64,000 bases of DNA from an uncultured Burkholderiales bacterium (GTDB taxonomy: Bacteria; Pseudomonadota; Gammaproteobacteria; Burkholderiales; Burkholderiaceae_C). The DNA is taken from assembly GCA_903864315.1 (NCBI GenBank), contig CAIPFK010000152.1, positions 1 to 64,000 of the forward strand, written 5' to 3'. Under the pieces are notes generated by a model. The model was not told where the DNA came from and made no database searches. It was given only the letters and a program-made list of their open reading frames with translations. Positions 1-64,000 of this stretch are shown here, piece after piece. Made by a program: the position numbers and the translations under genes. The first letter of the stretch is position 1. Each line of letters begins with the position of its first letter.

Positions 1-1259
1 AACTTGCTCCAACACTTGAACTGCAAAACCACAAAGACGAAGATATTCAAGGCCATCAAGGCTTCAATGATTTGGAATGCCCACCCCAACCCTCGAACTT
101 TGGGCTGATTCAAACTGACACCAGCTGTGACCGCAGGACTGATGGGTTCGAGGTGTTTCAAGGTGGCATCCAACTCTTGTATGGATTTGGCAAGTGGTGC
201 GATGAAGGCTTCGTAGTTCAAGGCGTAATACTCATCCCGGGTTCGCGGCTTGGACAAGCCTTGAAAGTGGGGAGCCACGTCTTCTACCTCTTGCGCAATG
301 AAGCCCAAGCGTGCATTGCCAGACGACTTCATGGTGAAGGCCTTGGGTTTCAATTGCCGCACAAAATTAAGCCCCAGAGTTGAAGGCCGGATGTTGTCCT
401 TCAATCTGCCATCTGACGTGGTGAACCAAGACGCCAAATTCCCCAGGTGCAGGTGGACCAAGTTCGCATCCCCAATCACCATCTTGCTGTTTTGTGCAGT
501 GGCGTTGGCCCCCAGATTGATGGCATTGTTGAGAACGCTGACAGGCACGGCGGCATTCGCACCCAATGCAATCAGACCACTGAATAGATTCGCCGATCTC
601 GCACTGATGCCAGACAGCGCACCCTCGTAATAACTGGTCTGGATCGCAGGAAAATCCTTGTCAACATCCCAAACCAATTGATATCCATTCTCGATCGACC
701 ATCTCCGCATGGCCAGGGACAAGGATTCATCGTCCAAACGAATTTCAAAACGCCCTTGACTTTGAGCCTCAACTGGGCCTTTCTCCGTGTTGATCATGGG
801 AGATTTTGGGAATGTCTGACCCGTTCGAGCAACTGGGGCAGCATAGTTCTGCGTCACTTGATCTTGACCAAGGGCATTTGAATTCAAAGGTTTTTCTTGT
901 GTGGAAGGTCTTTGACCAACGATGAGTAGCTTGTTATCTATGAGCTCCCAAGTGAATTGATATTTTTTTGAAAAATCAGTCAACACATTCAATACATAGG
1001 CATCTGAATAATTCCAACGTGTTAACACGTTTGGATCCACGTCCATGAACAACACCTTGACGTCTTGAGGAATGATCTTCTTGAGTGCATTGGCCAAGTT
1101 CATCTGGCCAGATCCATTGAATTTATCGCTCAAAAATGCTGGTGAGCCATAGGACAATTGGTTTGATGCATGGGCGTATTGATTGGCAACTGTCAGCATC
1201 AACAACAGAGTCTGGACAATCTTGTGTATTTTTTTGCAACAAAAATTGCGCTCTTGCAT
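1..1259 (-). CDS. TcpQ-domain / S74 intramolecular-chaperone chimeric membrane protein (3' end cut by window edge)
   Basis: The reading frame is open from the ATG at 1259 to the left edge, 419 residues without a stop. I read it from the reverse strand. Order of parts: signal-like hydrophobic stretch (about 14-30, ending AHA); a secretin-N0/PilL_N-like domain (about 50-116); a TcpQ-type domain (about 170-212, with WSIENGYQLVWDVD); a region rich in short beta-type repeats (215-280); a peptidase-S74 chaperone domain (281-370) with TSDGRLKDNI and LGFIAQEVEDVAP; then a membrane helix at about 393-413. Ser282 and Lys287 have the five-residue spacing of the autocatalytic Ser-Lys pair known in phage endosialidase chaperones and in MYRF. 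AGGGG sits 7 nt before the start. Domain assignments come from motif recall; the fusion itself is read directly. Function is unknown. One inference is a trimeric periplasmic protein that cleaves itself away from its C-terminal membrane anchor. Confidence 0.8.
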   Translation of the reverse strand, partial: MQERNFCCKKIHKIVQTLLLMLTVANQYAHASNQLSYGSPAFLSDKFNGSGQMNLANALKKIIPQDVKVLFMDVDPNVLTRWNYSDAYVLNVLTDFSKKYQFTWELIDNKLLIVGQRPSTQEKPLNSNALGQDQVTQNYAAPVARTGQTFPKSPMINTEKGPVEAQSQGRFEIRLDDESLSLAMRRWSIENGYQLVWDVDKDFPAIQTSYYEGALSGISARSANLFSGLIALGANAAVPVSVLNNAINLGANATAQNSKMVIGDANLVHLHLGNLASWFTTSDGRLKDNIRPSTLGLNFVRQLKPKAFTMKSSGNARLGFIAQEVEDVAPHFQGLSKPRTRDEYYALNYEAFIAPLAKSIQELDATLKHLEPISPAVTAGVSLNQPKVRGLGWAFQIIEALMALNIFVFVVLQFKCWSK

Positions 1260-1387
1260 CCCTTGGCCCCTATGATGTTCAATTTCACTCTTACTCAATT
1301 CAGGCCTATCGACATCAATTGACGCTTAGAAAAACCATGCGTTGTATTCTGCTCAATAATCAACACTAAAAATGTATTTTGCGAATG

Positions 1388-1414
1388 ATTAGTGGTACTT
1401 TTTACCTCTAATTT
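1388..1414. promoter_or_regulatory. Third, weaker copy of the shared palindromic motif
   Basis: Arms GGTA (1394-1397) and TACC (1403-1406) are separated by 5 nt and preceded by TTAGT. Length, arm bases, the TTAG flank and the trailing AATTT match the two better copies at 4583 and 6094, but the central A-tract is replaced by CTTTT. It lies about 130 nt upstream of the TcpQ/S74 gene start (1259) and upstream of a possible small gene at 1531. This is a regulatory site by inference only. Confidence 0.4.
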
Positions 1415-1530
1415 GGAAACTGATTATTGTTATAGAAATTAGAATGACTTTGTCCCTGTCGCAGGTCGGTGAACCATGGACTTCTTGAGTATTGAAATTT
1501 CAGATCTCTACGCGCGAGTGAAAATAAGGC

Positions 1531-1761
1531 ATGAAGAATGTCTATAGCCATGAAAGCCATCAAACGCAGTCAATGCACATGCGTGTTAAAAACCCTCAAT
1601 CCTCGTCAATGGATGAACGAGAGCTGAAGAGAATCCAAGAGGTGTTTGAGCGGATTTGGCTTGGGGGTATGCCTAACGCCCATCGGTCTTTAGAGACAAC
1701 TCAAGAACCCTCAGTAATGGAACAGATTCAACAGATCTTGACGATTGATGGGCTTGATTAA
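1531..1761 (+). CDS. possible small protein, 76 aa
   Basis: An ATG frame preceded by a weak AAGG-like ribosome site encodes a hydrophilic, mainly helical 76-residue product with a charged segment (DERELKRIQEVFERIW). It runs toward the response regulator gene and its last 51 nt overlap the 3' end of that gene on the other strand. I recognise no family. It could be a real small gene of the AT-rich block or a chance frame. The codons look reasonable and no other gene covers 1260-1710. Confidence 0.3.
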   Translation: MKNVYSHESHQTQSMHMRVKNPQSSSMDERELKRIQEVFERIWLGGMPNAHRSLETTQEPSVMEQIQQILTIDGLD

Positions 1762-2067
1762 AATGTCATCAAAACCAGAAGACAGTATTTCCTTCGTTTG
1801 CGCTTTCATGGCGTGGGCTGTGTAGGCGAATATTTTGATTCCCAATAGGTTTGCATTTGAGCGAATCGACTTGCAAACATCGATTCCACTGATTTTAGGC
1901 AGTGAAATGTCGAGCAAAACATAATCGTACTTGGTCTGCGATAAAAGTTTGAGCGCTTGGCTGCCATCAGCGCATTCGCTCACTTCGTACTTTTCTCGAC
2001 CTAAAATCAAGCCTGGCAACATGCGATTGGCCAAATCATCATCAACCACCAAAACAGTCTTGATCAT
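1711..2067 (-). CDS. single-domain response regulator (CheY-like receiver)
   Basis: A 118-residue protein made only of a receiver domain. The acidic pocket Asp9-Asp10-Asp11, the phospho-acceptor Asp53 (in LLDISLP), Thr83 and Lys105 (IKPI) are all present. There is no output domain, so it must act by protein contact, possibly as a relay from the kinase encoded just upstream. Its ATG overlaps the stop of the sensor kinase by 4 bp (ATGA), so the two are translationally coupled and form a two-component pair. The direct target cannot be told from sequence. Confidence 0.9.
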   Translation of the reverse strand: MIKTVLVVDDDLANRMLPGLILGREKYEVSECADGSQALKLLSQTKYDYVLLDISLPKISGIDVCKSIRSNANLLGIKIFAYTAHAMKAQTKEILSSGFDDILIKPINRQDLLNLFHY

Positions 2068-3815
2068 TTTTCCTCCATTGTCTGAATAGGAATTGTGAAA
2101 TAAAAGGTACTTCCAACGTTGCTGGCTGAATTAAAGTTAATTTCACCCCCCATCAGAGCCACCAACTTTTGTGTCAAGGCCAAGCCCATACCCGAACCAC
2201 CGTGAACACGGGTGATGAAATCTTCGTTTTGCCAAAACTTCTCAAAAACATGCGAATGCATTTCTTCAGGAATGCCATGGCCATTGTCTTTAATTGCAAA
2301 ATAGATAGAGTGGATGTCCTTGAGGTAATGAATTGACAAAACAATACCTCCCCCCTCTTTGCTAAACTTAATGGCGTTGTCTAGGAGGTTATTGAGTATT
2401 CGCCTCAAATTCAGTTCATCAAGGCATACCAGTGGAGGACAGTTGTCATCGTATTCAAATATCAATTCTAAATTTTTAGTACTGGTGCGACTGCGATGCG
2501 TTTGACACACATCATCAATGACTTGTTTTAAATTGAAAATTTCGTTTTGCAATATCATTCGACCCGATTCAACTTGGGTCAAATCCAACAGCATATTGAC
2601 CAATTTCAACAAATGGCGACTACTCTCATCAATGATTTGGGCAGGAAATTGAATCATGGGCTCTTGAGATGTGTAATGAATGTATTCAGCGTACCCAATG
2701 ATGCCGTTCAATGGCGTTCTTAGCTCGTGTGAAATTGATGACAAAAATTCAGATTTGTGTTTATTGGCTTTCGTCACCTCATGGTTACTTTTTATCAAAT
2801 CCAAATTCAGTAGTGCTAAACGATTCAAATACTCAACATTTGAAATCAAAAAAGCAATGGTGATCAGAGTGATCAAAACAGCAATCCCGTAGAAAATGGC
2901 TTTATGCCAGTTCGAGTCCGAACTCAGTTCCTCCACCTGTTGCCCCACAATGGTCACCAAGGGTTGATTGGATATCCTCTCAAATGCGTAGATGCGTTTG
3001 ACACCATCAAATAACTGATTGGAAGTGAATGTTCCTTCCAATTTATCGCCGACGTCCAGCGGAAAATTCACCATGGTATTTTCAACCGAATTAATCACCG
3101 TTGAACCAATTTGTATGGCCCTGGGCACACCATCCAAGCCAAACAGGGCAACAACGCCTTTATCACCAAGATCAATGCTCTTGTAAAAGTCAGTCAAATA
3201 ATTGGGGTTAAAGGAAACAACCGTCACCCCTGCAAAATCACCTTTTGCATCATCAATTCTTCGAGTCAGTTGAATAGAAAGTTTTTTACTGACACGCCCA
3301 ATGACAGGCTTGCTTACAAAAACGCCAAATGGGTAAATTTCTTTGTGTATCCTAAAGTGTTCGCGATCTGACAAATTCACTTTGGGCGGATTGGTCAGAT
3401 TAGAGAAAACATAATCCCCTGATGCGTCAATGATTCCTATTTGATTGATGAATCGGGTATCGATGACGCCATGATCAAAATAGTCGCTCAATGTTTTGTA
3501 CTTCAAATCGACACCATTCTCACGATGGAATTTGATGATTCTCAACACCTGATCTGATGTACTGATGGTCTGCTCTGTATGAGCCTTGAAACTCTTGGTG
3601 AGATTTTGTAAATTCAAGATGCCTTTTCTCAACACGAGCTGTTGATCAGCACTGACAGTGACATACGCTGCACCCCAAATGGCAACCAATAGCAAGGCCG
3701 TGATAAAGACTAGAAATCTCACCTTGGGTTGACCAGCCAACTTGCTAAATTTGAAAGGCAAGGCCTTCATTGAAAATTTACCACCGGGCAATTGAACCTT
3801 AATTTGCTCAAGCAT
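2064..3815 (-). CDS. membrane sensor histidine kinase with periplasmic Cache-type domain
   Basis: A 583-residue kinase from the ATG at 3815; a TTG at 3830 would add five residues. Two membrane helices (about 33-52 and 306-325) enclose a roughly 250-residue periplasmic region with dCache-like features. The cytoplasmic part has the H box SHELRTPLNGIIGY (phospho-acceptor His near 363), an N box (NNLLDNAIKFS), G1 (DNGHGI) and G2 (GSGMGLAL), so it is a HisKA plus HATPase_c kinase. It has no receiver or Hpt domain of its own; the receiver is the separate downstream gene that overlaps it by 4 bp. The ligand is unknown. The winged-helix gene lies 131 nt upstream in the same orientation, so the three may be cotranscribed. 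Confidence 0.92.
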   Translation of the reverse strand: MLEQIKVQLPGGKFSMKALPFKFSKLAGQPKVRFLVFITALLLVAIWGAAYVTVSADQQLVLRKGILNLQNLTKSFKAHTEQTISTSDQVLRIIKFHRENGVDLKYKTLSDYFDHGVIDTRFINQIGIIDASGDYVFSNLTNPPKVNLSDREHFRIHKEIYPFGVFVSKPVIGRVSKKLSIQLTRRIDDAKGDFAGVTVVSFNPNYLTDFYKSIDLGDKGVVALFGLDGVPRAIQIGSTVINSVENTMVNFPLDVGDKLEGTFTSNQLFDGVKRIYAFERISNQPLVTIVGQQVEELSSDSNWHKAIFYGIAVLITLITIAFLISNVEYLNRLALLNLDLIKSNHEVTKANKHKSEFLSSISHELRTPLNGIIGYAEYIHYTSQEPMIQFPAQIIDESSRHLLKLVNMLLDLTQVESGRMILQNEIFNLKQVIDDVCQTHRSRTSTKNLELIFEYDDNCPPLVCLDELNLRRILNNLLDNAIKFSKEGGGIVLSIHYLKDIHSIYFAIKDNGHGIPEEMHSHVFEKFWQNEDFITRVHGGSGMGLALTQKLVALMGGEINFNSASNVGSTFYFTIPIQTMEEK

Positions 3816-3946
3816 GATTCGAGCACTCAATGTTCACCGATTGCGCACATGGAATCAATCGATCCAATCGAATGGCCAATGCCTTTGGTTTGATAATCAT
3901 TTGGGTTATTGAGTGGAGATGATCAAAGAAGGTGATCGAACGATTT

Positions 3947-4552
3947 TTAAAATTGAAATGCAAACAAAGCAATTCTTTCGGCTTTGGTGAGCAAAGCACT
4001 TGGTTTCGTCAACTTGGCGGATGACTTGTTGTGCAAATAGTGATGCAAGTTATCCCGCAATGCTTGATGATTTTGATCGACCTGCGCAATGGCTTCGTGT
4101 TGTAAACCATTCATCTCCTTGATGTCGACCAAGTAATAGTGGGACCGCATGATGTAATGGATGCGCTCTGCATAGTTGATAATTTTTCGAATCAGCAAGT
4201 CAGTCGGTATCGCACACTTGGAGCGCATATCCTCACTCAATGAGACAAACTGTATCAGTCCCTCAGCATGAAAATCTTTCAATTTATTTCGAATTGATTT
4301 CTCGCTGATGCGATCGGTGCGGTAAATACTTTTAAGTGGCGTTGATTCGGTCAGCGGATTTGTTTGATTACAAAAGTAACTCAATAAATTCAAAAAGATA
4401 AAGCGTCCACTTGTCGTTTCCAATTCGGGTAAATTTTCATTTTCCCAATTTTGAATGGCCACGACGATCTGCAACATAGTTCTTATATTTTGAAACTGTT
4501 CCACTTCTTTTTTTGACTCCACATTGAATGTAAAGGTTGAATTTAATACCAT
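3947..4552 (-). CDS. winged-helix DNA-binding protein, candidate local regulator
   Basis: A 201-residue protein with a plausible winged helix-turn-helix at about 78-105 (RTDRISEKSIRNKLKDF, then AEGLIQFV), resembling MarR/PadR-type folds, followed by long helices that could dimerise. I do not recognise a named family. The strongest clue is position: a perfect palindrome lies 36 nt upstream of its ATG, and a close copy stands upstream of the DUF2063-DoxX operon. This suggests the protein represses or activates its own block. That link is inference; no binding residues can be tested by eye. Confidence 0.6.
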   Translation of the reverse strand: MVLNSTFTFNVESKKEVEQFQNIRTMLQIVVAIQNWENENLPELETTSGRFIFLNLLSYFCNQTNPLTESTPLKSIYRTDRISEKSIRNKLKDFHAEGLIQFVSLSEDMRSKCAIPTDLLIRKIINYAERIHYIMRSHYYLVDIKEMNGLQHEAIAQVDQNHQALRDNLHHYLHNKSSAKLTKPSALLTKAERIALFAFQF

Positions 4553-4582
4553 TCAAATTCGACGGACAATGGATGCTCACTT

Positions 4583-4608
4583 TTTAGTGGCAAAAATTGC
4601 CATCAATT
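4583..4608. promoter_or_regulatory. palindromic operator candidate, copy 1
   Basis: The core TGGCAAAAATTGCCA at 4588-4602 is a perfect inverted repeat with a 3-nt centre. With its flanks (TTTAG before, TCAATT after) 23 of 26 positions equal the copy at 6094. It sits between the doxX stop codon and the winged-helix gene start. On the minus strand a TATAAA hexamer (4607-4612) lies directly upstream, so a protein bound here would cover the expected transcription start. Confidence 0.6.
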
Positions 4609-5127
4609 TATACCTTGATCTGATCCAAAGTGGTTATAGGTTTTATAAGCTAATTCTTTGAGTCGATCGCAATGCATGTACCCGCATTTAGAGGTCATCA
4701 AAAGCAACAACAGCAATCCCCAGTGCAAATGATCATGCAAGGCAAGAGACGTCTCTTTTAAAACGCCATAGTATGAATAGAGGGCAAGCGCATTGATCAC
4801 AAAAAGTCCCAACGCAGACATCCTGCTCCAAAATCCAAGAACCAAAAGAAGGGAGAAACCCATCTCACCTGCTGTAATCATCACAGCCGCCCACCCTGGA
4901 TCGAGAAACGGCACTTGGTATTGATCGGCGAAAAGAAACAGCGTTGAACTCCAATTTTGAATTTTGGACCAGCCTGAAGTGAAGAAAATGTTGGCAATAT
5001 AGAGCCGGACCAACAACTCCGCCAGAGAATAAATCCATTTTCTGAGTTCATTTGATTTTTCCTGTTTCAACTGAATCTGACTGTATTCATATAGATTGAG
5101 TTTTAAGGGTTGCTGAAGTGTGTCCAT
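4603..5127 (-). CDS. DoxX family membrane protein
   Basis: A 174-residue protein from the ATG at 5127. I chose that start because AAGGGA precedes it and because a longer GTG/TTG frame would run into the upstream gene. Four hydrophobic segments follow a polar N-terminus of about 35 residues. The first helix region has the typical DoxX pattern of an arginine-bearing helix (LLVRLYIANIFFTSGWSKI). DoxX proteins are small quinone-interacting or redox-related membrane proteins, and they often accompany DUF2063 genes in copper and metallophore (buf/hvf) operons. Here the DUF2063 gene is 13 nt upstream, so the pair is one operon. Confidence 0.8.
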   Translation of the reverse strand: MDTLQQPLKLNLYEYSQIQLKQEKSNELRKWIYSLAELLVRLYIANIFFTSGWSKIQNWSSTLFLFADQYQVPFLDPGWAAVMITAGEMGFSLLLVLGFWSRMSALGLFVINALALYSYYGVLKETSLALHDHLHWGLLLLLLMTSKCGYMHCDRLKELAYKTYNHFGSDQGIN

Positions 5128-5140
5128 GAGAGTACATCCC

Positions 5141-5926
5141 TTAGTTGACAGAAATATTCTTGACCAGCAAACCAGCTTTTGACCATGACACCAAACAGTC
5201 AACCGCCCATTGATTCCAATTGTCCATTTTTATTTTTGACTTGCGTTTGACTTGCTTGAAGGAATCAACGAAATTGTGATTTCTTGCCACTGCTTTGATT
5301 AATTCATATTCAATCAACGGAATACATCTCCATTGACTGCTGAGATTTAAATCTCTCCAAACCAAGATTTTTTGCGCTTTTCGTACGGGTTGAATGGCCG
5401 TGATGTTCGCTGTCGATCGCATGGATTCCCAAAGTTGAGGCGCATTCCACTTGCAAGACAGTAGCGTCACCGATGAATGCACATACAAGACCATGTCTTG
5501 ACAATCTTGGGGCGTCTTCACTTGAAGTTCCTCCAAGTTCCATGAGCTGGCGTTCTGTGCGGCCAGACTGTAATGCAATGCCCATTCCAACTCAGCGAGT
5601 TCGATGAGCCAATTCAAAGTGAATCCATCCTGAGTTTGCGCTAGAAATTTGGGGAAATGCGCACCAAACCATTGAATCGCTTTGCCGACGGCAAGATGGT
5701 GAGTTATAAAATCTTTGGCAAGTTCACCAAACTTGGCATCTCCAATCACTTGATGAGTTACTTCAAAAATCTCACTCAAAACCTTCGTTAAACTCAGATT
5801 GGTAGCAAATTCATCAATTGAATTGATATTTAACGCACCACACCCACTACCAGCGTCTTTTATTGCTGACTGTTTCTTCAAAAACCGTGCTTGAAACTGA
5901 GATTGCCTTTCTATCACATGCATCAT
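5141..5926 (-). CDS. DUF2063 (HvfC/BufC-like) protein
   Basis: 261 residues from the ATG at 5926, which has GGGAG 4 nt upstream; a TTG at 5929 is less likely. The stretch from about 45 to 130 matches the DUF2063 pattern, a helical domain around HFPKFLAQ and then ELAELEWALHYSL. In buf/hvf operons such proteins partner a MNIO (DUF692) enzyme that modifies cysteines of a small secreted peptide. Neither the MNIO gene nor the peptide gene is present beside it; only the DoxX gene follows. So its role here may be different. A copy of the block's palindromic motif lies about 170 nt upstream. Confidence 0.65.
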   Translation of the reverse strand: MMHVIERQSQFQARFLKKQSAIKDAGSGCGALNINSIDEFATNLSLTKVLSEIFEVTHQVIGDAKFGELAKDFITHHLAVGKAIQWFGAHFPKFLAQTQDGFTLNWLIELAELEWALHYSLAAQNASSWNLEELQVKTPQDCQDMVLYVHSSVTLLSCKWNAPQLWESMRSTANITAIQPVRKAQKILVWRDLNLSSQWRCIPLIEYELIKAVARNHNFVDSFKQVKRKSKIKMDNWNQWAVDCLVSWSKAGLLVKNISVN

Positions 5927-6093
5927 CAAACTCCCAGGTATTTGTATTCATGAATGATTTTTTGTCAATTGAAATTGAGTGATGGTGATGACGTGCCTAG
6001 AATCAAATACAAGTTATCTCTTGCTGTCGTCCAACTGCCATTGACATATTAATTTTCTGACGCCGACAGTACGAAGAAAAACGTCAAGCATTA

Positions 6094-6119
6094 TTTAGCG
6101 GTAAAAATTACCATCAATT
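6094..6119. promoter_or_regulatory. palindromic operator candidate, copy 2
   Basis: GGTAAAAATTACC at 6100-6112 is a perfect inverted repeat. The 26-nt stretch differs from copy 1 at 4583 by only three bases, and two of the three are compensating changes in the arms (GGC/GCC against GGT/ACC). That is what an operator under selection would show. It stands between the divergent DUF2063 gene (start 5926) and the gene at 6201. Confidence 0.6.
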
Positions 6120-6200
6120 ATTCAGTTTTTAACTCGTTTGATTTTTAAGCCATTTATATTGGCTTCTCGTTTCAACCGTGCAATACCAACTTTTACCAAC

Positions 6201-6788
6201 ATGTCTGAATTTCAAACCCATGGGACAAATGCAAGCATCAATGGACGAACAGCATCCGATGCAATTCATTCCAATATCTCTTCCTTTTTCAAAGGCGAAA
6301 AATACCACTCCTTCACACCACATTCGTTGTGCATAGTCAAACATATCAATGATCAATTGATCGGATATCTTGAATATTCAAGCTTTGTCTATGGGCACGA
6401 ATTTTTCCATGAATATTGTGTACTGCACTTTCAAGACAGCGAGCAACAATGGAGATGGTTGGCTTCCCCTTTGAACCGCGATCAAAGCCCCGCATTCATG
6501 GTTTTTTTGTCCAATGTGCATTGGTTTGTAACCCTACACATGCAACTCGATCTCACTCAATGCCAATTTGAATTGAAAGAATTTGAAAAAAAAGAGTTTT
6601 ATATTTACCCAGTGTGGGAACGCGTTAAAAAGAAGGTTGGTCTACCCAATGAAATAAACACTGGGGGACTTAAAACCAGCACGACTCAGCGTTTGATTCA
6701 AGGCACTATAGAAATATTGAAAAAATTCAATGGCATTGATCGAACAGGTAAAGGGATCAACACACCACCCATCAACGCCAGTGTTTAG
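6201..6788 (+). CDS. hypothetical protein
   Basis: A 195-residue soluble protein from the ATG at 6201; a TTG at 6138 would extend it by 21 residues. No Shine-Dalgarno sequence marks either start. The middle part is aromatic-rich (YGHEFFHEYCVLHF, then W-rich) and looks like a beta-type fold; the C-terminal third is basic. There is no signal peptide and no membrane segment. I recognise no family. It is divergent from the DUF2063-DoxX operon, shares the intergenic palindrome with it, and is AT-rich like that block, so it probably belongs to it. Confidence 0.55.
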   Translation: MSEFQTHGTNASINGRTASDAIHSNISSFFKGEKYHSFTPHSLCIVKHINDQLIGYLEYSSFVYGHEFFHEYCVLHFQDSEQQWRWLASPLNRDQSPAFMVFLSNVHWFVTLHMQLDLTQCQFELKEFEKKEFYIYPVWERVKKKVGLPNEINTGGLKTSTTQRLIQGTIEILKKFNGIDRTGKGINTPPINASV

Positions 6789-6842
6789 CAAAGAGGATGG
6801 GCAAGTGAAGGCGCTCTAGGCTTTGCCCATGGCCAGAACGGA

Positions 6843-8237
6843 TTAAAGGGGCTGAGCAATCAAGTCATGGCCTTGGGTGTCCAAGACCAATGCCTGCACG
6901 AAACCGCCCACTTTCAAGCGTTGACTCAAGCGTTTGGGGGCCAACAAATGAACCACGCCATCGATCTCTGGTGCATCCGCATAACTTCGCCCCACGCCGC
7001 CGTTCTTTCCTGAAGCAGGGGCGTGGTCGATCAAGACTTGCATGGTCTGACCGATTCTCGAGCGAAGTTTTTGTGTTGAAACTTCTTCTTGAACTTTCAT
7101 GAAGCGCGCTTGACGCTCCTCTCGCAATTCTTGGCTGAGCATGCCAGGAATTTCATTGGCCAATGCACCTTTGACAGGACTATAGGCAAAGCATCCTGCT
7201 CGGTCGATTTGAGCTTCACGGACAAAATCCAACAAATGCTGAAATTCGGCTTCTGTTTCCCCAGGGAAGCCTGCAATGAATGTGCTTCGAATGACCAACT
7301 GCGGGCATTCACGACGCCAGGCCTGGATACGCTCTAGATTTTTTTCACCATTGGCTGGACGCTTCATGCGAGACAATACATCGGTGTGACTGTGCTGAAA
7401 TGGCACATCCAAATACGGCAAGACTGCACCCGTGCTCATCAGTGGCATCAAGTCATCCACACTGGGATAAGGATACACATAGTGAAGGCGCACCCAAGCT
7501 CCATGTTCCTGGGCCAAAACAGACAACTCCCGCACCAACTCCAAGGTCTTGGTTTTGATGGGCCTGCCTTGCCAAAATCCAGTTTGGTATTTCAAGTCCA
7601 CGCCATACGCCGAGGTGTCTTGACTGATGATCAGCAACTCTTTGACACCTTGCTCAAACAACACCTGAGCCTCAGACAAAACGTCACCAATGGGCCTTGA
7701 GACCAAGTCTCCGCGCATGGACGGAATGATGCAAAAGGTACATCGGTGATTGCAACCCTCTGAGATTTTCAGATAGGCGTAATGCTTGGGTGTCAATTTG
7801 ATACCAGCAGGAGATATCACCTGCGGAGTCAAATCTAAAAATGGCTGCGGCACTTGTGGCAAAAACTCTTGGACGCGGGCCATCACTTCATCGGTCGCAT
7901 GCGGGCCCGTCACGGCCAGCACTTTGGGGTGAGTTTTGAGGACCAAGTTTTGGCCATCGTCGTCGGACTTGGCCCCTAGACATCCCGTGACGATGACTCG
8001 TCCATTTTCGGTCAAGGCTTGAGAAATGGTGTCCAAGCTCTCTTTGACGGCATCATCGATGAAACCGCATGTATTGACGATCACCAAGTCGGCACCTGCA
8101 AAGGTCTTGCTGGTGTCGTACCCTTGGGCGTTCAAGCGGGTGAGTATCAATTCCGAATCGGTCAAAGCCTTGGGGCAACCCAGACTCACAAAACCGATTT
8201 TTTTGGGCGATTGGACAGTAGTGAGAGCATCATTCAT
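6843..8237 (-). CDS. rimO: ribosomal protein S12 methylthiotransferase RimO
   Basis: 464 residues, the usual length. The enzyme adds a methylthio group to the beta-carbon of the conserved aspartate of ribosomal protein S12. The N-terminal UPF0004 domain carries the three cysteines of the auxiliary iron-sulfur cluster (Cys21, Cys57, Cys86). The radical-SAM motif is Cys162-x3-Cys166-x2-Cys169 in [14 protein letters not shown] domain closes the C-terminus. It stands alone between the unrecognised gene at 6201 (convergent) and phaR (same strand, 160 nt upstream). Confidence 0.96.
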
Positions 8238-8397
8238 GCCGCTATTGTCGCTTTAATTGAGCCGAATTTCAGCAGGCAAATGCGGCAAAGACACTTCAAA
8301 TGATCAATAGACCTCAAAACACATCATTAAAATGCCTAAAACCATACAAGCACAAGGGTTTAGTGCTGTTCATTGAATGGAACTGGGCAAGGCGTGC

Positions 8398-9060
8398 TTA
8401 CTTCGGAGCGAGTTTGACGTTGAACGCTTCGACCATTTTTTCAGTCTGAAGTTTGAGCTGTTCTTGCATTTGATCTTGCATTTTTTGAAAAATTTGCTTT
8501 GACTCTTCGGTATAACTTCCCATCATTCCTTGAAGCATGGGTGTTTGAAGATTCATGACTTGAACCCACAACTCAGGGGAAATGGACTTTGAGTTTTGCG
8601 TCATTTTCAATTGCAAATCCACGAAAGATTGGATATTTTGCTCTAAATAACTCCCCATATAGGTTTGCATGGCGTGCCCGTAAAATCGAATCATGTTTTC
8701 GAGCACCTTGGCACTGAACATCGGGGCACCCGCAGTCTCCTCTTCCAAGATGACCTGCAACAAAACAGCTCGAGTCAAATCTTTTTGAGTTTTTGCATCG
8801 ATCACGTTAAAACCAACACCTTGCATGACCAAGTCTTTGACCTCACTGAGTGTCACATAACTGGATGTCGAGGTGTCATACAAGCGACGATTGGGGTATT
8901 TTTTCAGCACCCGTTTTTCAGTTTTAGAGTCCGTCGTGAAGGGGCCATCGTGTTTTCGCTTTTTGGAAGATTTATTATTTGAAACAGGTGCATTCGCTTC
9001 TAAAGCTTCTTGCGTCTGATCTTCCATTTGAAAAGCATCTTGGCGATTTTTAGAATTCAC
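8398..9060 (-). CDS. phaR: polyhydroxyalkanoate synthesis repressor PhaR
   Basis: About 220 residues. The PhaR DNA-binding domain (around 50-110) is clear: KKYPNRRLYDT, then VTLSEVKDLV and DLTRAVLLQVI. A PHB-accumulation domain and a coiled, glutamine-rich C-terminus follow. In this family the protein binds DNA upstream of phasin genes and also binds the polymer, releasing phasin expression when polymer forms. I place the start at GTG 9060, 7 nt after GAGG; ATG 9027 is possible. The phasin and a 3-hydroxybutyrate dehydrogenase are elsewhere in this window, so PHB metabolism is expected. Confidence 0.93.
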   Translation of the reverse strand: MNSKNRQDAFQMEDQTQEALEANAPVSNNKSSKKRKHDGPFTTDSKTEKRVLKKYPNRRLYDTSTSSYVTLSEVKDLVMQGVGFNVIDAKTQKDLTRAVLLQVILEEETAGAPMFSAKVLENMIRFYGHAMQTYMGSYLEQNIQSFVDLQLKMTQNSKSISPELWVQVMNLQTPMLQGMMGSYTEESKQIFQKMQDQMQEQLKLQTEKMVEAFNVKLAPK

Positions 9061-9549
9061 AAACACCCCTCAATACAGATTAACCCAAGTGAAACAACAG
9101 CATTAAAGTTTCCATATTTTGACTTGCTCTGCACGCGACAAGACTGTGTTTACCCTTAGTTTTGATAATTGGAAAACTTTGGGCCTTCATCTGAAGGGGG
9201 GCAGTTTTTGACTTGTGATCCATTGGGGAAAAGCCCTTTGCCCCACACGCTCTAAGACCGTTATCCTCATCATGGAGCCTGTCAGTTTTTTTAAAAATTT
9301 AACATTTTGTATTAAGCTGTCATTGGTGGAAAGAAGATGGATACTTTCAAGTAAACGCATCAACGTCCTCCTATCCCATTCAAATTCCTGCTCAGCCAGA
9401 CCCCACAGTCTCCACCCATTTCTCAGCTCCCCCCTGCGACAACCCTTGCGTTGTGTTTTGATCAAACGATTGCTGATTTTCGCAATACGCAGATGATCGC
9501 TGCCACTTGGGATTGGGTACCATATGATTATTGTAATTTTGAGGCATTG
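9061..9549. other. gene-poor, AT-rich interval
   Basis: About 490 nt between phaR and the MazG-like gene. The first part must hold the phaR promoter on the minus strand. Frames of about 90 codons exist on both strands (9187-9465 minus, 9215-9496 plus) but their products are low in family-like motifs, mutually overlapping, and without ribosome sites. I see no RNA gene and no clear repeat. Confidence 0.5.
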
Positions 9550-9912
9550 ATGTGCTCAAATCGAATGAGGAACTTTTTTAAGTCAAGGGATCGCCTAAGG
9601 GTATTTGCCGCAGATCGGAACTGGGATCAATTTCATAATCCCAAGAACTTGGCCATGGCTTTAGTAGTTGAAGCTGGTGAGCTTGTCGAGCCTTTCCAAT
9701 GGCTTACTGAAGAGCAAAGTCTGCGCTTAGATTCAAAACAACGATGCCATGTACAAAATGAAGTAGCGGATGTTTTTATTTATTTGATTAGACTGGCTGA
9801 TAAGTTGGGAATTGATTCAATTGATTCAGCCAATAAGAAAATCGATCTGAATAATGAAAGGTATCCCGTATCTGAGGCTTACGGAAGTGCCGTGAAAACC
9901 AAGCATAAATAG
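9550..9912 (+). CDS. MazG-like nucleotide pyrophosphohydrolase
   Basis: 121 residues from the ATG at 9550, chosen because GAGG lies 5 nt upstream and because it matches the usual N-terminus of the family. The motifs NWDQFHNPKNLAMAL, VEAGELVEPFQWL and NEVADVFIYLIRLAD give the EExx...ExxD metal-binding pattern of the all-alpha MazG/RS21-C6 (dCTPase-like) superfamily. These enzymes hydrolyse (deoxy)nucleoside triphosphates to monophosphates, often as house-cleaning. The gene stands alone beside tRNA-Val and is AT-richer than the genes around it. Confidence 0.85.
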   Translation: MCSNRMRNFFKSRDRLRVFAADRNWDQFHNPKNLAMALVVEAGELVEPFQWLTEEQSLRLDSKQRCHVQNEVADVFIYLIRLADKLGIDSIDSANKKIDLNNERYPVSEAYGSAVKTKHK

Positions 9913-10011
9913 CAGTTAATCTGTGAATTCAAACGGTATTTCCAATTGAAAAAAATTGAACTGTATTGTGTTTTTTCAAACCCACGACGCATCAGGTGTA
10001 AGTGAAATTTT

Positions 10012-10088
10012 TGGTAGGCGATATTGGATTCGAACCAACGACCTCTTCCATGTCAAGGAAGCGCTCTAACCAACTGAGCTAATCGCCT
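10012..10088 (-). tRNA. tRNA-Val (anticodon GAC)
   Basis: The reverse strand folds as a full cloverleaf of 77 nt. The acceptor arm is AGGCGAT with ATCGCCT, the D arm is in TAGCTCAGTTGGTTAGAGC, the anticodon stem CTTCC/GGAAG encloses TTGACAT with anticodon GAC, and the T arm contains GGTTCGAATCC. The discriminator A and CCA are encoded (complement at 10012-10015). Confidence 0.97.
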
Positions 10089-10240
10089 ATCAATGCAGGG
10101 CAATGTGTTTTTGCCTGCAAGCCAAGTATTATACCGCTTCTTTATTCACTGCCCCCAGCATTCTGAGCCAAATTGACCACAATGCAACACGAAGGGGCAT
10201 GACATCCCCCTCAAAAAAACGGGAATCGGCTGCCCAAGAC

Positions 10241-12505
10241 TTATCTGCGACGAACAGCCCTCACGCCTTTGACCTCTTTCACGATGCTGAGCACTTTGTC
10301 CACCTTGGATGAGTCTTGCACCTCGACCGTGAAGGTCATCCATGCCACTCCTTTGATCGTTTGGGTTTGAACACCGACCACATTCATTCGCTCTTTGGCA
10401 AACACCTCAGAGATATCACGCAAAAGCCCCTGGCGGTCATACGCCTCGAGTGCCACGTCAACAGGATAAAACGCCATCGACTGCGTATTTCCCCACTGGA
10501 CCTGAATGACGCGATCGGCATCTTTGATGACCAACTGTTTGAAATTGGGGCAGTTTTGTCGGTGAATGCTCACGCCTTTTCCCCGAGTCACAAATCCTTG
10601 GATGGCGTCCGGAGGAGCAGGCTTACAGCACCTGGCCAATTGGGTGAGCAGCGAATCCATGCCGACCACCAAGAGTGCGCCCTTGCTGGTGTTGTCTTCG
10701 GCGCGAGAGCGTTTTTTGAGTTTGCTGAGCTCATCGACTGGGGGAGCCACCACCTCTGGGCGAATGATTTGCTCAATATTCTTTAAAGAAAATTCGTCTT
10801 TGCCCACCCCTTCAAAGAGTTGCTCCGAGGACTTGAACCCCAGTTGTGAGGCCAAACTCTCCAAATTCATCGAGGTTTTTCCCTCGCGCTGCAAGAGTTT
10901 TTCAACCGCTTCACGCCCACGTTGAATGGTCTCTTGCATGACCTGGGCATTGAACCAAGCCCTCACCTTGGCTTTGGCCCTTGCAGACGCCAAAAAACCC
11001 AACTCCGGATTGAGCCAATCCCGGGAGGGCCCGCCCTCCTTGAGCGTCACCACCTCAACCGTTTGACCGTTTTTCAATGGGGTATTGAGGGGCACCATGA
11101 CGCCATCCAAGCGAGCTCCCCGACAACGGTGTCCCAAATTGGTGTGTATCGTGTAGGCGAAATCCACCGCTGTGGAGCCTTGTGGCAGCTCGACAATTTC
11201 GGCCGCAGGAGACAATACATAAATGCGGTCGTCAAGCTCTGCACCCAGCGCTTGATCACCACCAGCGCTCACTTGAGCACCATGGCCATCGGGGTCGACC
11301 AACTCGCGCTCCCAGGCCAAGAGTTGCCTGAGCACCGCGATTTTGGCGTCGTAGGAAGACGTCGCACTGACCCCCTGATAGCCCTTGACGCCCGCCTCCT
11401 TGTAAGCCCAATGCGCAGCCACACCAAACTCGGCATGCTCGTGCATGGCTTGGGTTCGAATCTGAATCTCAATGGGCCTGCCACCATCGTCTCTCACCAC
11501 ACTGTGAAGCGATTGGTAGCCATTTTGTTTGGGTCGAGCAATGTAGTCATCAAACTCTTGGGCGATGGCCTCAAAGTGTTGATTGACCCAATCAAGCGCC
11601 GCATAACAGTCCTCAACGCTTGGCACCACGATTCTGAGCGCTCGCACATCCAAGATGCGATCAAACCCCACGGATTTGCCCCGCATTTTCTTAACGATAC
11701 TGAAGATGTGCTTGGGACGCCCTTGCACCTCGGCTTTGATGCCCAGCGTTTTGAGCTCTGACTGTATTTTTGTTTGTAAGCCACGGATATAGTCTTCACG
11801 CTCAACGCGTTTTTCATCCAACCAGTTGGCCACATCCTTGTAAGTTTTGGGCTCCAAAAAACGAAACGCCAAGTCTTCAAGCTCCCATTTGATTTGCCAA
11901 ATTCCCAATCGGTTGGCCAAGGGGGCAAACACACTCAAAGTTTCTTGGGCCAAAACGGGGTTGCACGTTTTGGTGGTGGCCGCGCAAAACCTGAGCGTTT
12001 GCAGTCTCGAAGACAACCTGAGCAAAATCACCCTCAAGTCCTTGGAAAACGCCATCAGCATTCGGCGCACGGCTTCGGTTTGATGGGGCAAATGTGCAGC
12101 CCCCTGGGGCTCAGTGCTTACACTCGCAGCACCCACGTTGGCCAGCACTGTCGCTTGCGCGCGTGAATTTTTTTGCAATTGCACCAGCTTGGTGGTCTCC
12201 ATCGCCAAGACGGCGTAAGGAGCCCCAAAGGCTTTGGTGATCACCTCTTGGGGTTTGTTCAAATGCTCGCAGGCATAGACCAAATAGGACGCCGCTTGCA
12301 AAGACACGGCTCCCCCCAAAAAAGCCACCGATTGGGCCACCGCATGCGCATGGTCCCAGGTGTTTTCTCCACTGGAGAGCATCTCGCCAGAAATCAACGG
12401 CCTGGCAAAGGCTTGCGCGCGCTCAAGCACATCGATGTCACTCTCAGTCATGGCCTCGCCCATGGCGTGTGCCGGCGTTGATGGAGGGTGGTCTATTTTG
12501 CTCAT
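10241..12505 (-). CDS. relA: (p)ppGpp synthetase RelA
   Basis: 754 residues. The order is that of a long RSH protein: degenerate HD domain (about 45-200), synthetase domain (about 240-400), TGS (about 415-480), a zinc/conserved-cysteine region (CCKPAPPD, RQNCPN) and a C-terminal ACT domain. The HD catalytic motif is missing: where SpoT has HD, this protein reads YLVYACEHL. The synthetase site reads EFDD (317-320), the acidic signature of monofunctional RelA, not the RxKD of bifunctional enzymes. So it is the ribosome-dependent, synthesis-only enzyme that makes (p)ppGpp during amino-acid starvation. A separate SpoT must exist outside the window. Confidence 0.93.
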   Translation of the reverse strand: MSKIDHPPSTPAHAMGEAMTESDIDVLERAQAFARPLISGEMLSSGENTWDHAHAVAQSVAFLGGAVSLQAASYLVYACEHLNKPQEVITKAFGAPYAVLAMETTKLVQLQKNSRAQATVLANVGAASVSTEPQGAAHLPHQTEAVRRMLMAFSKDLRVILLRLSSRLQTLRFCAATTKTCNPVLAQETLSVFAPLANRLGIWQIKWELEDLAFRFLEPKTYKDVANWLDEKRVEREDYIRGLQTKIQSELKTLGIKAEVQGRPKHIFSIVKKMRGKSVGFDRILDVRALRIVVPSVEDCYAALDWVNQHFEAIAQEFDDYIARPKQNGYQSLHSVVRDDGGRPIEIQIRTQAMHEHAEFGVAAHWAYKEAGVKGYQGVSATSSYDAKIAVLRQLLAWERELVDPDGHGAQVSAGGDQALGAELDDRIYVLSPAAEIVELPQGSTAVDFAYTIHTNLGHRCRGARLDGVMVPLNTPLKNGQTVEVVTLKEGGPSRDWLNPELGFLASARAKAKVRAWFNAQVMQETIQRGREAVEKLLQREGKTSMNLESLASQLGFKSSEQLFEGVGKDEFSLKNIEQIIRPEVVAPPVDELSKLKKRSRAEDNTSKGALLVVGMDSLLTQLARCCKPAPPDAIQGFVTRGKGVSIHRQNCPNFKQLVIKDADRVIQVQWGNTQSMAFYPVDVALEAYDRQGLLRDISEVFAKERMNVVGVQTQTIKGVAWMTFTVEVQDSSKVDKVLSIVKEVKGVRAVRRR

Positions 12506-12747
12506 CTGTTTGAGAGTCTAGCTCACCTTGGGCTCACAAATCAGCAAAGCATGGAGGCAATCGAAAAATTACCCGCGCGCACCAAAAAGGTTCGAGAGCG
12601 CAGTCCATGAGCCCATCCAGGCACGCACAGTTGGGTCAAAGTCAACATAATTTTTGAGTTCTAGACCTCAGAGAACCCGGAGCGTAATAATTTCACTTAA
12701 GATTGGTTTCAAGACCATTTTTCAAATCACCACCTGAGGAGTTCTGA

Positions 12748-13527
12748 ATGAAAACCAATTTATCCGGAAGAAACGCTTTGATCACAGGCTCGACCAGTGG
12801 CATCGGCTTGGGGCTGGCCATTTCTCTGGCCGAACAAGGGGCCAACATTGTGCTCAATGGTTTTGGGGACCATTTACCAGCCCAGCATCAAATTGAAGCC
12901 CTGGGGGTGAAGGTGGCCTACCACGCGGCAGACATGACCCAACCCGATCAGATCAAAGACATGGTTCATTTAGCTCAAAAGACCATGGGCAGCTTGTACA
13001 TTTTGGTCAACAACGCCGGCATCCAACACGTGGCCAATATTGAGGACTTTCCCGCCCAAAAATGGGACTCCATCATTGCCATCAACCTCTCGAGCTCTTA
13101 CCACACCATTCACCATGCCATGCCGGCCATGAAGGCCGCCAACTGGGGGCGCATCATCAACATCTCCTCCGTGCATGGATTGGTGGCTTCCCCTCAAAAA
13201 GTGGCCTACGTGAGCGCCAAACACGGCCTCATTGGGCTGACCAAAGTGGTGGCCTTGGAGACCGCGCAAACGGGGGTCACTTGCAACGCCATTTGCCCAG
13301 GCTGGGTCTTGACCCCGCTTGTTCAAGCCCAAGTCGATGCCAAGGCCAAGGAGCTCGGGGTGAGCGTTGAGAAAGCCACCGAGCTCTTGCTCGGTGAAAA
13401 AATGCCCTCCATGCAATTCACCACCCCAGCAGAGCTGGGTGACTTGGCGGTCTTTTTGTGCTCCGACACCGGCCACAACATCCGAGGTGTGGCGTGGAAC
13501 ATGGATGGAGGCTGGGCGGCGCAGTGA
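12748..13527 (+). CDS. bdhA: 3-hydroxybutyrate dehydrogenase (short-chain dehydrogenase)
   Basis: 259 residues with a strong GAGGAG site before the ATG. It is a classical SDR: cofactor motif TGSTSGIGLGLA, NNAGIQH, catalytic Ser (NISSVHG), Tyr and Lys (YVSAKHG). The part NAICPGWVLTPLVQ and the substrate loop after it fit D-3-hydroxybutyrate dehydrogenase, which oxidises 3-hydroxybutyrate to acetoacetate with NAD during PHB breakdown. It is divergent from relA with about 240 nt between. Another SDR substrate cannot be excluded. Confidence 0.88.
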   Translation: MKTNLSGRNALITGSTSGIGLGLAISLAEQGANIVLNGFGDHLPAQHQIEALGVKVAYHAADMTQPDQIKDMVHLAQKTMGSLYILVNNAGIQHVANIEDFPAQKWDSIIAINLSSSYHTIHHAMPAMKAANWGRIINISSVHGLVASPQKVAYVSAKHGLIGLTKVVALETAQTGVTCNAICPGWVLTPLVQAQVDAKAKELGVSVEKATELLLGEKMPSMQFTTPAELGDLAVFLCSDTGHNIRGVAWNMDGGWAAQ

Positions 13528-13603
13528 GCCCAGCAGACCCGGGTCGACATCAAGCGGTTCATGGCCTGCAAACAGCTTGGATCACGCGCGGACCTCTCGT
13601 GAT

Positions 13604-14095
13604 TCAGTCCTTGTAGAGCAACACCACGGCTCTGGCCTCCATGCTTTGCTCCAGACCGACGGGGCCCATTTTTTCAGCAGTCTTGGCTTTGACGTTCACT
13701 TGAGCGATGTCCAAGCCCAAACACGTGGCGATGTTGTCGCGCATGCCCAAGATGTGTGGGGCCAACTTGGGCCTTTGTGCGTGAATGGTGCTGTCGATGT
13801 TGACGATCGAAAAACCCTCGCGTTTTAAGAGTTCGCCCACGAGTTTCAACAAGACTTGGGAGTCTGCTCCCAAGTAGGCCGCGTCGGTGTCTGGGAAATG
13901 CTGCCCGATGTCGCCCAAGGCACTGGCCCCCAACAGCGCATCGGTGATGGCGTGCAGCAGCACATCCGCATCCGAATGCCCCAAAAGCCCCACAGGGTGA
14001 GGCACATGAACCCCCCCCAACACCAAAGCCCGATCGGGCACCAGGGCATGGACATCAAAGCCCTCACCGACTCTCAACTGCATGGGGTTGAACAT
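13604..14095 (-). CDS. ispF: 2-C-methyl-D-erythritol 2,4-cyclodiphosphate synthase
   Basis: 163 residues, normal length. The enzyme closes the cyclodiphosphate ring in the non-mevalonate isoprenoid pathway. Zinc ligands Asp14 and His16 (GFDVHAL) and the motif [19 protein letters not shown] are intact, as is the C-terminal [12 protein letters not shown]. It follows ispD on the same strand after about 64 nt, the usual ispDF order. Confidence 0.96.
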
Positions 14096-14159
14096 GGTTT
14101 GATCTCTCTTGAACTAAAAAAACAAAGACTCGACGCTCACTGACACATCGCCTTCAAAC

Positions 14160-14939
14160 TCAAGGCTCCAACAGCGTCAACAGTGCTCGGGCCAGGGCAA
14201 AATCCTCGGCATAGGTGACTTTGATGTTGAGTGCACTGGCTTTGACCAAGAGCGGACTCAGGCCCACGGCCTCCATGGCCGAGGCCTCATCGGTCACCCG
14301 GGGCTCTGAGCCCTCCCCATGGGGCTGCGCGAGATCGATTGCCAATTGTGCCGTGGCGCTCTCCAGTGCTTTTTGAAGTGGCCCCACACGAAACATTTGC
14401 GGGGTTTGGGCCAACCACTTGTGGGCTCTAGAGTGCGTGCTCAAGATGCGAGAGCTCTCGTGAGGCTTGGACGCATGGGCCTCTTTGAGGGTATCGCTGA
14501 GCGGCCACGCCAAAATCCCACCCACGGGGTCGTCCCCCACTTCACGAATCAATTGCTCGACCCATTGGGCTTGGATGAGACAGCGTGCGGCGTCATGCAC
14601 CAGCACCCAGTCACTCTCTCTCGCCCCCATCAGCGCCAAAGACCTCACGCCAGCCAGGACCGATTCCATGCGGGTGGCCCCGCCTTGGGCAAGAACGTTA
14701 AAATGATCAAACCAGTGTGCGCAGCCGTGGGCTTGCATCACCTGCCTTGCCATTGGGTCTTGGGGCGAGACCACGAGCACCGCACTTTTGAGTTGCGGCA
14801 CGCGCGCAAGACCCTGCAAGGACCTCACGACCAAGGGCAAGCCCTCCACGTGTTGGTACTGCTTGGCGACCTCGCCACCTGCTCTGAGGCCCGATCCAGC
14901 GCAAGGCATCACCAAAAAGTACTGACTCTCATTGACCAT
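14160..14939 (-). CDS. ispD: 2-C-methyl-D-erythritol 4-phosphate cytidylyltransferase
   Basis: 259 residues. It transfers CMP to methylerythritol phosphate, the step two before IspF. The nucleotide-binding N-terminus is recognisable but unusual: PCAGSGLRAGGEVAKQY, where most homologues have PAAGxGxRMG. HDAARCLI and the final TYAEDFALA are typical. It forms a pair with ispF and is divergent from mfd, with about 135 nt between starts. Confidence 0.94.
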   Translation of the reverse strand: MVNESQYFLVMPCAGSGLRAGGEVAKQYQHVEGLPLVVRSLQGLARVPQLKSAVLVVSPQDPMARQVMQAHGCAHWFDHFNVLAQGGATRMESVLAGVRSLALMGARESDWVLVHDAARCLIQAQWVEQLIREVGDDPVGGILAWPLSDTLKEAHASKPHESSRILSTHSRAHKWLAQTPQMFRVGPLQKALESATAQLAIDLAQPHGEGSEPRVTDEASAMEAVGLSPLLVKASALNIKVTYAEDFALARALLTLLEP

Positions 14940-15073
14940 ACGCCTCCCTTTTGAACCTCATTCTAAAATCACTTGTGTTGTGTCCGCGCCCATGGATCAA
15001 AATTGGGGCACACGCTGCTGGCCCCAGAGGGTTGCCCTAGACTCTATTTGACCTTGCCAAATTGAAAGCTTTC

Positions 15074-18000
15074 ATGCATTTGCCCTCCCTCCTTGCCGGT
15101 AAACGTTTCAGTCTACCCAAGCCCCAAGGCTCCTCGGACGCCTTGCTGATTGCACACTTGGCCAACCGCGAAAAAAGCGTTGGTCAACGCCTGGCCGTGA
15201 TCACCGAACAAGCCCAAGACGCTCAGCGACTGCTCGAAGAAATTCAATTTTTCTCGCCCTCACTGCATTGTGTGCTTTTCCCGGACTGGGAAACTTTGCC
15301 CTACGACTCATTTTCACCTCACCAAGACCTCATCAGCGAGCGACTCGCCACATTGTGGCAAATCTCCCAAGGCGAGGCCGACCTCATCTTGATGCCCGCC
15401 ACCACGGCGCTCTACAGACTGGCGCCGCCCTCGTTCTTGGCAGGATACACCTTTCACTTTCAAACCGGGCAAAAGCTCGATGAGGCCCAACTCAAGCACC
15501 AATTGACCCTGGCGGGCTACGAGCACGTGAGCCAAGTGGTGAGCCCTGGGGAGTATGCCGTTCGAGGTGGCTTGATTGACCTCTTTCCCATGGGCTCGGT
15601 GGTGCCCTACCGGGTGGACCTCTTTGACCAGCAAATTGACTCCATTCGAACCTTTGATCCCGATAGCCAACGCAGTTTATACCCAGTGCCTGAAGTGAGG
15701 CTCTTGCCAGGGCGCGAGTTTCCCATGGACGAAGGCTCACGCACCAAATTCAGGAGTCGCTGGAGAGAGCTTCTCGAAGGCGACCCCACACGAAGTCGTC
15801 TCTACAAGGACATGGGCCTGGGGCTTGCCACGGCGGGGATTGAGTATTATTTGCCGCTCTTTTTTGATGAAACATCGACGGTGTTTGATTACCTGGGCAC
15901 CCAAGCCGTCATGGTCTTGCACGGCGAATTGGAACGCGCGTTTGAGCACTTCTGGCACGACACCAACGAGCGCTACAAATTGGCCTGCGGCGACCCAGAC
16001 CGCCCGGTGCTGCCACCCCACTCGCTGTTTTTGAGCAGCGAGGAGTTTTACCTCAAAGCCAAACCCTACGCTCAACTGGCCTTGCGCCCCCCAGTCGCGC
16101 ACAGCACCGACGTGTCGACTCAAGACCTGGGCCAACCGCCGAGCAACGAGGCACTTGGGGGCGAGGGATCGACTCAAGAACACACGCAAGCCGCTTGGAG
16201 CCAAGCTCTGCCAGACCTTCGCGTGCAGCGCGGCCATGAAGACCCGCTGAGCCTTTTGAAGCGTCATGCCCAGCGCTCACCCCATCGCCTCCTACTCTTG
16301 GCCGAGAGCGAAGGACGGCGTCAAAGCTTGCTGGATTTTTTACGCGCCTCTCACGTCGAGCCCACACTGGTGGATTCCTTGGAGGACTTTCACTCGAGTC
16401 CCTCACGCTTGGGACTGGCCACGGCCTCCTTGGCCAATGGATTCGCTTGGCATGAGGCGGGCATTGACTTCATCACCGAGACCGAACTCTTTTTAACCAA
16501 CAGTTTTGCCAGGCGTCGAAAAAAACAAGAACAAGTCAGTGACCTCGACGCCCTCATCAAGGATTTGTCTGAGCTGCAAATTGGAGACCCGGTCGTGCAC
16601 AACGCGCACGGCATTGGACGCTACCAAGGACTGGTCAATTTGGACTTGGGACTTGGGGTGAACGAGCAAGGAGAGCCCATCACCCAAGAATTCTTGCACT
16701 TGGTCTATGCAGACCAAGCGGTGCTCTACGTGCCAGTGAGCCAGTTGCACTTGGTGTCTCGCTACACTGGGGTGAGTGCTGATGAGGCGCCCCTGCACAA
16801 ATTGGGCTCGGCCCAATGGGACAAAGCCAAGCGCAAAGCCGCCGAACAAATCAGGGACTCGGCCGCAGAGCTTTTGAATCTCTACGCCAGGCGTGCAGCC
16901 AAGGAGGGGTTTGCCTTTCGCTTCTCAGCCGATGACTACGAGACCTTTGCCAATGCATTTGGTTTTGAGGAAACGGGGGATCAAAAGGCAGCCATCCACG
17001 CAGTGATCCAAGACATGATCAGCCCGCGCCCCATGGACCGTCTCATTTGCGGTGACGTCGGGTTTGGTAAAACAGAAGTCGCCATTCGGGCCTCTTTTGT
17101 CGCAGTGACTGGGGGCAAGCAAGTCGCCATTCTCGCCCCCACCACGCTCTTGGCCGAGCAGCACTTTCAAACCTTGGTGGACCGATTCTCCAAGTGGCCT
17201 GTCAAAATCGCAGAGCTCTCGCGCTTTCGCAGCACCAAGGAAGTGAACCAAGCCATCGCGGGCTTGGCCGACGGGAGTGTGGACATTGTGGTGGGCACCC
17301 ACAAACTCTTGAGCCCGAGCATCAAGTTCAAACAATTGGGGCTGTTGGTGATCGATGAGGAGCACCGCTTTGGCGTGCGTCACAAAGAAGCGATGAAGGC
17401 CATGAGAAGCGAGGTCGACGTCTTGACGCTCACGGCCACCCCCATCCCCAGGACACTGGGAATGGCGCTGGAAGGCTTGCGAGACTTGAGTGTGATCGCC
17501 ACGGCCCCCCAGCGCCGACTCGCCATCAAAACTTTTTTGCGCACCGAGGGCTCTGGCGTCATCAGAGAGGCAGTCCTTCGGGAGATCAAACGCGGTGGGC
17601 AGTGCTACTTCTTGCACAACGAAGTGAGCACCATTGAGAACCGCCGAGCGCAACTGCAAGAACTCTTGCCAGAGGCCTCCATCATGGTGGCGCACGGTCA
17701 AATGCCCGAGCGTGAGCTCGAACGCGTGATGCGCGACTTCGTCGCCCAACGCTTCAATGTGCTCTTGTGCTCGACCATCATTGAGACGGGCATCGATGTG
17801 CCCAGCGCCAACACGATACTGCTCTCGCGTGCCGACAAATTCGGCCTTGCACAACTTCACCAATTGAGAGGTCGAGTCGGGCGAAGCCATCACCAGGCCT
17901 ATGCTTATTTATTGGTGCCCGACATCGAGGGCTTGACCAAGCAAGCGGGCATGCGGCTCGAAGCGATTCAACAAATGGAGGAGTTGGGCTCGGGTTTTTA

Positions 18001-18625
18001 CTTGGCCATGCACGACTTGGAGATCCGAGGTTCTGGCGAGGTTTTGGGAGAGAACCAAAGCGGCAATATGCTGGAGATTGGTTTTCAGCTCTACAACGAA
18101 ATGCTCAGCGAGGCCGTTCGCTCATTGAAAGAAGGCAAAGAGCCCGATTTATTGAGCCCCTTGCAAGTCACAACGGAGATCAATCTTCACTCACCCGCTC
18201 TGCTGCCTAGTGACTACTGCGGAGACGTTCACTTGCGGCTGTCCTTTTATAAAAAGCTCGCGACCGCCAAAAACGACTCACAAATCGATGCCTTGCAAGA
18301 AGAAATTGTTGACCGCTTTGGTAAACCCCCTGAGCAAGCCCAGACCTTGATCGATGTCCACCGCTTGCGCGTGCTGGCCAAGTCCTATGGCGTGGCCAAG
18401 GTCGATTCAGGCGCCGAAGTCACCCACATCACCTTCATGCCCCATGCGCCCGTGGAGTTGGCCAAGATCATTGAGTTGGTGCAAAAAAACAAAACCATCA
18501 AACTCGCAGGCAATGACAAATTGCGCATCGAGCGCGAATGTGAAAAGCCCAAACAGCGCAGTCAATTGGTGCGTGAGATTTTACAAAAACTCGGCCAGCC
18601 CGTCACCTCCAAAGCGCTTGCTTGA
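15074..18625 (+). CDS. mfd: transcription-repair coupling factor Mfd
   Basis: About 1183 residues. It displaces RNA polymerase stalled at lesions and recruits UvrA. Order: UvrB-homology region with the QDL-like segment, an RNA-polymerase interaction domain (GDPVVHNAHGIGRYQGL), then the RecG-type translocase with Walker A CGDVGFGKTEVA, DEEH box (VIDEEHRFGV), TATPIPRT and QLRGRVGRS, and a TRCF C-terminal domain. I take the ATG at 15074; a TTG at 15062 would add four residues. uvrC is nearby at 19388, but on the other strand. Confidence 0.96.
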   Translation: MHLPSLLAGKRFSLPKPQGSSDALLIAHLANREKSVGQRLAVITEQAQDAQRLLEEIQFFSPSLHCVLFPDWETLPYDSFSPHQDLISERLATLWQISQGEADLILMPATTALYRLAPPSFLAGYTFHFQTGQKLDEAQLKHQLTLAGYEHVSQVVSPGEYAVRGGLIDLFPMGSVVPYRVDLFDQQIDSIRTFDPDSQRSLYPVPEVRLLPGREFPMDEGSRTKFRSRWRELLEGDPTRSRLYKDMGLGLATAGIEYYLPLFFDETSTVFDYLGTQAVMVLHGELERAFEHFWHDTNERYKLACGDPDRPVLPPHSLFLSSEEFYLKAKPYAQLALRPPVAHSTDVSTQDLGQPPSNEALGGEGSTQEHTQAAWSQALPDLRVQRGHEDPLSLLKRHAQRSPHRLLLLAESEGRRQSLLDFLRASHVEPTLVDSLEDFHSSPSRLGLATASLANGFAWHEAGIDFITETELFLTNSFARRRKKQEQVSDLDALIKDLSELQIGDPVVHNAHGIGRYQGLVNLDLGLGVNEQGEPITQEFLHLVYADQAVLYVPVSQLHLVSRYTGVSADEAPLHKLGSAQWDKAKRKAAEQIRDSAAELLNLYARRAAKEGFAFRFSADDYETFANAFGFEETGDQKAAIHAVIQDMISPRPMDRLICGDVGFGKTEVAIRASFVAVTGGKQVAILAPTTLLAEQHFQTLVDRFSKWPVKIAELSRFRSTKEVNQAIAGLADGSVDIVVGTHKLLSPSIKFKQLGLLVIDEEHRFGVRHKEAMKAMRSEVDVLTLTATPIPRTLGMALEGLRDLSVIATAPQRRLAIKTFLRTEGSGVIREAVLREIKRGGQCYFLHNEVSTIENRRAQLQELLPEASIMVAHGQMPERELERVMRDFVAQRFNVLLCSTIIETGIDVPSANTILLSRADKFGLAQLHQLRGRVGRSHHQAYAYLLVPDIEGLTKQAGMRLEAIQQMEELGSGFYLAMHDLEIRGSGEVLGENQSGNMLEIGFQLYNEMLSEAVRSLKEGKEPDLLSPLQVTTEINLHSPALLPSDYCGDVHLRLSFYKKLATAKNDSQIDALQEEIVDRFGKPPEQAQTLIDVHRLRVLAKSYGVAKVDSGAEVTHITFMPHAPVELAKIIELVQKNKTIKLAGNDKLRIERECEKPKQRSQLVREILQKLGQPVTSKALA

Positions 18626-18651
18626 TCAATCCCTCTGACATCACGACCACC

Positions 18652-19365
18652 ATGTTTGTTCCACCCACACTCCTAGCACCTGGCATCCAAAGTCCCCTGA
18701 ACTGGTCGGATTACAAAGTCATTGCCTTTGACATGGACTCCACCCTCATCAACATCGAGTGCATTGACGAATTGGCCAAAGAAGCTGGCGTGGGAGACCA
18801 AGTCGTTCGCATCACCGAAGCCACCATGAGAGGCGAGATCAAAGACTTCAAGGAGAGTTTGCGCGCGCGCGTCCTCCTCCTCAAAGGATTGCCCCTCGAG
18901 AGTCTTGCGCGCGTGTACAAGAGCAAATTGCAATTCAACCCCGGTGTAGAGACTTGGATGAGGGCTTGCCAAGCGCATGGCCTCAAAACCATTTTGGTGA
19001 GCGGTGGATTCACATATTTTGCCGATCGGGTCTGTGAGCGTTTGCGCATGGACTACTCCCGCAGCAATGCACTGGCGATGGATGATGGCGTGCTAACGGG
19101 CGAGCTCATTGCCCAACATTGGGGTGACATTTGCGATGGAGAAGAAAAGAGAAAAATGCTCCAGCAAACCTGCAGTGAACTGGGGTTTTCATTGTCCCAA
19201 GCTGTTGCTGTGGGAGACGGCTCCAATGACTTGCCCATGATGAAGGCCTGCCAAGACGCAGGTGGCTTGAGTGTGGCCTTTCACGCCAAGCCCGCCGTGA
19301 AGGCCCAAGCCATGGTGAGCGTTGAAGCGGGGGGCATGGACGAGTTACTTCACCTATTTGGATGA
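18652..19365 (+). CDS. serB: phosphoserine phosphatase SerB
   Basis: 237 residues from the ATG at 18652; a TTG at 18622, overlapping the mfd stop, would add ten. HAD motifs are complete: FDMDSTLI (nucleophile and acid), SGGFTYF (Ser), a lysine near KRKM and VGDGSNDLPM. It hydrolyses phosphoserine to serine in the cytoplasm. It follows mfd with no room for a separate promoter, so the two are probably cotranscribed. Confidence 0.94.
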   Translation: MFVPPTLLAPGIQSPLNWSDYKVIAFDMDSTLINIECIDELAKEAGVGDQVVRITEATMRGEIKDFKESLRARVLLLKGLPLESLARVYKSKLQFNPGVETWMRACQAHGLKTILVSGGFTYFADRVCERLRMDYSRSNALAMDDGVLTGELIAQHWGDICDGEEKRKMLQQTCSELGFSLSQAVAVGDGSNDLPMMKACQDAGGLSVAFHAKPAVKAQAMVSVEAGGMDELLHLFG

Positions 19366-19387
19366 AGCGCGTTAACTCAAGCGCGCA

Positions 19388-21709
19388 TCAACGCAAGGCT
19401 TTGTAAATGGTTTGAGCCAGGGCCTCTGAGATGCCCTCCACCCCCATCAGGTCTTGCACCGAAGCTTGCGCCACGCCCTTCACCCCGCCAAAGCGCTGGA
19501 GCAAGCGAGCGCGTTTTTTGGGGCCCACGCCGTCAATGTCCTCAATGCTGGAGGCGCCCACTCGGGTGCGTGCTCGCTTGGCGCGCATGCCTGTGATGGC
19601 AAAGCGGTGGGCCTCATCGCGAATTTGTGCAACCAGCATCAAGGCGGCCGAGTCGGCACCGAGATAGATTTTTTCACGACCATCGGCGAACACCAACTCT
19701 TCCAAACCGACCCGTCGACCTTCGCCTTTTTCCACGCCCACCAAGCGCGTGAGATCCAGCCCCAAACTCTCAAACACGTCCTTGGCAATCCCCACTTGCC
19801 CCTTGCCGCCATCGATGAGCACCAAGTCGGGCATCTTGGCCTCACCCGCATGGACCCCTTCGGCCACTTTGCTGTAACGCCTGGTGAGGACTTGGCGCAT
19901 CGCCGCATAGTCGTCCCCACCGGTGATGCCCTCAATGTTATAGCGCCGGTACTCGGCGCCTTGCATTTTGTGGTGATGAAATACCACGCAAGATGCCTGC
20001 GTGGCTTCGCCAGACGTGTGCGAGATATCAAAGCATTCAATTCGAAAGCTCTCCAAGTCCTCGACCAAGACATCGAGTGCATCCACCAAGGCACGGGTGC
20101 GGGCTTTTTGCGAGCCCTCCTCAGCCAACAGTCTTGCGAGTTGAATTTGTGCATTTTGCTGCGCCATCTCCAGCCACACTTTGCGCTGCTCACGGGGCTG
20201 CCAGACGCATTGAATTTTTTGCCCCGCTTGACTCCCCAACAAATCGATCAATTCCTTTTGCACAGGGTGGCTCGTGACCAAAGTGCTTGGCAGGGCCAAC
20301 TCCACGTAGTGCTGCGACAAAAAGGCCTCCAACACTTCCACGGCGTCGGCATCCTCCACGTGCGCTGGGAAATACGGCCGGTCCCCCAAATGACGCCCAC
20401 CTCGAACCATGGCCAAATTCACGCAGGCGCGCCCACCTTTGATTTCAACCGCCAAGATGTCCGCATCTTGGTCGCCAACACTCTCAACCCCTTGTTGGTG
20501 CAGCACTTTGGAGAGCGCGCTGATTTGGTTTCTGATTTCAGCGGCTTGCTCAAACTCGAGCACCTGGGCGTGCTCGTTCATGCGCTGCTCGAGTTGTGCC
20601 ATCACTTCTTTGGTTTCCCCGCGCATGAGGCGTTGAGCGTGTTCCACATCGTTCATGTAGTCTTGCACCGCAATCGCCCCCACACACGGGGCCGAGCAGC
20701 GTTTGATTTGATACAGCAAGCAAGGGCGGGAGCGGTGAGCAAAAACACTGTCCTCACAGGTGCGCAATTTGAAGACCTTTTGCATGAGCCAAATGGCTTC
20801 GCGCACGGCCCACACACTCGGATAGGGCCCAAAGTAATCGTGCTGCTTGTCAACAGCGCCTCGGTAGTAAACCACCCGCGGGATGTCTTGAGCCCTGGGG
20901 TTGGCGTGGGTGCGGGTAGAAGGCAGGCCAGGCAGGTTTGAAACGCTGGGCACACCCCGCGCAGGGGAAACATCGATCGCTGGATTTGAATTGACCCTAG
21001 AGGGGGGCGAGCCGGCAGCGACCTCCTTGAGTGAAGAGGCCGCTGCGGAAGTGGGCGTGGACGTGGACGTGGTGGTGGTGGACGCCTTTGGTCGAGTGAT
21101 CTTCAAGTACGGGTAGCTCTTGTCGTCCCTGAACAAGATGTTGTACTTGGGCTTCAAACTCTTGATGAGGTTGTTCTCCAAGATCAGGGCTTCTGCCTCA
21201 GAGCGCACCACGGTGGTTTCCATGCGGTGAATTTTGCTCACCATGTGGCCTATGCGTGTCCCACCATGATCGCGTTGGAAATAGCTGGTGACGCGCTTTT
21301 TAAGGCTATTGGCTTTGCCAACATAGAGAATTTGGTCTTGCGCATCAAAGTAACGATAAACACCGGGCAAGGTCGGCAAGGCGCTCACTTGTTCGAGTAA
21401 ATTGTCAGCAAATCCAGTGACTTGGGTTGGTACTTCTGCAGGGGCTTGGGGCCCTGAAGCACGGCCAGCATGAGCCAATTCGTTCTCACCCTGAGGTGCT
21501 GGTGGGTCTGAAGCCAAGGGCATGGCGGCGCCAACACCAAGGTCAGTGATTGAAGCCGTGATTCGTTTTTTGCGAGTCTTGGGTTTGATGACCTCAATGG
21601 CTTGAATGGCTTGAATGGCTTGAATGGGCTCCATCGGATCGTTTGGTTGATCCTTGGATTTTGGCGTGTGATCTGCAGCAGGTTGTGCAGGGACCAATGG
21701 GTCTTGCAT
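19388..21709 (-). CDS. uvrC: excinuclease UvrC with long N-terminal extension and low-complexity insert
   Basis: 773 residues against about 600-650 for most UvrC. After a roughly 100-residue extension rich in Pro, Ala and Gln, the GIY-YIG nuclease domain begins ([18 protein letters not shown]). Between its two halves lies an insert of about 80 residues, rich in Thr and Ser, followed by Pro/Arg-rich sequence. The UvrBC domain, the RNase-H-like nuclease ([18 protein letters not shown]) and the C-terminal helix-hairpin-helix ([13 protein letters not shown]) follow. The extension contains a threefold QAI repeat from a tandem 9-bp DNA repeat. The start at 21709 has AAGAG upstream; a later start would remove part of the extension but not the insert. 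Confidence 0.93.
21597..21628. repeat. tandem 9-bp repeat inside uvrC
   Basis: GGCTTGAAT is repeated three times plus a partial copy. Read on the minus strand it codes for the Gln-Ala-Ile repeat in the UvrC N-terminal extension. Copy number could vary by slippage without breaking frame. Confidence 0.75.
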
Positions 21710-21816
21710 GGTGAAATGCTCTTAAACCTTGGCGTTGTGTGAATTGTTTTTCATGAAACGTGACTATAGCTTGAAAATTAAAACGCCTAGAATCATTTCT
21801 TTCCAATTCCCCTGGC

Positions 21817-23079
21817 GTGGCTTTGTCCTTGAACTCCAAGTCTGAGATTTCTGTTGAGTCCAACACGGACACCAACTACTCACCCCTCTTGTGGATCTGG
21901 GATGTGTTTTGTCACGTCATTGACAACCATGGGGACTTGGGGGTGTGCTGGCGATTGTCCCAAGACCTGGCCAGACTCGGGCACACGGTCCGCCTCTACA
22001 TCGATCACCCAGAGGATTTGAACTGGATGGCTCCCCAGTGGGCACAACCCAACGGCCAAGCGCCCACTCACCGGGGCGTGAGCGTTCACGCTTGGCCCCA
22101 TGAAACGCAGTCAGCGACTTTGGCCCACGTGGTCATTGAGGCGTTTGGCTGTGAACTGCCACCCAGGTATTTGGCCAACTTGGCAAAACAAGCAAGCTCG
22201 ACCCCGTCCACCCCCGTGGCTTGGATCAACTTGGACTACATGAGTGCTGAAGCGTTTTACCAAAACATTCATCGCATGCCCTCTCCACAACTCTGGGGTC
22301 CAGCGCAAGGGCTCACCAAGTGGTTTTATCAACCTGGCTTCACGCCCGACAGTGGGGGCTTGTTGCGCCCCCACCCTGCGCCCTCACCTGAGCTCAACGC
22401 TGTGACCCAGGTCGCTCACGTCGCCGCTTCAAGCCCGAGCGCAGACTCATCCGCCCCACTCAAATGCGTCTTGTTTTGTTATGAACCCCCGGCGTTGAAA
22501 GATTTATTGCTTCAACTGAGCCAGTCAAGCACCCCGGTTTTGTTGCAAGTGGCCCCTGGGCGGGCCACTCGCCACACGCTGCAATGCATCCAAACGCTTT
22601 GGCGCACCCGCTTGCAAGCACAAGACAAGTCCCCCAGTGAAGTTCAAACCCCTGGGCAACGTGCTCAATTTGGCAATTTGAGTCTGGAGTTTTTGCCCTA
22701 CATGGACCAATTTGAATTTGATCAGTTGCTGGCCCAAAGCTCGCTGAACTTTGTTCGAGGCGAGGACTCTTTGGTCCAAGCCATTTGGGCCCAGCGCCCC
22801 TTCGTCTGGCAGATATACCCCCAAGACGATGGCGCACACGGCCCCAAATTGGAAGCGTTCTTGGGCACGCTGCAAGCGCCAGTGAGCCTACAGCGTTTCA
22901 TGCGGGTCTGGAATGGGTTGTCAACACAGGAGCTGCCAGCGATGGACCCCGACATGATGAAAGAGTGGCAACTCTGGAGCCAAGAGTACGCCAAAAGAAT
23001 GCAAAAGGTGCCTCATTTGACCCAGGAATTGGTGCTTTTTACCCAGCAAATCATGGCCAGCCCACAAAACCACAGTTGA
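21817..23079 (+). CDS. earP: EF-P arginine rhamnosyltransferase EarP
   Basis: About 420 residues. The GT-B glycosyltransferase transfers rhamnose from TDP-rhamnose to Arg32 of EF-P, activating it for rescue of polyproline stalls. The motif DVFCHVIDNHGDLGVCWRL near the N-terminus and GEDSLVQAIWAQRPFVWQIY with DDGAHGPKLEAF near the C-terminus are the family's acceptor and nucleotide-sugar sites. No ATG precedes the first motif, so the start must be GTG 21817 or a nearby TTG. efp with Arg32 follows directly. Confidence 0.93.
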   Translation: MALSLNSKSEISVESNTDTNYSPLLWIWDVFCHVIDNHGDLGVCWRLSQDLARLGHTVRLYIDHPEDLNWMAPQWAQPNGQAPTHRGVSVHAWPHETQSATLAHVVIEAFGCELPPRYLANLAKQASSTPSTPVAWINLDYMSAEAFYQNIHRMPSPQLWGPAQGLTKWFYQPGFTPDSGGLLRPHPAPSPELNAVTQVAHVAASSPSADSSAPLKCVLFCYEPPALKDLLLQLSQSSTPVLLQVAPGRATRHTLQCIQTLWRTRLQAQDKSPSEVQTPGQRAQFGNLSLEFLPYMDQFEFDQLLAQSSLNFVRGEDSLVQAIWAQRPFVWQIYPQDDGAHGPKLEAFLGTLQAPVSLQRFMRVWNGLSTQELPAMDPDMMKEWQLWSQEYAKRMQKVPHLTQELVLFTQQIMASPQNHS

Positions 23080-23223
23080 ATTGAGTCGCTCCACGCCCGG
23101 GCAGACCTCAAGGCCATCGGGCTCTATGGCGCAGATGTGTTCATGATAAAATGCAGGGCTGACTTGGAGACTGGCTCTCAAGTTGATTCTTCCACTTATT
23201 TGGTCACAAAAGCCTCAATTATT

Positions 23224-23778
23224 ATGAAAATAGCTCAAGAAATTCGCGCCGGTAACGTCATCATGCATGGCAAAGACCCCATGGTTGTATTGAAAGCCGA
23301 ATACGCCCGTGGCGGCAGAAACGCTGCCACCGTGCGCATGAAGCTCAAGAGCTTGCTCAACAACTTTGGCACCGAGGTGGTGTTCAAAGCGGATGACAAA
23401 ATGGACCAAGTCATTTTGGATAAAAAGGACTGCACCTATTCCTACTTTGCCGACCCCATGTATGTCTGGATGGACCCCGAGTACAACCAGTATGAGGTCG
23501 AAGCCGAGAACATGGGCGACTCACTGAACTACTTGGAAGACGGCATGACCGCAGAAGTGGTGTTCTATGATGGCAAGGCCATCTCAGTGGAACTGCCCAC
23601 CTCCGTCGAGCGCGAAGTCACTTGGACGGAGCCCGCTGTCAAAGGCGACACCTCGGGCAAAGTGCTCAAGCCTGCCAAGATCTCCACTGGCTTTGATATT
23701 CCTGTGCCAATCTTTGTGGCGCAAGGCGACCGCATCGAAATCGACACCCGCACCAACGAATACCGCCGTCGCGTCTAA
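23224..23778 (+). CDS. efp: elongation factor P, EarP-type
   Basis: 184 residues from the ATG at 23224, which matches the conserved N-terminus [11 protein letters not shown]; the longer upstream frame is not used. Position 32 is arginine in the loop [13 protein letters not shown], the residue rhamnosylated by EarP, in place of the lysine found in EpmA systems. Three beta-barrel domains are complete to the C-terminal TNEYRRRV. It relieves ribosome stalling at consecutive prolines, which suits the Pro/Ala-rich proteins of this genome. Confidence 0.97.
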
Positions 23779-23909
23779 CTGCGCTTGAAGGCGTCAAGCG
23801 TGGTGGATGCCCAAGGCATTGAAAGCGGCTGCGGGCAAGGTCTCTTTTTTGGTGCTCCTGCCCCTGTCTTGACCCCCAAGGCAAGATGCTATTTTTATAA
23901 GCACTCGCA

Positions 23910-24788
23910 ATGAATGACAAAATTGGCCAACACAGCTTTGAGTTGCTCAAGGACTGGCAAGCCTTGGAAGACGCCAAGGTGCTGGAGAACTTGGCGCCTG
24001 AGGCCAACCGCTTGGCCTTTGCCGACCCCGAATTTTTGACCCGACGCGAGACGCGCGGCATTCGCATTCAGCTCGAACTCTTGAAGCCCGATCTCGATCA
24101 AAGCCAAATGGGCATTGAGAACACCGTGGTCATTTTTGGTTCTGCGCGTTTCACGAGTTTTGAAAAAGCCCAAGAGGGCTTGGCCCTGGCCCAACAAAAC
24201 GGGGACGAAAAAGCCATTCGCCGAGCCCACGCCATTGTCAAAAACTCCATCTATTACGACCAAGCCCGTGAGCTCGGGCGACTGATCACCGAGGAGAGTC
24301 AAGCGCTGGCCCCAAAAGACCAGCTCTATGTCTGCACCGGTGGAGGCCCCGGCATCATGGAAGCGGCCAATCGTGGGGCCCACGACGTGGGCGGCAAGAG
24401 TGTCGGGCTCAACATCGTGTTGCCCTTTGAGCAAACCCCCAACCCCTATATCACGCAGGAGTTGAGTTTTCGATTCCACTACTTTGCTCTGCGAAAAATG
24501 CATTTCATGATGCGCGCCAAGGCCTTGGTGGCTTTCCCTGGGGGCTACGGCACCATGGATGAACTGTTTGAAACGCTCACCTTGGTGCAATGCAAAAAAT
24601 CCAAGCCTGTGCCCATCATTTTGTATGGCTCACACTACTGGAGACGGGTTTTTCATCCTGAGGTCTTGCTTGAAGAAGGCGCCATTGGCGAGGATGATCT
24701 CAAACTCTTTCACCATGTCGACTCGGTGCAAGAAGCCTGGAAAATCATCCAGGATTTCTATCCCCTCGCAAGCCCCAAGCAACCCTAG
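23910..24788 (+). CDS. LOG family protein (nucleoside-5'-monophosphate phosphoribohydrolase type)
   Basis: 292 residues. The Rossmann-type motifs GGGPGIMEAANRGA and PGGYGTMDELFE are complete. LOG proteins cleave the N-glycosidic bond of nucleoside monophosphates (cytokinin-forming in plants and some bacteria; AMP/purine turnover in others). The N-terminal 70 residues before VVIFGSARF are an extra helical part seen in a subset of the family. The last 44 nt overlap the convergent MFS gene. Confidence 0.88.
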   Translation: MNDKIGQHSFELLKDWQALEDAKVLENLAPEANRLAFADPEFLTRRETRGIRIQLELLKPDLDQSQMGIENTVVIFGSARFTSFEKAQEGLALAQQNGDEKAIRRAHAIVKNSIYYDQARELGRLITEESQALAPKDQLYVCTGGGPGIMEAANRGAHDVGGKSVGLNIVLPFEQTPNPYITQELSFRFHYFALRKMHFMMRAKALVAFPGGYGTMDELFETLTLVQCKKSKPVPIILYGSHYWRRVFHPEVLLEEGAIGEDDLKLFHHVDSVQEAWKIIQDFYPLASPKQP

Positions 24789-25896
24789 AGCCTGTGGTGA
24801 CGACCGCACTGACACACCAAAAGAGCCCACTCACACCAATGGTGGCCCCAGCCAAGCCAAAGAGCATGGGCATGAACACGCTTGACGCATTCACCATCAT
24901 CAGCCTCACACCCAGCGCCTCGCCTTGACGACTCGGTGGCGTGATTTGGTGCATGGTGCTCATGAGCATGGGCTGCACACAGCCCAAAAACACGCCCAAG
25001 GCCACTGAACACACGCCCATCATCCAAGCAGAATACACAAAGGGGTAAATGCCCATGATGACCCCAGTCATCAGCATCGCAATGGTCATGATTTGCCATT
25101 CGGTGAGTCTTTGCGCAATGATGGGCAACACCGTTCGGATGAGGGCCGCAGCGATGGCAAAGGCCCCCATGATGGTCCCAATGGCCGACGCGCTGATGCC
25201 GCGTTCATGCCCCAAGAGGGGAACCACAAACGTGTGCACATCCCATGATGAAGACATGAACCAATTCACCCACAACAATCGCCTGAGCATGGGTATTTTG
25301 AGCAAATCCCATGCCGTTTGGCCCTTGGGGGTGGGTTCAGGCTCCACGCGCTCTTGTCGGGCTTGGGTGCGAATGCCGACCCACGCGAAAAAAGGAATGA
25401 TACTCAAAAAGACAAAGGCCGAGGTAAACCCCGAATGGTCAATCAATAGGCCCACACAAAAAGGCCCAATGAAGTTGGAGATGGCCGGCCCGATCGAGAG
25501 CCAACTGAACGCGAGCTTGAGCTCATCGTGATCGTGGGTCATGCGTCCCACGTGGCGCTGCAAAGCAATGGTCGTGATACCGGTGGCGCCACCCGTCAAG
25601 AGTGCGGCAAAACAAAGCACGGGGTAGATTGGAAAAAACACCGACAAGCCCGCGGCCAATGTGGACATGGTGACCCCCATGATGATCAAGGGTTTCATGC
25701 CATGGCGATCGGCATATCGCCCAGCGGGCAATGCCAAGAACACTTGGGAGAGCGAGAAAAAGGCGAGCATCACCCCCACCTCAGCCGCACCATAGCCCAA
25801 CCGAAGTGCCAAAAGAGGTGCGGCCAGTCTCAAGCCCGTCATGCAAGAGTGCAAGCAAATCTGCGAGGCAATGAGTCGTGCGAGTTGTCGCTTCAT
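24745..25896 (-). CDS. MFS transporter
   Basis: 383 residues from the ATG at 25896, which overlaps the rmuC stop (ATGA); the longer frame upstream lies inside rmuC and is not used. Twelve hydrophobic segments are arranged in two halves. The loop 2-3 signature is ALPAGRYADRHGMKPLI. The substrate cannot be told. It is the last gene of the leftward run beginning at 32988. Confidence 0.85.
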   Translation of the reverse strand: MKRQLARLIASQICLHSCMTGLRLAAPLLALRLGYGAAEVGVMLAFFSLSQVFLALPAGRYADRHGMKPLIIMGVTMSTLAAGLSVFFPIYPVLCFAALLTGGATGITTIALQRHVGRMTHDHDELKLAFSWLSIGPAISNFIGPFCVGLLIDHSGFTSAFVFLSIIPFFAWVGIRTQARQERVEPEPTPKGQTAWDLLKIPMLRRLLWVNWFMSSSWDVHTFVVPLLGHERGISASAIGTIMGAFAIAAALIRTVLPIIAQRLTEWQIMTIAMLMTGVIMGIYPFVYSAWMMGVCSVALGVFLGCVQPMLMSTMHQITPPSRQGEALGVRLMMVNASSVFMPMLFGLAGATIGVSGLFWCVSAVVTTGSRVAWGLRGDRNPG

Positions 25897-27197
25897 TGGT
25901 CCTCTTCCATTGGGTCCAGTCCTGGCAAATGCTCTGGCAACAAGGACAAGACCTCGCTCTCGCTTGCACTCTCCACATCCTTCAAGGCTCGTCGCATCTG
26001 GCGCCCACGGGTGTCGGCTTTGTCCAAGGTGTCGGCGGCTTTTTGCACTTGCTCTCTGACTTTGGAGACCCACTCACCATAGCGCTCGAACTCGGTTTTG
26101 ACGGCCCCCAAAACCCGCCAGACCTGTGAGGCCTGTTCTTCAAGGGCCAGGGTCCTGAATCCCATTTGTAGACTATTGAGCATGGCCAAAAGGGTTGTGG
26201 GGCCCGCCAAGGTGACGCGGTAGTCCCGCTGCAAAGTGTCCATGAGACCGGGGCGGCGCAGCACCTCGGCATACAAACCCTCGACGGGCAAAAAGAGGAT
26301 GTCAAAATCGGTGGTCTGAGGCGAACACAAATAGTTTTGCGCGATGCTTTTGGCCTCCGCCTTGATGCGATTCTCCAACGCCTTGGCCGCGGCTTCCGCG
26401 GCCACTGCATCGGCTCGGTCGCGTGCATCCAAGAGCCTTTCGTAGTCATCTCGGGGGAACTTGGCATCGATGGGCAGCCACACCGTCTCCCCTTCAAGCC
26501 CTCGACCAGGGAACTTGATGGCAAAGTCCACCCGCTGGTTGCTTCTGGGGCGAGTCTCGACTTGTTTGCCGTACTGCTCGGGGGTGAGCACTTGCTCGAG
26601 CAAGGACTCGAGTTGCGCCTCGCCAAAGATGCCACGCGATTTGACATTGGTGAGGACACGCTGCAAATCCCCGACGCCTTGTGCCAAGCTTTGCATGTGA
26701 CCCAGTCCCTGGTGGACTTGCTCGAGCCTTTCTGCGACTTGCTTGAAACTCTCGCTGAGCCTTAACTCCAGGGTCGATTGAAGTTTTTCGTCCACGGTCT
26801 GCCTCATCTCATCGAGCTTCGTGGCATTGCTGGCCAAGAGTTGCTGGAGTTGCGAATCCAAGGTTTGGCGAACTTCAAAGAGGCGCTGTGAATTGCTCTC
26901 ACTCAGGGCATGCACTTGGGTGCTCAGCGAGTCGCTCAAGCCTTTTTGGAGAACACCCATTTGCTCGGATTGACTGGCCTGAAACTGCGTGAGGCTTTGC
27001 TGCATTTCCATGCGAGACTCGCGCGAGGTCTCGGCCACTTCGCGCCTCATTTCGCGCTCGAACTTGTCGAATTTTTCTTGCATCTGCTTCAAGCGCTCCA
27101 AGAGCTCCACGCTCTCTGGCACTTTGGGCCGACGCAGCATCGAAAAGCCAAACACCATCATCACAGCGATCAGGACAAGGTACAAGGAGCCGTCCAT
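25893..27197 (-). CDS. rmuC: DNA recombination protein RmuC
   Basis: 434 residues. One N-terminal membrane helix is followed by a long coiled coil (about 35-180) and then the RmuC nuclease-like domain with GIFGEAQLESLLEQVL, VDFAIKFPG and PIDAKFPRDDYERLL. RmuC limits inversions at short repeats in E. coli. The ATG at 27197 overlaps the previous stop (TGATG), so it is coupled to the dehydrogenase gene; a GTG one codon earlier is possible. Confidence 0.94.
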   Translation of the reverse strand: MDGSLYLVLIAVMMVFGFSMLRRPKVPESVELLERLKQMQEKFDKFEREMRREVAETSRESRMEMQQSLTQFQASQSEQMGVLQKGLSDSLSTQVHALSESNSQRLFEVRQTLDSQLQQLLASNATKLDEMRQTVDEKLQSTLELRLSESFKQVAERLEQVHQGLGHMQSLAQGVGDLQRVLTNVKSRGIFGEAQLESLLEQVLTPEQYGKQVETRPRSNQRVDFAIKFPGRGLEGETVWLPIDAKFPRDDYERLLDARDRADAVAAEAAAKALENRIKAEAKSIAQNYLCSPQTTDFDILFLPVEGLYAEVLRRPGLMDTLQRDYRVTLAGPTTLLAMLNSLQMGFRTLALEEQASQVWRVLGAVKTEFERYGEWVSKVREQVQKAADTLDKADTRGRQMRRALKDVESASESEVLSLLPEHLPGLDPMEEDQ

Positions 27198-28192
27198 CAC
27201 TGCGTTTGCCTCGTCAAGACTTCTGCATTGAGGGGAGTTCTAACGCTGCCCTTGAAGAAAAAGTCGATCAAATTGTCAGCCGCCAAGTTGGCCATGGCCA
27301 GTCGGGTCTTCAAGCTGGAGCTGGCCGTGTGCGGGGTCATCACGATGCGTTTTTGGGCCAGAAGTCTTGGGTTGACCTGGGGCTCGTTTTCAAACACATC
27401 CAAGGCCGCCCCCCCGAGGTGGCCACTCTCCAAGGCATCGGCCAACGCGTTCTCGTCAATGAGGCCCCCGCGCGCGATGTTGATGAGATGGCTGCCGGCT
27501 TTCATGCGGGCGATTTCTTGAGCGCCAATGGTGTGGTGCACATCTGGGCTATAGGGCAGCACCAGCATCAAATGATCAGCGCGTTCAAGCAACTCGTCTC
27601 GCGAGACAAACTGAGCTTTCAAGACTCGCTCTGTCTCTGAGGGCAAAGGATGGCGATTGTGATATAGCACTTGCATACCAAAGCCCAGACTCGCCCGCTT
27701 GGCCACCGCTTGGCCTATGCGACCCATGCCCAAAATTCCCAGGGTCGAGCCGTGCACCTCAGCACCGGCAAAAAAATCATAGCGCCACGACGACCACAAG
27801 CCTTCGCGCAAATAGCGCTCACTCTCGCTCATTCGGCGCGCGCAGGCCATCAACAAAGCAAACCCCAAATCTGCGGTTGTTTCGGTGAGCACGTCAGGGG
27901 TGTTGGTGGCCACAATGCCCAACGCGGTGAGCTCGGGAAGATTGAAGTTGTTGAATCCCACGGCCATGTTGGCCGCGACTTTGAGGCGCGTGTTGCCCGC
28001 CAAAAGGCCGGCATTGAGTGGGTCGGCCATGGTGGTGAGAACCCCATCACAGGCTTGCAAACATTGAGCCCACGACTGCGTGCTCCAGGGTTGCCCCCCT
28101 TGGTTGTCCACGACAGTGAAGTGCTCACGCAAGCGCACCAACACCTCAGGGAATATGGGTCTCGCGACTGCAACGGTGATGGACTTGGACAC
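27197..28192 (-). CDS. D-2-hydroxyacid dehydrogenase (glyoxylate/hydroxypyruvate reductase-like)
   Basis: 331 residues. The Rossmann motif LGILGMGRIGQAVAKRA and the catalytic Arg-Glu-His arrangement of the D-isomer family (NIARGGLIDENAL; ENEPQ; MTPHTASS) are all present. The closest functional subgroup by motif is GhrB/glycerate dehydrogenase, which reduces glyoxylate or hydroxypyruvate with NAD(P)H. It lies 128 nt downstream of nhaD and overlaps rmuC. Confidence 0.87.
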   Translation of the reverse strand: MSKSITVAVARPIFPEVLVRLREHFTVVDNQGGQPWSTQSWAQCLQACDGVLTTMADPLNAGLLAGNTRLKVAANMAVGFNNFNLPELTALGIVATNTPDVLTETTADLGFALLMACARRMSESERYLREGLWSSWRYDFFAGAEVHGSTLGILGMGRIGQAVAKRASLGFGMQVLYHNRHPLPSETERVLKAQFVSRDELLERADHLMLVLPYSPDVHHTIGAQEIARMKAGSHLINIARGGLIDENALADALESGHLGGAALDVFENEPQVNPRLLAQKRIVMTPHTASSSLKTRLAMANLAADNLIDFFFKGSVRTPLNAEVLTRQTQ

Positions 28193-28320
28193 TAAAGGAC
28201 CTGATCAATGAAAGATGAAAAATGAAAGATGACCATGACGGTTAACAACCAAACACAAAGGCCCCTGCCTTGGACTGGAAGGCAGCGCCGTTCAAATCAG
28301 AGTGCAGCCAGCGCCCCAGC

Positions 28321-29835
28321 TCAAAGGGGTGCCAACAGTGCGAAAAGTGCCGCCCCAGCACCATAGGCGAGCAGCACCTTCCAGGTGAAGTGCCGCATGT
28401 ACCAGTTGAATTTTAAACCCTCTTGACCCATGGCGACCAAACCCGCAGCCGAGCCCACGATCAAGAGTGAACCTCCGGTGCCAGCGCAATAGGATAACAA
28501 CACCCACAGCAAGTCATCTTTTGGGAATTGCACCAGATCAAACATCTGCATGCCCGCACTCACCAAGGGGATGTTGTCCACAATGGCGCTCAACAAACCC
28601 AGGGCCAACACGGTGTTCCAAGACCCTTGCAAGACTTGCCCCAAAACCTGCGCCCAGACGGCCAACACACCACTGTGGCCCAAGATTTCCATGCACATCA
28701 ATATCGCACCAATGAAACACACGCTGGGGAGGTCAATGTGAGAGACCTCTCGCCATAGCCTAGCAATCGATACTCGCCACGGCGTCGAGTCTTGCCAATT
28801 CAATAGGGGCGAGATGCACAGGCACAAAAGCGCCAGGACCAAGAGCGCACACCCAGCAGGCCCCCACGCAAACCACCATGTCAGCACGGGAATGGCCAGC
28901 AAGCCCAAGAGCCCCAGACCAAAAACCCACAGGCTCCAAGCCTCTTCACACGCACGGGGCTCAAACTGAGCCGGGGGGGCAAGGGCGCTTGCACTCTCCA
29001 ATGACGCCCATGACGCCCATGAATTGGGCTCAGTTTTTGGCATTTGCCAAAGGACAAGGAGCAGCACCACGATGCAGTGCAAGAGCGAGGGCCAAAAGCC
29101 AAATTCCAAGAGCGCACCCGCACTCACCCGCTGACCCAACCACAGCATGGTGCTCGTGACGTCCCCCATGGGCGACCACACCCCACCCGCATTGGCCGCC
29201 ACGACCACCATGCCCGCGAAGCGCCAGCGCAAGGTCTGATCGGGCAAACGGCCTTTGAGCATGGTGAGCATGAGCAAGCACGTGGTCATGTTGTCCAAAA
29301 TGGCGCTCAAGATAAAACTCGCCAAGCTCACCCAAACGAGCATGAGACTGGGACTTGGTGACCACAACAGTTGAAGCACGCGAGCAAACCCACCATGGTG
29401 ATTGATCCATTGCACCACCCCCATCACCGCCATCAAAAACACCAACAACGCACCCACGTGTTTGCACGACTCATAGAGTTCGTCCACAAAACGTGCACTC
29501 CAGTGGGACTGCTGGGCCGACACGATCAGCATCAGCACGGCCCCCCCAAGAGCCAACCACGTTCTGGACAGGGCCAAGCTGTCTTCGAACACCACAGCCG
29601 CATAGGTGAGCACAAAGAGCGCGACCAAGACCCACTGGGACACCGCTCCCGCCGAGACGCCAAGCCAGGAGCCCATCCAAGCCATTGGCACAGATTGCCC
29701 CCAGGCCTCAAAACCCAGCACCAGGCCCATGAGGAGCAATACCAGCAGGCTCAAGACACCGCGCATCACAAGGCCGGTGCGCGCGCTCAAGTGCCCGCCA
29801 CCCTCAACGCCGGATGGGCCACTCGAGAGACTCAT
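28321..29835 (-). CDS. nhaD: NhaD-type sodium:proton antiporter
   Basis: About 504 residues from the ATG at 29835, chosen because earlier starts lie inside pncB; a later ATG at 29766 is possible. It has at least ten membrane segments. The motifs LSAILDNMTTCLLML and LLSAIVDNIPLVSAGM, each with a membrane-buried Asp-Asn, and the GGSLLIVGSAAG segment are typical of the NhaD/ArsB-like ion transporter superfamily. It exchanges Na+ (or Li+) for protons at the inner membrane. Confidence 0.88.
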   Translation of the reverse strand: MSLSSGPSGVEGGGHLSARTGLVMRGVLSLLVLLLMGLVLGFEAWGQSVPMAWMGSWLGVSAGAVSQWVLVALFVLTYAAVVFEDSLALSRTWLALGGAVLMLIVSAQQSHWSARFVDELYESCKHVGALLVFLMAVMGVVQWINHHGGFARVLQLLWSPSPSLMLVWVSLASFILSAILDNMTTCLLMLTMLKGRLPDQTLRWRFAGMVVVAANAGGVWSPMGDVTSTMLWLGQRVSAGALLEFGFWPSLLHCIVVLLLVLWQMPKTEPNSWASWASLESASALAPPAQFEPRACEEAWSLWVFGLGLLGLLAIPVLTWWFAWGPAGCALLVLALLCLCISPLLNWQDSTPWRVSIARLWREVSHIDLPSVCFIGAILMCMEILGHSGVLAVWAQVLGQVLQGSWNTVLALGLLSAIVDNIPLVSAGMQMFDLVQFPKDDLLWVLLSYCAGTGGSLLIVGSAAGLVAMGQEGLKFNWYMRHFTWKVLLAYGAGAALFALLAPL

Positions 29836-29875
29836 CGCCCAAACCGCCCATGAATCAAATCCACCCCTGTGATCC

Positions 29876-31057
29876 TCATGGAGGCGAGATGTCAAAGACT
29901 TGGCGCAAATAGGCCAAGTATTTTTCATCGGTGCACATATTCTTCGATGGGGTGTCAGAGAGCTTGGCCACAGGCTGGCCATTGCACTCGACCATTTTGA
30001 TGACGATTTGAAGGGGCTCATACCCCAAGTCGTTGGTCAAATTGGTTCCAATACCAAAGGCGAGTTGGCAGCGTCCCTTGAATTGCTGGTAGAGCTCAAT
30101 GGTTTTGGGAACAGTGAGTCCGTCACTGAAAATCAATATTTTCGTCCTGGGGTCCACCCGCATGGCTTTGTAGTGGGCAATCATGCGCTCTCCCCAGGCA
30201 AACGGGTCTCCAGAGTCATGACGAGCGCCGTCAAAGAGTTTGCAAAAATACAAATCAAAGTCTCTCAAAAAGGGCTCAATGCCATACACATCGGAGAGCG
30301 CAATCCCGAGGTCACCGCGATACTCGCGCGCCCAAGACTCAAAGCCAAACACTTGCGAGTCTCTGAGCCTGGGCCCCAAGGACTGACACGCTTGTAAATA
30401 TTCATGGGCCATGGTGCCCAATGGGGTGAGTCCGAGCGTCATGGCGAAATAGACGTTGCTGGTCCCGGCGAGTTGGCCCTGGGCCCCCGTGCCCAGCTTG
30501 GCACTCAAGACACGCAGCACCTCTTCTTGCCAAGACCTGGAGAAGCGGCGACGCGTGCCATAGTCGGCGATTTTGAGGTCCCCCAAATTGGCCCCTTGCA
30601 ATTGCTCAATTTTGGTCTCCAAGCGGGCACGCCCTTGCAAAAAATCGGGCACGGGATGGAGGTCCTTGAACGCGACTTCGTTGACAATGGCCAGCACGGG
30701 GATTTCAAACAAAATGGTGTGCAACCAAGGCCCATTGATGTTGATTTCGAGCTCACCCGATGCTGAGCTGCCCACCTCGATGTATTTTTCATTGAGTTTG
30801 AAGAGGGCCAAAAAGTCCACAAAGTCGCTCTTGATGAATCGCAAAGTGGAGAGCCATTTGAGCTCTTTTTCAGTGAAACTCAAAGAACACAAGGACTTGA
30901 TTTCTTGGCGAATTTCACTGGCCAAATGCCCGAGTTGGACGCCGGCGTTGCGACTCTTGAATCGGTACTGCACTTGTGCACCGGGAAACTGATGCAAGAC
31001 GGCTTGCATCATGGTGAACTTGTAGAGGTCGGTGTCGAGTAAGCTGGTGATGATCAT
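29876..31057 (-). CDS. pncB: nicotinate phosphoribosyltransferase
   Basis: 393 residues, usual length. It makes nicotinate mononucleotide from nicotinate, PRPP and ATP in the Preiss-Handler route to NAD. The N-terminus [16 protein letters not shown] is characteristic. The autophosphorylated histidine lies in [11 protein letters not shown], and the phosphate-binding part includes SDGLTVPK and [10 protein letters not shown]. Its ATG overlaps the nitroreductase stop by 4 bp (ATGA), so they are coupled. Confidence 0.96.
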
Positions 31058-31827
31058 GGTGGTGATGTTGACAAATGTCGATCAAGAGTGGGGTGCAGTC
31101 GTCCCTCCATGGATTGGACGCCGCACGCTGCTGGCTCACTCACCCAATGCGCAAAGCCTTCCACGCTTTCTCGCGGCGTGTGAAAGTCGTTGACGCGCGC
31201 TTTGGTGTCAGCATACCCCAAGCTCATGCCGCACATGAGCGTTTCTTGCTCAGGATCGGCCCCCAGGAGTGGCATCACCACACTGGCATAGGGCAGCCAA
31301 GCCGCTTGAGGGCAGGTGTCCAGGCCACGGGCTTTGGCCGCGAGCATGGTGTTTTGCATGAACATCCCCAAATCGAGCATGGAGCCACGCTCAAGCGTTT
31401 TTGACAAGGTGAACATGAGACCCACGGGTGCTCCAAAGAACAAAAAATTGGCCTGGTGTTGGCGGTGCATTTTGTCTTTTTCACCTTTTTCGATGCCAAG
31501 CTTTTTGTACAAACCCCAACCATTGTCGCGGCGTCTTTGCAAGTATGGCTCGGTCCACTGGCGTGGGTAATAGGCATAAGGGGCGGTGAAGGGGGAAGGC
31601 TTCCCAGGCTCGACCAAGTGAGCTGCCGACTGGTCGTGCGCCAAGCAAACCTCGCGCGAGACACGCGTGAGAGCAGCACCGCTCAAGACATAGACACGCC
31701 AAGGCTGGATATTGGAGCCTGAGGGCGCACGCGCTGCGACTTGCAAAATCTCCTGGACCAAGGCCTGGGGAACCGGCTGGTTGAGATAAGCGCGCACGGA
31801 ATGCCGAGAAGCGATGAGTGCATCCAT
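31054..31827 (-). CDS. nitroreductase family FMN protein
   Basis: 257 residues from the ATG at 31827; longer alternatives up to TTG 31983 exist without a good ribosome site. The core has [27 protein letters not shown] (FMN phosphate and ring contacts) and a C-terminal GMSLGYAD with following arginine. Members reduce nitro compounds, quinones or unsaturated bonds with NAD(P)H. The substrate is unknown. Placement between a deacetylase-like gene and pncB may mean only convenient cotranscription. Confidence 0.85.
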
Positions 31828-32058
31828 GGCATGGCTTGGCAAGGCATGGGACAGCTCTGGGGGCTGTGCCCTCTCAGGCAGCTCTTTCGTCAAGGCAGTT
31901 TCAGACTCAGAATTGATCAAAAAAAATCTCCCACCCTCGAGTTCACCACCACACAAGGGGCCCAAGAGCCGCCTGCACACCAATGGGGATTATCTCTCCA
32001 AATCAGACCATCCGCGCATGGCCAACAGGCCCGTCAAGGAGCGCCAAGGCATTGGCAT

Positions 32059-32988
32059 TCATGGGCGTGGGGATTGCCAACGCTGCCAAGCCTTCAAGGC
32101 TTGGCCAAAGGTGTTGATTTGCAATTGCACGGTGTGCTCCAAGGTCGGGCCATAGCCGCCGGCCATTGCAAAGGCCAAGGGAGTTTGTTGCACCCTCGCC
32201 CACTCAAAGACCCGTGCATCGCGTGACCATAAACCTTGCTCACTCAGGGCCAAGCGCCCGAGTCGGTCATTGGCGTGGGGGTCCACGCCAGCAAGATAAA
32301 ACACCAAATCAAAAGGGCCTTGCTGCTCGAGGTGCTTGAGGGCCACATCGAGTTGTGCCAAGTAGGGCTCATCGGTGCAATCGTCGGGCAGCTCAATATC
32401 GAGATCACTGGACTCTTTGCGAAAAGGAAAATTTTTAGCACCATGCAACGACACGGTGTAAACGCTCGGGTCATCCCTAAAAATCGCCGCAGTGCCATTG
32501 CCTTGATGCACATCCAAGTCAACGATGGCCACACGAAATCTTGTGGCGCCATGGCGCTTGGCCTCCACGGCCATCAACCGAGCCGCCACCGCCACGTCAT
32601 TGAAGACACAAAATCCGCCTCCTCGGTGCCGACTGGCATGGTGGGTCCCGCCCGCCATATTGCCACTCAGCCCCTCCCGCAGTGCCGTCCTTGCTGCAGA
32701 GATGGTGGCCCCGACCGAACATTGCGCTCGCTCGACCATGCCCTGCGACCAGGGGAAACCTATTTCGCGTTGGTGCGCAACGTCCAGCCGTCCCTCCATC
32801 ACGGCAAGGATGTAGTCCGTGTCGTGCACCAAAGCGAGCTCGCCAGCGCTTGCTGGCCTGGCCTCAAGTTGCTCAATGCCAGGCCAGTGCTCTTGCACAG
32901 CCATTTTGAGCAAAGCGTATTTCCCCATGGGGAAACGGTGCCCTGCTGGCAAGGTCTGCAAATGGGTCGCCGCGTAATACACTTTCAT
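32059..32988 (-). CDS. histone-deacetylase-like amidohydrolase
   Basis: 309 residues from the ATG at 32988, selected because GAGG lies 5 nt upstream and the product then begins like its family (KVYYAATH). Zinc and catalytic motifs are complete: HHASRHRGGGFCVFNDVA, VDLDVHQGNGT and LAGVDPHANDRLG. Bacterial members deacetylate acetyl-lysine (acetoin-utilisation type) or small acetylated amines. It is the first gene of the leftward run. Confidence 0.88.
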   Translation of the reverse strand: MKVYYAATHLQTLPAGHRFPMGKYALLKMAVQEHWPGIEQLEARPASAGELALVHDTDYILAVMEGRLDVAHQREIGFPWSQGMVERAQCSVGATISAARTALREGLSGNMAGGTHHASRHRGGGFCVFNDVAVAARLMAVEAKRHGATRFRVAIVDLDVHQGNGTAAIFRDDPSVYTVSLHGAKNFPFRKESSDLDIELPDDCTDEPYLAQLDVALKHLEQQGPFDLVFYLAGVDPHANDRLGRLALSEQGLWSRDARVFEWARVQQTPLAFAMAGGYGPTLEHTVQLQINTFGQALKAWQRWQSPRP

Positions 32989-33280
32989 GGAAGCCTCATC
33001 CATCCGCCAATGTTGGAAACAGTCCACCTCGCCGCCCATTCCATCATCGGAGCCTTCTCGACGAGCCCCATGTGAGACGACTGAGCGCCAAGGGATGAGA
33101 GCAATGAGCCACAAGATTGGAATTTTAGAGAACCACCTCTAATCTGCCGTCCAGACTAGTCAAAACCCTTGTTTTAAAGCACTGGACCCCTATACTTCAG
33201 TCATGTTGCAGTGCATCAAAGAATGTTTGGTCATTGCACAGGTTTTAAAACTTGTTCATTTATCCCTTAGGAGTGTCCCC

Positions 33281-33838
33281 ATGTTAACTGTTGACCAAAT
33301 CACCACTGCCCACAAAAATAACCTCGACGTCTTTTTTGGCATGTCTGAAAAAGCCTTTGCTGGCGTTGAGAAATTGGTAGAGCTCAATTTGGCCGCTGCC
33401 AAGAGCGCGATCAGCGAGAGCGTTCACCAAGCCCACACCCTGATCTCCATCAAGGACCCCCAGGAAATTGCGTCTTTGCAAACCACGATGGTGCAACCCA
33501 TGGCTGAAAAAGCGGTGGCCTATGGCCGTCATGTTTATGAAATCGCCTCCAGCACCAGTGCCGAGATTGGCAAAACCATGGAAGCGCAGGCCTCTGAAGC
33601 CCAACACGGCATGATGAGTTTCATCGACTCCACCACCAAAAATGCCCCCAATGGCTCTGAAGCCTTTGTGGCCATGTTCAAAAGCGCCATGACCGCTGGT
33701 CAAAACGCCGTTGAAACAGTGCAAAAAGCGGTCAAACAAGTGAGCGAGACAGCCGAGGCCAATCTCCAAGCTGTGGCCGCCACCACCATGTCCAACGCTC
33801 AAGTGGCCACCAAAGCTGCTGCCAAAAAACGCGCTTGA
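33281..33838 (+). CDS. phaP: phasin (PHA granule-associated protein)
   Basis: 185 residues from the ATG at 33281 after a strong AGGAG site. The phasin_2 pattern is clear: an N-terminal amphipathic helix (NNLDVFFGMSEKAFAGVEKLVELNL), then Ala/Thr-rich helices and a C-terminal AAAKKRA tail. Phasins coat PHB granules and set their size. In this family it is usually repressed by PhaR, whose gene is at 8398. A rho-independent terminator follows at 33912. Confidence 0.94.
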   Translation: MLTVDQITTAHKNNLDVFFGMSEKAFAGVEKLVELNLAAAKSAISESVHQAHTLISIKDPQEIASLQTTMVQPMAEKAVAYGRHVYEIASSTSAEIGKTMEAQASEAQHGMMSFIDSTTKNAPNGSEAFVAMFKSAMTAGQNAVETVQKAVKQVSETAEANLQAVAATTMSNAQVATKAAAKKRA

Positions 33839-33911
33839 TTGACAAGCCCCAGTGAACGGGGTGGCGCGGGGTGAGTTGATGCAGGCCCCGCATCCCCAGA
33901 AGTTCAAAATC

Positions 33912-33945
33912 AGCCCAAAGCAGCCCTCTGTTTTGGGCTTTTTTT
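33912..33945 (+). terminator. rho-independent terminator after phaP
   Basis: AGCCCAAA (33912-33919) pairs with TTTGGGCT (33932-33939), with an 11-12 nt loop, followed by a run of T. It is about 75 nt after the phaP stop. Confidence 0.85.
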
Positions 33946-34026
33946 GTGGGCGAGCGGGGTTCAGTCGTGGCCCCCGCCTGACCTTGGACTCGGGCCAGAG
34001 GGCCCCAAGCTCTCAAGCGTTCAGAC

Positions 34027-35124
34027 TCAACGAAGGTCGAGCAAGGACTTCAACTGGGGCAACAACGCCAACATGGCCGCTCGACCCGCCTCCATCGACC
34101 GTTTTCTTTCGTTGAAGGCTGCCGAGCCGACGCCCTGGAGTTGGGGTCTCACAACAACATCGGCGTCTTTGAGCTCAAAATCGTTGATGCTCTTGCCCAT
34201 GATGCTGAAGGTTTGGAGCAAGATTTGCAGCATCCCATCGGCCTTGTTGCCCTCTGGGGGGGACGAGATGTCAACAGCGAGCACGACATCGGCGCCCATT
34301 TGTCTGGCAAAACGCACCGGAACAGGTGACACCAGGCCGCCATCGACATACTCCCGATCGCCAATTTTGACCGGCGGAAAGACCGCTGGCACAGAGCTGG
34401 AGGCTCTCACGGCCAAAGCCACATCGCCGCGTTGAAACAAAATGGCTTGACCCGAATGCAAATCGGTGGCCACCACACCCAAGGGGATTTTCATCTCCTC
34501 GATTTTTTTGATGTTCAGTTGTTGATCAATGTACTTGGTGAGCGCATCCCCGCGCATGACGCCTCGCGTGAGCAATGGCACGGTCCAATCCGTAAGCATG
34601 GACTCGTCCATCATCTCGGAGATGCGCTGCAACTGTGCCGACGTCTTGCCACTGGCGTAAAAAGCCGCGACCACACTGCCCGCCGATGTACCCACAATCA
34701 ACTGGGGCTTGATCCCGGCTTCCTCGAGCACTTCGATCACGCCCACATGGGCAAAACCGCGGGCCGCACCACCGCCCAGTGCAAGGCCCAGACGAATGGG
34801 TTTTTTGACGGCGCCAGGTGTTTTGCTGGCCGTGGAATCCGCACTTGCATTTGGCTTTGCAGTGGCGTTTGCAGTGGTGGTGTTGCCCAGCTGGGTGTCG
34901 ACTCTGAGAGTGGCTGTCGCGTCTTTCACGCCCGCCCCATTCAATTCACCCTTGCCAGGTCCTTGGGGCGTGGAGCACGCCACCAGCAAGAAGCTCATGG
35001 CTGCAAGGATAGACAGATGCAGCCATTGCCTCACACGCGAGCCATGGGAGCCATGGGCTCCATGCCCCCAATCTACTTGAACAGGTTGGGACCGTGACTG
35101 CCAAAAACCGAGAAACTTGAACAT
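34027..35124 (-). CDS. patatin-like phospholipase, predicted lipoprotein (RssA type)
   Basis: About 365 residues from ATG 35124. A GTG at 35034 would give an ideal short lipoprotein signal (MRQWLHLSI... to LLVACS), so the true start may be there. After the lipobox cysteine comes a roughly 55-residue Ala/Thr-rich linker. The patatin domain follows with GGGAARG (oxyanion), GTSAG (Ser nucleophile) and DGG (catalytic Asp). The family hydrolyses acyl esters of phospholipids. It is convergent with phaP and its terminator. Confidence 0.88.
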   Translation of the reverse strand: MFKFLGFWQSRSQPVQVDWGHGAHGSHGSRVRQWLHLSILAAMSFLLVACSTPQGPGKGELNGAGVKDATATLRVDTQLGNTTTANATAKPNASADSTASKTPGAVKKPIRLGLALGGGAARGFAHVGVIEVLEEAGIKPQLIVGTSAGSVVAAFYASGKTSAQLQRISEMMDESMLTDWTVPLLTRGVMRGDALTKYIDQQLNIKKIEEMKIPLGVVATDLHSGQAILFQRGDVALAVRASSSVPAVFPPVKIGDREYVDGGLVSPVPVRFARQMGADVVLAVDISSPPEGNKADGMLQILLQTFSIMGKSINDFELKDADVVVRPQLQGVGSAAFNERKRSMEAGRAAMLALLPQLKSLLDLR

Positions 35125-35389
35125 CAAACACACTCTCAAAATATGCCCCCAAGCATTCACAACTTGGGGACTGCATCCAACCCATGCCCTGAGGACACCC
35201 TGTCCAACAAGTCAAAGACCCCATTATCCCAGAGTGCCCGCTCCAAAACCCCAATACCAGCACGTCAAGCAGGTCCTCTCCAGGGCTTGGAGCACCCCAG
35301 TCACAATTCTCAACGCCCAAGAAACAATGAGTCCCCTCAGTCTGCATCAAAGCGCCTAAAATCAGTTCCAGCCAGTCCCAGAATTATTC

Positions 35390-37324
35390 ATGTCCATCCC
35401 ACAAACTTTCATCGACGACCTATTGAGCCGCACTGACATCGTGGAAGTGGTGGGGCGCCACGTGCCCTTGAAAAAAGCGGGGGCGAACTTTGTCGGCTTG
35501 TGTCCCTTTCACAATGAAAAGTCACCGTCTTTTTCGGTGAGCCCCGTCAAGCAGTTTTTTCACTGCTTTGGCTGCGGCAAAAGCGGCAATGCACTCGGAT
35601 TTTTGATGGAGCACAGTGGCTTGCACTTTGTCGAGTCGGTTCAAGACCTGGCACAAAGTGTTGGCATGGTGATGCCGGTGACGCAATTTTCCCCGCAAGA
35701 GCAAGAACGTGCGGTGGAGCAGCGTCGCCAGCAAAGCACCTTGATTGACATTTTGGAATCTGCAGCCCTTTCGTATCGCCAGCACCTCAAAGATTCCCCC
35801 AAGGCCATTGCCTACCTCAAACAACGAGGCCTCTCCGGTGAGATCGCCAAGGTCTATGGTCTGGGGTATGCGCTAGACGAGTGGACGCAACTCGCGCGCG
35901 TGTTTGATGACTACCAAGACCCCAAATTGGTCGAATCCAGTCTCGTGATCGATCACCAAGAGGACCCACAAAGTCAAAAGCGTTACGACCGTTTCAGAGA
36001 CCGAATCATGTTTCCCATTCGCAATATCAAAGGCGAATGCATCGGCTTTGGTGGTCGAGTCTTGGGAGATGGCACGCCGAAATACCTGAACTCTTCTGAG
36101 ACTCCCGTTTTCAGCAAGGGACGAGAGCTCTACGGTCTCTATGAAGCCCGACAAGCCATCAAAGAAGCCGCCTACGCCATCGTGACAGAGGGGTACATGG
36201 ACGTGGTGGCTTTGGCGCAACTGGGTTTTGCGCAAACTGTGGCCACTTTGGGCACAGCGTGCACGAGCGAGCATGTGCAAAAACTTTTCCGACACACCGA
36301 CACCATCGTCTTTAGCTTTGACGGGGATGCGGCTGGGCGGCGAGCTGCCAAAAAGGCCTTGGATGTTTCACTGCCCTTTGCCAAAGACACGAGAAGTTTG
36401 AAGTTTTTATTTCTCCCCCCTGAGCACGACCCCGACAGCTTCGTGCGCGAGCAAGGGGTGGACGCTTTTTCACGCATGATCACCAGCGCCACGCCACTGA
36501 GCCAATTTCTGGTCGAACAAGCCAGAATTGGCTGCGAACTCTCCAGCGCGGAGGGCAGGTCATTGTTGGCCTCACAAGCATTTCCAATGTGGAACGCCTT
36601 GCCAGAGGGTGTTTTGAAGGCCCAAATTCTGAGCGACCTCGCCGTGTTGGTGAACTTGGGGCCGCATGAACTGCGCAATCTATGGATGCAACAATACGCG
36701 GCCCCCAGGGGGGCCAATGGAAACACAGGCCCCTCAGGCCCGGCAGGTCCAATGGGCTCGAGCCCCCAAGGGGCTGAACGTTATGCCAACCCCAACGGGG
36801 TTTTCAAACGGGCTTTTTCCAAGGGACGCAACCGCACAGGTTTCAAATCCGATGGCCCCCTCGTGGATCACAACACTGCACCACGGGGCTCATTGAGGCA
36901 CGCCCCCATGTCCAGACAAGACCGAGCGGTGCAAATTCTCTTTCAGTCCATGAGTGCGTGGTCTCAGTTGAGCACAGAGCAGCAAAACTTATTGTGTCAT
37001 TTGCCTTCTCCCCATGGTGGTGCCTTCACGTGGCTTGATCAACAACTCAATGAGCACGGCCTCATGGACTGGGCACAGTTGAGTGCTTTGCCCATGCCCA
37101 ACAGTTGGGCCAATTGGCTCAATGGCTTGATACACAATATTCCCAGCGACCTTGAAACTGAGCCCAGCGAACTCATCAGTATTCTTTTGGAACTTGAAAA
37201 AGCGGATATCTCAGCCCAATTGACTCAAATGGCCCCCTTGGTGGGAAATGACCCTCAAATCTACCAACAATTCAAAAGCCTGAGTGCACGTTTTGCTTTA
37301 CTCAAAGCCAAAGTTTCAGTATAA
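35390..37324 (+). CDS. dnaG: DNA primase DnaG
   Basis: 644 residues. The zinc-binding site is Cys38-x2-His41 with Cys59-x2-Cys62. The TOPRIM part has VTEGYMDVVAL and SFDGDAAGRRAAKKAL. After the RNA polymerase domain, around residues 443-500, is a linker with collagen-like Gly-Pro triplets (GPSGPAGPMG), then the helicase-binding C-terminal domain. It makes primers for lagging-strand synthesis. rpoD follows on the same strand, the old macromolecular-synthesis order, with no rpsU in front. Confidence 0.96.
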   Translation: MSIPQTFIDDLLSRTDIVEVVGRHVPLKKAGANFVGLCPFHNEKSPSFSVSPVKQFFHCFGCGKSGNALGFLMEHSGLHFVESVQDLAQSVGMVMPVTQFSPQEQERAVEQRRQQSTLIDILESAALSYRQHLKDSPKAIAYLKQRGLSGEIAKVYGLGYALDEWTQLARVFDDYQDPKLVESSLVIDHQEDPQSQKRYDRFRDRIMFPIRNIKGECIGFGGRVLGDGTPKYLNSSETPVFSKGRELYGLYEARQAIKEAAYAIVTEGYMDVVALAQLGFAQTVATLGTACTSEHVQKLFRHTDTIVFSFDGDAAGRRAAKKALDVSLPFAKDTRSLKFLFLPPEHDPDSFVREQGVDAFSRMITSATPLSQFLVEQARIGCELSSAEGRSLLASQAFPMWNALPEGVLKAQILSDLAVLVNLGPHELRNLWMQQYAAPRGANGNTGPSGPAGPMGSSPQGAERYANPNGVFKRAFSKGRNRTGFKSDGPLVDHNTAPRGSLRHAPMSRQDRAVQILFQSMSAWSQLSTEQQNLLCHLPSPHGGAFTWLDQQLNEHGLMDWAQLSALPMPNSWANWLNGLIHNIPSDLETEPSELISILLELEKADISAQLTQMAPLVGNDPQIYQQFKSLSARFALLKAKVSV

Positions 37325-37325
37325 T
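37297..37325 (+). promoter_or_regulatory. candidate sigma70 promoter for rpoD inside the dnaG end
   Basis: TTTACT (37297-37302) and a perfect TATAAT (37320-37325) are 17 bp apart. The -10 box overlaps the dnaG stop codon, so rpoD could be transcribed apart from dnaG. Confidence 0.5.
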
Positions 37326-37534
37326 CCACTCTAGCAAGTGCGACAGCAATACCTCCGGACCGGCCAATTTTGACGCCCAAGCGCGCATTGATCGCCAATC
37401 ACCGCAAGGACTGCACTCCAAATGTTCGCCCAAACCGCTTGCGTTTTTGATTCCACCCTGTTCATTTCCCCTTAATTTCATTCATGTGCGCCTCCCCTTG
37501 GGGTGGTCACAGATACTGCTGTCGAGGATTCATC

Positions 37535-40243
37535 ATGCCGGATAAAAAATCAACTGCCAAGCCCCAAACAAAACTAGGCGCCAAGTCGAGCGCGAAGCCA
37601 ACGCTCAAACCCGTTGCAAAATCAGCCGCAAGCCCAGTTGTCAAAGCAGTCGCCAAACCAGCAGGCAAACCCAGTGTTAAGCCAGCAGTTAAAACGTCAG
37701 TTAAACCGGTGGCCAAACCCATTGCAAAAACGGTGACCAAAACAGCAGCCAAACCTGCCACCAAACCCCTTGTCACCTCACCGCCCAAGACGGCGGCAAA
37801 GACACCCGTCAAGACACTCGCTCCCAAGCCCATTCAGAAAGCAACCGTGCCCGCCTCCAAAACCAATCCCGCCTCCAAAGCACCCGTTGCCTCAAAGACC
37901 GCCGCACCCAAGACCAAACCTGCCACCAAACCTGTGGTGAAAAGCGCAGCCACGCCACAAAAGTCGCCTGCACCCTTGAAGGCCAACACCGTGAGCAAGG
38001 CCCCTGTTAAAACAGCGGCCAAACCAGTCGCACCAGCAAAAACAACTGCAAAGACAACGACAACACCCAAAACCGCGAGCACGGCCAAGGCTGTCGCAAA
38101 GCCCGCAGCCAAGCCAACGGTCAGCGCCAACACCAAAAATGCGCCAAGCGCTAAAACGCCAGCCAAAGCAACGCCGGCAAAATCCACACCCGCAAAAAAC
38201 GCCAAGCCTGTCGATAGCAAAAACAAATCCAAAGCCGTCCCTACCAAAGAATTGGTGATTGAGGAAGAGATTGACATTGAAGCTGAATTTGCGGAAGAAG
38301 GTGCCACAGCCGGCGAAAAAGTCAAACCCCTGCGCATGAAAATCAGCAAGGCCAAAGAACGCGCCTTGATGAAGGAGTTTGGCCTCGATGAGACGGTTTT
38401 GTCCGAAGAGGATATTGCCAAACGTCGCCAACGCTTGAAGACACTGATCAAATTGGGCAAAACCCGGGGCTACTTGACCCACGGCGAGATCTCTGACCAT
38501 TTGCCTGACAAACTCGTCGATGCCGAGACGCTGGAAGTGGTGATCACCATGCTCAATGACATGGCCATTGCGGTGTTCGAGCAGACGCCTGATGCAGAGA
38601 CTTTGCTGATCAACAACACCGGTGCCACCACCGCCACTGAAGAGGAGGCCGAAGAAGAGGCCGAGGCAGCGCTCTCGACCGTGGACTCTGAGTTTGGTCG
38701 CACCACCGATCCAGTTCGCATGTACATGCGTGAGATGGGCACGGTTGAGCTCTTGACCCGCGAGGGCGAGATTGAGATTGCCAAACGCATTGAAGGTGGC
38801 TTGATGGCCATGATGGAGGCCATCAGTGCGTCTCCTGCCACGATTGCAGAAATTTTGCGCTTGGCCGATGATATTCGCGAAGACAAGATTGTCATCTCCA
38901 CCGTGGTTGATGGGTTTAGCAATACCGACGAGGCCGACGACTACGTTGCCGAGGAGGACTTTGATGAATTCGACGAAGCCGATGATGATGATGGCAAGGG
39001 CGGCTCCAAAGCCTTGACGAAAAAATTAGAAGAACTCAAACGAGAAGCCTTGACGCGCTTTGATCGCATCGTCACGTTGTTTGAAAGCGTGCACAAAATC
39101 TACGACAAAGAAGGCTACGGTACGCGGGCTTATCAAACCGCCCAGCGCGCATTGAGCGATGAGCTCATGACGATTCGCTTCACCGCCAAAACCATTGAAA
39201 AATTGTGCGACATGGTCCGCGCTCAAGTTGAAGATGTGCGTAAAAAAGAGCGTCAATTGCGCCGCATCATTGTCGACAAGTGCGGCATGCCCCAAGACAT
39301 TTTCGTCAAAGACTTTCCACCCAATTTGCTCAATTTAGACTGGGTGATCAAGCAATCGAGTGCGGGCAAGAATTGGTCCAATACCATGGCCAGGAACATT
39401 CCCCCCATCCAAGAGTTGCAGCAAAATTTGATGGACCTGCAATCCAAAGTGGTGGTACCACTGGGCGAGCTCAAAGACATCAACAAGCGCATGAACGAAG
39501 GCGAAGCCGCTTCAAGAAATGCAAAAAAAGAAATGATCGAAGCGAACTTGCGCTTGGTCATCTCGATTGCCAAAAAATACACCAACCGTGGCTTGCAATT
39601 TTTGGATCTGATCCAAGAAGGCAACATTGGTCTCATGAAGGCGGTGGACAAGTTCGAATACCGCCGCGGCTATAAATTCTCCACCTATGCCACCTGGTGG
39701 ATTCGCCAAGCCATCACCCGATCGATTGCAGACCAAGCCAGAACCATCCGCATTCCTGTTCACATGATCGAAACCATCAACAAGATGAATCGAATTTCTC
39801 GTCAACACCTGCAGGAATTTGGTTTTGAGCCAGACGCCAGTGTGCTCGCGGAAAAAATGGAAATCCCCGAAGACAAAATTCGCAAGATCATGAAAATCGC
39901 CAAGGAGCCCATCTCCATGGAGACCCCCATCGGGGATGATGAGGATTCGCATTTGGGCGATTTCATTGAAGACTCCGCCAACACTGCGCCGATTGAGGCG
40001 GCCATGCAAGCAGGCCTCAGAGACGTGGTCAAGGACATTTTGGATGGCCTCACACCCCGTGAAGCCAAGGTGCTGCGCATGCGCTTTGGCATTGAGATGA
40101 GCACGGATCACACTTTGGAAGAAGTGGGCAAACAATTTGATGTCACCCGCGAGCGGATTCGTCAAATTGAGGCCAAGGCCTTGAGAAAACTCAAACACCC
40201 CTCGCGCAGCGACAAGTTGCGCAGCTTCATCGACACCATCTAA
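37535..40243 (+). CDS. rpoD: primary sigma factor RpoD with long histone-H1-like N-terminus
   Basis: 902 residues from ATG 37535, 7 nt after GAGG. E. coli sigma70 has 613. Residues 1 to about 235 are an almost pure Lys/Ala/Pro/Thr/Val tail with repeated KPxAK-type units, followed by an acidic stretch ([13 protein letters not shown]). Then comes a normal sigma70: region 1.1, region 1.2 ([11 protein letters not shown]), a non-conserved acidic region, 2.3-2.4 ([14 protein letters not shown]), 3 and 4.2 ([17 protein letters not shown]). All promoter-recognition parts are intact. Some Burkholderiales have shorter Lys/Ala extensions; this one looks especially long. The function of the tail is unknown; nonspecific DNA contact is an inference. 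Confidence 0.96.
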
Positions 40244-40251
40244 GGCACGCT

Positions 40252-40278
40252 CTCTTTGGCGAGCAACTCGTCAAAGAG
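40252..40278. terminator. strong hairpin just after rpoD
   Basis: CTCTTTGGCGAG and CTCGTCAAAGAG form a 12-bp stem (one G-U) around a 3-nt loop, starting 9 nt after the rpoD stop. There is no T-run, so it may stabilise the 3' end rather than terminate by itself. Confidence 0.5.
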
Positions 40279-40298
40279 AAAAGCTCTCAAGATTGCCT

Positions 40299-40325
40299 CA
40301 AGATATCCAAATCCTGGATATCTTG
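40299..40325. terminator. second hairpin between convergent rpoD and hemerythrin gene
   Basis: CAAGATATCC and GGATATCTTG form a perfect 10-bp stem with a 7-nt loop. It lies between the two convergent stops; without a T-run a terminator role is only likely by position. Confidence 0.45.
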
Positions 40326-40362
40326 GCTCCAGAGTGACGGACCTGGCTTGCCGCCTGGTCGA

Positions 40363-40968
40363 CTAGTCGTCTCCCAGGCCAATGGGAGCCGGCGCGTGGT
40401 GGGTGATTTGTGTGAAGAGGTGATTGAACTCTTGGGCCAAGGGCGTTTGCAACTCCGATGCCGCGACGCCAAAGTGAGCCAGTGGATCCAAGTTTTTCGA
40501 AAACTCCATGTCCAAACTCACCCAGTCCTCAGCCGACAAGTGCTGCGCTGCTTGGGGAAGCAACTGGGTGTTCTCCACATGGATGTGTTCCAAGTAGTAG
40601 TCAATATACGTCTCGCAAGCGCTGACGAAGGCTTGTCTGTGGGTCTCGCCCAAGAGCTCCCAAGCCAGCAACAAATGCTGCAACTCGCGCACCCGCGTCT
40701 CACCGGCGTCATGCTCAGCGTCCAAGCGATCAATCACCCCTTTGAGTTCAGGGCATCTCTTCAAGATCACGGGGAATAAATAGTTGGTTTCTTTGGGGTG
40801 ATGTGATTTTTCCGGGAACTCATCGATGTAAAACAACATGGCCCGCATCACTTCAAAGAAGGTCAAGGGTTTATCGCGAGGCCCGCGCTTGATCATCATG
40901 CGGATGGACTGCAGCATGGCAGTCAAACTGGCATGTTCTTTTTGAATGATTTGGAGGGTTGGGTGCAT
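40363..40968 (-). CDS. hemerythrin-like (HHE) domain protein
   Basis: 201 residues. His and Glu residues are spaced as in the four-helix HHE fold: KEHASL near the N-terminus, HHPKETNYLFP, EHDAGE and YLEHIHVENTQLLP. Such proteins bind a di-iron centre and sense or store O2, or protect against NO and oxidants. It is divergent from a second HHE gene; the 164 nt between them hold one FNR-type box, which suggests induction at low oxygen. The exact ligand set cannot be fixed by eye. Confidence 0.85.
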   Translation of the reverse strand: MHPTLQIIQKEHASLTAMLQSIRMMIKRGPRDKPLTFFEVMRAMLFYIDEFPEKSHHPKETNYLFPVILKRCPELKGVIDRLDAEHDAGETRVRELQHLLLAWELLGETHRQAFVSACETYIDYYLEHIHVENTQLLPQAAQHLSAEDWVSLDMEFSKNLDPLAHFGVAASELQTPLAQEFNHLFTQITHHAPAPIGLGDD

Positions 40969-41056
40969 GAGGTGCTCTCTAAAGTCTTGGTCTTGGAGTG
41001 CTGCGCACCCAAAGAGTGAGGAGACTTGATTTTTCTATAGGCTTTGGCAAGGCTCC

Positions 41057-41070
41057 TTGATGTGCGTCAA
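41057..41070. promoter_or_regulatory. FNR/ANR-type box between two divergent hemerythrin genes
   Basis: TTGATGTGCGTCAA fits TTGAT-N4-ATCAA with one change (G for A in the second half). Its centre is about 70 nt before the ATG at 41133. AACAAT at 41092-41097 lies about where a -10 box is expected for an FNR class II promoter, with the box centred near -41.5. Confidence 0.6.
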
Positions 41071-41132
41071 TGTCAAGATTAAAAAATTTGAAACAATCCC
41101 ACTCAACAACGTTCAATGGACATACCACCCCC

Positions 41133-41687
41133 ATGGATAACCCAGACCATACCCTGTTTGAATTTTTAGACCACACCCACACCGGTATTTACACTCACCT
41201 CAATACACTCAAAGAGTTGGTCCAACGCATCCAAGAAGACAGACTCCAAAGCAGTGATAAAAAGGAGTTGGGGCGCATCTGCCACTTCTTTGACACGGAA
41301 GTGCGAGAGCACCACTTGCAAGAAGAAACCATGGTGTTTCCCTCTCTCATCCACTCCGATGATTTGAGGAGTGTGCGCATTGCCAACCAACTCTTCCAAG
41401 ACCATGGTTGGTTAGAAGAGAATTGGATCGAACTCGGCCCCATGCTCAGGGCCATCGAGGATGGGCAATCCTGGCCCATCGTGAGTGAATTGGTGCACGG
41501 TTTTGATATTTTTTACCTGCTCAATATGGAGCACATGCAGCTCGAAGAATCGATGGCCTACCCCAAGGCTCGCGAATCCCTCAAAAAATGGCGGCTGGAA
41601 AAAAGTGGACGAGAATTGCACCAACTCAAAAAATCCAAGCCCAAAGCCGTACACTCGATCAAATCGACTCGACACACCAACTCATGA
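41133..41687 (+). CDS. hemerythrin-like (HHE) domain protein
   Basis: 184 residues from the ATG at 41133; an upstream TTG frame begins inside the FNR-type box and is unlikely. Helix motifs DHTHTGIYTHL, FDTEVREHHLQEETMVFP, DHGWLEENW and NMEHMQLEES supply the histidines and glutamates of a di-iron HHE site. The last 30 residues are a Lys-rich tail. It has the same fold as its divergent neighbour but low visible identity to it, so they are probably two specialised paralogues. Confidence 0.85.
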   Translation: MDNPDHTLFEFLDHTHTGIYTHLNTLKELVQRIQEDRLQSSDKKELGRICHFFDTEVREHHLQEETMVFPSLIHSDDLRSVRIANQLFQDHGWLEENWIELGPMLRAIEDGQSWPIVSELVHGFDIFYLLNMEHMQLEESMAYPKARESLKKWRLEKSGRELHQLKKSKPKAVHSIKSTRHTNS

Positions 41688-41708
41688 ACACCCATCGGTT
41701 GACCCCAT

Positions 41709-42287
41709 TTGAATAAGACAACACCTCAGGCGAGGGCGAAAATCGGCTTTGTGTTGCTGTGGTTGATGCAATTGCTCTGCCCTGCCTGGGGCTCGGCCGA
41801 TGAGAGTCTTGCTGCAACTGCACTCAACGCCGACAAAGAGCACACCACCACCCTCTTGATTCTGGGCAGCAACCAACTCCCCATGACGCAGATCATCAAA
41901 TCACAGGAGAAAGAAAATTTCTATGATTGCCAAGGCGTCGTCTCCAGTTGGTTTTTAAGCATCGTGAGCGAGGAGATGAACTACTTTGCTGCTCAATCCA
42001 AGTTGGTGGGCATTGATAAGACGGCTTGCATCATCAGCATTGAGAACGAAAAAAGCCTCACGCCGGGACTCTTCACCATTCGTCTTTATCAAAATATTGA
42101 CCAATTGAAGGACTGCATTGAAAGGCACCGGTGCACAATTGAGCGCAATGTAACTTTGCAAGTCAAGCACAACCAAGTCTATCGCTCCTATTTTTTGACG
42201 GACCTGAACACCGCACGCTATATTCAGCACTGCGTGAGCAATCAAGGGAAGTGGTTCAAAAATACCAATTGTTACCAAGTTGATTGA
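41709..42287 (+). CDS. exported protein of unknown function
   Basis: 192 residues from TTG 41709, 21 nt after the hemerythrin gene, probably in the same operon. The start is supported because only it yields a complete signal peptide (basic start, FVLLWLMQLLCPAWG, likely cut after AWG or nearby). The mature part has five cysteines, enough for disulfides. No family is recognised. Export with cysteines and location in a redox-stress cluster suggest an envelope role, by inference. Confidence 0.6.
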   Translation: MNKTTPQARAKIGFVLLWLMQLLCPAWGSADESLAATALNADKEHTTTLLILGSNQLPMTQIIKSQEKENFYDCQGVVSSWFLSIVSEEMNYFAAQSKLVGIDKTACIISIENEKSLTPGLFTIRLYQNIDQLKDCIERHRCTIERNVTLQVKHNQVYRSYFLTDLNTARYIQHCVSNQGKWFKNTNCYQVD

Positions 42288-42456
42288 GTCCGACGTTTTT
42301 CTTTTGCAACGCTCAGATCATGCCTCAAAGCGCGAGGGTGATTCAAATCACAAAAACATCGCTGCCAGCAATTTCCTGCCAGGCACGACGTCCACGCGCC
42401 AAGACGACCTTACAACGCCAGCCGTCCACGTCAGAAAAACACACTGACAAGCCACT

Positions 42457-43203
42457 TTATTGGGCAATATTGATCCCCAAAAAAGCATTTCTAAATTGCG
42501 AAGGCGTCACACCGAGGGTGTACATGTCTGAGGCAATGTCCAAAAACGTTGCCCCATTGGCTTGAAGGCCCAAGGCGACATTGACAATCTGGGTGGGTGT
42601 GTAATTGATGCCCAGACCCCAATGCGTTGGAAACAAGGCGACAAATGGCGCTTGAAGGTTCGCATACACCAAACCAGCACTGGCCTCGTAGCGCACTTGC
42701 ACGACACTCAAAGGCACTGACAAAGCGTTGGCCACTTGCAGTGGGCTGACACCCAGTTGATCCATGGCCATCACCACCTGCGCATCACTCACCGAGGGAT
42801 TGGCCAAGAAGTAGTTCAAAATATCGGTTGAAGACACATTGGCGGTCATGTAACGCTTGACCAAAGGCGTGGCGATCGCCGTGAATTGTGAAAACGACAG
42901 TGCCTTCATCTGACTTGCAGTGATCGCACTGACTTGTTGGGTTTGTGAAATGCTCACCCCGCCTTGGCTCACCGTGGTGAGCATTGGAAGCTGCAATGGC
43001 TTTGGCGGGAGAGATTGCTGCGCATGAACAAGGGCAAAGCTTGCCAATAGAGTGCTCAACGCCCCTGCCCGTGGGCTCACTTGAATTCTCCAGCCCCAAG
43101 AGCAACACATCTCTTGGCCATGCACAACATTCAAGATACTGCTCTTGAAATCTAGTTTGAGAGGCCATCGAGCCACGAACACATCGATTGAGGAGTAATT
43201 CAT
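42457..43203 (-). CDS. exported protein of unknown function with helical repeat-like part
   Basis: 248 residues. A hydrophobic stretch at about 46-62 (AGALSTLLASFALVHA) looks like a signal peptide, but about 45 residues precede it, so the true start may be an internal codon. The mature part has recurring segments in which an Asp/Ser-x-hydrophobic helix start is followed by LGVSP or LGVTP (near 162 and 237), suggesting repeats of about 40 residues. I recognise no family. It is divergent from uspA and convergent with the gene at 41709. Confidence 0.5.
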   Translation of the reverse strand: MNYSSIDVFVARWPLKLDFKSSILNVVHGQEMCCSWGWRIQVSPRAGALSTLLASFALVHAQQSLPPKPLQLPMLTTVSQGGVSISQTQQVSAITASQMKALSFSQFTAIATPLVKRYMTANVSSTDILNYFLANPSVSDAQVVMAMDQLGVSPLQVANALSVPLSVVQVRYEASAGLVYANLQAPFVALFPTHWGLGINYTPTQIVNVALGLQANGATFLDIASDMYTLGVTPSQFRNAFLGINIAQ

Positions 43204-43357
43204 CGTTCACCTTCTGGGCATCTAAAAGGCCAGATCGACCTATTCAATGGAGTGCACCCGCTCCAACTTAGAAGAACAGATGGAAAACGCAAAGCACTTA
43301 TAATAATTATAAATACTTATTATTTTCGAAATAAATATACCATAAAGTAGTAAAAAA

Positions 43358-43435
43358 TTCAATTGATCTTCGTTTTGGGTGACTAGGTGCCTAAAACCCA
43401 CCCTCCCCGGGGGTGAGCGAAGGAGATCAATTGAA
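43358..43435. repeat. 78-nt inverted repeat in the uspA upstream region
   Basis: TTCAATTGATCT (43358-43369) is repeated exactly in inverse at 43424-43435. The arms extend inward by a TTCG/CGAA pairing with a bulge, and the interior has a second GC-rich hairpin (CACCC...GGGTG around CCCCGGGG). It sits between the divergent exported-protein gene and uspA. It could be an RNA hairpin in a 5' leader or a binding site; no T-run follows. Confidence 0.6.
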
Positions 43436-43477
43436 GGGCCCGAGCGAAGAAATTTTGGGCTCATGTTTCTCAGATTT

Positions 43478-43491
43478 TTGATTCATATCAA
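43478..43491 (+). promoter_or_regulatory. perfect FNR/ANR box upstream of uspA
   Basis: TTGATTCATATCAA matches TTGAT-N4-ATCAA fully. TAGGAT at 43514-43519 lies where the -10 box should be for an FNR class II promoter (box centred at -41.5). The uspA ATG is 59 nt downstream of the box. Confidence 0.75.
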
Positions 43492-43550
43492 ATCCAAGCC
43501 CAAGTCAAACAATTAGGATGCAAACATCCACTCCAACGAAGAGGTTATTT

Positions 43551-43994
43551 ATGTACAACAAAATTTTGATCTGCAACGATGGCTCACCCCTGTCCAAGCG
43601 TGCCGTTGCTCACGCTTTTAAACTTGCGAAATTGATGGGTTCTGAGGTTTTGATTCTCAAAGTCATACCCCGGGTGATTGAGTCTCATTTTGATGGCGCA
43701 TTGGCGCTCAGGGCCTCGGAGATTTCCAGGATTGAGAAAAGTTGGGCCAAAGCTGCGCATGAGATCGTGGACGAGGACCAAGCCAAGGCGGAAAAAATGG
43801 GACTCAAAGCTGAGTCGATGGTGGCCAAGTCCGATATCATCTACAAGGCCATTGTCGATGTGGCGGTGAAGAAGAAAGCCGACCTGATCGTGATGGCTTC
43901 CCATGGTCGGCAAGGTATACAAAAGCTCATTCTCGGCAGCGAAACTCAAAACGTCCTCACCTACACAGAGATTCCCGTCTTGGTGCTGAGATAA
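43551..43994 (+). CDS. universal stress protein, UspA family
   Basis: 147 residues from ATG 43551, with GAGG 8 nt upstream. The fold begins KILICNDGSPLSKRAV and carries the ATP-binding signature VMASHGRQGIQKLILGSETQNVL (G-2x-G-9x-G-S/T type). Such Usp proteins aid survival under anaerobic or stationary stress. Control by FNR/ANR is likely from the perfect box in front. Confidence 0.92.
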   Translation: MYNKILICNDGSPLSKRAVAHAFKLAKLMGSEVLILKVIPRVIESHFDGALALRASEISRIEKSWAKAAHEIVDEDQAKAEKMGLKAESMVAKSDIIYKAIVDVAVKKKADLIVMASHGRQGIQKLILGSETQNVLTYTEIPVLVLR

Positions 43995-44009
43995 GCCAAT
44001 CACAAAACC

Positions 44010-44059
44010 CACAGGCCTGAACCTAAGCCCTGCACGTGCTCCCGTGCAGGTGGCCTGTG
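44010..44059. terminator. nested hairpin between convergent uspA and aldo/keto reductase gene
   Basis: Outer arms ACAGGCC (44011-44017) and GGCCTGT (44052-44058) enclose an inner perfect stem CTGCACG/CGTGCAG (44030-44036, 44043-44049). It fills the 80-nt gap between the two stops. There is no T-run, so bidirectional termination is a guess from position. Confidence 0.45.
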
Positions 44060-44074
44060 TTCAAGTGGATTGAC

Positions 44075-45076
44075 TTAGACAAAGTCTTCGGTGTCAACCT
44101 CGGAAGCATTTTGCGGGTTGTAGCGTTGACCACTGACCGTTTGGTTGTTGATCAAGGCATCCAACTTTTGCATGACCGCCTCGCTCAAACGCAAAGACGA
44201 TGCAGCCAAATTTTCTTCCAAATGCAAAATATTTTGTGTCCCAGGAATCGCAATCAAACCGGGCTCTTTGGTCAATAACCACGCCAGCGCCAATTGTGCT
44301 GGCGTGCAATGCTGCTCACGTGCGATTTCCAAGAACGGCATCAACAACTTTTGATTGGCCGCAAAGTGGGCTGCTTCAAAACGAGGCATTGCGCGCCGAA
44401 TGTCTTTGGCATCAAAAGTATTGATGTCCAACTGGTTCGAACACAAAAAACCGCGCGCCACAGGACTGAAGGCCACAAACGTGGCACCAATATCACGACA
44501 AGCTTTGAGCACGGCGATTTCTGGATTTCGAGTCCACAAAGAATACTCTGTTTGAACAGCCGCAATGGGGTGCACTGCGTTCGCGCGCACGATGGTGGCC
44601 GCCGAGACCTCACTCAAACCAATCGACCTCACCTTGCCCGCTTTGACCAAATCACTCAAAGCACCCACACTCTCTTCAATGGGCACTTTTTTGTCCCATC
44701 GGTGCAGATAGTACAAATCAATGACGTCCGTTTGCAGTCTGGACAGTGAGTCCTCACAATTGAGGCGAATGGCCTTTGGGCTGCCGTCGATCACACGCTT
44801 CAGACCATCCGGAAAATTGACCCCGGCCATGCCTCCTTTTGAACACAAGGTGATCTCAGAGCGATGAGACTTCAGCAACGGGCCGAGCAGTTTTTCATTG
44901 GCACCAAAGCCATAGAGCGCCGCCGTATCAAACAGATCAACCCCCAAATCCAAGGCACGGTAAACCACTTTGGCGGCTTGCTCGGCAGAGGGAGGCGTGC
45001 CGTAAGCGTGGCTTAAATTCATGCACCCCATGCCAATGGGGTTGACTTGGAAAGGACCGATGGATCTTTGGGTCAT
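44075..45076 (-). CDS. aldo/keto reductase
   Basis: 333 residues. The catalytic tetrad Asp50, Tyr55, Lys80 and His125 is complete, and the C-terminal NADPH-binding part (IAIPGTQNILHLEENL) is normal. It follows ligC by 42 nt in the same direction, with GAGG before the ATG, so it is probably the last gene of the protocatechuate operon. The substrate is not known; a benzaldehyde-type compound such as a lignin aldehyde would fit the neighbours, by inference only. Confidence 0.88.
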   Translation of the reverse strand: MTQRSIGPFQVNPIGMGCMNLSHAYGTPPSAEQAAKVVYRALDLGVDLFDTAALYGFGANEKLLGPLLKSHRSEITLCSKGGMAGVNFPDGLKRVIDGSPKAIRLNCEDSLSRLQTDVIDLYYLHRWDKKVPIEESVGALSDLVKAGKVRSIGLSEVSAATIVRANAVHPIAAVQTEYSLWTRNPEIAVLKACRDIGATFVAFSPVARGFLCSNQLDINTFDAKDIRRAMPRFEAAHFAANQKLLMPFLEIAREQHCTPAQLALAWLLTKEPGLIAIPGTQNILHLEENLAASSLRLSEAVMQKLDALINNQTVSGQRYNPQNASEVDTEDFV

Positions 45077-45118
45077 ATTGAACGCCTCTTATAAATCACA
45101 GCAAAATGATGAATGAAC

Positions 45119-46072
45119 TCAATGACCCATTTGCACTTCGCAGTCGTGCAAAACTTGGTAACAAGCCAGCACGTTGGAAACACTCGAAATGGGCTCTCGT
45201 CCTTCGCGGATCGCACCAAAAAACTCACGGTCTTGGAGCTCAATACCATTCAAGCTCACAGCCACTTTGGAGACATCAATTTGCTCCTCCTTGCCGTTGT
45301 ACAAGTCATCGTACTTGGCCAAGTAAGTTCCTGTGTCACCGATGTAGCGAAACCACGTTCCCAAAGGCCCATCGTTATTGAATGACAAAGACAAGGTACA
45401 AATCGCACCGTTGGCCGCTTTGAGCTGAATGCTCATGTCCATTGAAATTCCAAGCGTGGGGTGAATGGGGCCTTGAACAGCATTGGCTTTCACAACGGGA
45501 CTGCCACATTGGTAGGCAAACAAATCCACCGTGTGAGCAGCATGGTGCCAAAGCAAGTGGTCCGTCCAGCTTCTGGGTTGGCCCAAGGCATTCATATTCG
45601 TGCGACGGAAAAAGTAAGTTTGTACATCCAATTGCTGAATGTTGAATTCACCCGCCTTGATCTTTTGGTGAACCCATTGGTGCGATGGGTTAAAGCGCCG
45701 CGTGTGACCAGCCATGGCCACCAAGCCAGTGGATTTTTGCAATGCCACAATGGCTTTGGCATCATCGAGCTTGTCGGCCATGGGAATCTCCACTTGCACA
45801 TGCTTGCCCGCTTTCAAGCAAGCCAGCGTTTGTGAAGCATGCATTTGGGTGGGGGTGCACAAAATCACCGCGTCCACTTCCTTGATCGCCAAGCTGTCAG
45901 CCAAATCGGTACTCACGTGATCGATCCCATATTTGGCGGCGATTTCTTTGGTTTTACCCAACTCACGCCCCACCAATGAGATCACTTCCACACCATCAAT
46001 ATTTTTAATGCCATCCAAATGCTTGGAGCCAAATGCACCAGCACCAGCGAGAGCAACTTTAATTGTTTTCAT
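45119..46072 (-). CDS. ligC: 4-carboxy-2-hydroxymuconate-6-semialdehyde dehydrogenase LigC/PmdC
   Basis: 317 residues, the length of LigC. The Gfo/Idh/MocA fold has a Rossmann start ALAGAGAFGSKHLDG and the segment CTPTQMHASQTLACLKAGKHVQVEIP. The enzyme oxidises the hemiacetal form of the ring-cleavage product to 2-pyrone-4,6-dicarboxylate with NAD(P)+. AGGAG precedes the ATG. Its place right after ligB settles the assignment within this broad family. Confidence 0.92.
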   Translation of the reverse strand: MKTIKVALAGAGAFGSKHLDGIKNIDGVEVISLVGRELGKTKEIAAKYGIDHVSTDLADSLAIKEVDAVILCTPTQMHASQTLACLKAGKHVQVEIPMADKLDDAKAIVALQKSTGLVAMAGHTRRFNPSHQWVHQKIKAGEFNIQQLDVQTYFFRRTNMNALGQPRSWTDHLLWHHAAHTVDLFAYQCGSPVVKANAVQGPIHPTLGISMDMSIQLKAANGAICTLSLSFNNDGPLGTWFRYIGDTGTYLAKYDDLYNGKEEQIDVSKVAVSLNGIELQDREFFGAIREGREPISSVSNVLACYQVLHDCEVQMGH

Positions 46073-46105
46073 GCAAGCTCCTGTAAAAGTAATAAAAAGA
46101 AAAAA

Positions 46106-46960
<855 letters not shown>

Positions 46961-47404
46961 TCAATGGGCTCCTTGGGGTGAATGTTGGCCTTGAGGTTGA
47001 CGGTGGGCTTGCGCATCCCCATCCTCCCCAACGACTCGGTTGCCTTGGACGCTTCGACCTCCTTTGATCATCATATCGCGATACTCTTCTTCGGTCATGC
47101 CAGTCATGCTGCCCGCCATTTGCTGGAAACTCTTGCCATCGGTGGCACCGATTTTGGCCAAGAAGTAAATATTGCCACCCAAGGAAATGCAACGATTCAA
47201 ATCGCGATCGAGCACCGCTTGTTTTTGCTCCTCACTCATGGGCCACTGGTCCAAATAGGCACGCTCATTGGACTTGAACACTTCGCGGTTTTGTGCCTTC
47301 ATGAGGGTCATGCAAAACTGGTTCAACCAGTATCCCTTGCGAGACTGCTCAGCATCAAAAATGGTGGTGCCAGGCACATCCAAATAGGGTTTATCAAGCG
47401 CCAT
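46961..47404 (-). CDS. ligA: protocatechuate 4,5-dioxygenase alpha subunit LigA/PmdA
   Basis: 147 residues from the ATG at 47404, after GAGGAG; the longer frame upstream overlaps ligI and is not used. The small helical subunit covers the LigB active site (YWLNQFCMTLMK, LDRDLNRCISLGGNIYFL). The C-terminal QAHRQPQGQHSPQG tail is His/Gln-rich, as in some homologues. Confidence 0.94.
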   Translation of the reverse strand: MALDKPYLDVPGTTIFDAEQSRKGYWLNQFCMTLMKAQNREVFKSNERAYLDQWPMSEEQKQAVLDRDLNRCISLGGNIYFLAKIGATDGKSFQQMAGSMTGMTEEEYRDMMIKGGRSVQGNRVVGEDGDAQAHRQPQGQHSPQGAH

Positions 47405-47405
47405 T

Positions 47406-48323
47406 TTATTTCTCCTCAGGCCAATAGAGTCTGCGTGGATTGGTGACCAACAACTTTTGCTGAAGCTCATGGGTCGTGGCTATGTGAGGAATGAAATCGA
47501 CCAACAATCCATCATCGGGCATGTGATCCTTCAAATTCGGATGGGGCCAATCGGTCCCCCAAATGACACGGTCACTGAATGTATCGACCAAGCGTTTGGC
47601 AAAGGGAATCACATCGTGGTAGGCGTGTCTCTCACCATTCAAGGCCGCAGGCCCCGTCACCGTCAAGCGTTCGGGACATGTGACTTTGCTCCAGACATTG
47701 GGGTGCTCACGCATGAATTTGATGAAGAGCTCAAATTCAGGTCCATCAACGGGCTTGCTCACATCAGGGCGCCCCATGTGGTCGACCACGACCGTGGTGG
47801 GCAACTTGGTAAAGAAGTCCCACAACTCAGGCAAGTCCACGGCTTCGAAATAAATCACCACATGCCAACCCCAGTGCGCGATTCTGGCGGCAATTTCCAT
47901 CAACTCGTCTTTGGGGGTGAAATCGACCAGACGCTTGACAAAATTAAAACGCACGCCGCGCACACCCGCGTCATGCAAACTTTGCAGCTCTTGATCAGTG
48001 ACACTTCGTTTGACGGTACCCACCCCTCTGGCCTTGCCGCCAGAATGGGTCAATGCATCCACCAATGCGCGGTTGTCTGCACCGTGACAAGTGGCTTGAA
48101 CAATGATGTTGCGATCAAAGCCGAGATGATCTCTGAGCGCAAAGAGTTGCGCCTTGCTTGCATCACACGGGGTGTACTTGCGCTCGGGTGAATACGGAAA
48201 CACATCGCTGGGTCCAAACACATGGCAATGTGCGTCCACCGCTCCTTGGGGCAATTGAAATTGGGGTTTGCTCGGTCCCGTGTACCAATCTAGCCAACCT
48301 GGGGTTTTGATAAATTCAGTCAT
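47406..48323 (-). CDS. ligI: 2-pyrone-4,6-dicarboxylate hydrolase LigI/PmdD
   Basis: 305 residues from the ATG at 48323; upstream in-frame codons belong to the intergenic stretch. It is an amidohydrolase-superfamily protein with HCH in VDAHCHVFGP, then FNFVKR, GTDWPHPN and the closing NPRRLYW. It hydrolyses the pyrone lactone to 4-oxalomesaconate. The ligA start is 2 nt after its stop. 281 nt without a recognised gene separate it from ligK. Confidence 0.94.
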   Translation of the reverse strand: MTEFIKTPGWLDWYTGPSKPQFQLPQGAVDAHCHVFGPSDVFPYSPERKYTPCDASKAQLFALRDHLGFDRNIIVQATCHGADNRALVDALTHSGGKARGVGTVKRSVTDQELQSLHDAGVRGVRFNFVKRLVDFTPKDELMEIAARIAHWGWHVVIYFEAVDLPELWDFFTKLPTTVVVDHMGRPDVSKPVDGPEFELFIKFMREHPNVWSKVTCPERLTVTGPAALNGERHAYHDVIPFAKRLVDTFSDRVIWGTDWPHPNLKDHMPDDGLLVDFIPHIATTHELQQKLLVTNPRRLYWPEEK

Positions 48324-48604
48324 TGTTTTCTTTTCTCGTTTGGGGTTGAACACAGAAATCTTTGGGTCTTCAATCGGGTTTGATCTTTGCTGGCTTGATG
48401 TGCCTGTCCTATCGCAGTCTCTCTTTGTGCAAGCAGTGGGCAAATTGTTCTTGGCTGGCCGAGGTCACCTCAGCGCCCACACAATACCCGAGAAGTGCCT
48501 TCATGGCGCGAGTCAAATGTCGATGCAAGATAAGCAGGGTTGACATCGGGGTGATGGGGCTGAGCAAAACAATTCATGAAACCGCTGGGCAGTGCCAACA
48601 AGCA

Positions 48605-49294
48605 TCAGTCCACGTATTTCAGACCCGCTTTTTCCAACGGCTCACGCATCTTGTACATGTCGAGTCCCAAGACGCCTGCGGCCAGTTTGGCGCGTTTTTC
48701 TCCTTCGTTGTCTTCGCGCGCTTGGGTGGCTTGGGCGGCTTGCTCAGCATGCTCCAGGGGCACCACAACCACACCATCATCGTCGGCCAAGATCACGTCG
48801 CCTGGATTGATATTGACACCAGCGCAAACGACCGGGAAATTCACACTTCCCAGAGTCGCTTTGATGGTTCCCTTGGCGCTGATGCCACGGCTCCAAACGG
48901 GGAAACCCATGGCGGTGAGTTCATTGACATCGCGCACGCCTGAGTCAATGATGAGTCCTTTGGCGCCTCTGGCCTTGAAGGACGTGGCCAACAAATCGCC
49001 AAAAAAACCATCGCAATTGATCGCTGACAAGGCCACCACAACGATGTCGCCAGGCTGAATTTGTTCGGCCACCACGTGCATCATCCAGTTGTCTCCTGGG
49101 TGGGCCAACACAGTGACTGCGCTGCCCGCAATTCGCGCACCCGAATAAATGGGACGCATGTAGTTCTGCATCAAACCCACTCGGCCCATGGCTTCATGAA
49201 CGGTGGCCACGCCGAATTTTTCCAAGTGTGCAATGGTGGGCGCTTGGGCGCGAGGAATGTTTCTCTTGACCATTCCCATGTGATTCATGCTCAT
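48605..49294 (-). CDS. ligK: 4-carboxy-4-hydroxy-2-oxoadipate aldolase LigK/PmdF
   Basis: 229 residues with AAAGGA before the ATG. The RraA-like fold class II aldolase has [30 protein letters not shown](VRD) and [10 protein letters not shown]. It splits 4-carboxy-4-hydroxy-2-oxoadipate to pyruvate and oxaloacetate, and can decarboxylate oxaloacetate. It lies between ligJ (83 nt upstream) and ligI in the operon. Confidence 0.94.
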
Positions 49295-49377
49295 TGTGTT
49301 GTCCTTTAATCAGTGGATCGTGAAATCAAATACAAAATCTCGAAGTGTGAGGTGCCCATTGGCAGTCAAGTTGGCAA

Positions 49378-50424
49378 TCAAATGCCACGTGCCTTGAGTG
49401 CTGTGTCCAAGCGGGGGAACACACGGCGTGCGTTGCCTTCAAAGACTTGATAACGCTGTTCATCGCTCAAATTCGGTGTCGACAAAATATAGCGCTTGGT
49501 GTCATCAAAATAGTGACCTGTTTGCGGATCGATCCCACGCACAGCACCGATCATCTCACTGGCGAACAAAATGTTTTTGACATCGATCACTTCGGTCAAC
49601 AAATTGATGCCGGGCTGGTGATAAACGCAAGTATCAAAAAAGATATTGTTCATCAAATGCTCACTCAAGAGTGGCTTTTTGAGCTCCTGGGCCAGGCCCC
49701 GGAAACGTCCCCAGTGGTAAGGCACTGCACCACCGCCGTGAGGAATCAAAAAGCGCAACGTGGGAAAGTCTTTGAAGAGGTCAGAGGTCAAGCATTGCAT
49801 GAAGGCCGTGGTATCGGCGTTCAAGTAGTGGGAGCCCGTGGTGTGAAAGCACGCATTGCAACTGGTCGATACATGGATCATGGCTGGAATATCGAGCTCC
49901 ACCATTTTTTCATAAATGGGGTACCAGTGCCGATCGCTCAAAGGGGGTGAAGTCCAATGTCCACCAGAGGGGTCTGGATTCAAATTGATCGCCACAAAAC
50001 CATAGTCTTTCACGCACTTGTCGATTTCAGCCAAACTGGTCTTGGGGTCCACGCCAGGTGACTGGGGAAGCATGGCCGCGCCCATGAAGCTCTCAGGAAA
50101 GAGTTTGGAGACCCTGTAGCACAACTCGTTGCAAATGGCCGCCCATGTCGAGGAGACTTGAAAGTCGCCAATGTGGTGCGCCATGAAACTAGCGCGTGGG
50201 CTGAAAATGGTCAGATCGCTGCCACGCTCACGCATGAGTTTTAATTGATTGTTCTCTATGCTTTCACGCAATTCATCATCGCTGATTTTGAGCTCAGAGA
50301 CCTTGGGCGTGAGTTGCGGGTCTTTGATCCCTGCAATTTGCCGGTTTCTCCACTCCTCCAGTGCCTTGGGAGCAGTGGTGTAGTGACCATGCACATCGAT
50401 GATCAGTGGTTTTTGGTGACTCAT
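49378..50424 (-). CDS. ligJ: 4-oxalomesaconate hydratase LigJ/PmdE
   Basis: 348 residues of the amidohydrolase superfamily. It has the metal-site start IDVHGHYTTAP, the segment NLNPDPSGGHWTSPPL and HGGGAVPYHWGRF. It adds water to 4-oxalomesaconate to give the LigK substrate. It is the first gene of the leftward operon; the palindromic LysR-type operator is 164 nt upstream. Confidence 0.94.
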   Translation of the reverse strand: MSHQKPLIIDVHGHYTTAPKALEEWRNRQIAGIKDPQLTPKVSELKISDDELRESIENNQLKLMRERGSDLTIFSPRASFMAHHIGDFQVSSTWAAICNELCYRVSKLFPESFMGAAMLPQSPGVDPKTSLAEIDKCVKDYGFVAINLNPDPSGGHWTSPPLSDRHWYPIYEKMVELDIPAMIHVSTSCNACFHTTGSHYLNADTTAFMQCLTSDLFKDFPTLRFLIPHGGGAVPYHWGRFRGLAQELKKPLLSEHLMNNIFFDTCVYHQPGINLLTEVIDVKNILFASEMIGAVRGIDPQTGHYFDDTKRYILSTPNLSDEQRYQVFEGNARRVFPRLDTALKARGI

Positions 50425-50587
50425 GGCGAAAATCCTTTTGCGTCAAAACAATGAATTGAATTCAGTCAGGCCCAAGGGCGCACCCATCTGTGGGGACACC
50501 CCCCAATGGAGCTGAAATTTGGAATGTTTGGATTTTAGGGTGAAACCACCGGTTTCAAACCAAAAAGCACACTAGCTGTTATAACAA

Positions 50588-50618
50588 TTATGCATACCTT
50601 GAGATAAACTATGCATAA
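50588..50618. promoter_or_regulatory. two-site palindromic operator for the LysR regulator
   Basis: TTATGCATA (50588-50596) and TATGCATAA (50610-50618) form a perfect 9-bp inverted repeat. Each half contains the palindrome TATGCATA, and their centres are 21 bp apart, two turns of the helix. It lies between the divergent ligJ and LysR genes, as expected for a LysR-type activator that binds as a dimer of dimers. Confidence 0.75.
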
Positions 50619-50665
50619 AAGATAGATCTCAATGCTTGAATTCAACCCTAGAGGAGGCCCAGGCC

Positions 50666-51583
50666 TTGGAATTGAAACAAATCGAGTCGTTCGTTCGCGT
50701 GGCCGAATTGGGCAGTTTTACCAAGGCATCGATTGCGATGGGCTTGGCCCAACCGTTGCTGAGCCGGCATGTAAGGCACCTTGAAGTCGAATTGCACCAG
50801 AACTTGCTGATCCGAAACGGCCGTGGGGTCTCCCCCACCGCCGCAGGGCTCTTGATGCTCGAGCATGCCAGGGGCATTTTGCACCAAGTTGCCCTGGCCA
50901 AGGAGGAACTGAGCGGTACGAAGGGCACACTCTCAGGCCCCATCTCCATAGGACTACCCCCCAGTTTATCCAAGCTCATCACCGTGCCACTCACCTTGGC
51001 CTTTCAAAAAGCACTGCCCCAGGCCAAACTCACCTTGACCGAGGGGTTTTCGGCCCCCATGTATGAAAGCCTGCGCTCGGGACGAATCGATATTGCACTG
51101 CTCTACAACCCCGCCCCAACGCCAGAGCTCGAGCAAACGCTGCTGCACGAAGATGCCTTGATCCTCATTGCCAGCAAACAACCCCTCAAACATTTCCACC
51201 ACTTGAAACCGATCAAAGCGGCTTTGACTCTCAAGGAGTTGTGCGAGCTGCCCTTGATCGTGCCGAGTCGGCCCAACGCATTTCGACTTCTGATTGAAAC
51301 TGAAATGCACAGGATCGGCAAAAAGCCCCACATCATTTTGGAGATCGATGGCATCAATGCCATCTTGGAATTGGTCAAAGAAGGGCTCGGGTTCGCTGTG
51401 CTGCCCACCTACACATTGAATCAATTTCCTGACACAACACCTTTCACGACACACGCCATCAAGTCACCGCAGTTGCGCTCTCAGCTGATGCTCGTGTGGT
51501 CCTCCAAACGACCGAGCACGAAGACACAAAAGATATCACTCAATCTGACGCAGAAAATCATCTTGTCTGCTTTGAAAATGTGA
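50666..51583 (+). CDS. LysR-type regulator of the protocatechuate operon
   Basis: About 305 residues. The start is TTG 50666: GGAGG lies 8 nt before it and the product then begins ELKQIESFVRVAELGSF, normal for the family; a TTG at 50636 lacks such a site. The helix-turn-helix (SFTKASIAMGLAQPLLSRHVRHLE) and periplasmic-binding-like effector domain are complete. It is divergent from ligJ and faces a palindromic operator, so it very likely controls ligJKIABC. It resembles PmdR/LigR by position; the effector is not known from sequence. Confidence 0.9.
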   Translation: MELKQIESFVRVAELGSFTKASIAMGLAQPLLSRHVRHLEVELHQNLLIRNGRGVSPTAAGLLMLEHARGILHQVALAKEELSGTKGTLSGPISIGLPPSLSKLITVPLTLAFQKALPQAKLTLTEGFSAPMYESLRSGRIDIALLYNPAPTPELEQTLLHEDALILIASKQPLKHFHHLKPIKAALTLKELCELPLIVPSRPNAFRLLIETEMHRIGKKPHIILEIDGINAILELVKEGLGFAVLPTYTLNQFPDTTPFTTHAIKSPQLRSQLMLVWSSKRPSTKTQKISLNLTQKIILSALKM

Positions 51584-51680
51584 GCGCATTCCACACCCTC
51601 GGCGCAAGCCAGGGTGGGGCCCAGGAAACGGCGCTTGCTAAAGCGCCCTGCCCGTCCAATTCTTGCGCAAACGCCATACT

Positions 51681-51854
51681 GCCAAAGCGTGCATTGAAGA
51701 ATTGAAACTCATGGAGACGGGAATTGGTCCAACCAAAGGCGGCTTGAATCACCCTGTCGAACTTGTGCAATTTGATCGAACCCAGTACGCTGAGGCTGTG
51801 CCATATGGCAGGGCTGATTCCAACAAGTTCCAATCGAATTTGATCAATGAGATT
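51681..51854 (-). pseudogene. remnant of a pRiA4b ORF-3-like gene (PF07929 type)
   Basis: A minus-strand frame (51558-51956) contains about 58 residues that match the core of the pRiA4b ORF-3 family: LIDQIRLELVGISPAIWH, then KLHKFDRVIQAAFGW and LHEFQF. The family is found on plasmids and as an IS1096 passenger (TnpR-type) gene. The sequence before and after this core does not continue the family, and the frame has no ribosome site, so I take it as a decayed fragment. The rest of the 344-nt gap between the LysR gene and the Bug gene holds nothing I recognise. Confidence 0.55.
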
Positions 51855-51927
51855 GGATTGCCGTGAGCGTTTTACGCGTGTCACCACGTCATTCAAATGC
51901 GGCGAATGTGATCCCGCACATCCGAAG

Positions 51928-52965
51928 TCATTGCTTTGCAATACCCGCCTTGTCAATCACACGCGCCCAAGCTTTGATTTCATTCAAATACCATTCTTGT
52001 GCCTGCGCAGGAGTCGACACCTTGGGGTTGATGTTGAGCTCCATGAGTTTTTTCTCAGTCGCTGGGTTTTGTAGCGCGATATTGATCTCTTTGTTGAGTC
52101 GATCTACAACGGCCTTCGGAGTCTTGGCAGGAGCGGCCAAGCCATTCCAAGACGCTGCGACCAAGGCTTTTACACCGAGCTCTTTGGCCGTGGGTGTATC
52201 GGGCAAGCTAGCGGAGCGTTGCTCACTGGTGAGCGCCAAGACTTTGAAGTTTTTGGCCTTGATTTGCGGCAACACGGGACCCAGAATTTCTGTGGCCACG
52301 TCAATTTGTCCACCCTTCAAAGCCGTCATGACTGCAGGCGTGCCGTTGAAGGGGATGACTTGAACGTCAATGCCGGAGGTCGACTTGAACAACTCAGCAG
52401 TTAAATGTTGTGTGCTACCGATATTGATGCTGCCCACATTGAGTGCACCAGGATGGGTCTTCGCATGCTGAATCAGCTCTGTGAGTGAATTGAACTTGGA
52501 GTCCGAATTGACCAAGATGGCAATATCAAAAGTTGCCAAGAGTCCCAAATTGACAAAGTCATTGATTGGATCAAATGGCAGGGAGTGCATCAAGGATGCA
52601 CTCACCGCTGTGCCGTTGGAGATCAAAAACAAGGTGTAACCATCGGGCTCAGATTTGGCCACCAAGTCTGCCGCCACGACACCCCCAGCACCTGGCCGGT
52701 TGTCAACCACCACCGACTGACCCAAACCCTCGGACATCTTTTGCGCAATGATGCGTGCAGTGAGATCGGCGACGCCTCCGGCGCCAAAGGGGACCACGAT
52801 GCGAATGGGCTTGACAGGATAGGTTTGTGCATGCGAGAGTGAATTGGCAAACACCACGGCAGCCAACGCTCCCAGCGCACCCAATCTCAACAAACCAACG
52901 ATAAAGCCCCACCAGTTCAATTGGACTGGGGTCACCTTCGACAATGCAGATTTGATTATTTTCAT
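51928..52965 (-). CDS. Bug (TctC-type) periplasmic solute receptor
   Basis: 345 residues from ATG 52965. A signal peptide (LGALGALAAVVFANSLSHA) leads to the mature start QTYPVKPIRIVVPFGAGG, the Bug ligand-loop motif, with DNRPGAGGVVAADLVA and EPDGYTL. Bug proteins bind carboxylates for TctAB permeases or signalling. Here it is the last gene of an ABC-transporter operon, 45 nt after livF, and no tctAB is in view. Confidence 0.93.
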   Translation of the reverse strand: MKIIKSALSKVTPVQLNWWGFIVGLLRLGALGALAAVVFANSLSHAQTYPVKPIRIVVPFGAGGVADLTARIIAQKMSEGLGQSVVVDNRPGAGGVVAADLVAKSEPDGYTLFLISNGTAVSASLMHSLPFDPINDFVNLGLLATFDIAILVNSDSKFNSLTELIQHAKTHPGALNVGSINIGSTQHLTAELFKSTSGIDVQVIPFNGTPAVMTALKGGQIDVATEILGPVLPQIKAKNFKVLALTSEQRSASLPDTPTAKELGVKALVAASWNGLAAPAKTPKAVVDRLNKEINIALQNPATEKKLMELNINPKVSTPAQAQEWYLNEIKAWARVIDKAGIAKQ

Positions 52966-53010
52966 CACAGGCCCATGGGTTAAAAACACTCGACAGTTGT
53001 GGGGACTCAC

Positions 53011-53739
53011 TCAGTGCCTCACGCCTAACAGATCATCTAGCAAGTCTGGACGACTCAAAAGAGTCGGTGCAGATTCTTGCAGCACCACTTGCCCTCGATC
53101 AAGCACCAATGCTTGATCAGAGATGGCCAAGATCATCTGAGGGTGCTGCTCCACGATGATAGCGGTCATTCCCTCTTCTCGGGTTATTCGCCGAATCGCA
53201 GTCAAAATTTCTTGCACAATGATGGGCGCCAAGCCTTCCAAGGGCTCGTCCAGAAGCAACAGCCTCGGGTTGACCATCAAAGCGCGGGCCAAGGCCAACA
53301 TTTGTTGCTCACCTCCGGAGAGTTGATTGCCCAAATTGCCTTGTCGCTCAAGAAGTCTGGGGAAAAACTCATACGCTCGAGCTGGGTTCCACGCGTGTGG
53401 GGACTCCACGTGGCGGTACACAGCGGTTAAATTCTCATGCACTGTGAGCGACTTGAAAATATCCCGCTCTTGCGGCACCCACCCTATGCCACCACGACTC
53501 AAGGCATTGACGCGTTTGAAGGAGGGCCAAGCTTGAATCTCTTGGCCATCCAAGGCAATCTCACCCGAGTGCAAACGCGTGACCCCCATCAAGGTGTTGA
53601 TGAGCGTGGTTTTACCCACCCCATTTCTGCCAAGCAAGGCCAGGGTCTGCCCTTCACCGATCGTGAAAGAAATATTGGTCAAAATGACCGACTCAGCATA
53701 ACCCGCCACGACCCGATTGACCTTCAAGATTTCATTCAA
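53011..53739 (-). CDS. livF: branched-chain-amino-acid-type ABC transporter ATPase LivF
   Basis: 242 residues from TTG 53739, with GGGAG 6 nt upstream; the longer frame lies inside livG. Walker A GRNGVGKTT, signature LSGGEQQM, Walker B LLLLDEPLEGLAP and the switch His (VEQHP) are complete. One of the two ATPases of a HAAT (hydrophobic amino-acid/aromatic acid) importer. The start is 1 nt after the livG stop. Confidence 0.92.
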   Translation of the reverse strand: MNEILKVNRVVAGYAESVILTNISFTIGEGQTLALLGRNGVGKTTLINTLMGVTRLHSGEIALDGQEIQAWPSFKRVNALSRGGIGWVPQERDIFKSLTVHENLTAVYRHVESPHAWNPARAYEFFPRLLERQGNLGNQLSGGEQQMLALARALMVNPRLLLLDEPLEGLAPIIVQEILTAIRRITREEGMTAIIVEQHPQMILAISDQALVLDRGQVVLQESAPTLLSRPDLLDDLLGVRH

Positions 53740-53740
53740 G

Positions 53741-54532
53741 CTAGACTCCCGCAATGGCTTCGGCGCCCAAGTAGACTTCTTTGACTCGGGGGTCGTTGGC
53801 AATTTCTTCGTTGCTGCCTTCGCACAGCAATGCACCGTTGACGAGAACCGTCATGCGATTGGCAAAACTAAAGACCAAGTCCATGTCGTGCTCAATGAGC
53901 AAAATGCACACGTCCCCGGGCAATTGACCCAAGGTGCTCAAAATTTCTTCTCTGTCACCTGCTGGCACCCCCGCGACGGGCTCATCGAGCAAGAGCACTT
54001 TGGGCTCGCAGGCCAAGGCAATGGCGATTTCTAGCAAACGCTGTTTGCCGTAACTCAATGTGCTCACACGCTCAAGTCCGACGTCGGTCAAATGAAACTG
54101 CTCCAAGAGTTCATCCACTCTTGACAACACCGCCGGGTTGCGCCCCAAAGGAGACCACCACTGAGAGCCCCACCCCATGTGCTGGGTGACCACCCAGGCC
54201 AAGGTGGTGACTGGGCTCATGGAGCCAAAGAGTTGGTTGATTTGAAAAGTACGCACCAAACCGCGCTTGACCCGCTGATTCGATCGCAACCGGGTGATGT
54301 CCTCCCCCAAGAGCTCAATGGAGCCCGAGCTCAAAGGCAGCACACCCGTGAGCAAATTGATGAGGGTGGTCTTGCCCGCTCCGTTGGGACCAATCAACGC
54401 ATGCCGTGCACCGCGCGGCAGCGCCAAGCTCACGTTTTGAGTGGCCTTGATCCCGCCAAAATTTTTGCACAAAGCGCTCGCCCTGAGCACCACCTCGGTG
54501 CTTGCCAATTCTGGATTCAACGCTTTATTCAT
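53741..54532 (-). CDS. livG: branched-chain-amino-acid-type ABC transporter ATPase LivG
   Basis: 263 residues from ATG 54532, which overlaps the livM stop (ATGA). Walker A GPNGAGKTT and Walker B VLLLDEPVAGV are intact, as are the LivG-type loop after the Q-loop and the HDMDLVF switch. The signature region reads LSYGKQRLLE, the usual LivG variant. Confidence 0.92.
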   Translation of the reverse strand: MNKALNPELASTEVVLRASALCKNFGGIKATQNVSLALPRGARHALIGPNGAGKTTLINLLTGVLPLSSGSIELLGEDITRLRSNQRVKRGLVRTFQINQLFGSMSPVTTLAWVVTQHMGWGSQWWSPLGRNPAVLSRVDELLEQFHLTDVGLERVSTLSYGKQRLLEIAIALACEPKVLLLDEPVAGVPAGDREEILSTLGQLPGDVCILLIEHDMDLVFSFANRMTVLVNGALLCEGSNEEIANDPRVKEVYLGAEAIAGV

Positions 54533-55503
54533 GGCAACAACCGCCTCAAAGGACTGAATAATTTTTCGCGCCCCACCAGCACCAAGATCAGCAGCAAAAG
54601 TCCTATCCAAAACATCCAATATTGGGGCGTGATCGATGAGAGCTCTTGCTGGATCAATTTGAACACCACAGCCCCCACCACCCCCCCATAAAGCCAACCA
54701 GCGCCACCAATGACCAGCATCAAAAGCACATCGGCCGAGCGCTCAAATGAAAACACATCCAAGGACGCAAAACCCGTGGTTTGCGCGAGCAACGCTCCCG
54801 CCAGCGCAGCCACACCCGCAGACAAACTGTAGACCGCCATCAAACGTTTGGCCACAGGCAGACCCACCGACTCCGCCCTCAAGCGGTTATCGCGAATCGC
54901 TGTGAGACCAATACCAAAGGGCGAATAAACCAAGCGACGCAGCACCACCAACACCACCACCAAGATCGCGACCGAATAGCAAGCGGCCACCTGACCTATC
55001 AAATCAAATTCAAACCGGCCCAACACAGGCCCCATCACGACGCCCTGGAGTCCATCGGCGCCTCCCGTCAAACCACTCAAGCGGTTGGCCAATTCATAGC
55101 CGATCAAGGAGACCCCAAGCGTCACCATGATTCGAGTCAAGTCAGTTCCTCGCAAAATGCTCAAACTAAACATCAACCCCAAGAGCACGCCGCTCAAGGA
55201 AGAAAAAACCAAACCCACCAACGGATCGGGGATCCAATGTTTGGCAAAGAGCCCAGCGCTGTAGCAGCCCCAACCAAAAAATGCGGCGTGCCCCAAGGAC
55301 ACAATTCCGCCATAGCCCAGTATCAAATCCAAAGACACCGCAAAGAGCGCCGTGATGGCGATTTCGTTGACCAGCATGGCGTGAGAGACAAAGACCCAGG
55401 GGCATGCCAAGATCACCACCACGCCTAGCCACTCCCAAGATTTCACCTTGGCGTGATTTTGCAAGTTCAAAAAACTCTTGGATTGGGGCAACACGGGCGA
55501 CAT
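54529..55503 (-). CDS. livM: branched-chain-amino-acid-type ABC transporter permease LivM
   Basis: 324 residues from ATG 55503, overlapping the livH stop by one base (TGATG). About ten hydrophobic helices, the family's LGYGGIVSLGHAAFFG segment and the coupling loop RRLVYSPFGIGLTAIRDNRLRAESVG that meets the ATPase are present. Confidence 0.92.
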   Translation of the reverse strand: MSPVLPQSKSFLNLQNHAKVKSWEWLGVVVILACPWVFVSHAMLVNEIAITALFAVSLDLILGYGGIVSLGHAAFFGWGCYSAGLFAKHWIPDPLVGLVFSSLSGVLLGLMFSLSILRGTDLTRIMVTLGVSLIGYELANRLSGLTGGADGLQGVVMGPVLGRFEFDLIGQVAACYSVAILVVVLVVLRRLVYSPFGIGLTAIRDNRLRAESVGLPVAKRLMAVYSLSAGVAALAGALLAQTTGFASLDVFSFERSADVLLMLVIGGAGWLYGGVVGAVVFKLIQQELSSITPQYWMFWIGLLLLILVLVGREKLFSPLRRLLP

Positions 55504-56372
55504 CACTTGGACCCTCGCACAAAGAGGCCTTGTGGGCGCCACAACAAAATCAAGATCATCAACACATAGACCACAAAGCCACCCAATTGGGGAATATAGT
55601 ATTTACCAAAGACATCGGCCACACCCAGAAAAACTGCCGCGCACAGCGGTCCAGTGATGGAGGACGTGCCACCCACGGCCACCACAATCAAAAAGTAAAT
55701 CATGTATTTCAATGGGAACAGTGGCTCAATTGACAAGATCTCAGCCCCCAAAGCACCCCCCAACCCGGCCAAGCCAGATCCCACGGCAAAGGTGATCAAA
55801 AAAACTCGGTTCACCCGAATGCCAAGACCCGAAGCCACCACGGGGTTGTCGACCGAGGCACGCAGTTGAGAGCCAAAGCGGGTTTTGGACAAGATGAGTT
55901 GAAGCACCAAGGTCAACACAGCACATACGCCCACGATGAAGAGTCGGTAGTGACCCACGCCAAGCACCCAAGGCGCCTGTCCCCACTCATCTCGGCCTTG
56001 CAGCCAAAGCGGCAAATCCATATTTTGTTGAGAAGATCCCATGAAAAAATCCATGGCCGCCACTGACATGAACGCCAAGCCGATGGAGAACAGCACCTGA
56101 TCCAAATGCGTTTTTTTGTACATGCGCCGATAAAGCGTGGACTCCAGCAATGCACCCAGCAAGGCCACCACGACGAAAACAATGGGCAAACAGATCAAAA
56201 AAGGAATTTGCATTTGTTTGGACAACATCACCATGGCGTATCCCCCGACCATGGCAAAAGAGCCATGGGCCAGGTTGATGAAATTCATGAGCCCCAGGGT
56301 AATGGACAAACCCACGGCCAAGACAAAAAGAAGCATGCCATAGGCCACGCCATCAAAAAGCAGCGTCAGCAT
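55503..56372 (-). CDS. livH: branched-chain-amino-acid-type ABC transporter permease LivH
   Basis: 289 residues, the usual length. It has YGMLLFVLAVGLSITLGLMNFINLAHG near the N-terminus in several hydrophobic helices, and the coupling segment GSQLRASVDNPVVASGLGI. It is the first gene of the operon livH-M-G-F-bug. Transporters of this class near aromatic-acid genes often import benzoate-type acids, which would suit the protocatechuate operon, by inference. Confidence 0.92.
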   Translation of the reverse strand: MLTLLFDGVAYGMLLFVLAVGLSITLGLMNFINLAHGSFAMVGGYAMVMLSKQMQIPFLICLPIVFVVVALLGALLESTLYRRMYKKTHLDQVLFSIGLAFMSVAAMDFFMGSSQQNMDLPLWLQGRDEWGQAPWVLGVGHYRLFIVGVCAVLTLVLQLILSKTRFGSQLRASVDNPVVASGLGIRVNRVFLITFAVGSGLAGLGGALGAEILSIEPLFPLKYMIYFLIVVAVGGTSSITGPLCAAVFLGVADVFGKYYIPQLGGFVVYVLMILILLWRPQGLFVRGSK

Positions 56373-56672
56373 GGCAAGGTTGACTCACAATGAATGGAAT
56401 AAAAAGTCTTCATGGATATCAGCATTTTAGACTCGAGAGTGCGCCAATCAAGAACAAAAGGCAAATTTGTCTCAATTGGGTCTACCATCGAGCTTTTCTG
56501 CCCCAAGCGTGGAAATCGTTGGTGGTGACCAAGACAATGAGTCCCCTCCTCCATCCTCAGCAGGGCATTGCGCTTGGGCGACAAGAGAATATTTTCAGTC
56601 GATTCCAATTGATACCCCAATCGGCGAGAATGTTGGTTTAACATCCTTCTACTTTTTAACTGTGGAGACACC
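56373..56672. other. divergent intergenic region livH / metE-like
   Basis: 300 nt that must carry both promoters. I see no palindrome of note, no riboswitch-like conserved block and no frame with family features. GGAG lies just before the ATG at 56673. Confidence 0.5.
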
Positions 56673-57797
56673 ATGTCATTGCCTTTAGACAAAATCTTGC
56701 CAGCCCGATTTGACCATGTGGGTAGTTTTTTGCGCCCAGAGTACTTGCTCACCGCCCGAGCTCAAAAAGCCAAAGGCGAGATCAATGCACAGCAGTTGCG
56801 TGAAGTCGAAGACCGCGCCATCAAAGAAATCATCCACTTCCAAGAAGACGTCGGACTCAAAAGCATCACCGATGGAGAGTTCAGAAGAACCTATTTTCAC
56901 ATCGACTTTCTTGAGCAACTCGGTGGCGTCAAAACTGACATCCCCGTCACCATCAAAAAACCCGACGGCAGTGAAGAGCTGGCCCCTCCCGTGATCAAGG
57001 TGATTGATAAAGTCGTACACGCCAAGGATATTCAACGCGCAGATTTTGAATTTCTAAAGGCCAATGTGAGTGCGGGCAACACCCCCAAAGTCACCATCCC
57101 CTCTCCCACCATGCTCCACTTCAGAGGTGGACGCGCCGGCATCAGCAAGGTGGCCTATCCGGAACTGGACCCCCAGTTTTATGATGACGTGGCCAAGGCC
57201 TATGGTGACGAGTTGAGGTCCCTTGCCGCGGCGGGTTGCACTTATGTGCAAATGGACGACACCAATTTAGCCTATTTGTGCGATGACAAAATGCGCCAAG
57301 CCGCATTGCAGCGTGGGGATGACCCAGATGAATTGCCACATCGCTATGCGGCCTTTGTGAACAAAGTGGTCGCCCAAAAACCAGAGGGCATGACCTTGGC
57401 GATGCATTTGTGCCGTGGCAACTTCAAAAGTACGCATGCCGCCTCCGGCAACTACGAACCCGTGGCTCAAGCACTCTTGTCTGAGATGAATTTGGATGCC
57501 TACTTCTTGGAGTATGACGATGACCGCAGTGGCGACTTCAAGCCCTTGCGATACCTGCCCAAGGGCAAAATTGTGGTGTTGGGCCTGGTCACCACCAAGT
57601 TTGACACCATGGAGACCAAGGACGACATCAAGCGCAGAATCGACCAAGCAGCCCAGTACGCCCCGATTGAGCAGTTGGCGTTGTCACCCCAGTGTGGCTT
57701 TTCAAGCACTGTGCACGGCAACAACATTGCCGTTCAAGCGCAACGCAACAAGCTCCGACTGGTGATCGAGACCGCTCAAGAAATTTGGGGTCACTAA
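56673..57797 (+). CDS. MetE-like zinc methyltransferase (C-terminal MetE / YxjG type)
   Basis: 374 residues corresponding to only the catalytic C-terminal half of cobalamin-independent methionine synthase. Zinc ligands are in place: His245 and Cys247 (AMHLCRGNF), Glu280 and Cys341 (SPQCGF). The N-terminal part has DHVGSFLRPEYL, and DGEFRR near 68. Stand-alone proteins of this type transfer methyl groups to homocysteine from unusual donors, and the family also includes coenzyme-M transferases. The neighbours suggest a possible link to methyl groups from methoxylated aromatics, but that is a guess. Confidence 0.85.
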   Translation: MSLPLDKILPARFDHVGSFLRPEYLLTARAQKAKGEINAQQLREVEDRAIKEIIHFQEDVGLKSITDGEFRRTYFHIDFLEQLGGVKTDIPVTIKKPDGSEELAPPVIKVIDKVVHAKDIQRADFEFLKANVSAGNTPKVTIPSPTMLHFRGGRAGISKVAYPELDPQFYDDVAKAYGDELRSLAAAGCTYVQMDDTNLAYLCDDKMRQAALQRGDDPDELPHRYAAFVNKVVAQKPEGMTLAMHLCRGNFKSTHAASGNYEPVAQALLSEMNLDAYFLEYDDDRSGDFKPLRYLPKGKIVVLGLVTTKFDTMETKDDIKRRIDQAAQYAPIEQLALSPQCGFSSTVHGNNIAVQAQRNKLRLVIETAQEIWGH

Positions 57798-58037
57798 AGC
57801 CTCAATTCGCCCAACCAGCATTCAGTGGCTGGGCGAGCTTCACCAGCGCTTGGGCTCGGCCTTGGATTTTCATGGGCCCAATCTGCTTGCCATACCTGGG
57901 CTTGAGTCCATGATGGTGCATGGCGGTTTAAACATTTAAAACACCCAATGCAACCCCAATCTTGCGGGGAAGGGTCCACAAAAGCCCTAAAACGCTCTAA
58001 AAAGCACAAAATTCTTGGATAAATTGGGTATTTCGCC

Positions 58038-58065
58038 CTTGAAATGCTCCAAACTGCCCTCATTT
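58038..58065 (+). promoter_or_regulatory. sigma32-like heat-shock promoter of grpE
   Basis: CTTGAAA (58038-58044) and CCCTCATTT (58057-58065) with 12 nt between are close to the sigma32 pattern CTTGAAA / CCCCATNT. The grpE ATG is 43 nt downstream. Confidence 0.65.
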
Positions 58066-58107
58066 CTGGTGTGAGTTCAGTTTTTATAGTCGCATCCAAA
58101 TTTCACC

Positions 58108-58692
58108 ATGTCTGACCAGCCACACCCCTTCGACCCTGCCGCCCAAGCCCCTGCCGCTCATGAGCAGCAGCAACACGCCTCACAATCCGCACCTGCGGCC
58201 AACGCAGGCGACGCCACCCTTGAAGATCCTTTGACCCAAGCGTTGACCGATGTGGCGCTACTCACGGCCAAAGTGAGCGAACTCCAAGACCAATATTTGA
58301 GAGGTCAGGCCGAGGTTTTGAATGCCAGGCGCCGTGCTGACGAAGAAGTGAGCAAGGCTCGCAAGTTTGCGCTGGAATCATTTTCCGAGAGTTTATTGCC
58401 TGTCATCGATAGCCTAGAAGCGGGTTTGGCGATCAAAGAAGCCACGCCAGAACAAATCAAAGAAGGCGCTGAAGCCACTCTGCGACAACTCAAAAGTGCG
58501 CTCGAGCGAAACAAAGTGATCGCCATCGACCCATCCCCTGGCACGAAGTTTGATCCCCACCAACACCAGGCCATCAGTGTCGTGAGCGCCGATCAAGCGC
58601 CCAACACGGTGGTGGGCGTTTTGCAAAAAGGCTACTCCATTGCCGACAGAATTTTGCGCCCTGCCTTGGTGACAGTTACCGCTGCGGCTTGA
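58108..58692 (+). CDS. grpE: nucleotide exchange factor GrpE
   Basis: 194 residues. A disordered Gln/Ala/His-rich N-terminus of about 45 residues precedes the long coiled coil ([25 protein letters not shown] region) and the beta-domain ([22 protein letters not shown]). It releases ADP from DnaK. It is first in grpE-dnaK-dnaJ and sits behind a sigma32-like promoter. Confidence 0.95.
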
Positions 58693-58731
58693 TCAGGACA
58701 CGGCTGAGCGTATTCAATTTTCCGGGATAGG

Positions 58732-58759
58732 CTTGTTTTTATACAACTCGACCCAATAT
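58732..58759 (+). promoter_or_regulatory. possible second sigma32-like promoter, for dnaK
   Basis: CTTGTTT (58732-58738) and CCCAATAT (58752-58759), 13 nt apart, resemble the heat-shock consensus with a few mismatches. It would let dnaK be transcribed apart from grpE, whose stop is 40 nt upstream. Confidence 0.4.
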
Positions 58760-58821
58760 CCAATTCAACTGTTTTTAAATTAAGCGTGGGCAATTGACCC
58801 CACGATCAACGGAGCATCAAA

Positions 58822-60774
58822 ATGGGCAAAATCATCGGTATTGACTTGGGAACCACCAACTCGTGTGTTGCAATCATGGAGGGCAACACCACGCGTGTTA
58901 TCGAAAATTCCGAAGGCGCCAGAACCACCCCGTCGATCATTGCCTACCAAGAAGATGGAGAGGTGTTGGTTGGGGCGTCGGCCAAACGTCAAGCGGTCAC
59001 CAACCCCAGAAACACCTTGTACGCCGTCAAGCGTTTGATTGGCCGTAAATTCGAAGAAAAAGAAGTCCAAAAAGACATCGACCTCATGCCCTACACCATC
59101 GCCAAAGCGGACAATGGGGATGCTTGGGTTGAAGTGCGTGGCAAAAAACTGGCCCCCCCTCAAGTGAGCGCCGAAGTGCTTCGCAAAATGAAAAAAACCG
59201 CGGAAGACTATCTTGGAGAAGCGGTCACTGAGGCGGTGATCACGGTTCCGGCATACTTCAATGACGCTCAACGCCAAGCCACCAAGGATGCTGGTCGCAT
59301 CGAGGGTTTGGAGGTCAAGCGCATCATCAATGAGCCCACCGCCGCAGCGCTTGCGTTTGGTTTGGACAAAACAGAAAAAGGCGACCGAAAAATTGCCGTC
59401 TATGACTTGGGTGGTGGCACGTTTGACGTCTCCATCATCGAAATTGCCGATGTTGACGGAGAAAAACAGTTTGAAGTTCTCTCCACCAATGGCGACACCT
59501 TTTTGGGTGGTGAAGATTTTGACCAACGCATCATTGATTTCATCATTTCCGAATTCAAACGCGAACAAGGCGTTGACTTGGGCAAAGACGTGTTGGCCTT
59601 GCAGCGCTTGAAGGAAGCTGCAGAGAAAGCCAAAATTGAATTGTCTTCCTCCACAGGAACCGACATCAACTTACCCTACATCACTGCCGACGCCTCAGGA
59701 CCCAAACACTTGAGCATCAAGCTCAACCGTGCCAAATTGGAGTCCTTGGTTGACGAATTGATCGAACGCACCATTGCCCCTTGCCGCATGGCCATCAAAG
59801 ACGCGGGCGTGAGTGTGGATCAAATCGATGACGTCATTTTGGTGGGCGGCATGACTCGCATGCCCAAAGTTCAAGACAAGGTCAAGGAGTTCTTTGGCAA
59901 AGAGCCCAGGAAAGATGTGAACCCTGATGAAGCCGTTGCCGTGGGCGCGGCCATCCAAGGTCAAGTGCTCTCAGGTGACCGCACCGACGTGCTCCTCTTG
60001 GACGTCACGCCATTGTCTTTGGGCATTGAAACTCTGGGCGGTGTGATGACCAAGATGATCACCAAAAATACGACCATCCCAACCAAATTCGCACAAACTT
60101 TCTCGACCGCTGAGGACAACCAACCGGCCGTCACGATCAAAGTCTTCCAAGGTGAGCGTGAGTTGGCCTCGGGCAACAAAATGCTGGGTGAGTTTAATCT
60201 TGAGGGTATCCCACCCTCAAGTCGTGGCACGCCTCAAATTGAAGTGTCCTTTGACATTGATGCCAATGGTATTTTGCACGTTGGCGCAAAAGACAAGGGC
60301 ACGGGCAAAGAAAACAAAATCACGATCAAAGCCAACTCGGGCCTGTCAGAGCAAGAGATTCAAAAAATGGTCAAAGACGCCGAGCTCAATGCAGGCGAGG
60401 ACAAAAAGAAACTCGAAATCGTTCAAGCCAAAAACCAAGGCGACGCTGCATTGCACTCTGTGCAAAAGAGCTTGACCGAGCATGGTGACAAACTTGATGC
60501 ATCTGAAAAAGAATCCATCCAAAACGCTTGCAAAGCACTGGAAGAAGCACTCAAAACAGAAGACAAAGATGACATCACGGCCAAGACAGAGAGCTTGATG
60601 ACGGTCAGCCAAAAGTTGGGCGAGAAGGCCTACGCCGACATGCAAGCCCAAGGCGCTGCCGCCCAAGCCGCTGGCGCAGCCCATGATGCAAGTGCTCACG
60701 GCACAACGGGCGCAGGAGCGGCCAAGGATGACAATGTGGTCGACGCAGAAGTCAAGGAAGTTAAAAAAGGCTAG
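58822..60774 (+). CDS. dnaK: chaperone DnaK (Hsp70)
   Basis: 650 residues, full length. It has the ATPase motifs [28 protein letters not shown] and ILVGG-type ([13 protein letters not shown]), the linker [12 protein letters not shown], the substrate-binding domain and an Ala/Gly-rich lid tail ending [13 protein letters not shown] stands before the ATG. It folds proteins together with DnaJ and GrpE. Confidence 0.98.
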
Positions 60775-60800
60775 GCCTTTTCAGCCACACCGGCAAGCAC

Positions 60801-60840
60801 GCCGCGTCCTGGCCTCTTTGTGAGGTGGGCGCGGCTTTGT
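60801..60840 (+). terminator. hairpin between dnaK and dnaJ
   Basis: GCCGCG pairs with CGCGGC and an inner CCTC pairs with GAGG; TTTGTTGTT follows. It ends about 26 nt before the dnaJ ATG. It could attenuate transcription so that less dnaJ than dnaK is made, or form an mRNA processing site. Confidence 0.5.
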
Positions 60841-60865
60841 TGTTGAACAAGGACACACGGATATC

Positions 60866-61996
60866 ATGTCAAAACGCGATTTTTACGAAGTACTCGGTCT
60901 GGGCAAAACTGCCAGCGAAGAAGAGATCAAGAAAGCTTATCGCAAATTGGCGATGAAGTACCACCCTGACCGCAACCAAGGCGAAGACGCCAAAGAAGCA
61001 GAGGTCAAATTCAAGGAGGTCAAGGAAGCCTACGAGATGCTTTCTGACTCAGAAAAACGCAGCGCTTACGACCAATTTGGTCACGCTGGCGTGGACCCCA
61101 ACATGAGAGGTGGCGCTGGGGGGGCGGGCTTTGGTGGATTTGGCGACTCCTTTGGTGACATCTTTGGTGACATCTTTGGTCAAGCCAGGCGCCAACAAGG
61201 TGGGCGTCAAGTCTACCGTGGCAATGACTTGAATTACGCCATGGAGATCACCCTTGAGGAGGCGGCCAAGGGCAAAGAAACACAAATTCAAGTCCCCAGT
61301 TGGGACTCTTGTGAAGTGTGTCATGGCTCTGGGGCCAAGCCTGGCACATCGGCCAAGAATTGCGGAACTTGTGGTGGCTCAGGTGCGGTTCAAATGCGCC
61401 AAGGCTTTTTCAGCGTTCAGCAAACCTGTCCACACTGCCGAGGCGCGGGCAAAGTCATCTCCGACCCCTGCAGCCCCTGCCGAGGTCAAGGCAAAATTCA
61501 GTCACAAAAGACCCTCGAGATAAAGATCCCATCGGGCATCGACTCGGGCATGCGAATCAGAAGCACCGGCAACGGCGAGCCAGGCGCAAACGGTGGGCCA
61601 GCAGGTGACTTGTACATTGAGATTCGAATTCACAAGCATGACATCTTTGAGCGCGATGGCGATGACTTGCACTGCGCTGTCCCCATCGGTTTTACCATCG
61701 CTGCACTCGGCGGAGAAATCCAAGTCCCCACATTGCAAGGTGAAGCGGCCATCGACATTCCCGAAGGCACTCAAACCGGCAAGCAGTTTCGCTTAAGAGG
61801 CAAAGGCATCAAAGGCATTCGCGCCAGTTTCAATGGCGACTTGTATTGCCACATCACGGTTGAGACGCCCGTGAAATTGACCGAACATCAAAGAAAACTG
61901 TTGAAAGAATTGGACGACTCACTTCGAAAAGGTGGCGTCAAGCACTCCCCCAACGAAGGGGGTTGGGCTGAAAAGTTGAAGGCCTTTTTCAACTGA
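60866..61996 (+). CDS. dnaJ: co-chaperone DnaJ (Hsp40)
   Basis: 376 residues. The J domain has His33-Pro34-Asp35; a Gly/Phe-rich linker contains a repeated [10 protein letters not shown]. Four zinc-binding CxxCxGxG motifs follow ([32 protein letters not shown]), then the two substrate-binding beta domains. It stimulates the DnaK ATPase and delivers substrates. Confidence 0.97.
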
Positions 61997-62025
61997 GTGA
62001 GTTTGCACAAGCTCCGGTCCCCATC

Positions 62026-62061
62026 AGCCCCTGGCCTTCAAAATCCAGGGGCTTTGATTTT
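62026..62061 (+). terminator. rho-independent terminator after dnaJ
   Basis: AGCCCCTGG (62026-62034) pairs perfectly with CCAGGGGCT (62045-62053), with a 10-nt loop, followed by TTGATTTT. It ends the grpE-dnaK-dnaJ operon. Confidence 0.85.
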
Positions 62062-62191
62062 GGGCAAACATAGTCATAACAAACTTCAAGCTTGAGACAC
62101 AGATCACTCTCAATGGGGATAAACGCTATTGATAAAGGTGAGCAAATCCATTAAAAATTGCTTTTGAACATTTTCAATCAAAGGCAATCCC

Positions 62192-63421
62192 ATGAGTCAA
62201 GTCCACCCTCCAGAACTCAGTTTGACTGAACGCGATCGCCGATGGGCTCGCGTGAGAGCCATGATGCGTGAGCAGCACCTCAAAGCCCTCTTGGTCGCTG
62301 GGTTTCGCTCCAGAGAGATGTATGAGAGTTATCTGAGCGACGACTACAACGAAGGCTGCGTTCTCTTTCCCTTGGAGGGCGATCCAGTCGTGATCACTTG
62401 GGCACACTTGCGTGTGATGAGAGCAAGGTGGTCTGAGGAACGCGGCCACAAACTGTGGATCAATGACTACCGCGTCGCCACCAATGGCCAAGCCGTGGCG
62501 GAGTGGTTCAAAGACCTGCACTTGGATCAAGAGACGCTGGGGGTGGTGGGCCTCACCTCTCAGGCCCCCACAGAGGCGTATGGCGCCATTCCAGCCAATT
62601 TTTGGTTGCAACTCACAGAGTCCTTGCCCAAAGCACAATTCAAAGATGTCTCTGAACTCTTTAGCCATCTCATGCTCGTGAAGTCAGCAGAAGAATTGGG
62701 GCAAATCCGATACGCCGCCCATGCAGCAGAGGTCGCTTGCGAGGTGGTGGCCAAATTGGCCAAACCAGGCGTTGGAGAAGAGAAAATTTTCGCACACGCC
62801 AGCATGGCCATGCTCGAGTTTGGCATTGGATTGCGCTACCCCGCATTGGTGATGAACTCCGGGCCGGCCACCCTTTCTTGGGGGCCACCAAGGTGGAGCA
62901 CGAGAGGCGAGCGGCCTCGTGTACTTCAACGCGGTGATTTGCTCCAAACTGAGCTCATGCCCATGTGCGGCAATCAAGAAGTCCAAGTCCAAATGACGGT
63001 GGCCTTGGATCCCATTGATGTCATCAACCAGGGCTGCGAAAAAGTGGCCCGACAATCTTACGACGCCGGTATCAAAGCACTGCGCCCAGGCATTACCTTT
63101 CAAGAATTGGTGGCGGCCATGGAAGAGCCACTCAAGACATCGGGGCACTGGGCTTACACCCCCTTGGTGCATTCCATCTCGCCTCATTTCTTGGCGGGCA
63201 GGAGTCAAGTCAATACAGAGAAATTGAATTTGGGCGTGACCTTCATGGGCAAACCCTCTGCGCCCATTCGCAAAGCAGTCATTGAGCCAGGAATGGTCTT
63301 TGCCTTCGAGCCCAATGCCTGCTGGGAGAGTCACCGCGTCAATATTGGAGGCACGGTGGTGGTCACGGCCGATGGCTGTGAAGAGCTCAATCGGATCCCA
63401 TGCCATGTCACCCATGTGTGA
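62192..63421 (+). CDS. M24-family protein with degenerate metal site
   Basis: 409 residues with the pita-bread layout: a creatinase-type N-terminal domain (1-165), then the M24 domain. The usual five metal ligands (Asp, Asp, His, Glu, Glu) are mostly not conserved. The first-Asp region reads TELMPMCGNQEVQVQM, the last-Glu region reads NIGGTVVVT, and only the glutamate in MVFAFEPN is in place. As in creatinase, it may hydrolyse a small C-N bond without metals, or not be an aminopeptidase at all. It is followed 52 nt later by a Bug receptor gene, so the substrate may be something that receptor brings in. Confidence 0.8.
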   Translation: MSQVHPPELSLTERDRRWARVRAMMREQHLKALLVAGFRSREMYESYLSDDYNEGCVLFPLEGDPVVITWAHLRVMRARWSEERGHKLWINDYRVATNGQAVAEWFKDLHLDQETLGVVGLTSQAPTEAYGAIPANFWLQLTESLPKAQFKDVSELFSHLMLVKSAEELGQIRYAAHAAEVACEVVAKLAKPGVGEEKIFAHASMAMLEFGIGLRYPALVMNSGPATLSWGPPRWSTRGERPRVLQRGDLLQTELMPMCGNQEVQVQMTVALDPIDVINQGCEKVARQSYDAGIKALRPGITFQELVAAMEEPLKTSGHWAYTPLVHSISPHFLAGRSQVNTEKLNLGVTFMGKPSAPIRKAVIEPGMVFAFEPNACWESHRVNIGGTVVVTADGCEELNRIPCHVTHV

Positions 63422-63473
63422 GTTGGTCCAGCCCTTATCCCCCCGTCTTTGATCACATGCCAAGGATTCAGCC

Positions 63474-64000
63474 ATGAACAACTTTTTCCACACCCCATCA
63501 CGCCCCCCATCACGCACCCGACTGCGCTTGATTGCAGCCATTTCTTTGTTGACCATGATGGCGTTATTGAGTCCAACAAGTCACGCACAGAATTACCCCA
63601 AAAAACCCATCGTGGTGATCGTACCCGCCACTGCTGGCTCGGCACCGGATGTGCGCATGCGCCAAGTGGCCCCAAAGATGGGGGAGTTCTTGGGTCAACC
63701 CCTGATCATTGAGAACCGACCCGGCGCCAATGGTGCCATTGGCGCGCGTGAAGCGGCCAAAGCAGCACCGGACGGATACACCTTTTTACACGCCAATATC
63801 AGCAACTTACTCAACGATGTCTTCACCTCAGAAAAAGGCACACGATTGGCCGAAGATTTAATCGCCATTGGTGACATTGAATCGGGCCCATTGATCGTGG
63901 TGGTGAACCCCAATGTTCAAGTCAAAAGCCTCAAAGAATTGATTGAGCTTGCCAAATCCAAGCCCAATGTCCTCACCTATGGCTCGGGCGGGTCTGGGGG
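63474..64000 (+). CDS. Bug (TctC-type) periplasmic solute receptor, 3' part outside the window
   Basis: The frame opens at ATG 63474 and runs to the right edge (175 codons). A signal peptide (LIAAISLLTMMALLSPTSHA) leads to QNYPKKPIVVIVPATAG, and ENRPGANGAIGAREAAKAA with PDGYTF follows, the same layout as the Bug protein at 51928. It is probably cotranscribed with the M24-like gene. The ligand is unknown. Confidence 0.9.
   Translation, partial: MNNFFHTPSRPPSRTRLRLIAAISLLTMMALLSPTSHAQNYPKKPIVVIVPATAGSAPDVRMRQVAPKMGEFLGQPLIIENRPGANGAIGAREAAKAAPDGYTFLHANISNLLNDVFTSEKGTRLAEDLIAIGDIESGPLIVVVNPNVQVKSLKELIELAKSKPNVLTYGSGGSG

Follow-up and report, generated by a model that had tools for sequence, protein, structure and literature searches.

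A locus-restricted 23-bp dyad and its candidate MarR-like regulator in an uncultured Burkholderiales bacterium

The window, by which we mean the whole stretch of 64,000 nucleotides analysed here, begins at a contig end with a gene in which a tcpQ-like portion is joined to an S74 chaperone domain (3..1259, minus strand; PF10671, 30.7 bits; PF13884, 45.9 bits). The gene runs off the contig end, before which only TcpQ profile positions 2-45 of 80 and then S74 are found, and its product has a probable C-terminal membrane helix (read by eye). The following genes, also on the minus strand, encode a single-domain, receiver-only response regulator (1711..2067; PF00072, 94.2 bits, residues 5-115 of 118) and a sensor histidine kinase with a dCache-type sensor domain (2064..3830; HisKA, HATPase_c and dCache_1_like), a two-component arrangement in which a HisKA/HATPase kinase adjoins a receiver without an output domain. 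Beyond them lie, still on the minus strand, the gene of a MarR-like winged-helix regulator (3947..4552), for which the homologue alignment suggests a GTG start at position 4504, a doxX-like gene (HvfX-like; 4603..5127; PF07681, with NF050144 below its cut-off), and a DUF2063 gene (HvfC-like; 5141..5929; PF09836, with NF050145 below its cut-off). The last gene considered, ORF6138, is of unknown family and reads rightward (6138..6788, plus strand), with a later start at 6201 possible.

One 23-bp dyad, with the consensus TTAGYGGTAA-AAA-TTACCAYTAA, is present three times in the window, each copy being found by pattern, matrix, and genome-scan matches. Copy 1 (TTTTAGTGGCAAAAATTGCCATCAATT; 4582..4608, plus strand) is upstream of the winged-helix, kinase, and receiver genes and reaches into the final codons of doxX, whose ORF ends at 4603. 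Copy 2 (ATTTAGCGGTAAAAATTACCATCAATT; 6093..6119, plus strand) occupies the divergent region between the leftward DUF2063 gene and the rightward ORF6138, and copy 3 (1387..1413, reading AATTAGAGGTAAAAAGTACCACTAATC on the minus strand) is upstream of the TcpQ/S74 gene. A first-pass annotation of this DNA had placed copies 1 and 2 at 4583-4608 and 6094-6119, and a search for the 26-mer with at most 3 mismatches returned exactly these two in the window, compared with 0 matches in 100 dinucleotide shuffles. Copy 3 had been described as a weaker version. The site is real but lies on the opposite strand, where 1411-1393 reads TTAGAGGTAAAAAGTACCA and fits the pattern TTAGNGGNAAAAANTNCCA with 0 mismatches, as copies 1 and 2 do (2 further matches occur at 3 mismatches, for a chance mean of 2.23 over the whole search); it is also equal in quality to the others, since a dyad-symmetric matrix built from nine sites, the three window copies among them, gives the three copies scores of 28.5, 31.5, and 30.4. 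Copy 2 also sits just upstream of the rightward ORF 6138-6788, which the first-pass annotation had omitted.

The best symmetry falls at one identical centre in all nine sites, and 78.9% of the dyad cells are paired (G-T counted as a pair) versus at most 47.8% when the centre is slid. The GGC/GCC and GGT/ACC pair, initially read as a compensating change that argues for a bound dimer, does exist, but two-sided changes across the dyad are no commoner than shuffling would give (the observed value was reached in 145 of 500 shuffles with G-T taken as a pair; not significant), and the pair is broken in four other sites, one in the related genome G035, two in G040, and one in G060. Compensatory change is therefore no proof of a dimer site, and we dropped this argument; the dyad symmetry itself stands.

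Equal matches scattered over the genome had been named as the result that would speak against a regulatory site. None was seen in the 3.4-Mb own genome, where the window copies score 26.6, 23.8, and 22.6 bits (the last being copy 1) and the next best match 12.0, with a model trained on nine sites including the window copies and with 150 of 550 candidates scored. That model, R1, ranks the nine sites by construction because it contains all of them, and the independent test is model R2, made of the three window copies only. Searching 84 genus genomes with stricter filters, under which only 90 candidates were scored in many genomes, R2 reached E<0.1 outside the own genome solely at the corresponding locus of two relatives (G037 twice, 24.0 and 20.5 bits; G035 once, 16.3 bits), and the sites of G040 and G060 were missed even up to E<=0.3. 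A pattern search of the 84 genomes gave five zero-mismatch matches, all at this locus (G000, which is the own genome, G037 twice, G040, and G060), the G035 site matching at 1 mismatch; since the pattern was written after all nine sites had been seen, it can attest absence elsewhere but says nothing about sensitivity. Off-locus matches to the symmetric matrix score 23.6 in G021, 18.1 in G036, 16.8 in G044, and 16.7 in G060. The G021 match, which equals the weakest accepted site, is located within an apparent short-chain dehydrogenase ORF, and a match in G066 (17.7 bits) within an apparent GntR-type regulator ORF; both were dropped as chance.

The motif is kept with the gene in relatives, a site being present in 5 of the 5 genus genomes that have a close winged-helix orthologue, with no zero-mismatch site in the remaining 79. 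Copy 2 has a counterpart at the same position in G035, G037, G040, and G060, and copy 3 has one in G037 and a weaker one in G040. For copy 1, none was found at the equivalent place of G035 and G037, both of which carry the winged-helix gene; doxX is also kept in G035. In the comparison with G037, no 27-nt stretch of the copy 2 intergenic region is better conserved than the site itself (25 of 27, median 17), and around copy 3 the most conserved stretches overlap the site. The copy 1 region did not align usefully, with 13 of 18 aligned bases in G035 and an alignment broken by long gaps in G037. On these comparisons, conservation of the putative operator falls on copy 2, in the divergent region, and on copy 3, in the tcpQ promoter. 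Homologues of ORF6138 in G036 and G081, which are without any winged-helix relative, have no site upstream, and the homologue in G053 was excluded from the site count, its upstream region being absent at a contig end. No TcpQ homologue was found in G035 (87% complete) or G060, both of which have the regulator and a site.

The motif had been claimed to precede all three leftward transcription units. The three sites are indeed there, but copy 1 is unconserved, and copy 2 is not primarily an operator of the DUF2063-DoxX genes, because it is conserved beside ORF6138 in G037, G040, and G060, where these genes are not between site and regulator. The DUF2063-DoxX pair is, as the locus comparison indicates, an optional insertion. 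A weak minus-strand sigma-70-like pair (TTGATG, 16, AATAAT) brackets copy 2; sigma-70-like hits in this region are fewer than in shuffles (7 versus a mean of 12.8), so that activation or repression is not readable from promoter positions.

The motif is not significantly enriched in 23 regions upstream of other winged-helix genes, those of more distant relatives (Fisher p 0.055), and we therefore do not extend it to the wider winged-helix family. A distant system in G075 was left out of this test and tested apart because its sites precede receiver and kinase genes. The two best matrix hits of this 7.3-kb locus (p 0.0012 and 0.0014) sit just upstream of a receiver-winged-helix pair and of a kinase gene; they come from the symmetric matrix only, neither model listing them (one up to E 5). 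The first p-value is not blind, since a 1-mismatch pattern match led to the locus, and the second site played no part in choosing it. In an even sample of 399 family genomes, winged-helix matches at E<=1e-8 occur in 3 (G000, G046, and G169), and when one genome from each of 84,980 species was scanned by pattern, a method that detects close relatives only, 3 loci were returned, apparently those of G037, G035, and G040. Close orthologues of the winged-helix protein therefore look confined to this genus.

The predicted model of the winged-helix protein, of moderate quality (overall pLDDT 72.8, rising to block means >80 for residues 21-60 and 81-140), has a winged helix-turn-helix fold with MarR topology. 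A fold search, whose hits include structures of MexR, SlyA, RovA, and BpsR, gave 8 PDB hits at E<=0.001, with TM-scores on the query of only 0.34-0.43; we take all 8 to be MarR-type regulators, even if some titles do not say so. Residues D108 and R110 are invariant in 26 homologues and form the D-x-R wing motif typical of the MarR family. Pfam gave no match to the protein at E<=0.1, and NCBIfam none to a MarR model; because no curated MarR profile matches, we call it MarR-like rather than a MarR member. The earlier choice of this protein as the natural candidate ligand gains support from its predicted MarR-like fold and from the co-occurrence of site and gene.

The genes at the locus had been regarded as otherwise unrelated, and this needs revision. 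No type IVb pilus gene set is present in the window, which has only the partial TcpQ and S74 up to the contig end. In G040 (locus L038), the gene behind the site heads a run of TcpQ, secretin-like, T2SSE, T2SSF, and PilS genes (TcpQ 66.9, T2SSE 203.7, T2SSF 66.4, and PilS 51.6 bits), with secretin matches below the Pfam cut-off and PilO only at E 0.021. This run is a type IVb pilus operon headed by tcpQ, and the genes are thus less unrelated than claimed; in G037, only TcpQ and a shorter secretin-like gene were found.

The restriction of the motif to this locus, its presence in every genome with a close orthologue, and the MarR-like model together support both the operator and its regulator. 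From the observed sites, their symmetry, locus restriction, conservation with the winged-helix gene, and gene content, we consider it probable that the three copies are operators of one local regulator, most likely the MarR-like 3947-4552 protein, which would bind the dyad TTAGTGGTAA-N3-TTACCACTAA as a dimer. The genome scan and the presence of a site in all five genomes also favor the original idea of a dimer-type operator, here a locus-specific one. Like most MarR proteins, the regulator would be a repressor, here of the operon that encodes it, of the divergent gene, and of the operon headed by tcpQ, and the kinase and output-less receiver may switch this repression through contact between receiver and regulator. 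Up to the contig end, nothing but the TcpQ-S74 fusion would be left of the pilus part in the own genome, where the DUF2063-DoxX genes would have been inserted at the locus.

In an alternative that we consider fairly unlikely, function is limited to copies 2 and 3: copy 1 would have arisen recently as a by-product, perhaps of the DUF2063-DoxX insertion, and the winged-helix operon would either take its control from the divergent region or have none. Copy 1 does overlap the doxX 3' end and shares the outer half ATCAATT with copy 2, and in G035 and G037 the divergent site is the sole one upstream of the winged-helix gene, but copy 1 keeps 8 of 10 inner dyad pairs, one through a compensated change, and scores 22.6 bits. 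Somewhat more doubtful is the proposal that the operators are bound by a different protein, whether an unlinked regulator or the DUF2063 product, with the winged-helix gene as a target. Binding by the winged-helix protein is a prediction, Pfam describes PF09836 as a putative DNA-binding domain, and the 23 upstream regions of distant relatives are without significant enrichment. Against this, sites accompany all five close winged-helix orthologues, with 0 zero-mismatch matches in the other 79 genomes, and an unlinked regulator would be expected to have further targets, of which none was seen in the G000 genome scan. The DUF2063 gene, in turn, is absent from the locus in G037 and G040 (by locus comparison only) and is not between site and regulator in G060, whose contig ends inside the winged-helix gene.

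An RNA-level element, either a terminator or a structured leader, is very improbable: the sites are short inverted repeats near gene ends, and copy 1 overlaps the doxX stop, but none of the 3 terminator-like hits in 1200-6900 falls at a copy, no Rfam match was found in 1200-6400, and copy 3 is oriented opposite to the other two, and we set this element aside as without support from the terminator-like and Rfam searches. Least credible is a mobile-element repeat or insertion target; the block is AT-rich (G+C 0.40-0.42 at 1001-7000 versus 0.47-0.58 from 10001 on), genes between the sites are present or absent among relatives, and a transposase-like ORF lies beside the G035 site (read by eye), but copies elsewhere in the genome were not found, the flanks differ among copies, and the site positions relative to genes are maintained across species.

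Returning to the MarR-like protein acting on the three operators, we propose tentatively, as a possibility that we would not yet favor, that repressor, sensor kinase, and output-less receiver form one three-component switch, in which receiver phosphorylation would set repressor occupancy of the 23-bp operators. A ligand-gated repressor family would thereby have been rewired to phospho-signalling, and a diverged version of this module may recur in the genus beside other loci. In the literature searched, no description of such a switch was found; the regulation is of an ordinary kind, while the circuit itself was not found described there. What was a poorly annotated gene row in a largely uncultured Burkholderiales genus can now be treated as a testable regulon, for which an operator is defined and both a regulator and a signalling path are proposed. 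Should the receiver act through the MarR-like protein, the case would illustrate how an output-less two-component pair gains an output by recruiting a separate repressor, and it would also provide a regulator for a type IVb pilus.

The general type is that of MarR-family autoregulated operators, most MarR proteins being repressors. The likeness consists of a winged-helix protein, a palindrome of about 20 bp, and sites before its own operon and neighbouring genes, whereas here the gene run is shared with a histidine kinase and an output-less receiver, and the winged-helix protein is too divergent for a Pfam MarR match. The G040 gene run is presumably akin to type IVb pilus operons of the TCP/R64 kind, with which it shares consecutive TcpQ, secretin-like, ATPase, T2SSF, and PilS-type pilin genes, whereas the window ends, at the contig end, with part of TcpQ fused to S74; to our knowledge, TCP/R64-kind examples are not under MarR-kinase-receiver control. 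Bufferin/Hvf clusters (PMC12452194) likewise have adjacent DUF2063 and DoxX genes, but the MNIO enzyme (DUF692) that would accompany them was not found, PF05114 having 0 matches in G000 and G035, both incomplete assemblies, in a search whose control was positive in 2 of 14 known genomes. Finally, VemR of Xanthomonas campestris is a single-domain response regulator which, by the title of its report, acts through physical interaction with a transcription regulator, HrpG (PMC9923393); the receiver-only protein described here may work in a similar way, except that its proposed partner is MarR-like and adjacent, and that we infer their contact.

All three copies of the palindromic motif, copy 1 at 4582-4608 (+), copy 2 at 6093-6119 (+) and copy 3 at 1387-1413 (-), fit the core TTAGNGGNAAAAANTNCCA without a mismatch in a pattern search of the window, so the copies noticed in the first-pass annotation are real. 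Copy 3 had been rated weaker because it was read on the plus strand; this is not borne out, since its zero-mismatch match lies on the minus strand. At three mismatches the core has two further matches; chance alone would give a mean of 2.23 over the full search (up to three mismatches). A search for the 26-mer of copies 1 and 2 gave two hits in the window and none in 100 shuffles. The source contig runs to 189 kb, its first 64 kb forming the window, and the assembly (G000) comprises 3.42 Mb in 314 contigs and is 89.6% complete. A sequence-only model of nine sites scores copies 2, 3 and 1 at 26.6, 23.8 and 22.6 bits, and the sole other G000 match at E<=10 reaches 12.0 bits (150 of 550 candidates scored); the whole-genome scan thus returned no equal match.

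Among the 84 genomes of the genus sample, 26 (G000 counted) hold relatives of the MarR-like winged-helix protein (3947-4552, minus strand) at E<=0.001. Apart from G000 itself, just four genomes encode a close orthologue: G037 (81%), G035 (77%), G060 (56%, truncated where its contig ends) and G040 (52%). The motif is present at the orthologous locus in all five genomes, with two sites in G037, two in G040 (one weak) and one each in G035 and G060. As an independent check, a model built solely from the three window copies was run over the genus genomes, and outside G000 it recovered sites in G037 (24.0 and 20.5 bits) and G035 (16.3 bits), together with one G001 match (14.1 bits, E 0.26); at E<=0.3 it missed the sites of G040 and G060, which are more diverged. 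The pattern TAGNGGNAANNNNTNCCNNTAA, with at most one mismatch, gave 80 strand matches in the 84 genomes versus 250 for a reversed control pattern. Thirteen lie at the winged-helix/tcpQ locus, as do all five zero-mismatch matches, and 67 lie elsewhere, one of these preceding the receiver-winged-helix genes of G075. With a dyad-symmetric matrix from nine sites, the three window copies among them, non-negligible off-locus scores were 23.6 in G021 (coding), 18.1 in G036, 16.8 in G044 and 16.7 on contig C43 of G060 (coding).

The sites keep two positions. In G037, G040 and G060, the first is flanked by the winged-helix gene and a divergently oriented homologue of ORF6138 (6138-6788, plus strand). 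G035 has its site in the same position, and its ORF6138 homologue, broken by two stops, neighbours a rimO-like gene on a separate contig. A transposase-like ORF, recognised by eye, lies between this site and the broken homologue, adjoining both at contig ends (L037:11090-11685, L101). The second position, before tcpQ (3-1259, minus strand), is occupied in three of the six genomes searched, which are those with a TcpQ homologue (G000, G037, G040); none was found in G035, G060 or G075. Against G037, copy 2 ranks first in conservation among the 27-nt stretches of its intergenic region (25/27, median 17), and copy 3 has 23 of 25 aligned bases identical, the best windows of its region (25/27, median 16) overlapping the site with a shift of 3-8 bases. 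Copy 2 matches G035 at 21/27 (best window 23, median 15); the flanks of G040 and G060, 87% alike, are too similar to discriminate site conservation. No counterpart of copy 1 was found in G035 or G037. Between copies 1 and 2 of the window stand an HvfX-like DoxX gene and an HvfC-like DUF2063 gene (4603-5929, minus strand); at this locus DoxX alone is present in G035, both genes are missing from G037 and G040, and the G060 contig has none between site and regulator.

The ORF6138 protein had no Pfam match, and its model, with a confident core at about residues 36-134, no PDB match at E<=0.001. Its alignment finds matches at E<=0.01 in 32 of the 84 genomes (G000 counted), some of them adjoining what we take to be a cysE/trmJ-like pair. 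In G036 and G081, both devoid of winged-helix relatives, the homologue loci carry no site (best symmetric-matrix scores 3.8 and 1.4); G053, whose contig ends at the ORF, was outside this comparison.

Leftward of the tcpQ site, G040 carries TcpQ, secretin-like (weak), PilO-like (weak), T2SSE ATPase, T2SSF and PilS-type pilin genes, a run that by its predicted products is a type IVb pilus operon. In G037, TcpQ is retained with a shorter secretin-like gene; the TcpQ match is complete in both genomes (2-78 of 80), with the secretin-like gene next. What the window tcpQ retains of the profile is positions 2-45 of 80; an S74 chaperone domain is fused to this part and a probable membrane helix follows, after which the contig ends. 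A second type IVb pilus-like cluster of G000, on contig C122 (L085; PilS match 26.6 bits, other genes by eye), lacks the operator motif.

The winged-helix protein had no Pfam match. Its model, from 26 aligned homologues, shows helices, a recognition-type helix and a two-strand wing, and has eight PDB matches at E<=0.001 with modest TM-scores, all of them MarR-type regulators. Since the receiver (1711-2067, minus strand) has no output domain and the kinase (2064-3830, minus strand) has HisKA, HATPase_c and dCache-type domains, the winged-helix protein is the sole recognised candidate for DNA binding among the regulator genes kept in relatives, as judged from predicted domains. No dCache match was found in the G040 kinase. 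Diverged winged-helix/kinase/receiver sets also occur at L041, L043 and L044, beside genes that we take to be minC, minD and minE in L041 and L044; at L042 and L045, diverged winged-helix genes adjoin very large ORFs, filamentous adhesin-like by eye.

A distant system in G075 combines a receiver-winged-helix pair (24% identity for the winged-helix protein) with a kinase gene. Its two best symmetric-matrix matches score 12.8 and 12.9 and immediately precede the receiver and kinase genes (p 0.0012 and 0.0014 versus a Markov null; 0.0055 such matches expected in 659 bp of intergenic sequence). Neither covariance-type model listed these sites, and motif enrichment in 23 other upstream regions was not significant (p 0.055).

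Most likely, a dimer of the winged-helix protein occupies the 23-bp dyad and would thereby repress the operon that encodes it, the divergent gene and the tcpQ operon; we infer the sign of the effect, repression being somewhat favored over activation. The kinase and receiver may alter its activity, presumably by protein contact.

Local regulators acting on local operators are an ordinary kind of system; the interest lies in the combination of genes. No MNIO enzyme was found in the G000 genome, so the DUF2063-DoxX genes differ in this respect from bufferin clusters. In the literature excerpts covered, we found no account of type IVb pilus control by a MarR-type protein together with a kinase and a single-domain receiver, which is no proof of absence. 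The proposed receiver action has a precedent in VemR-HrpG, where a receiver-only protein is reported to act through a transcription factor (PMC9923393).
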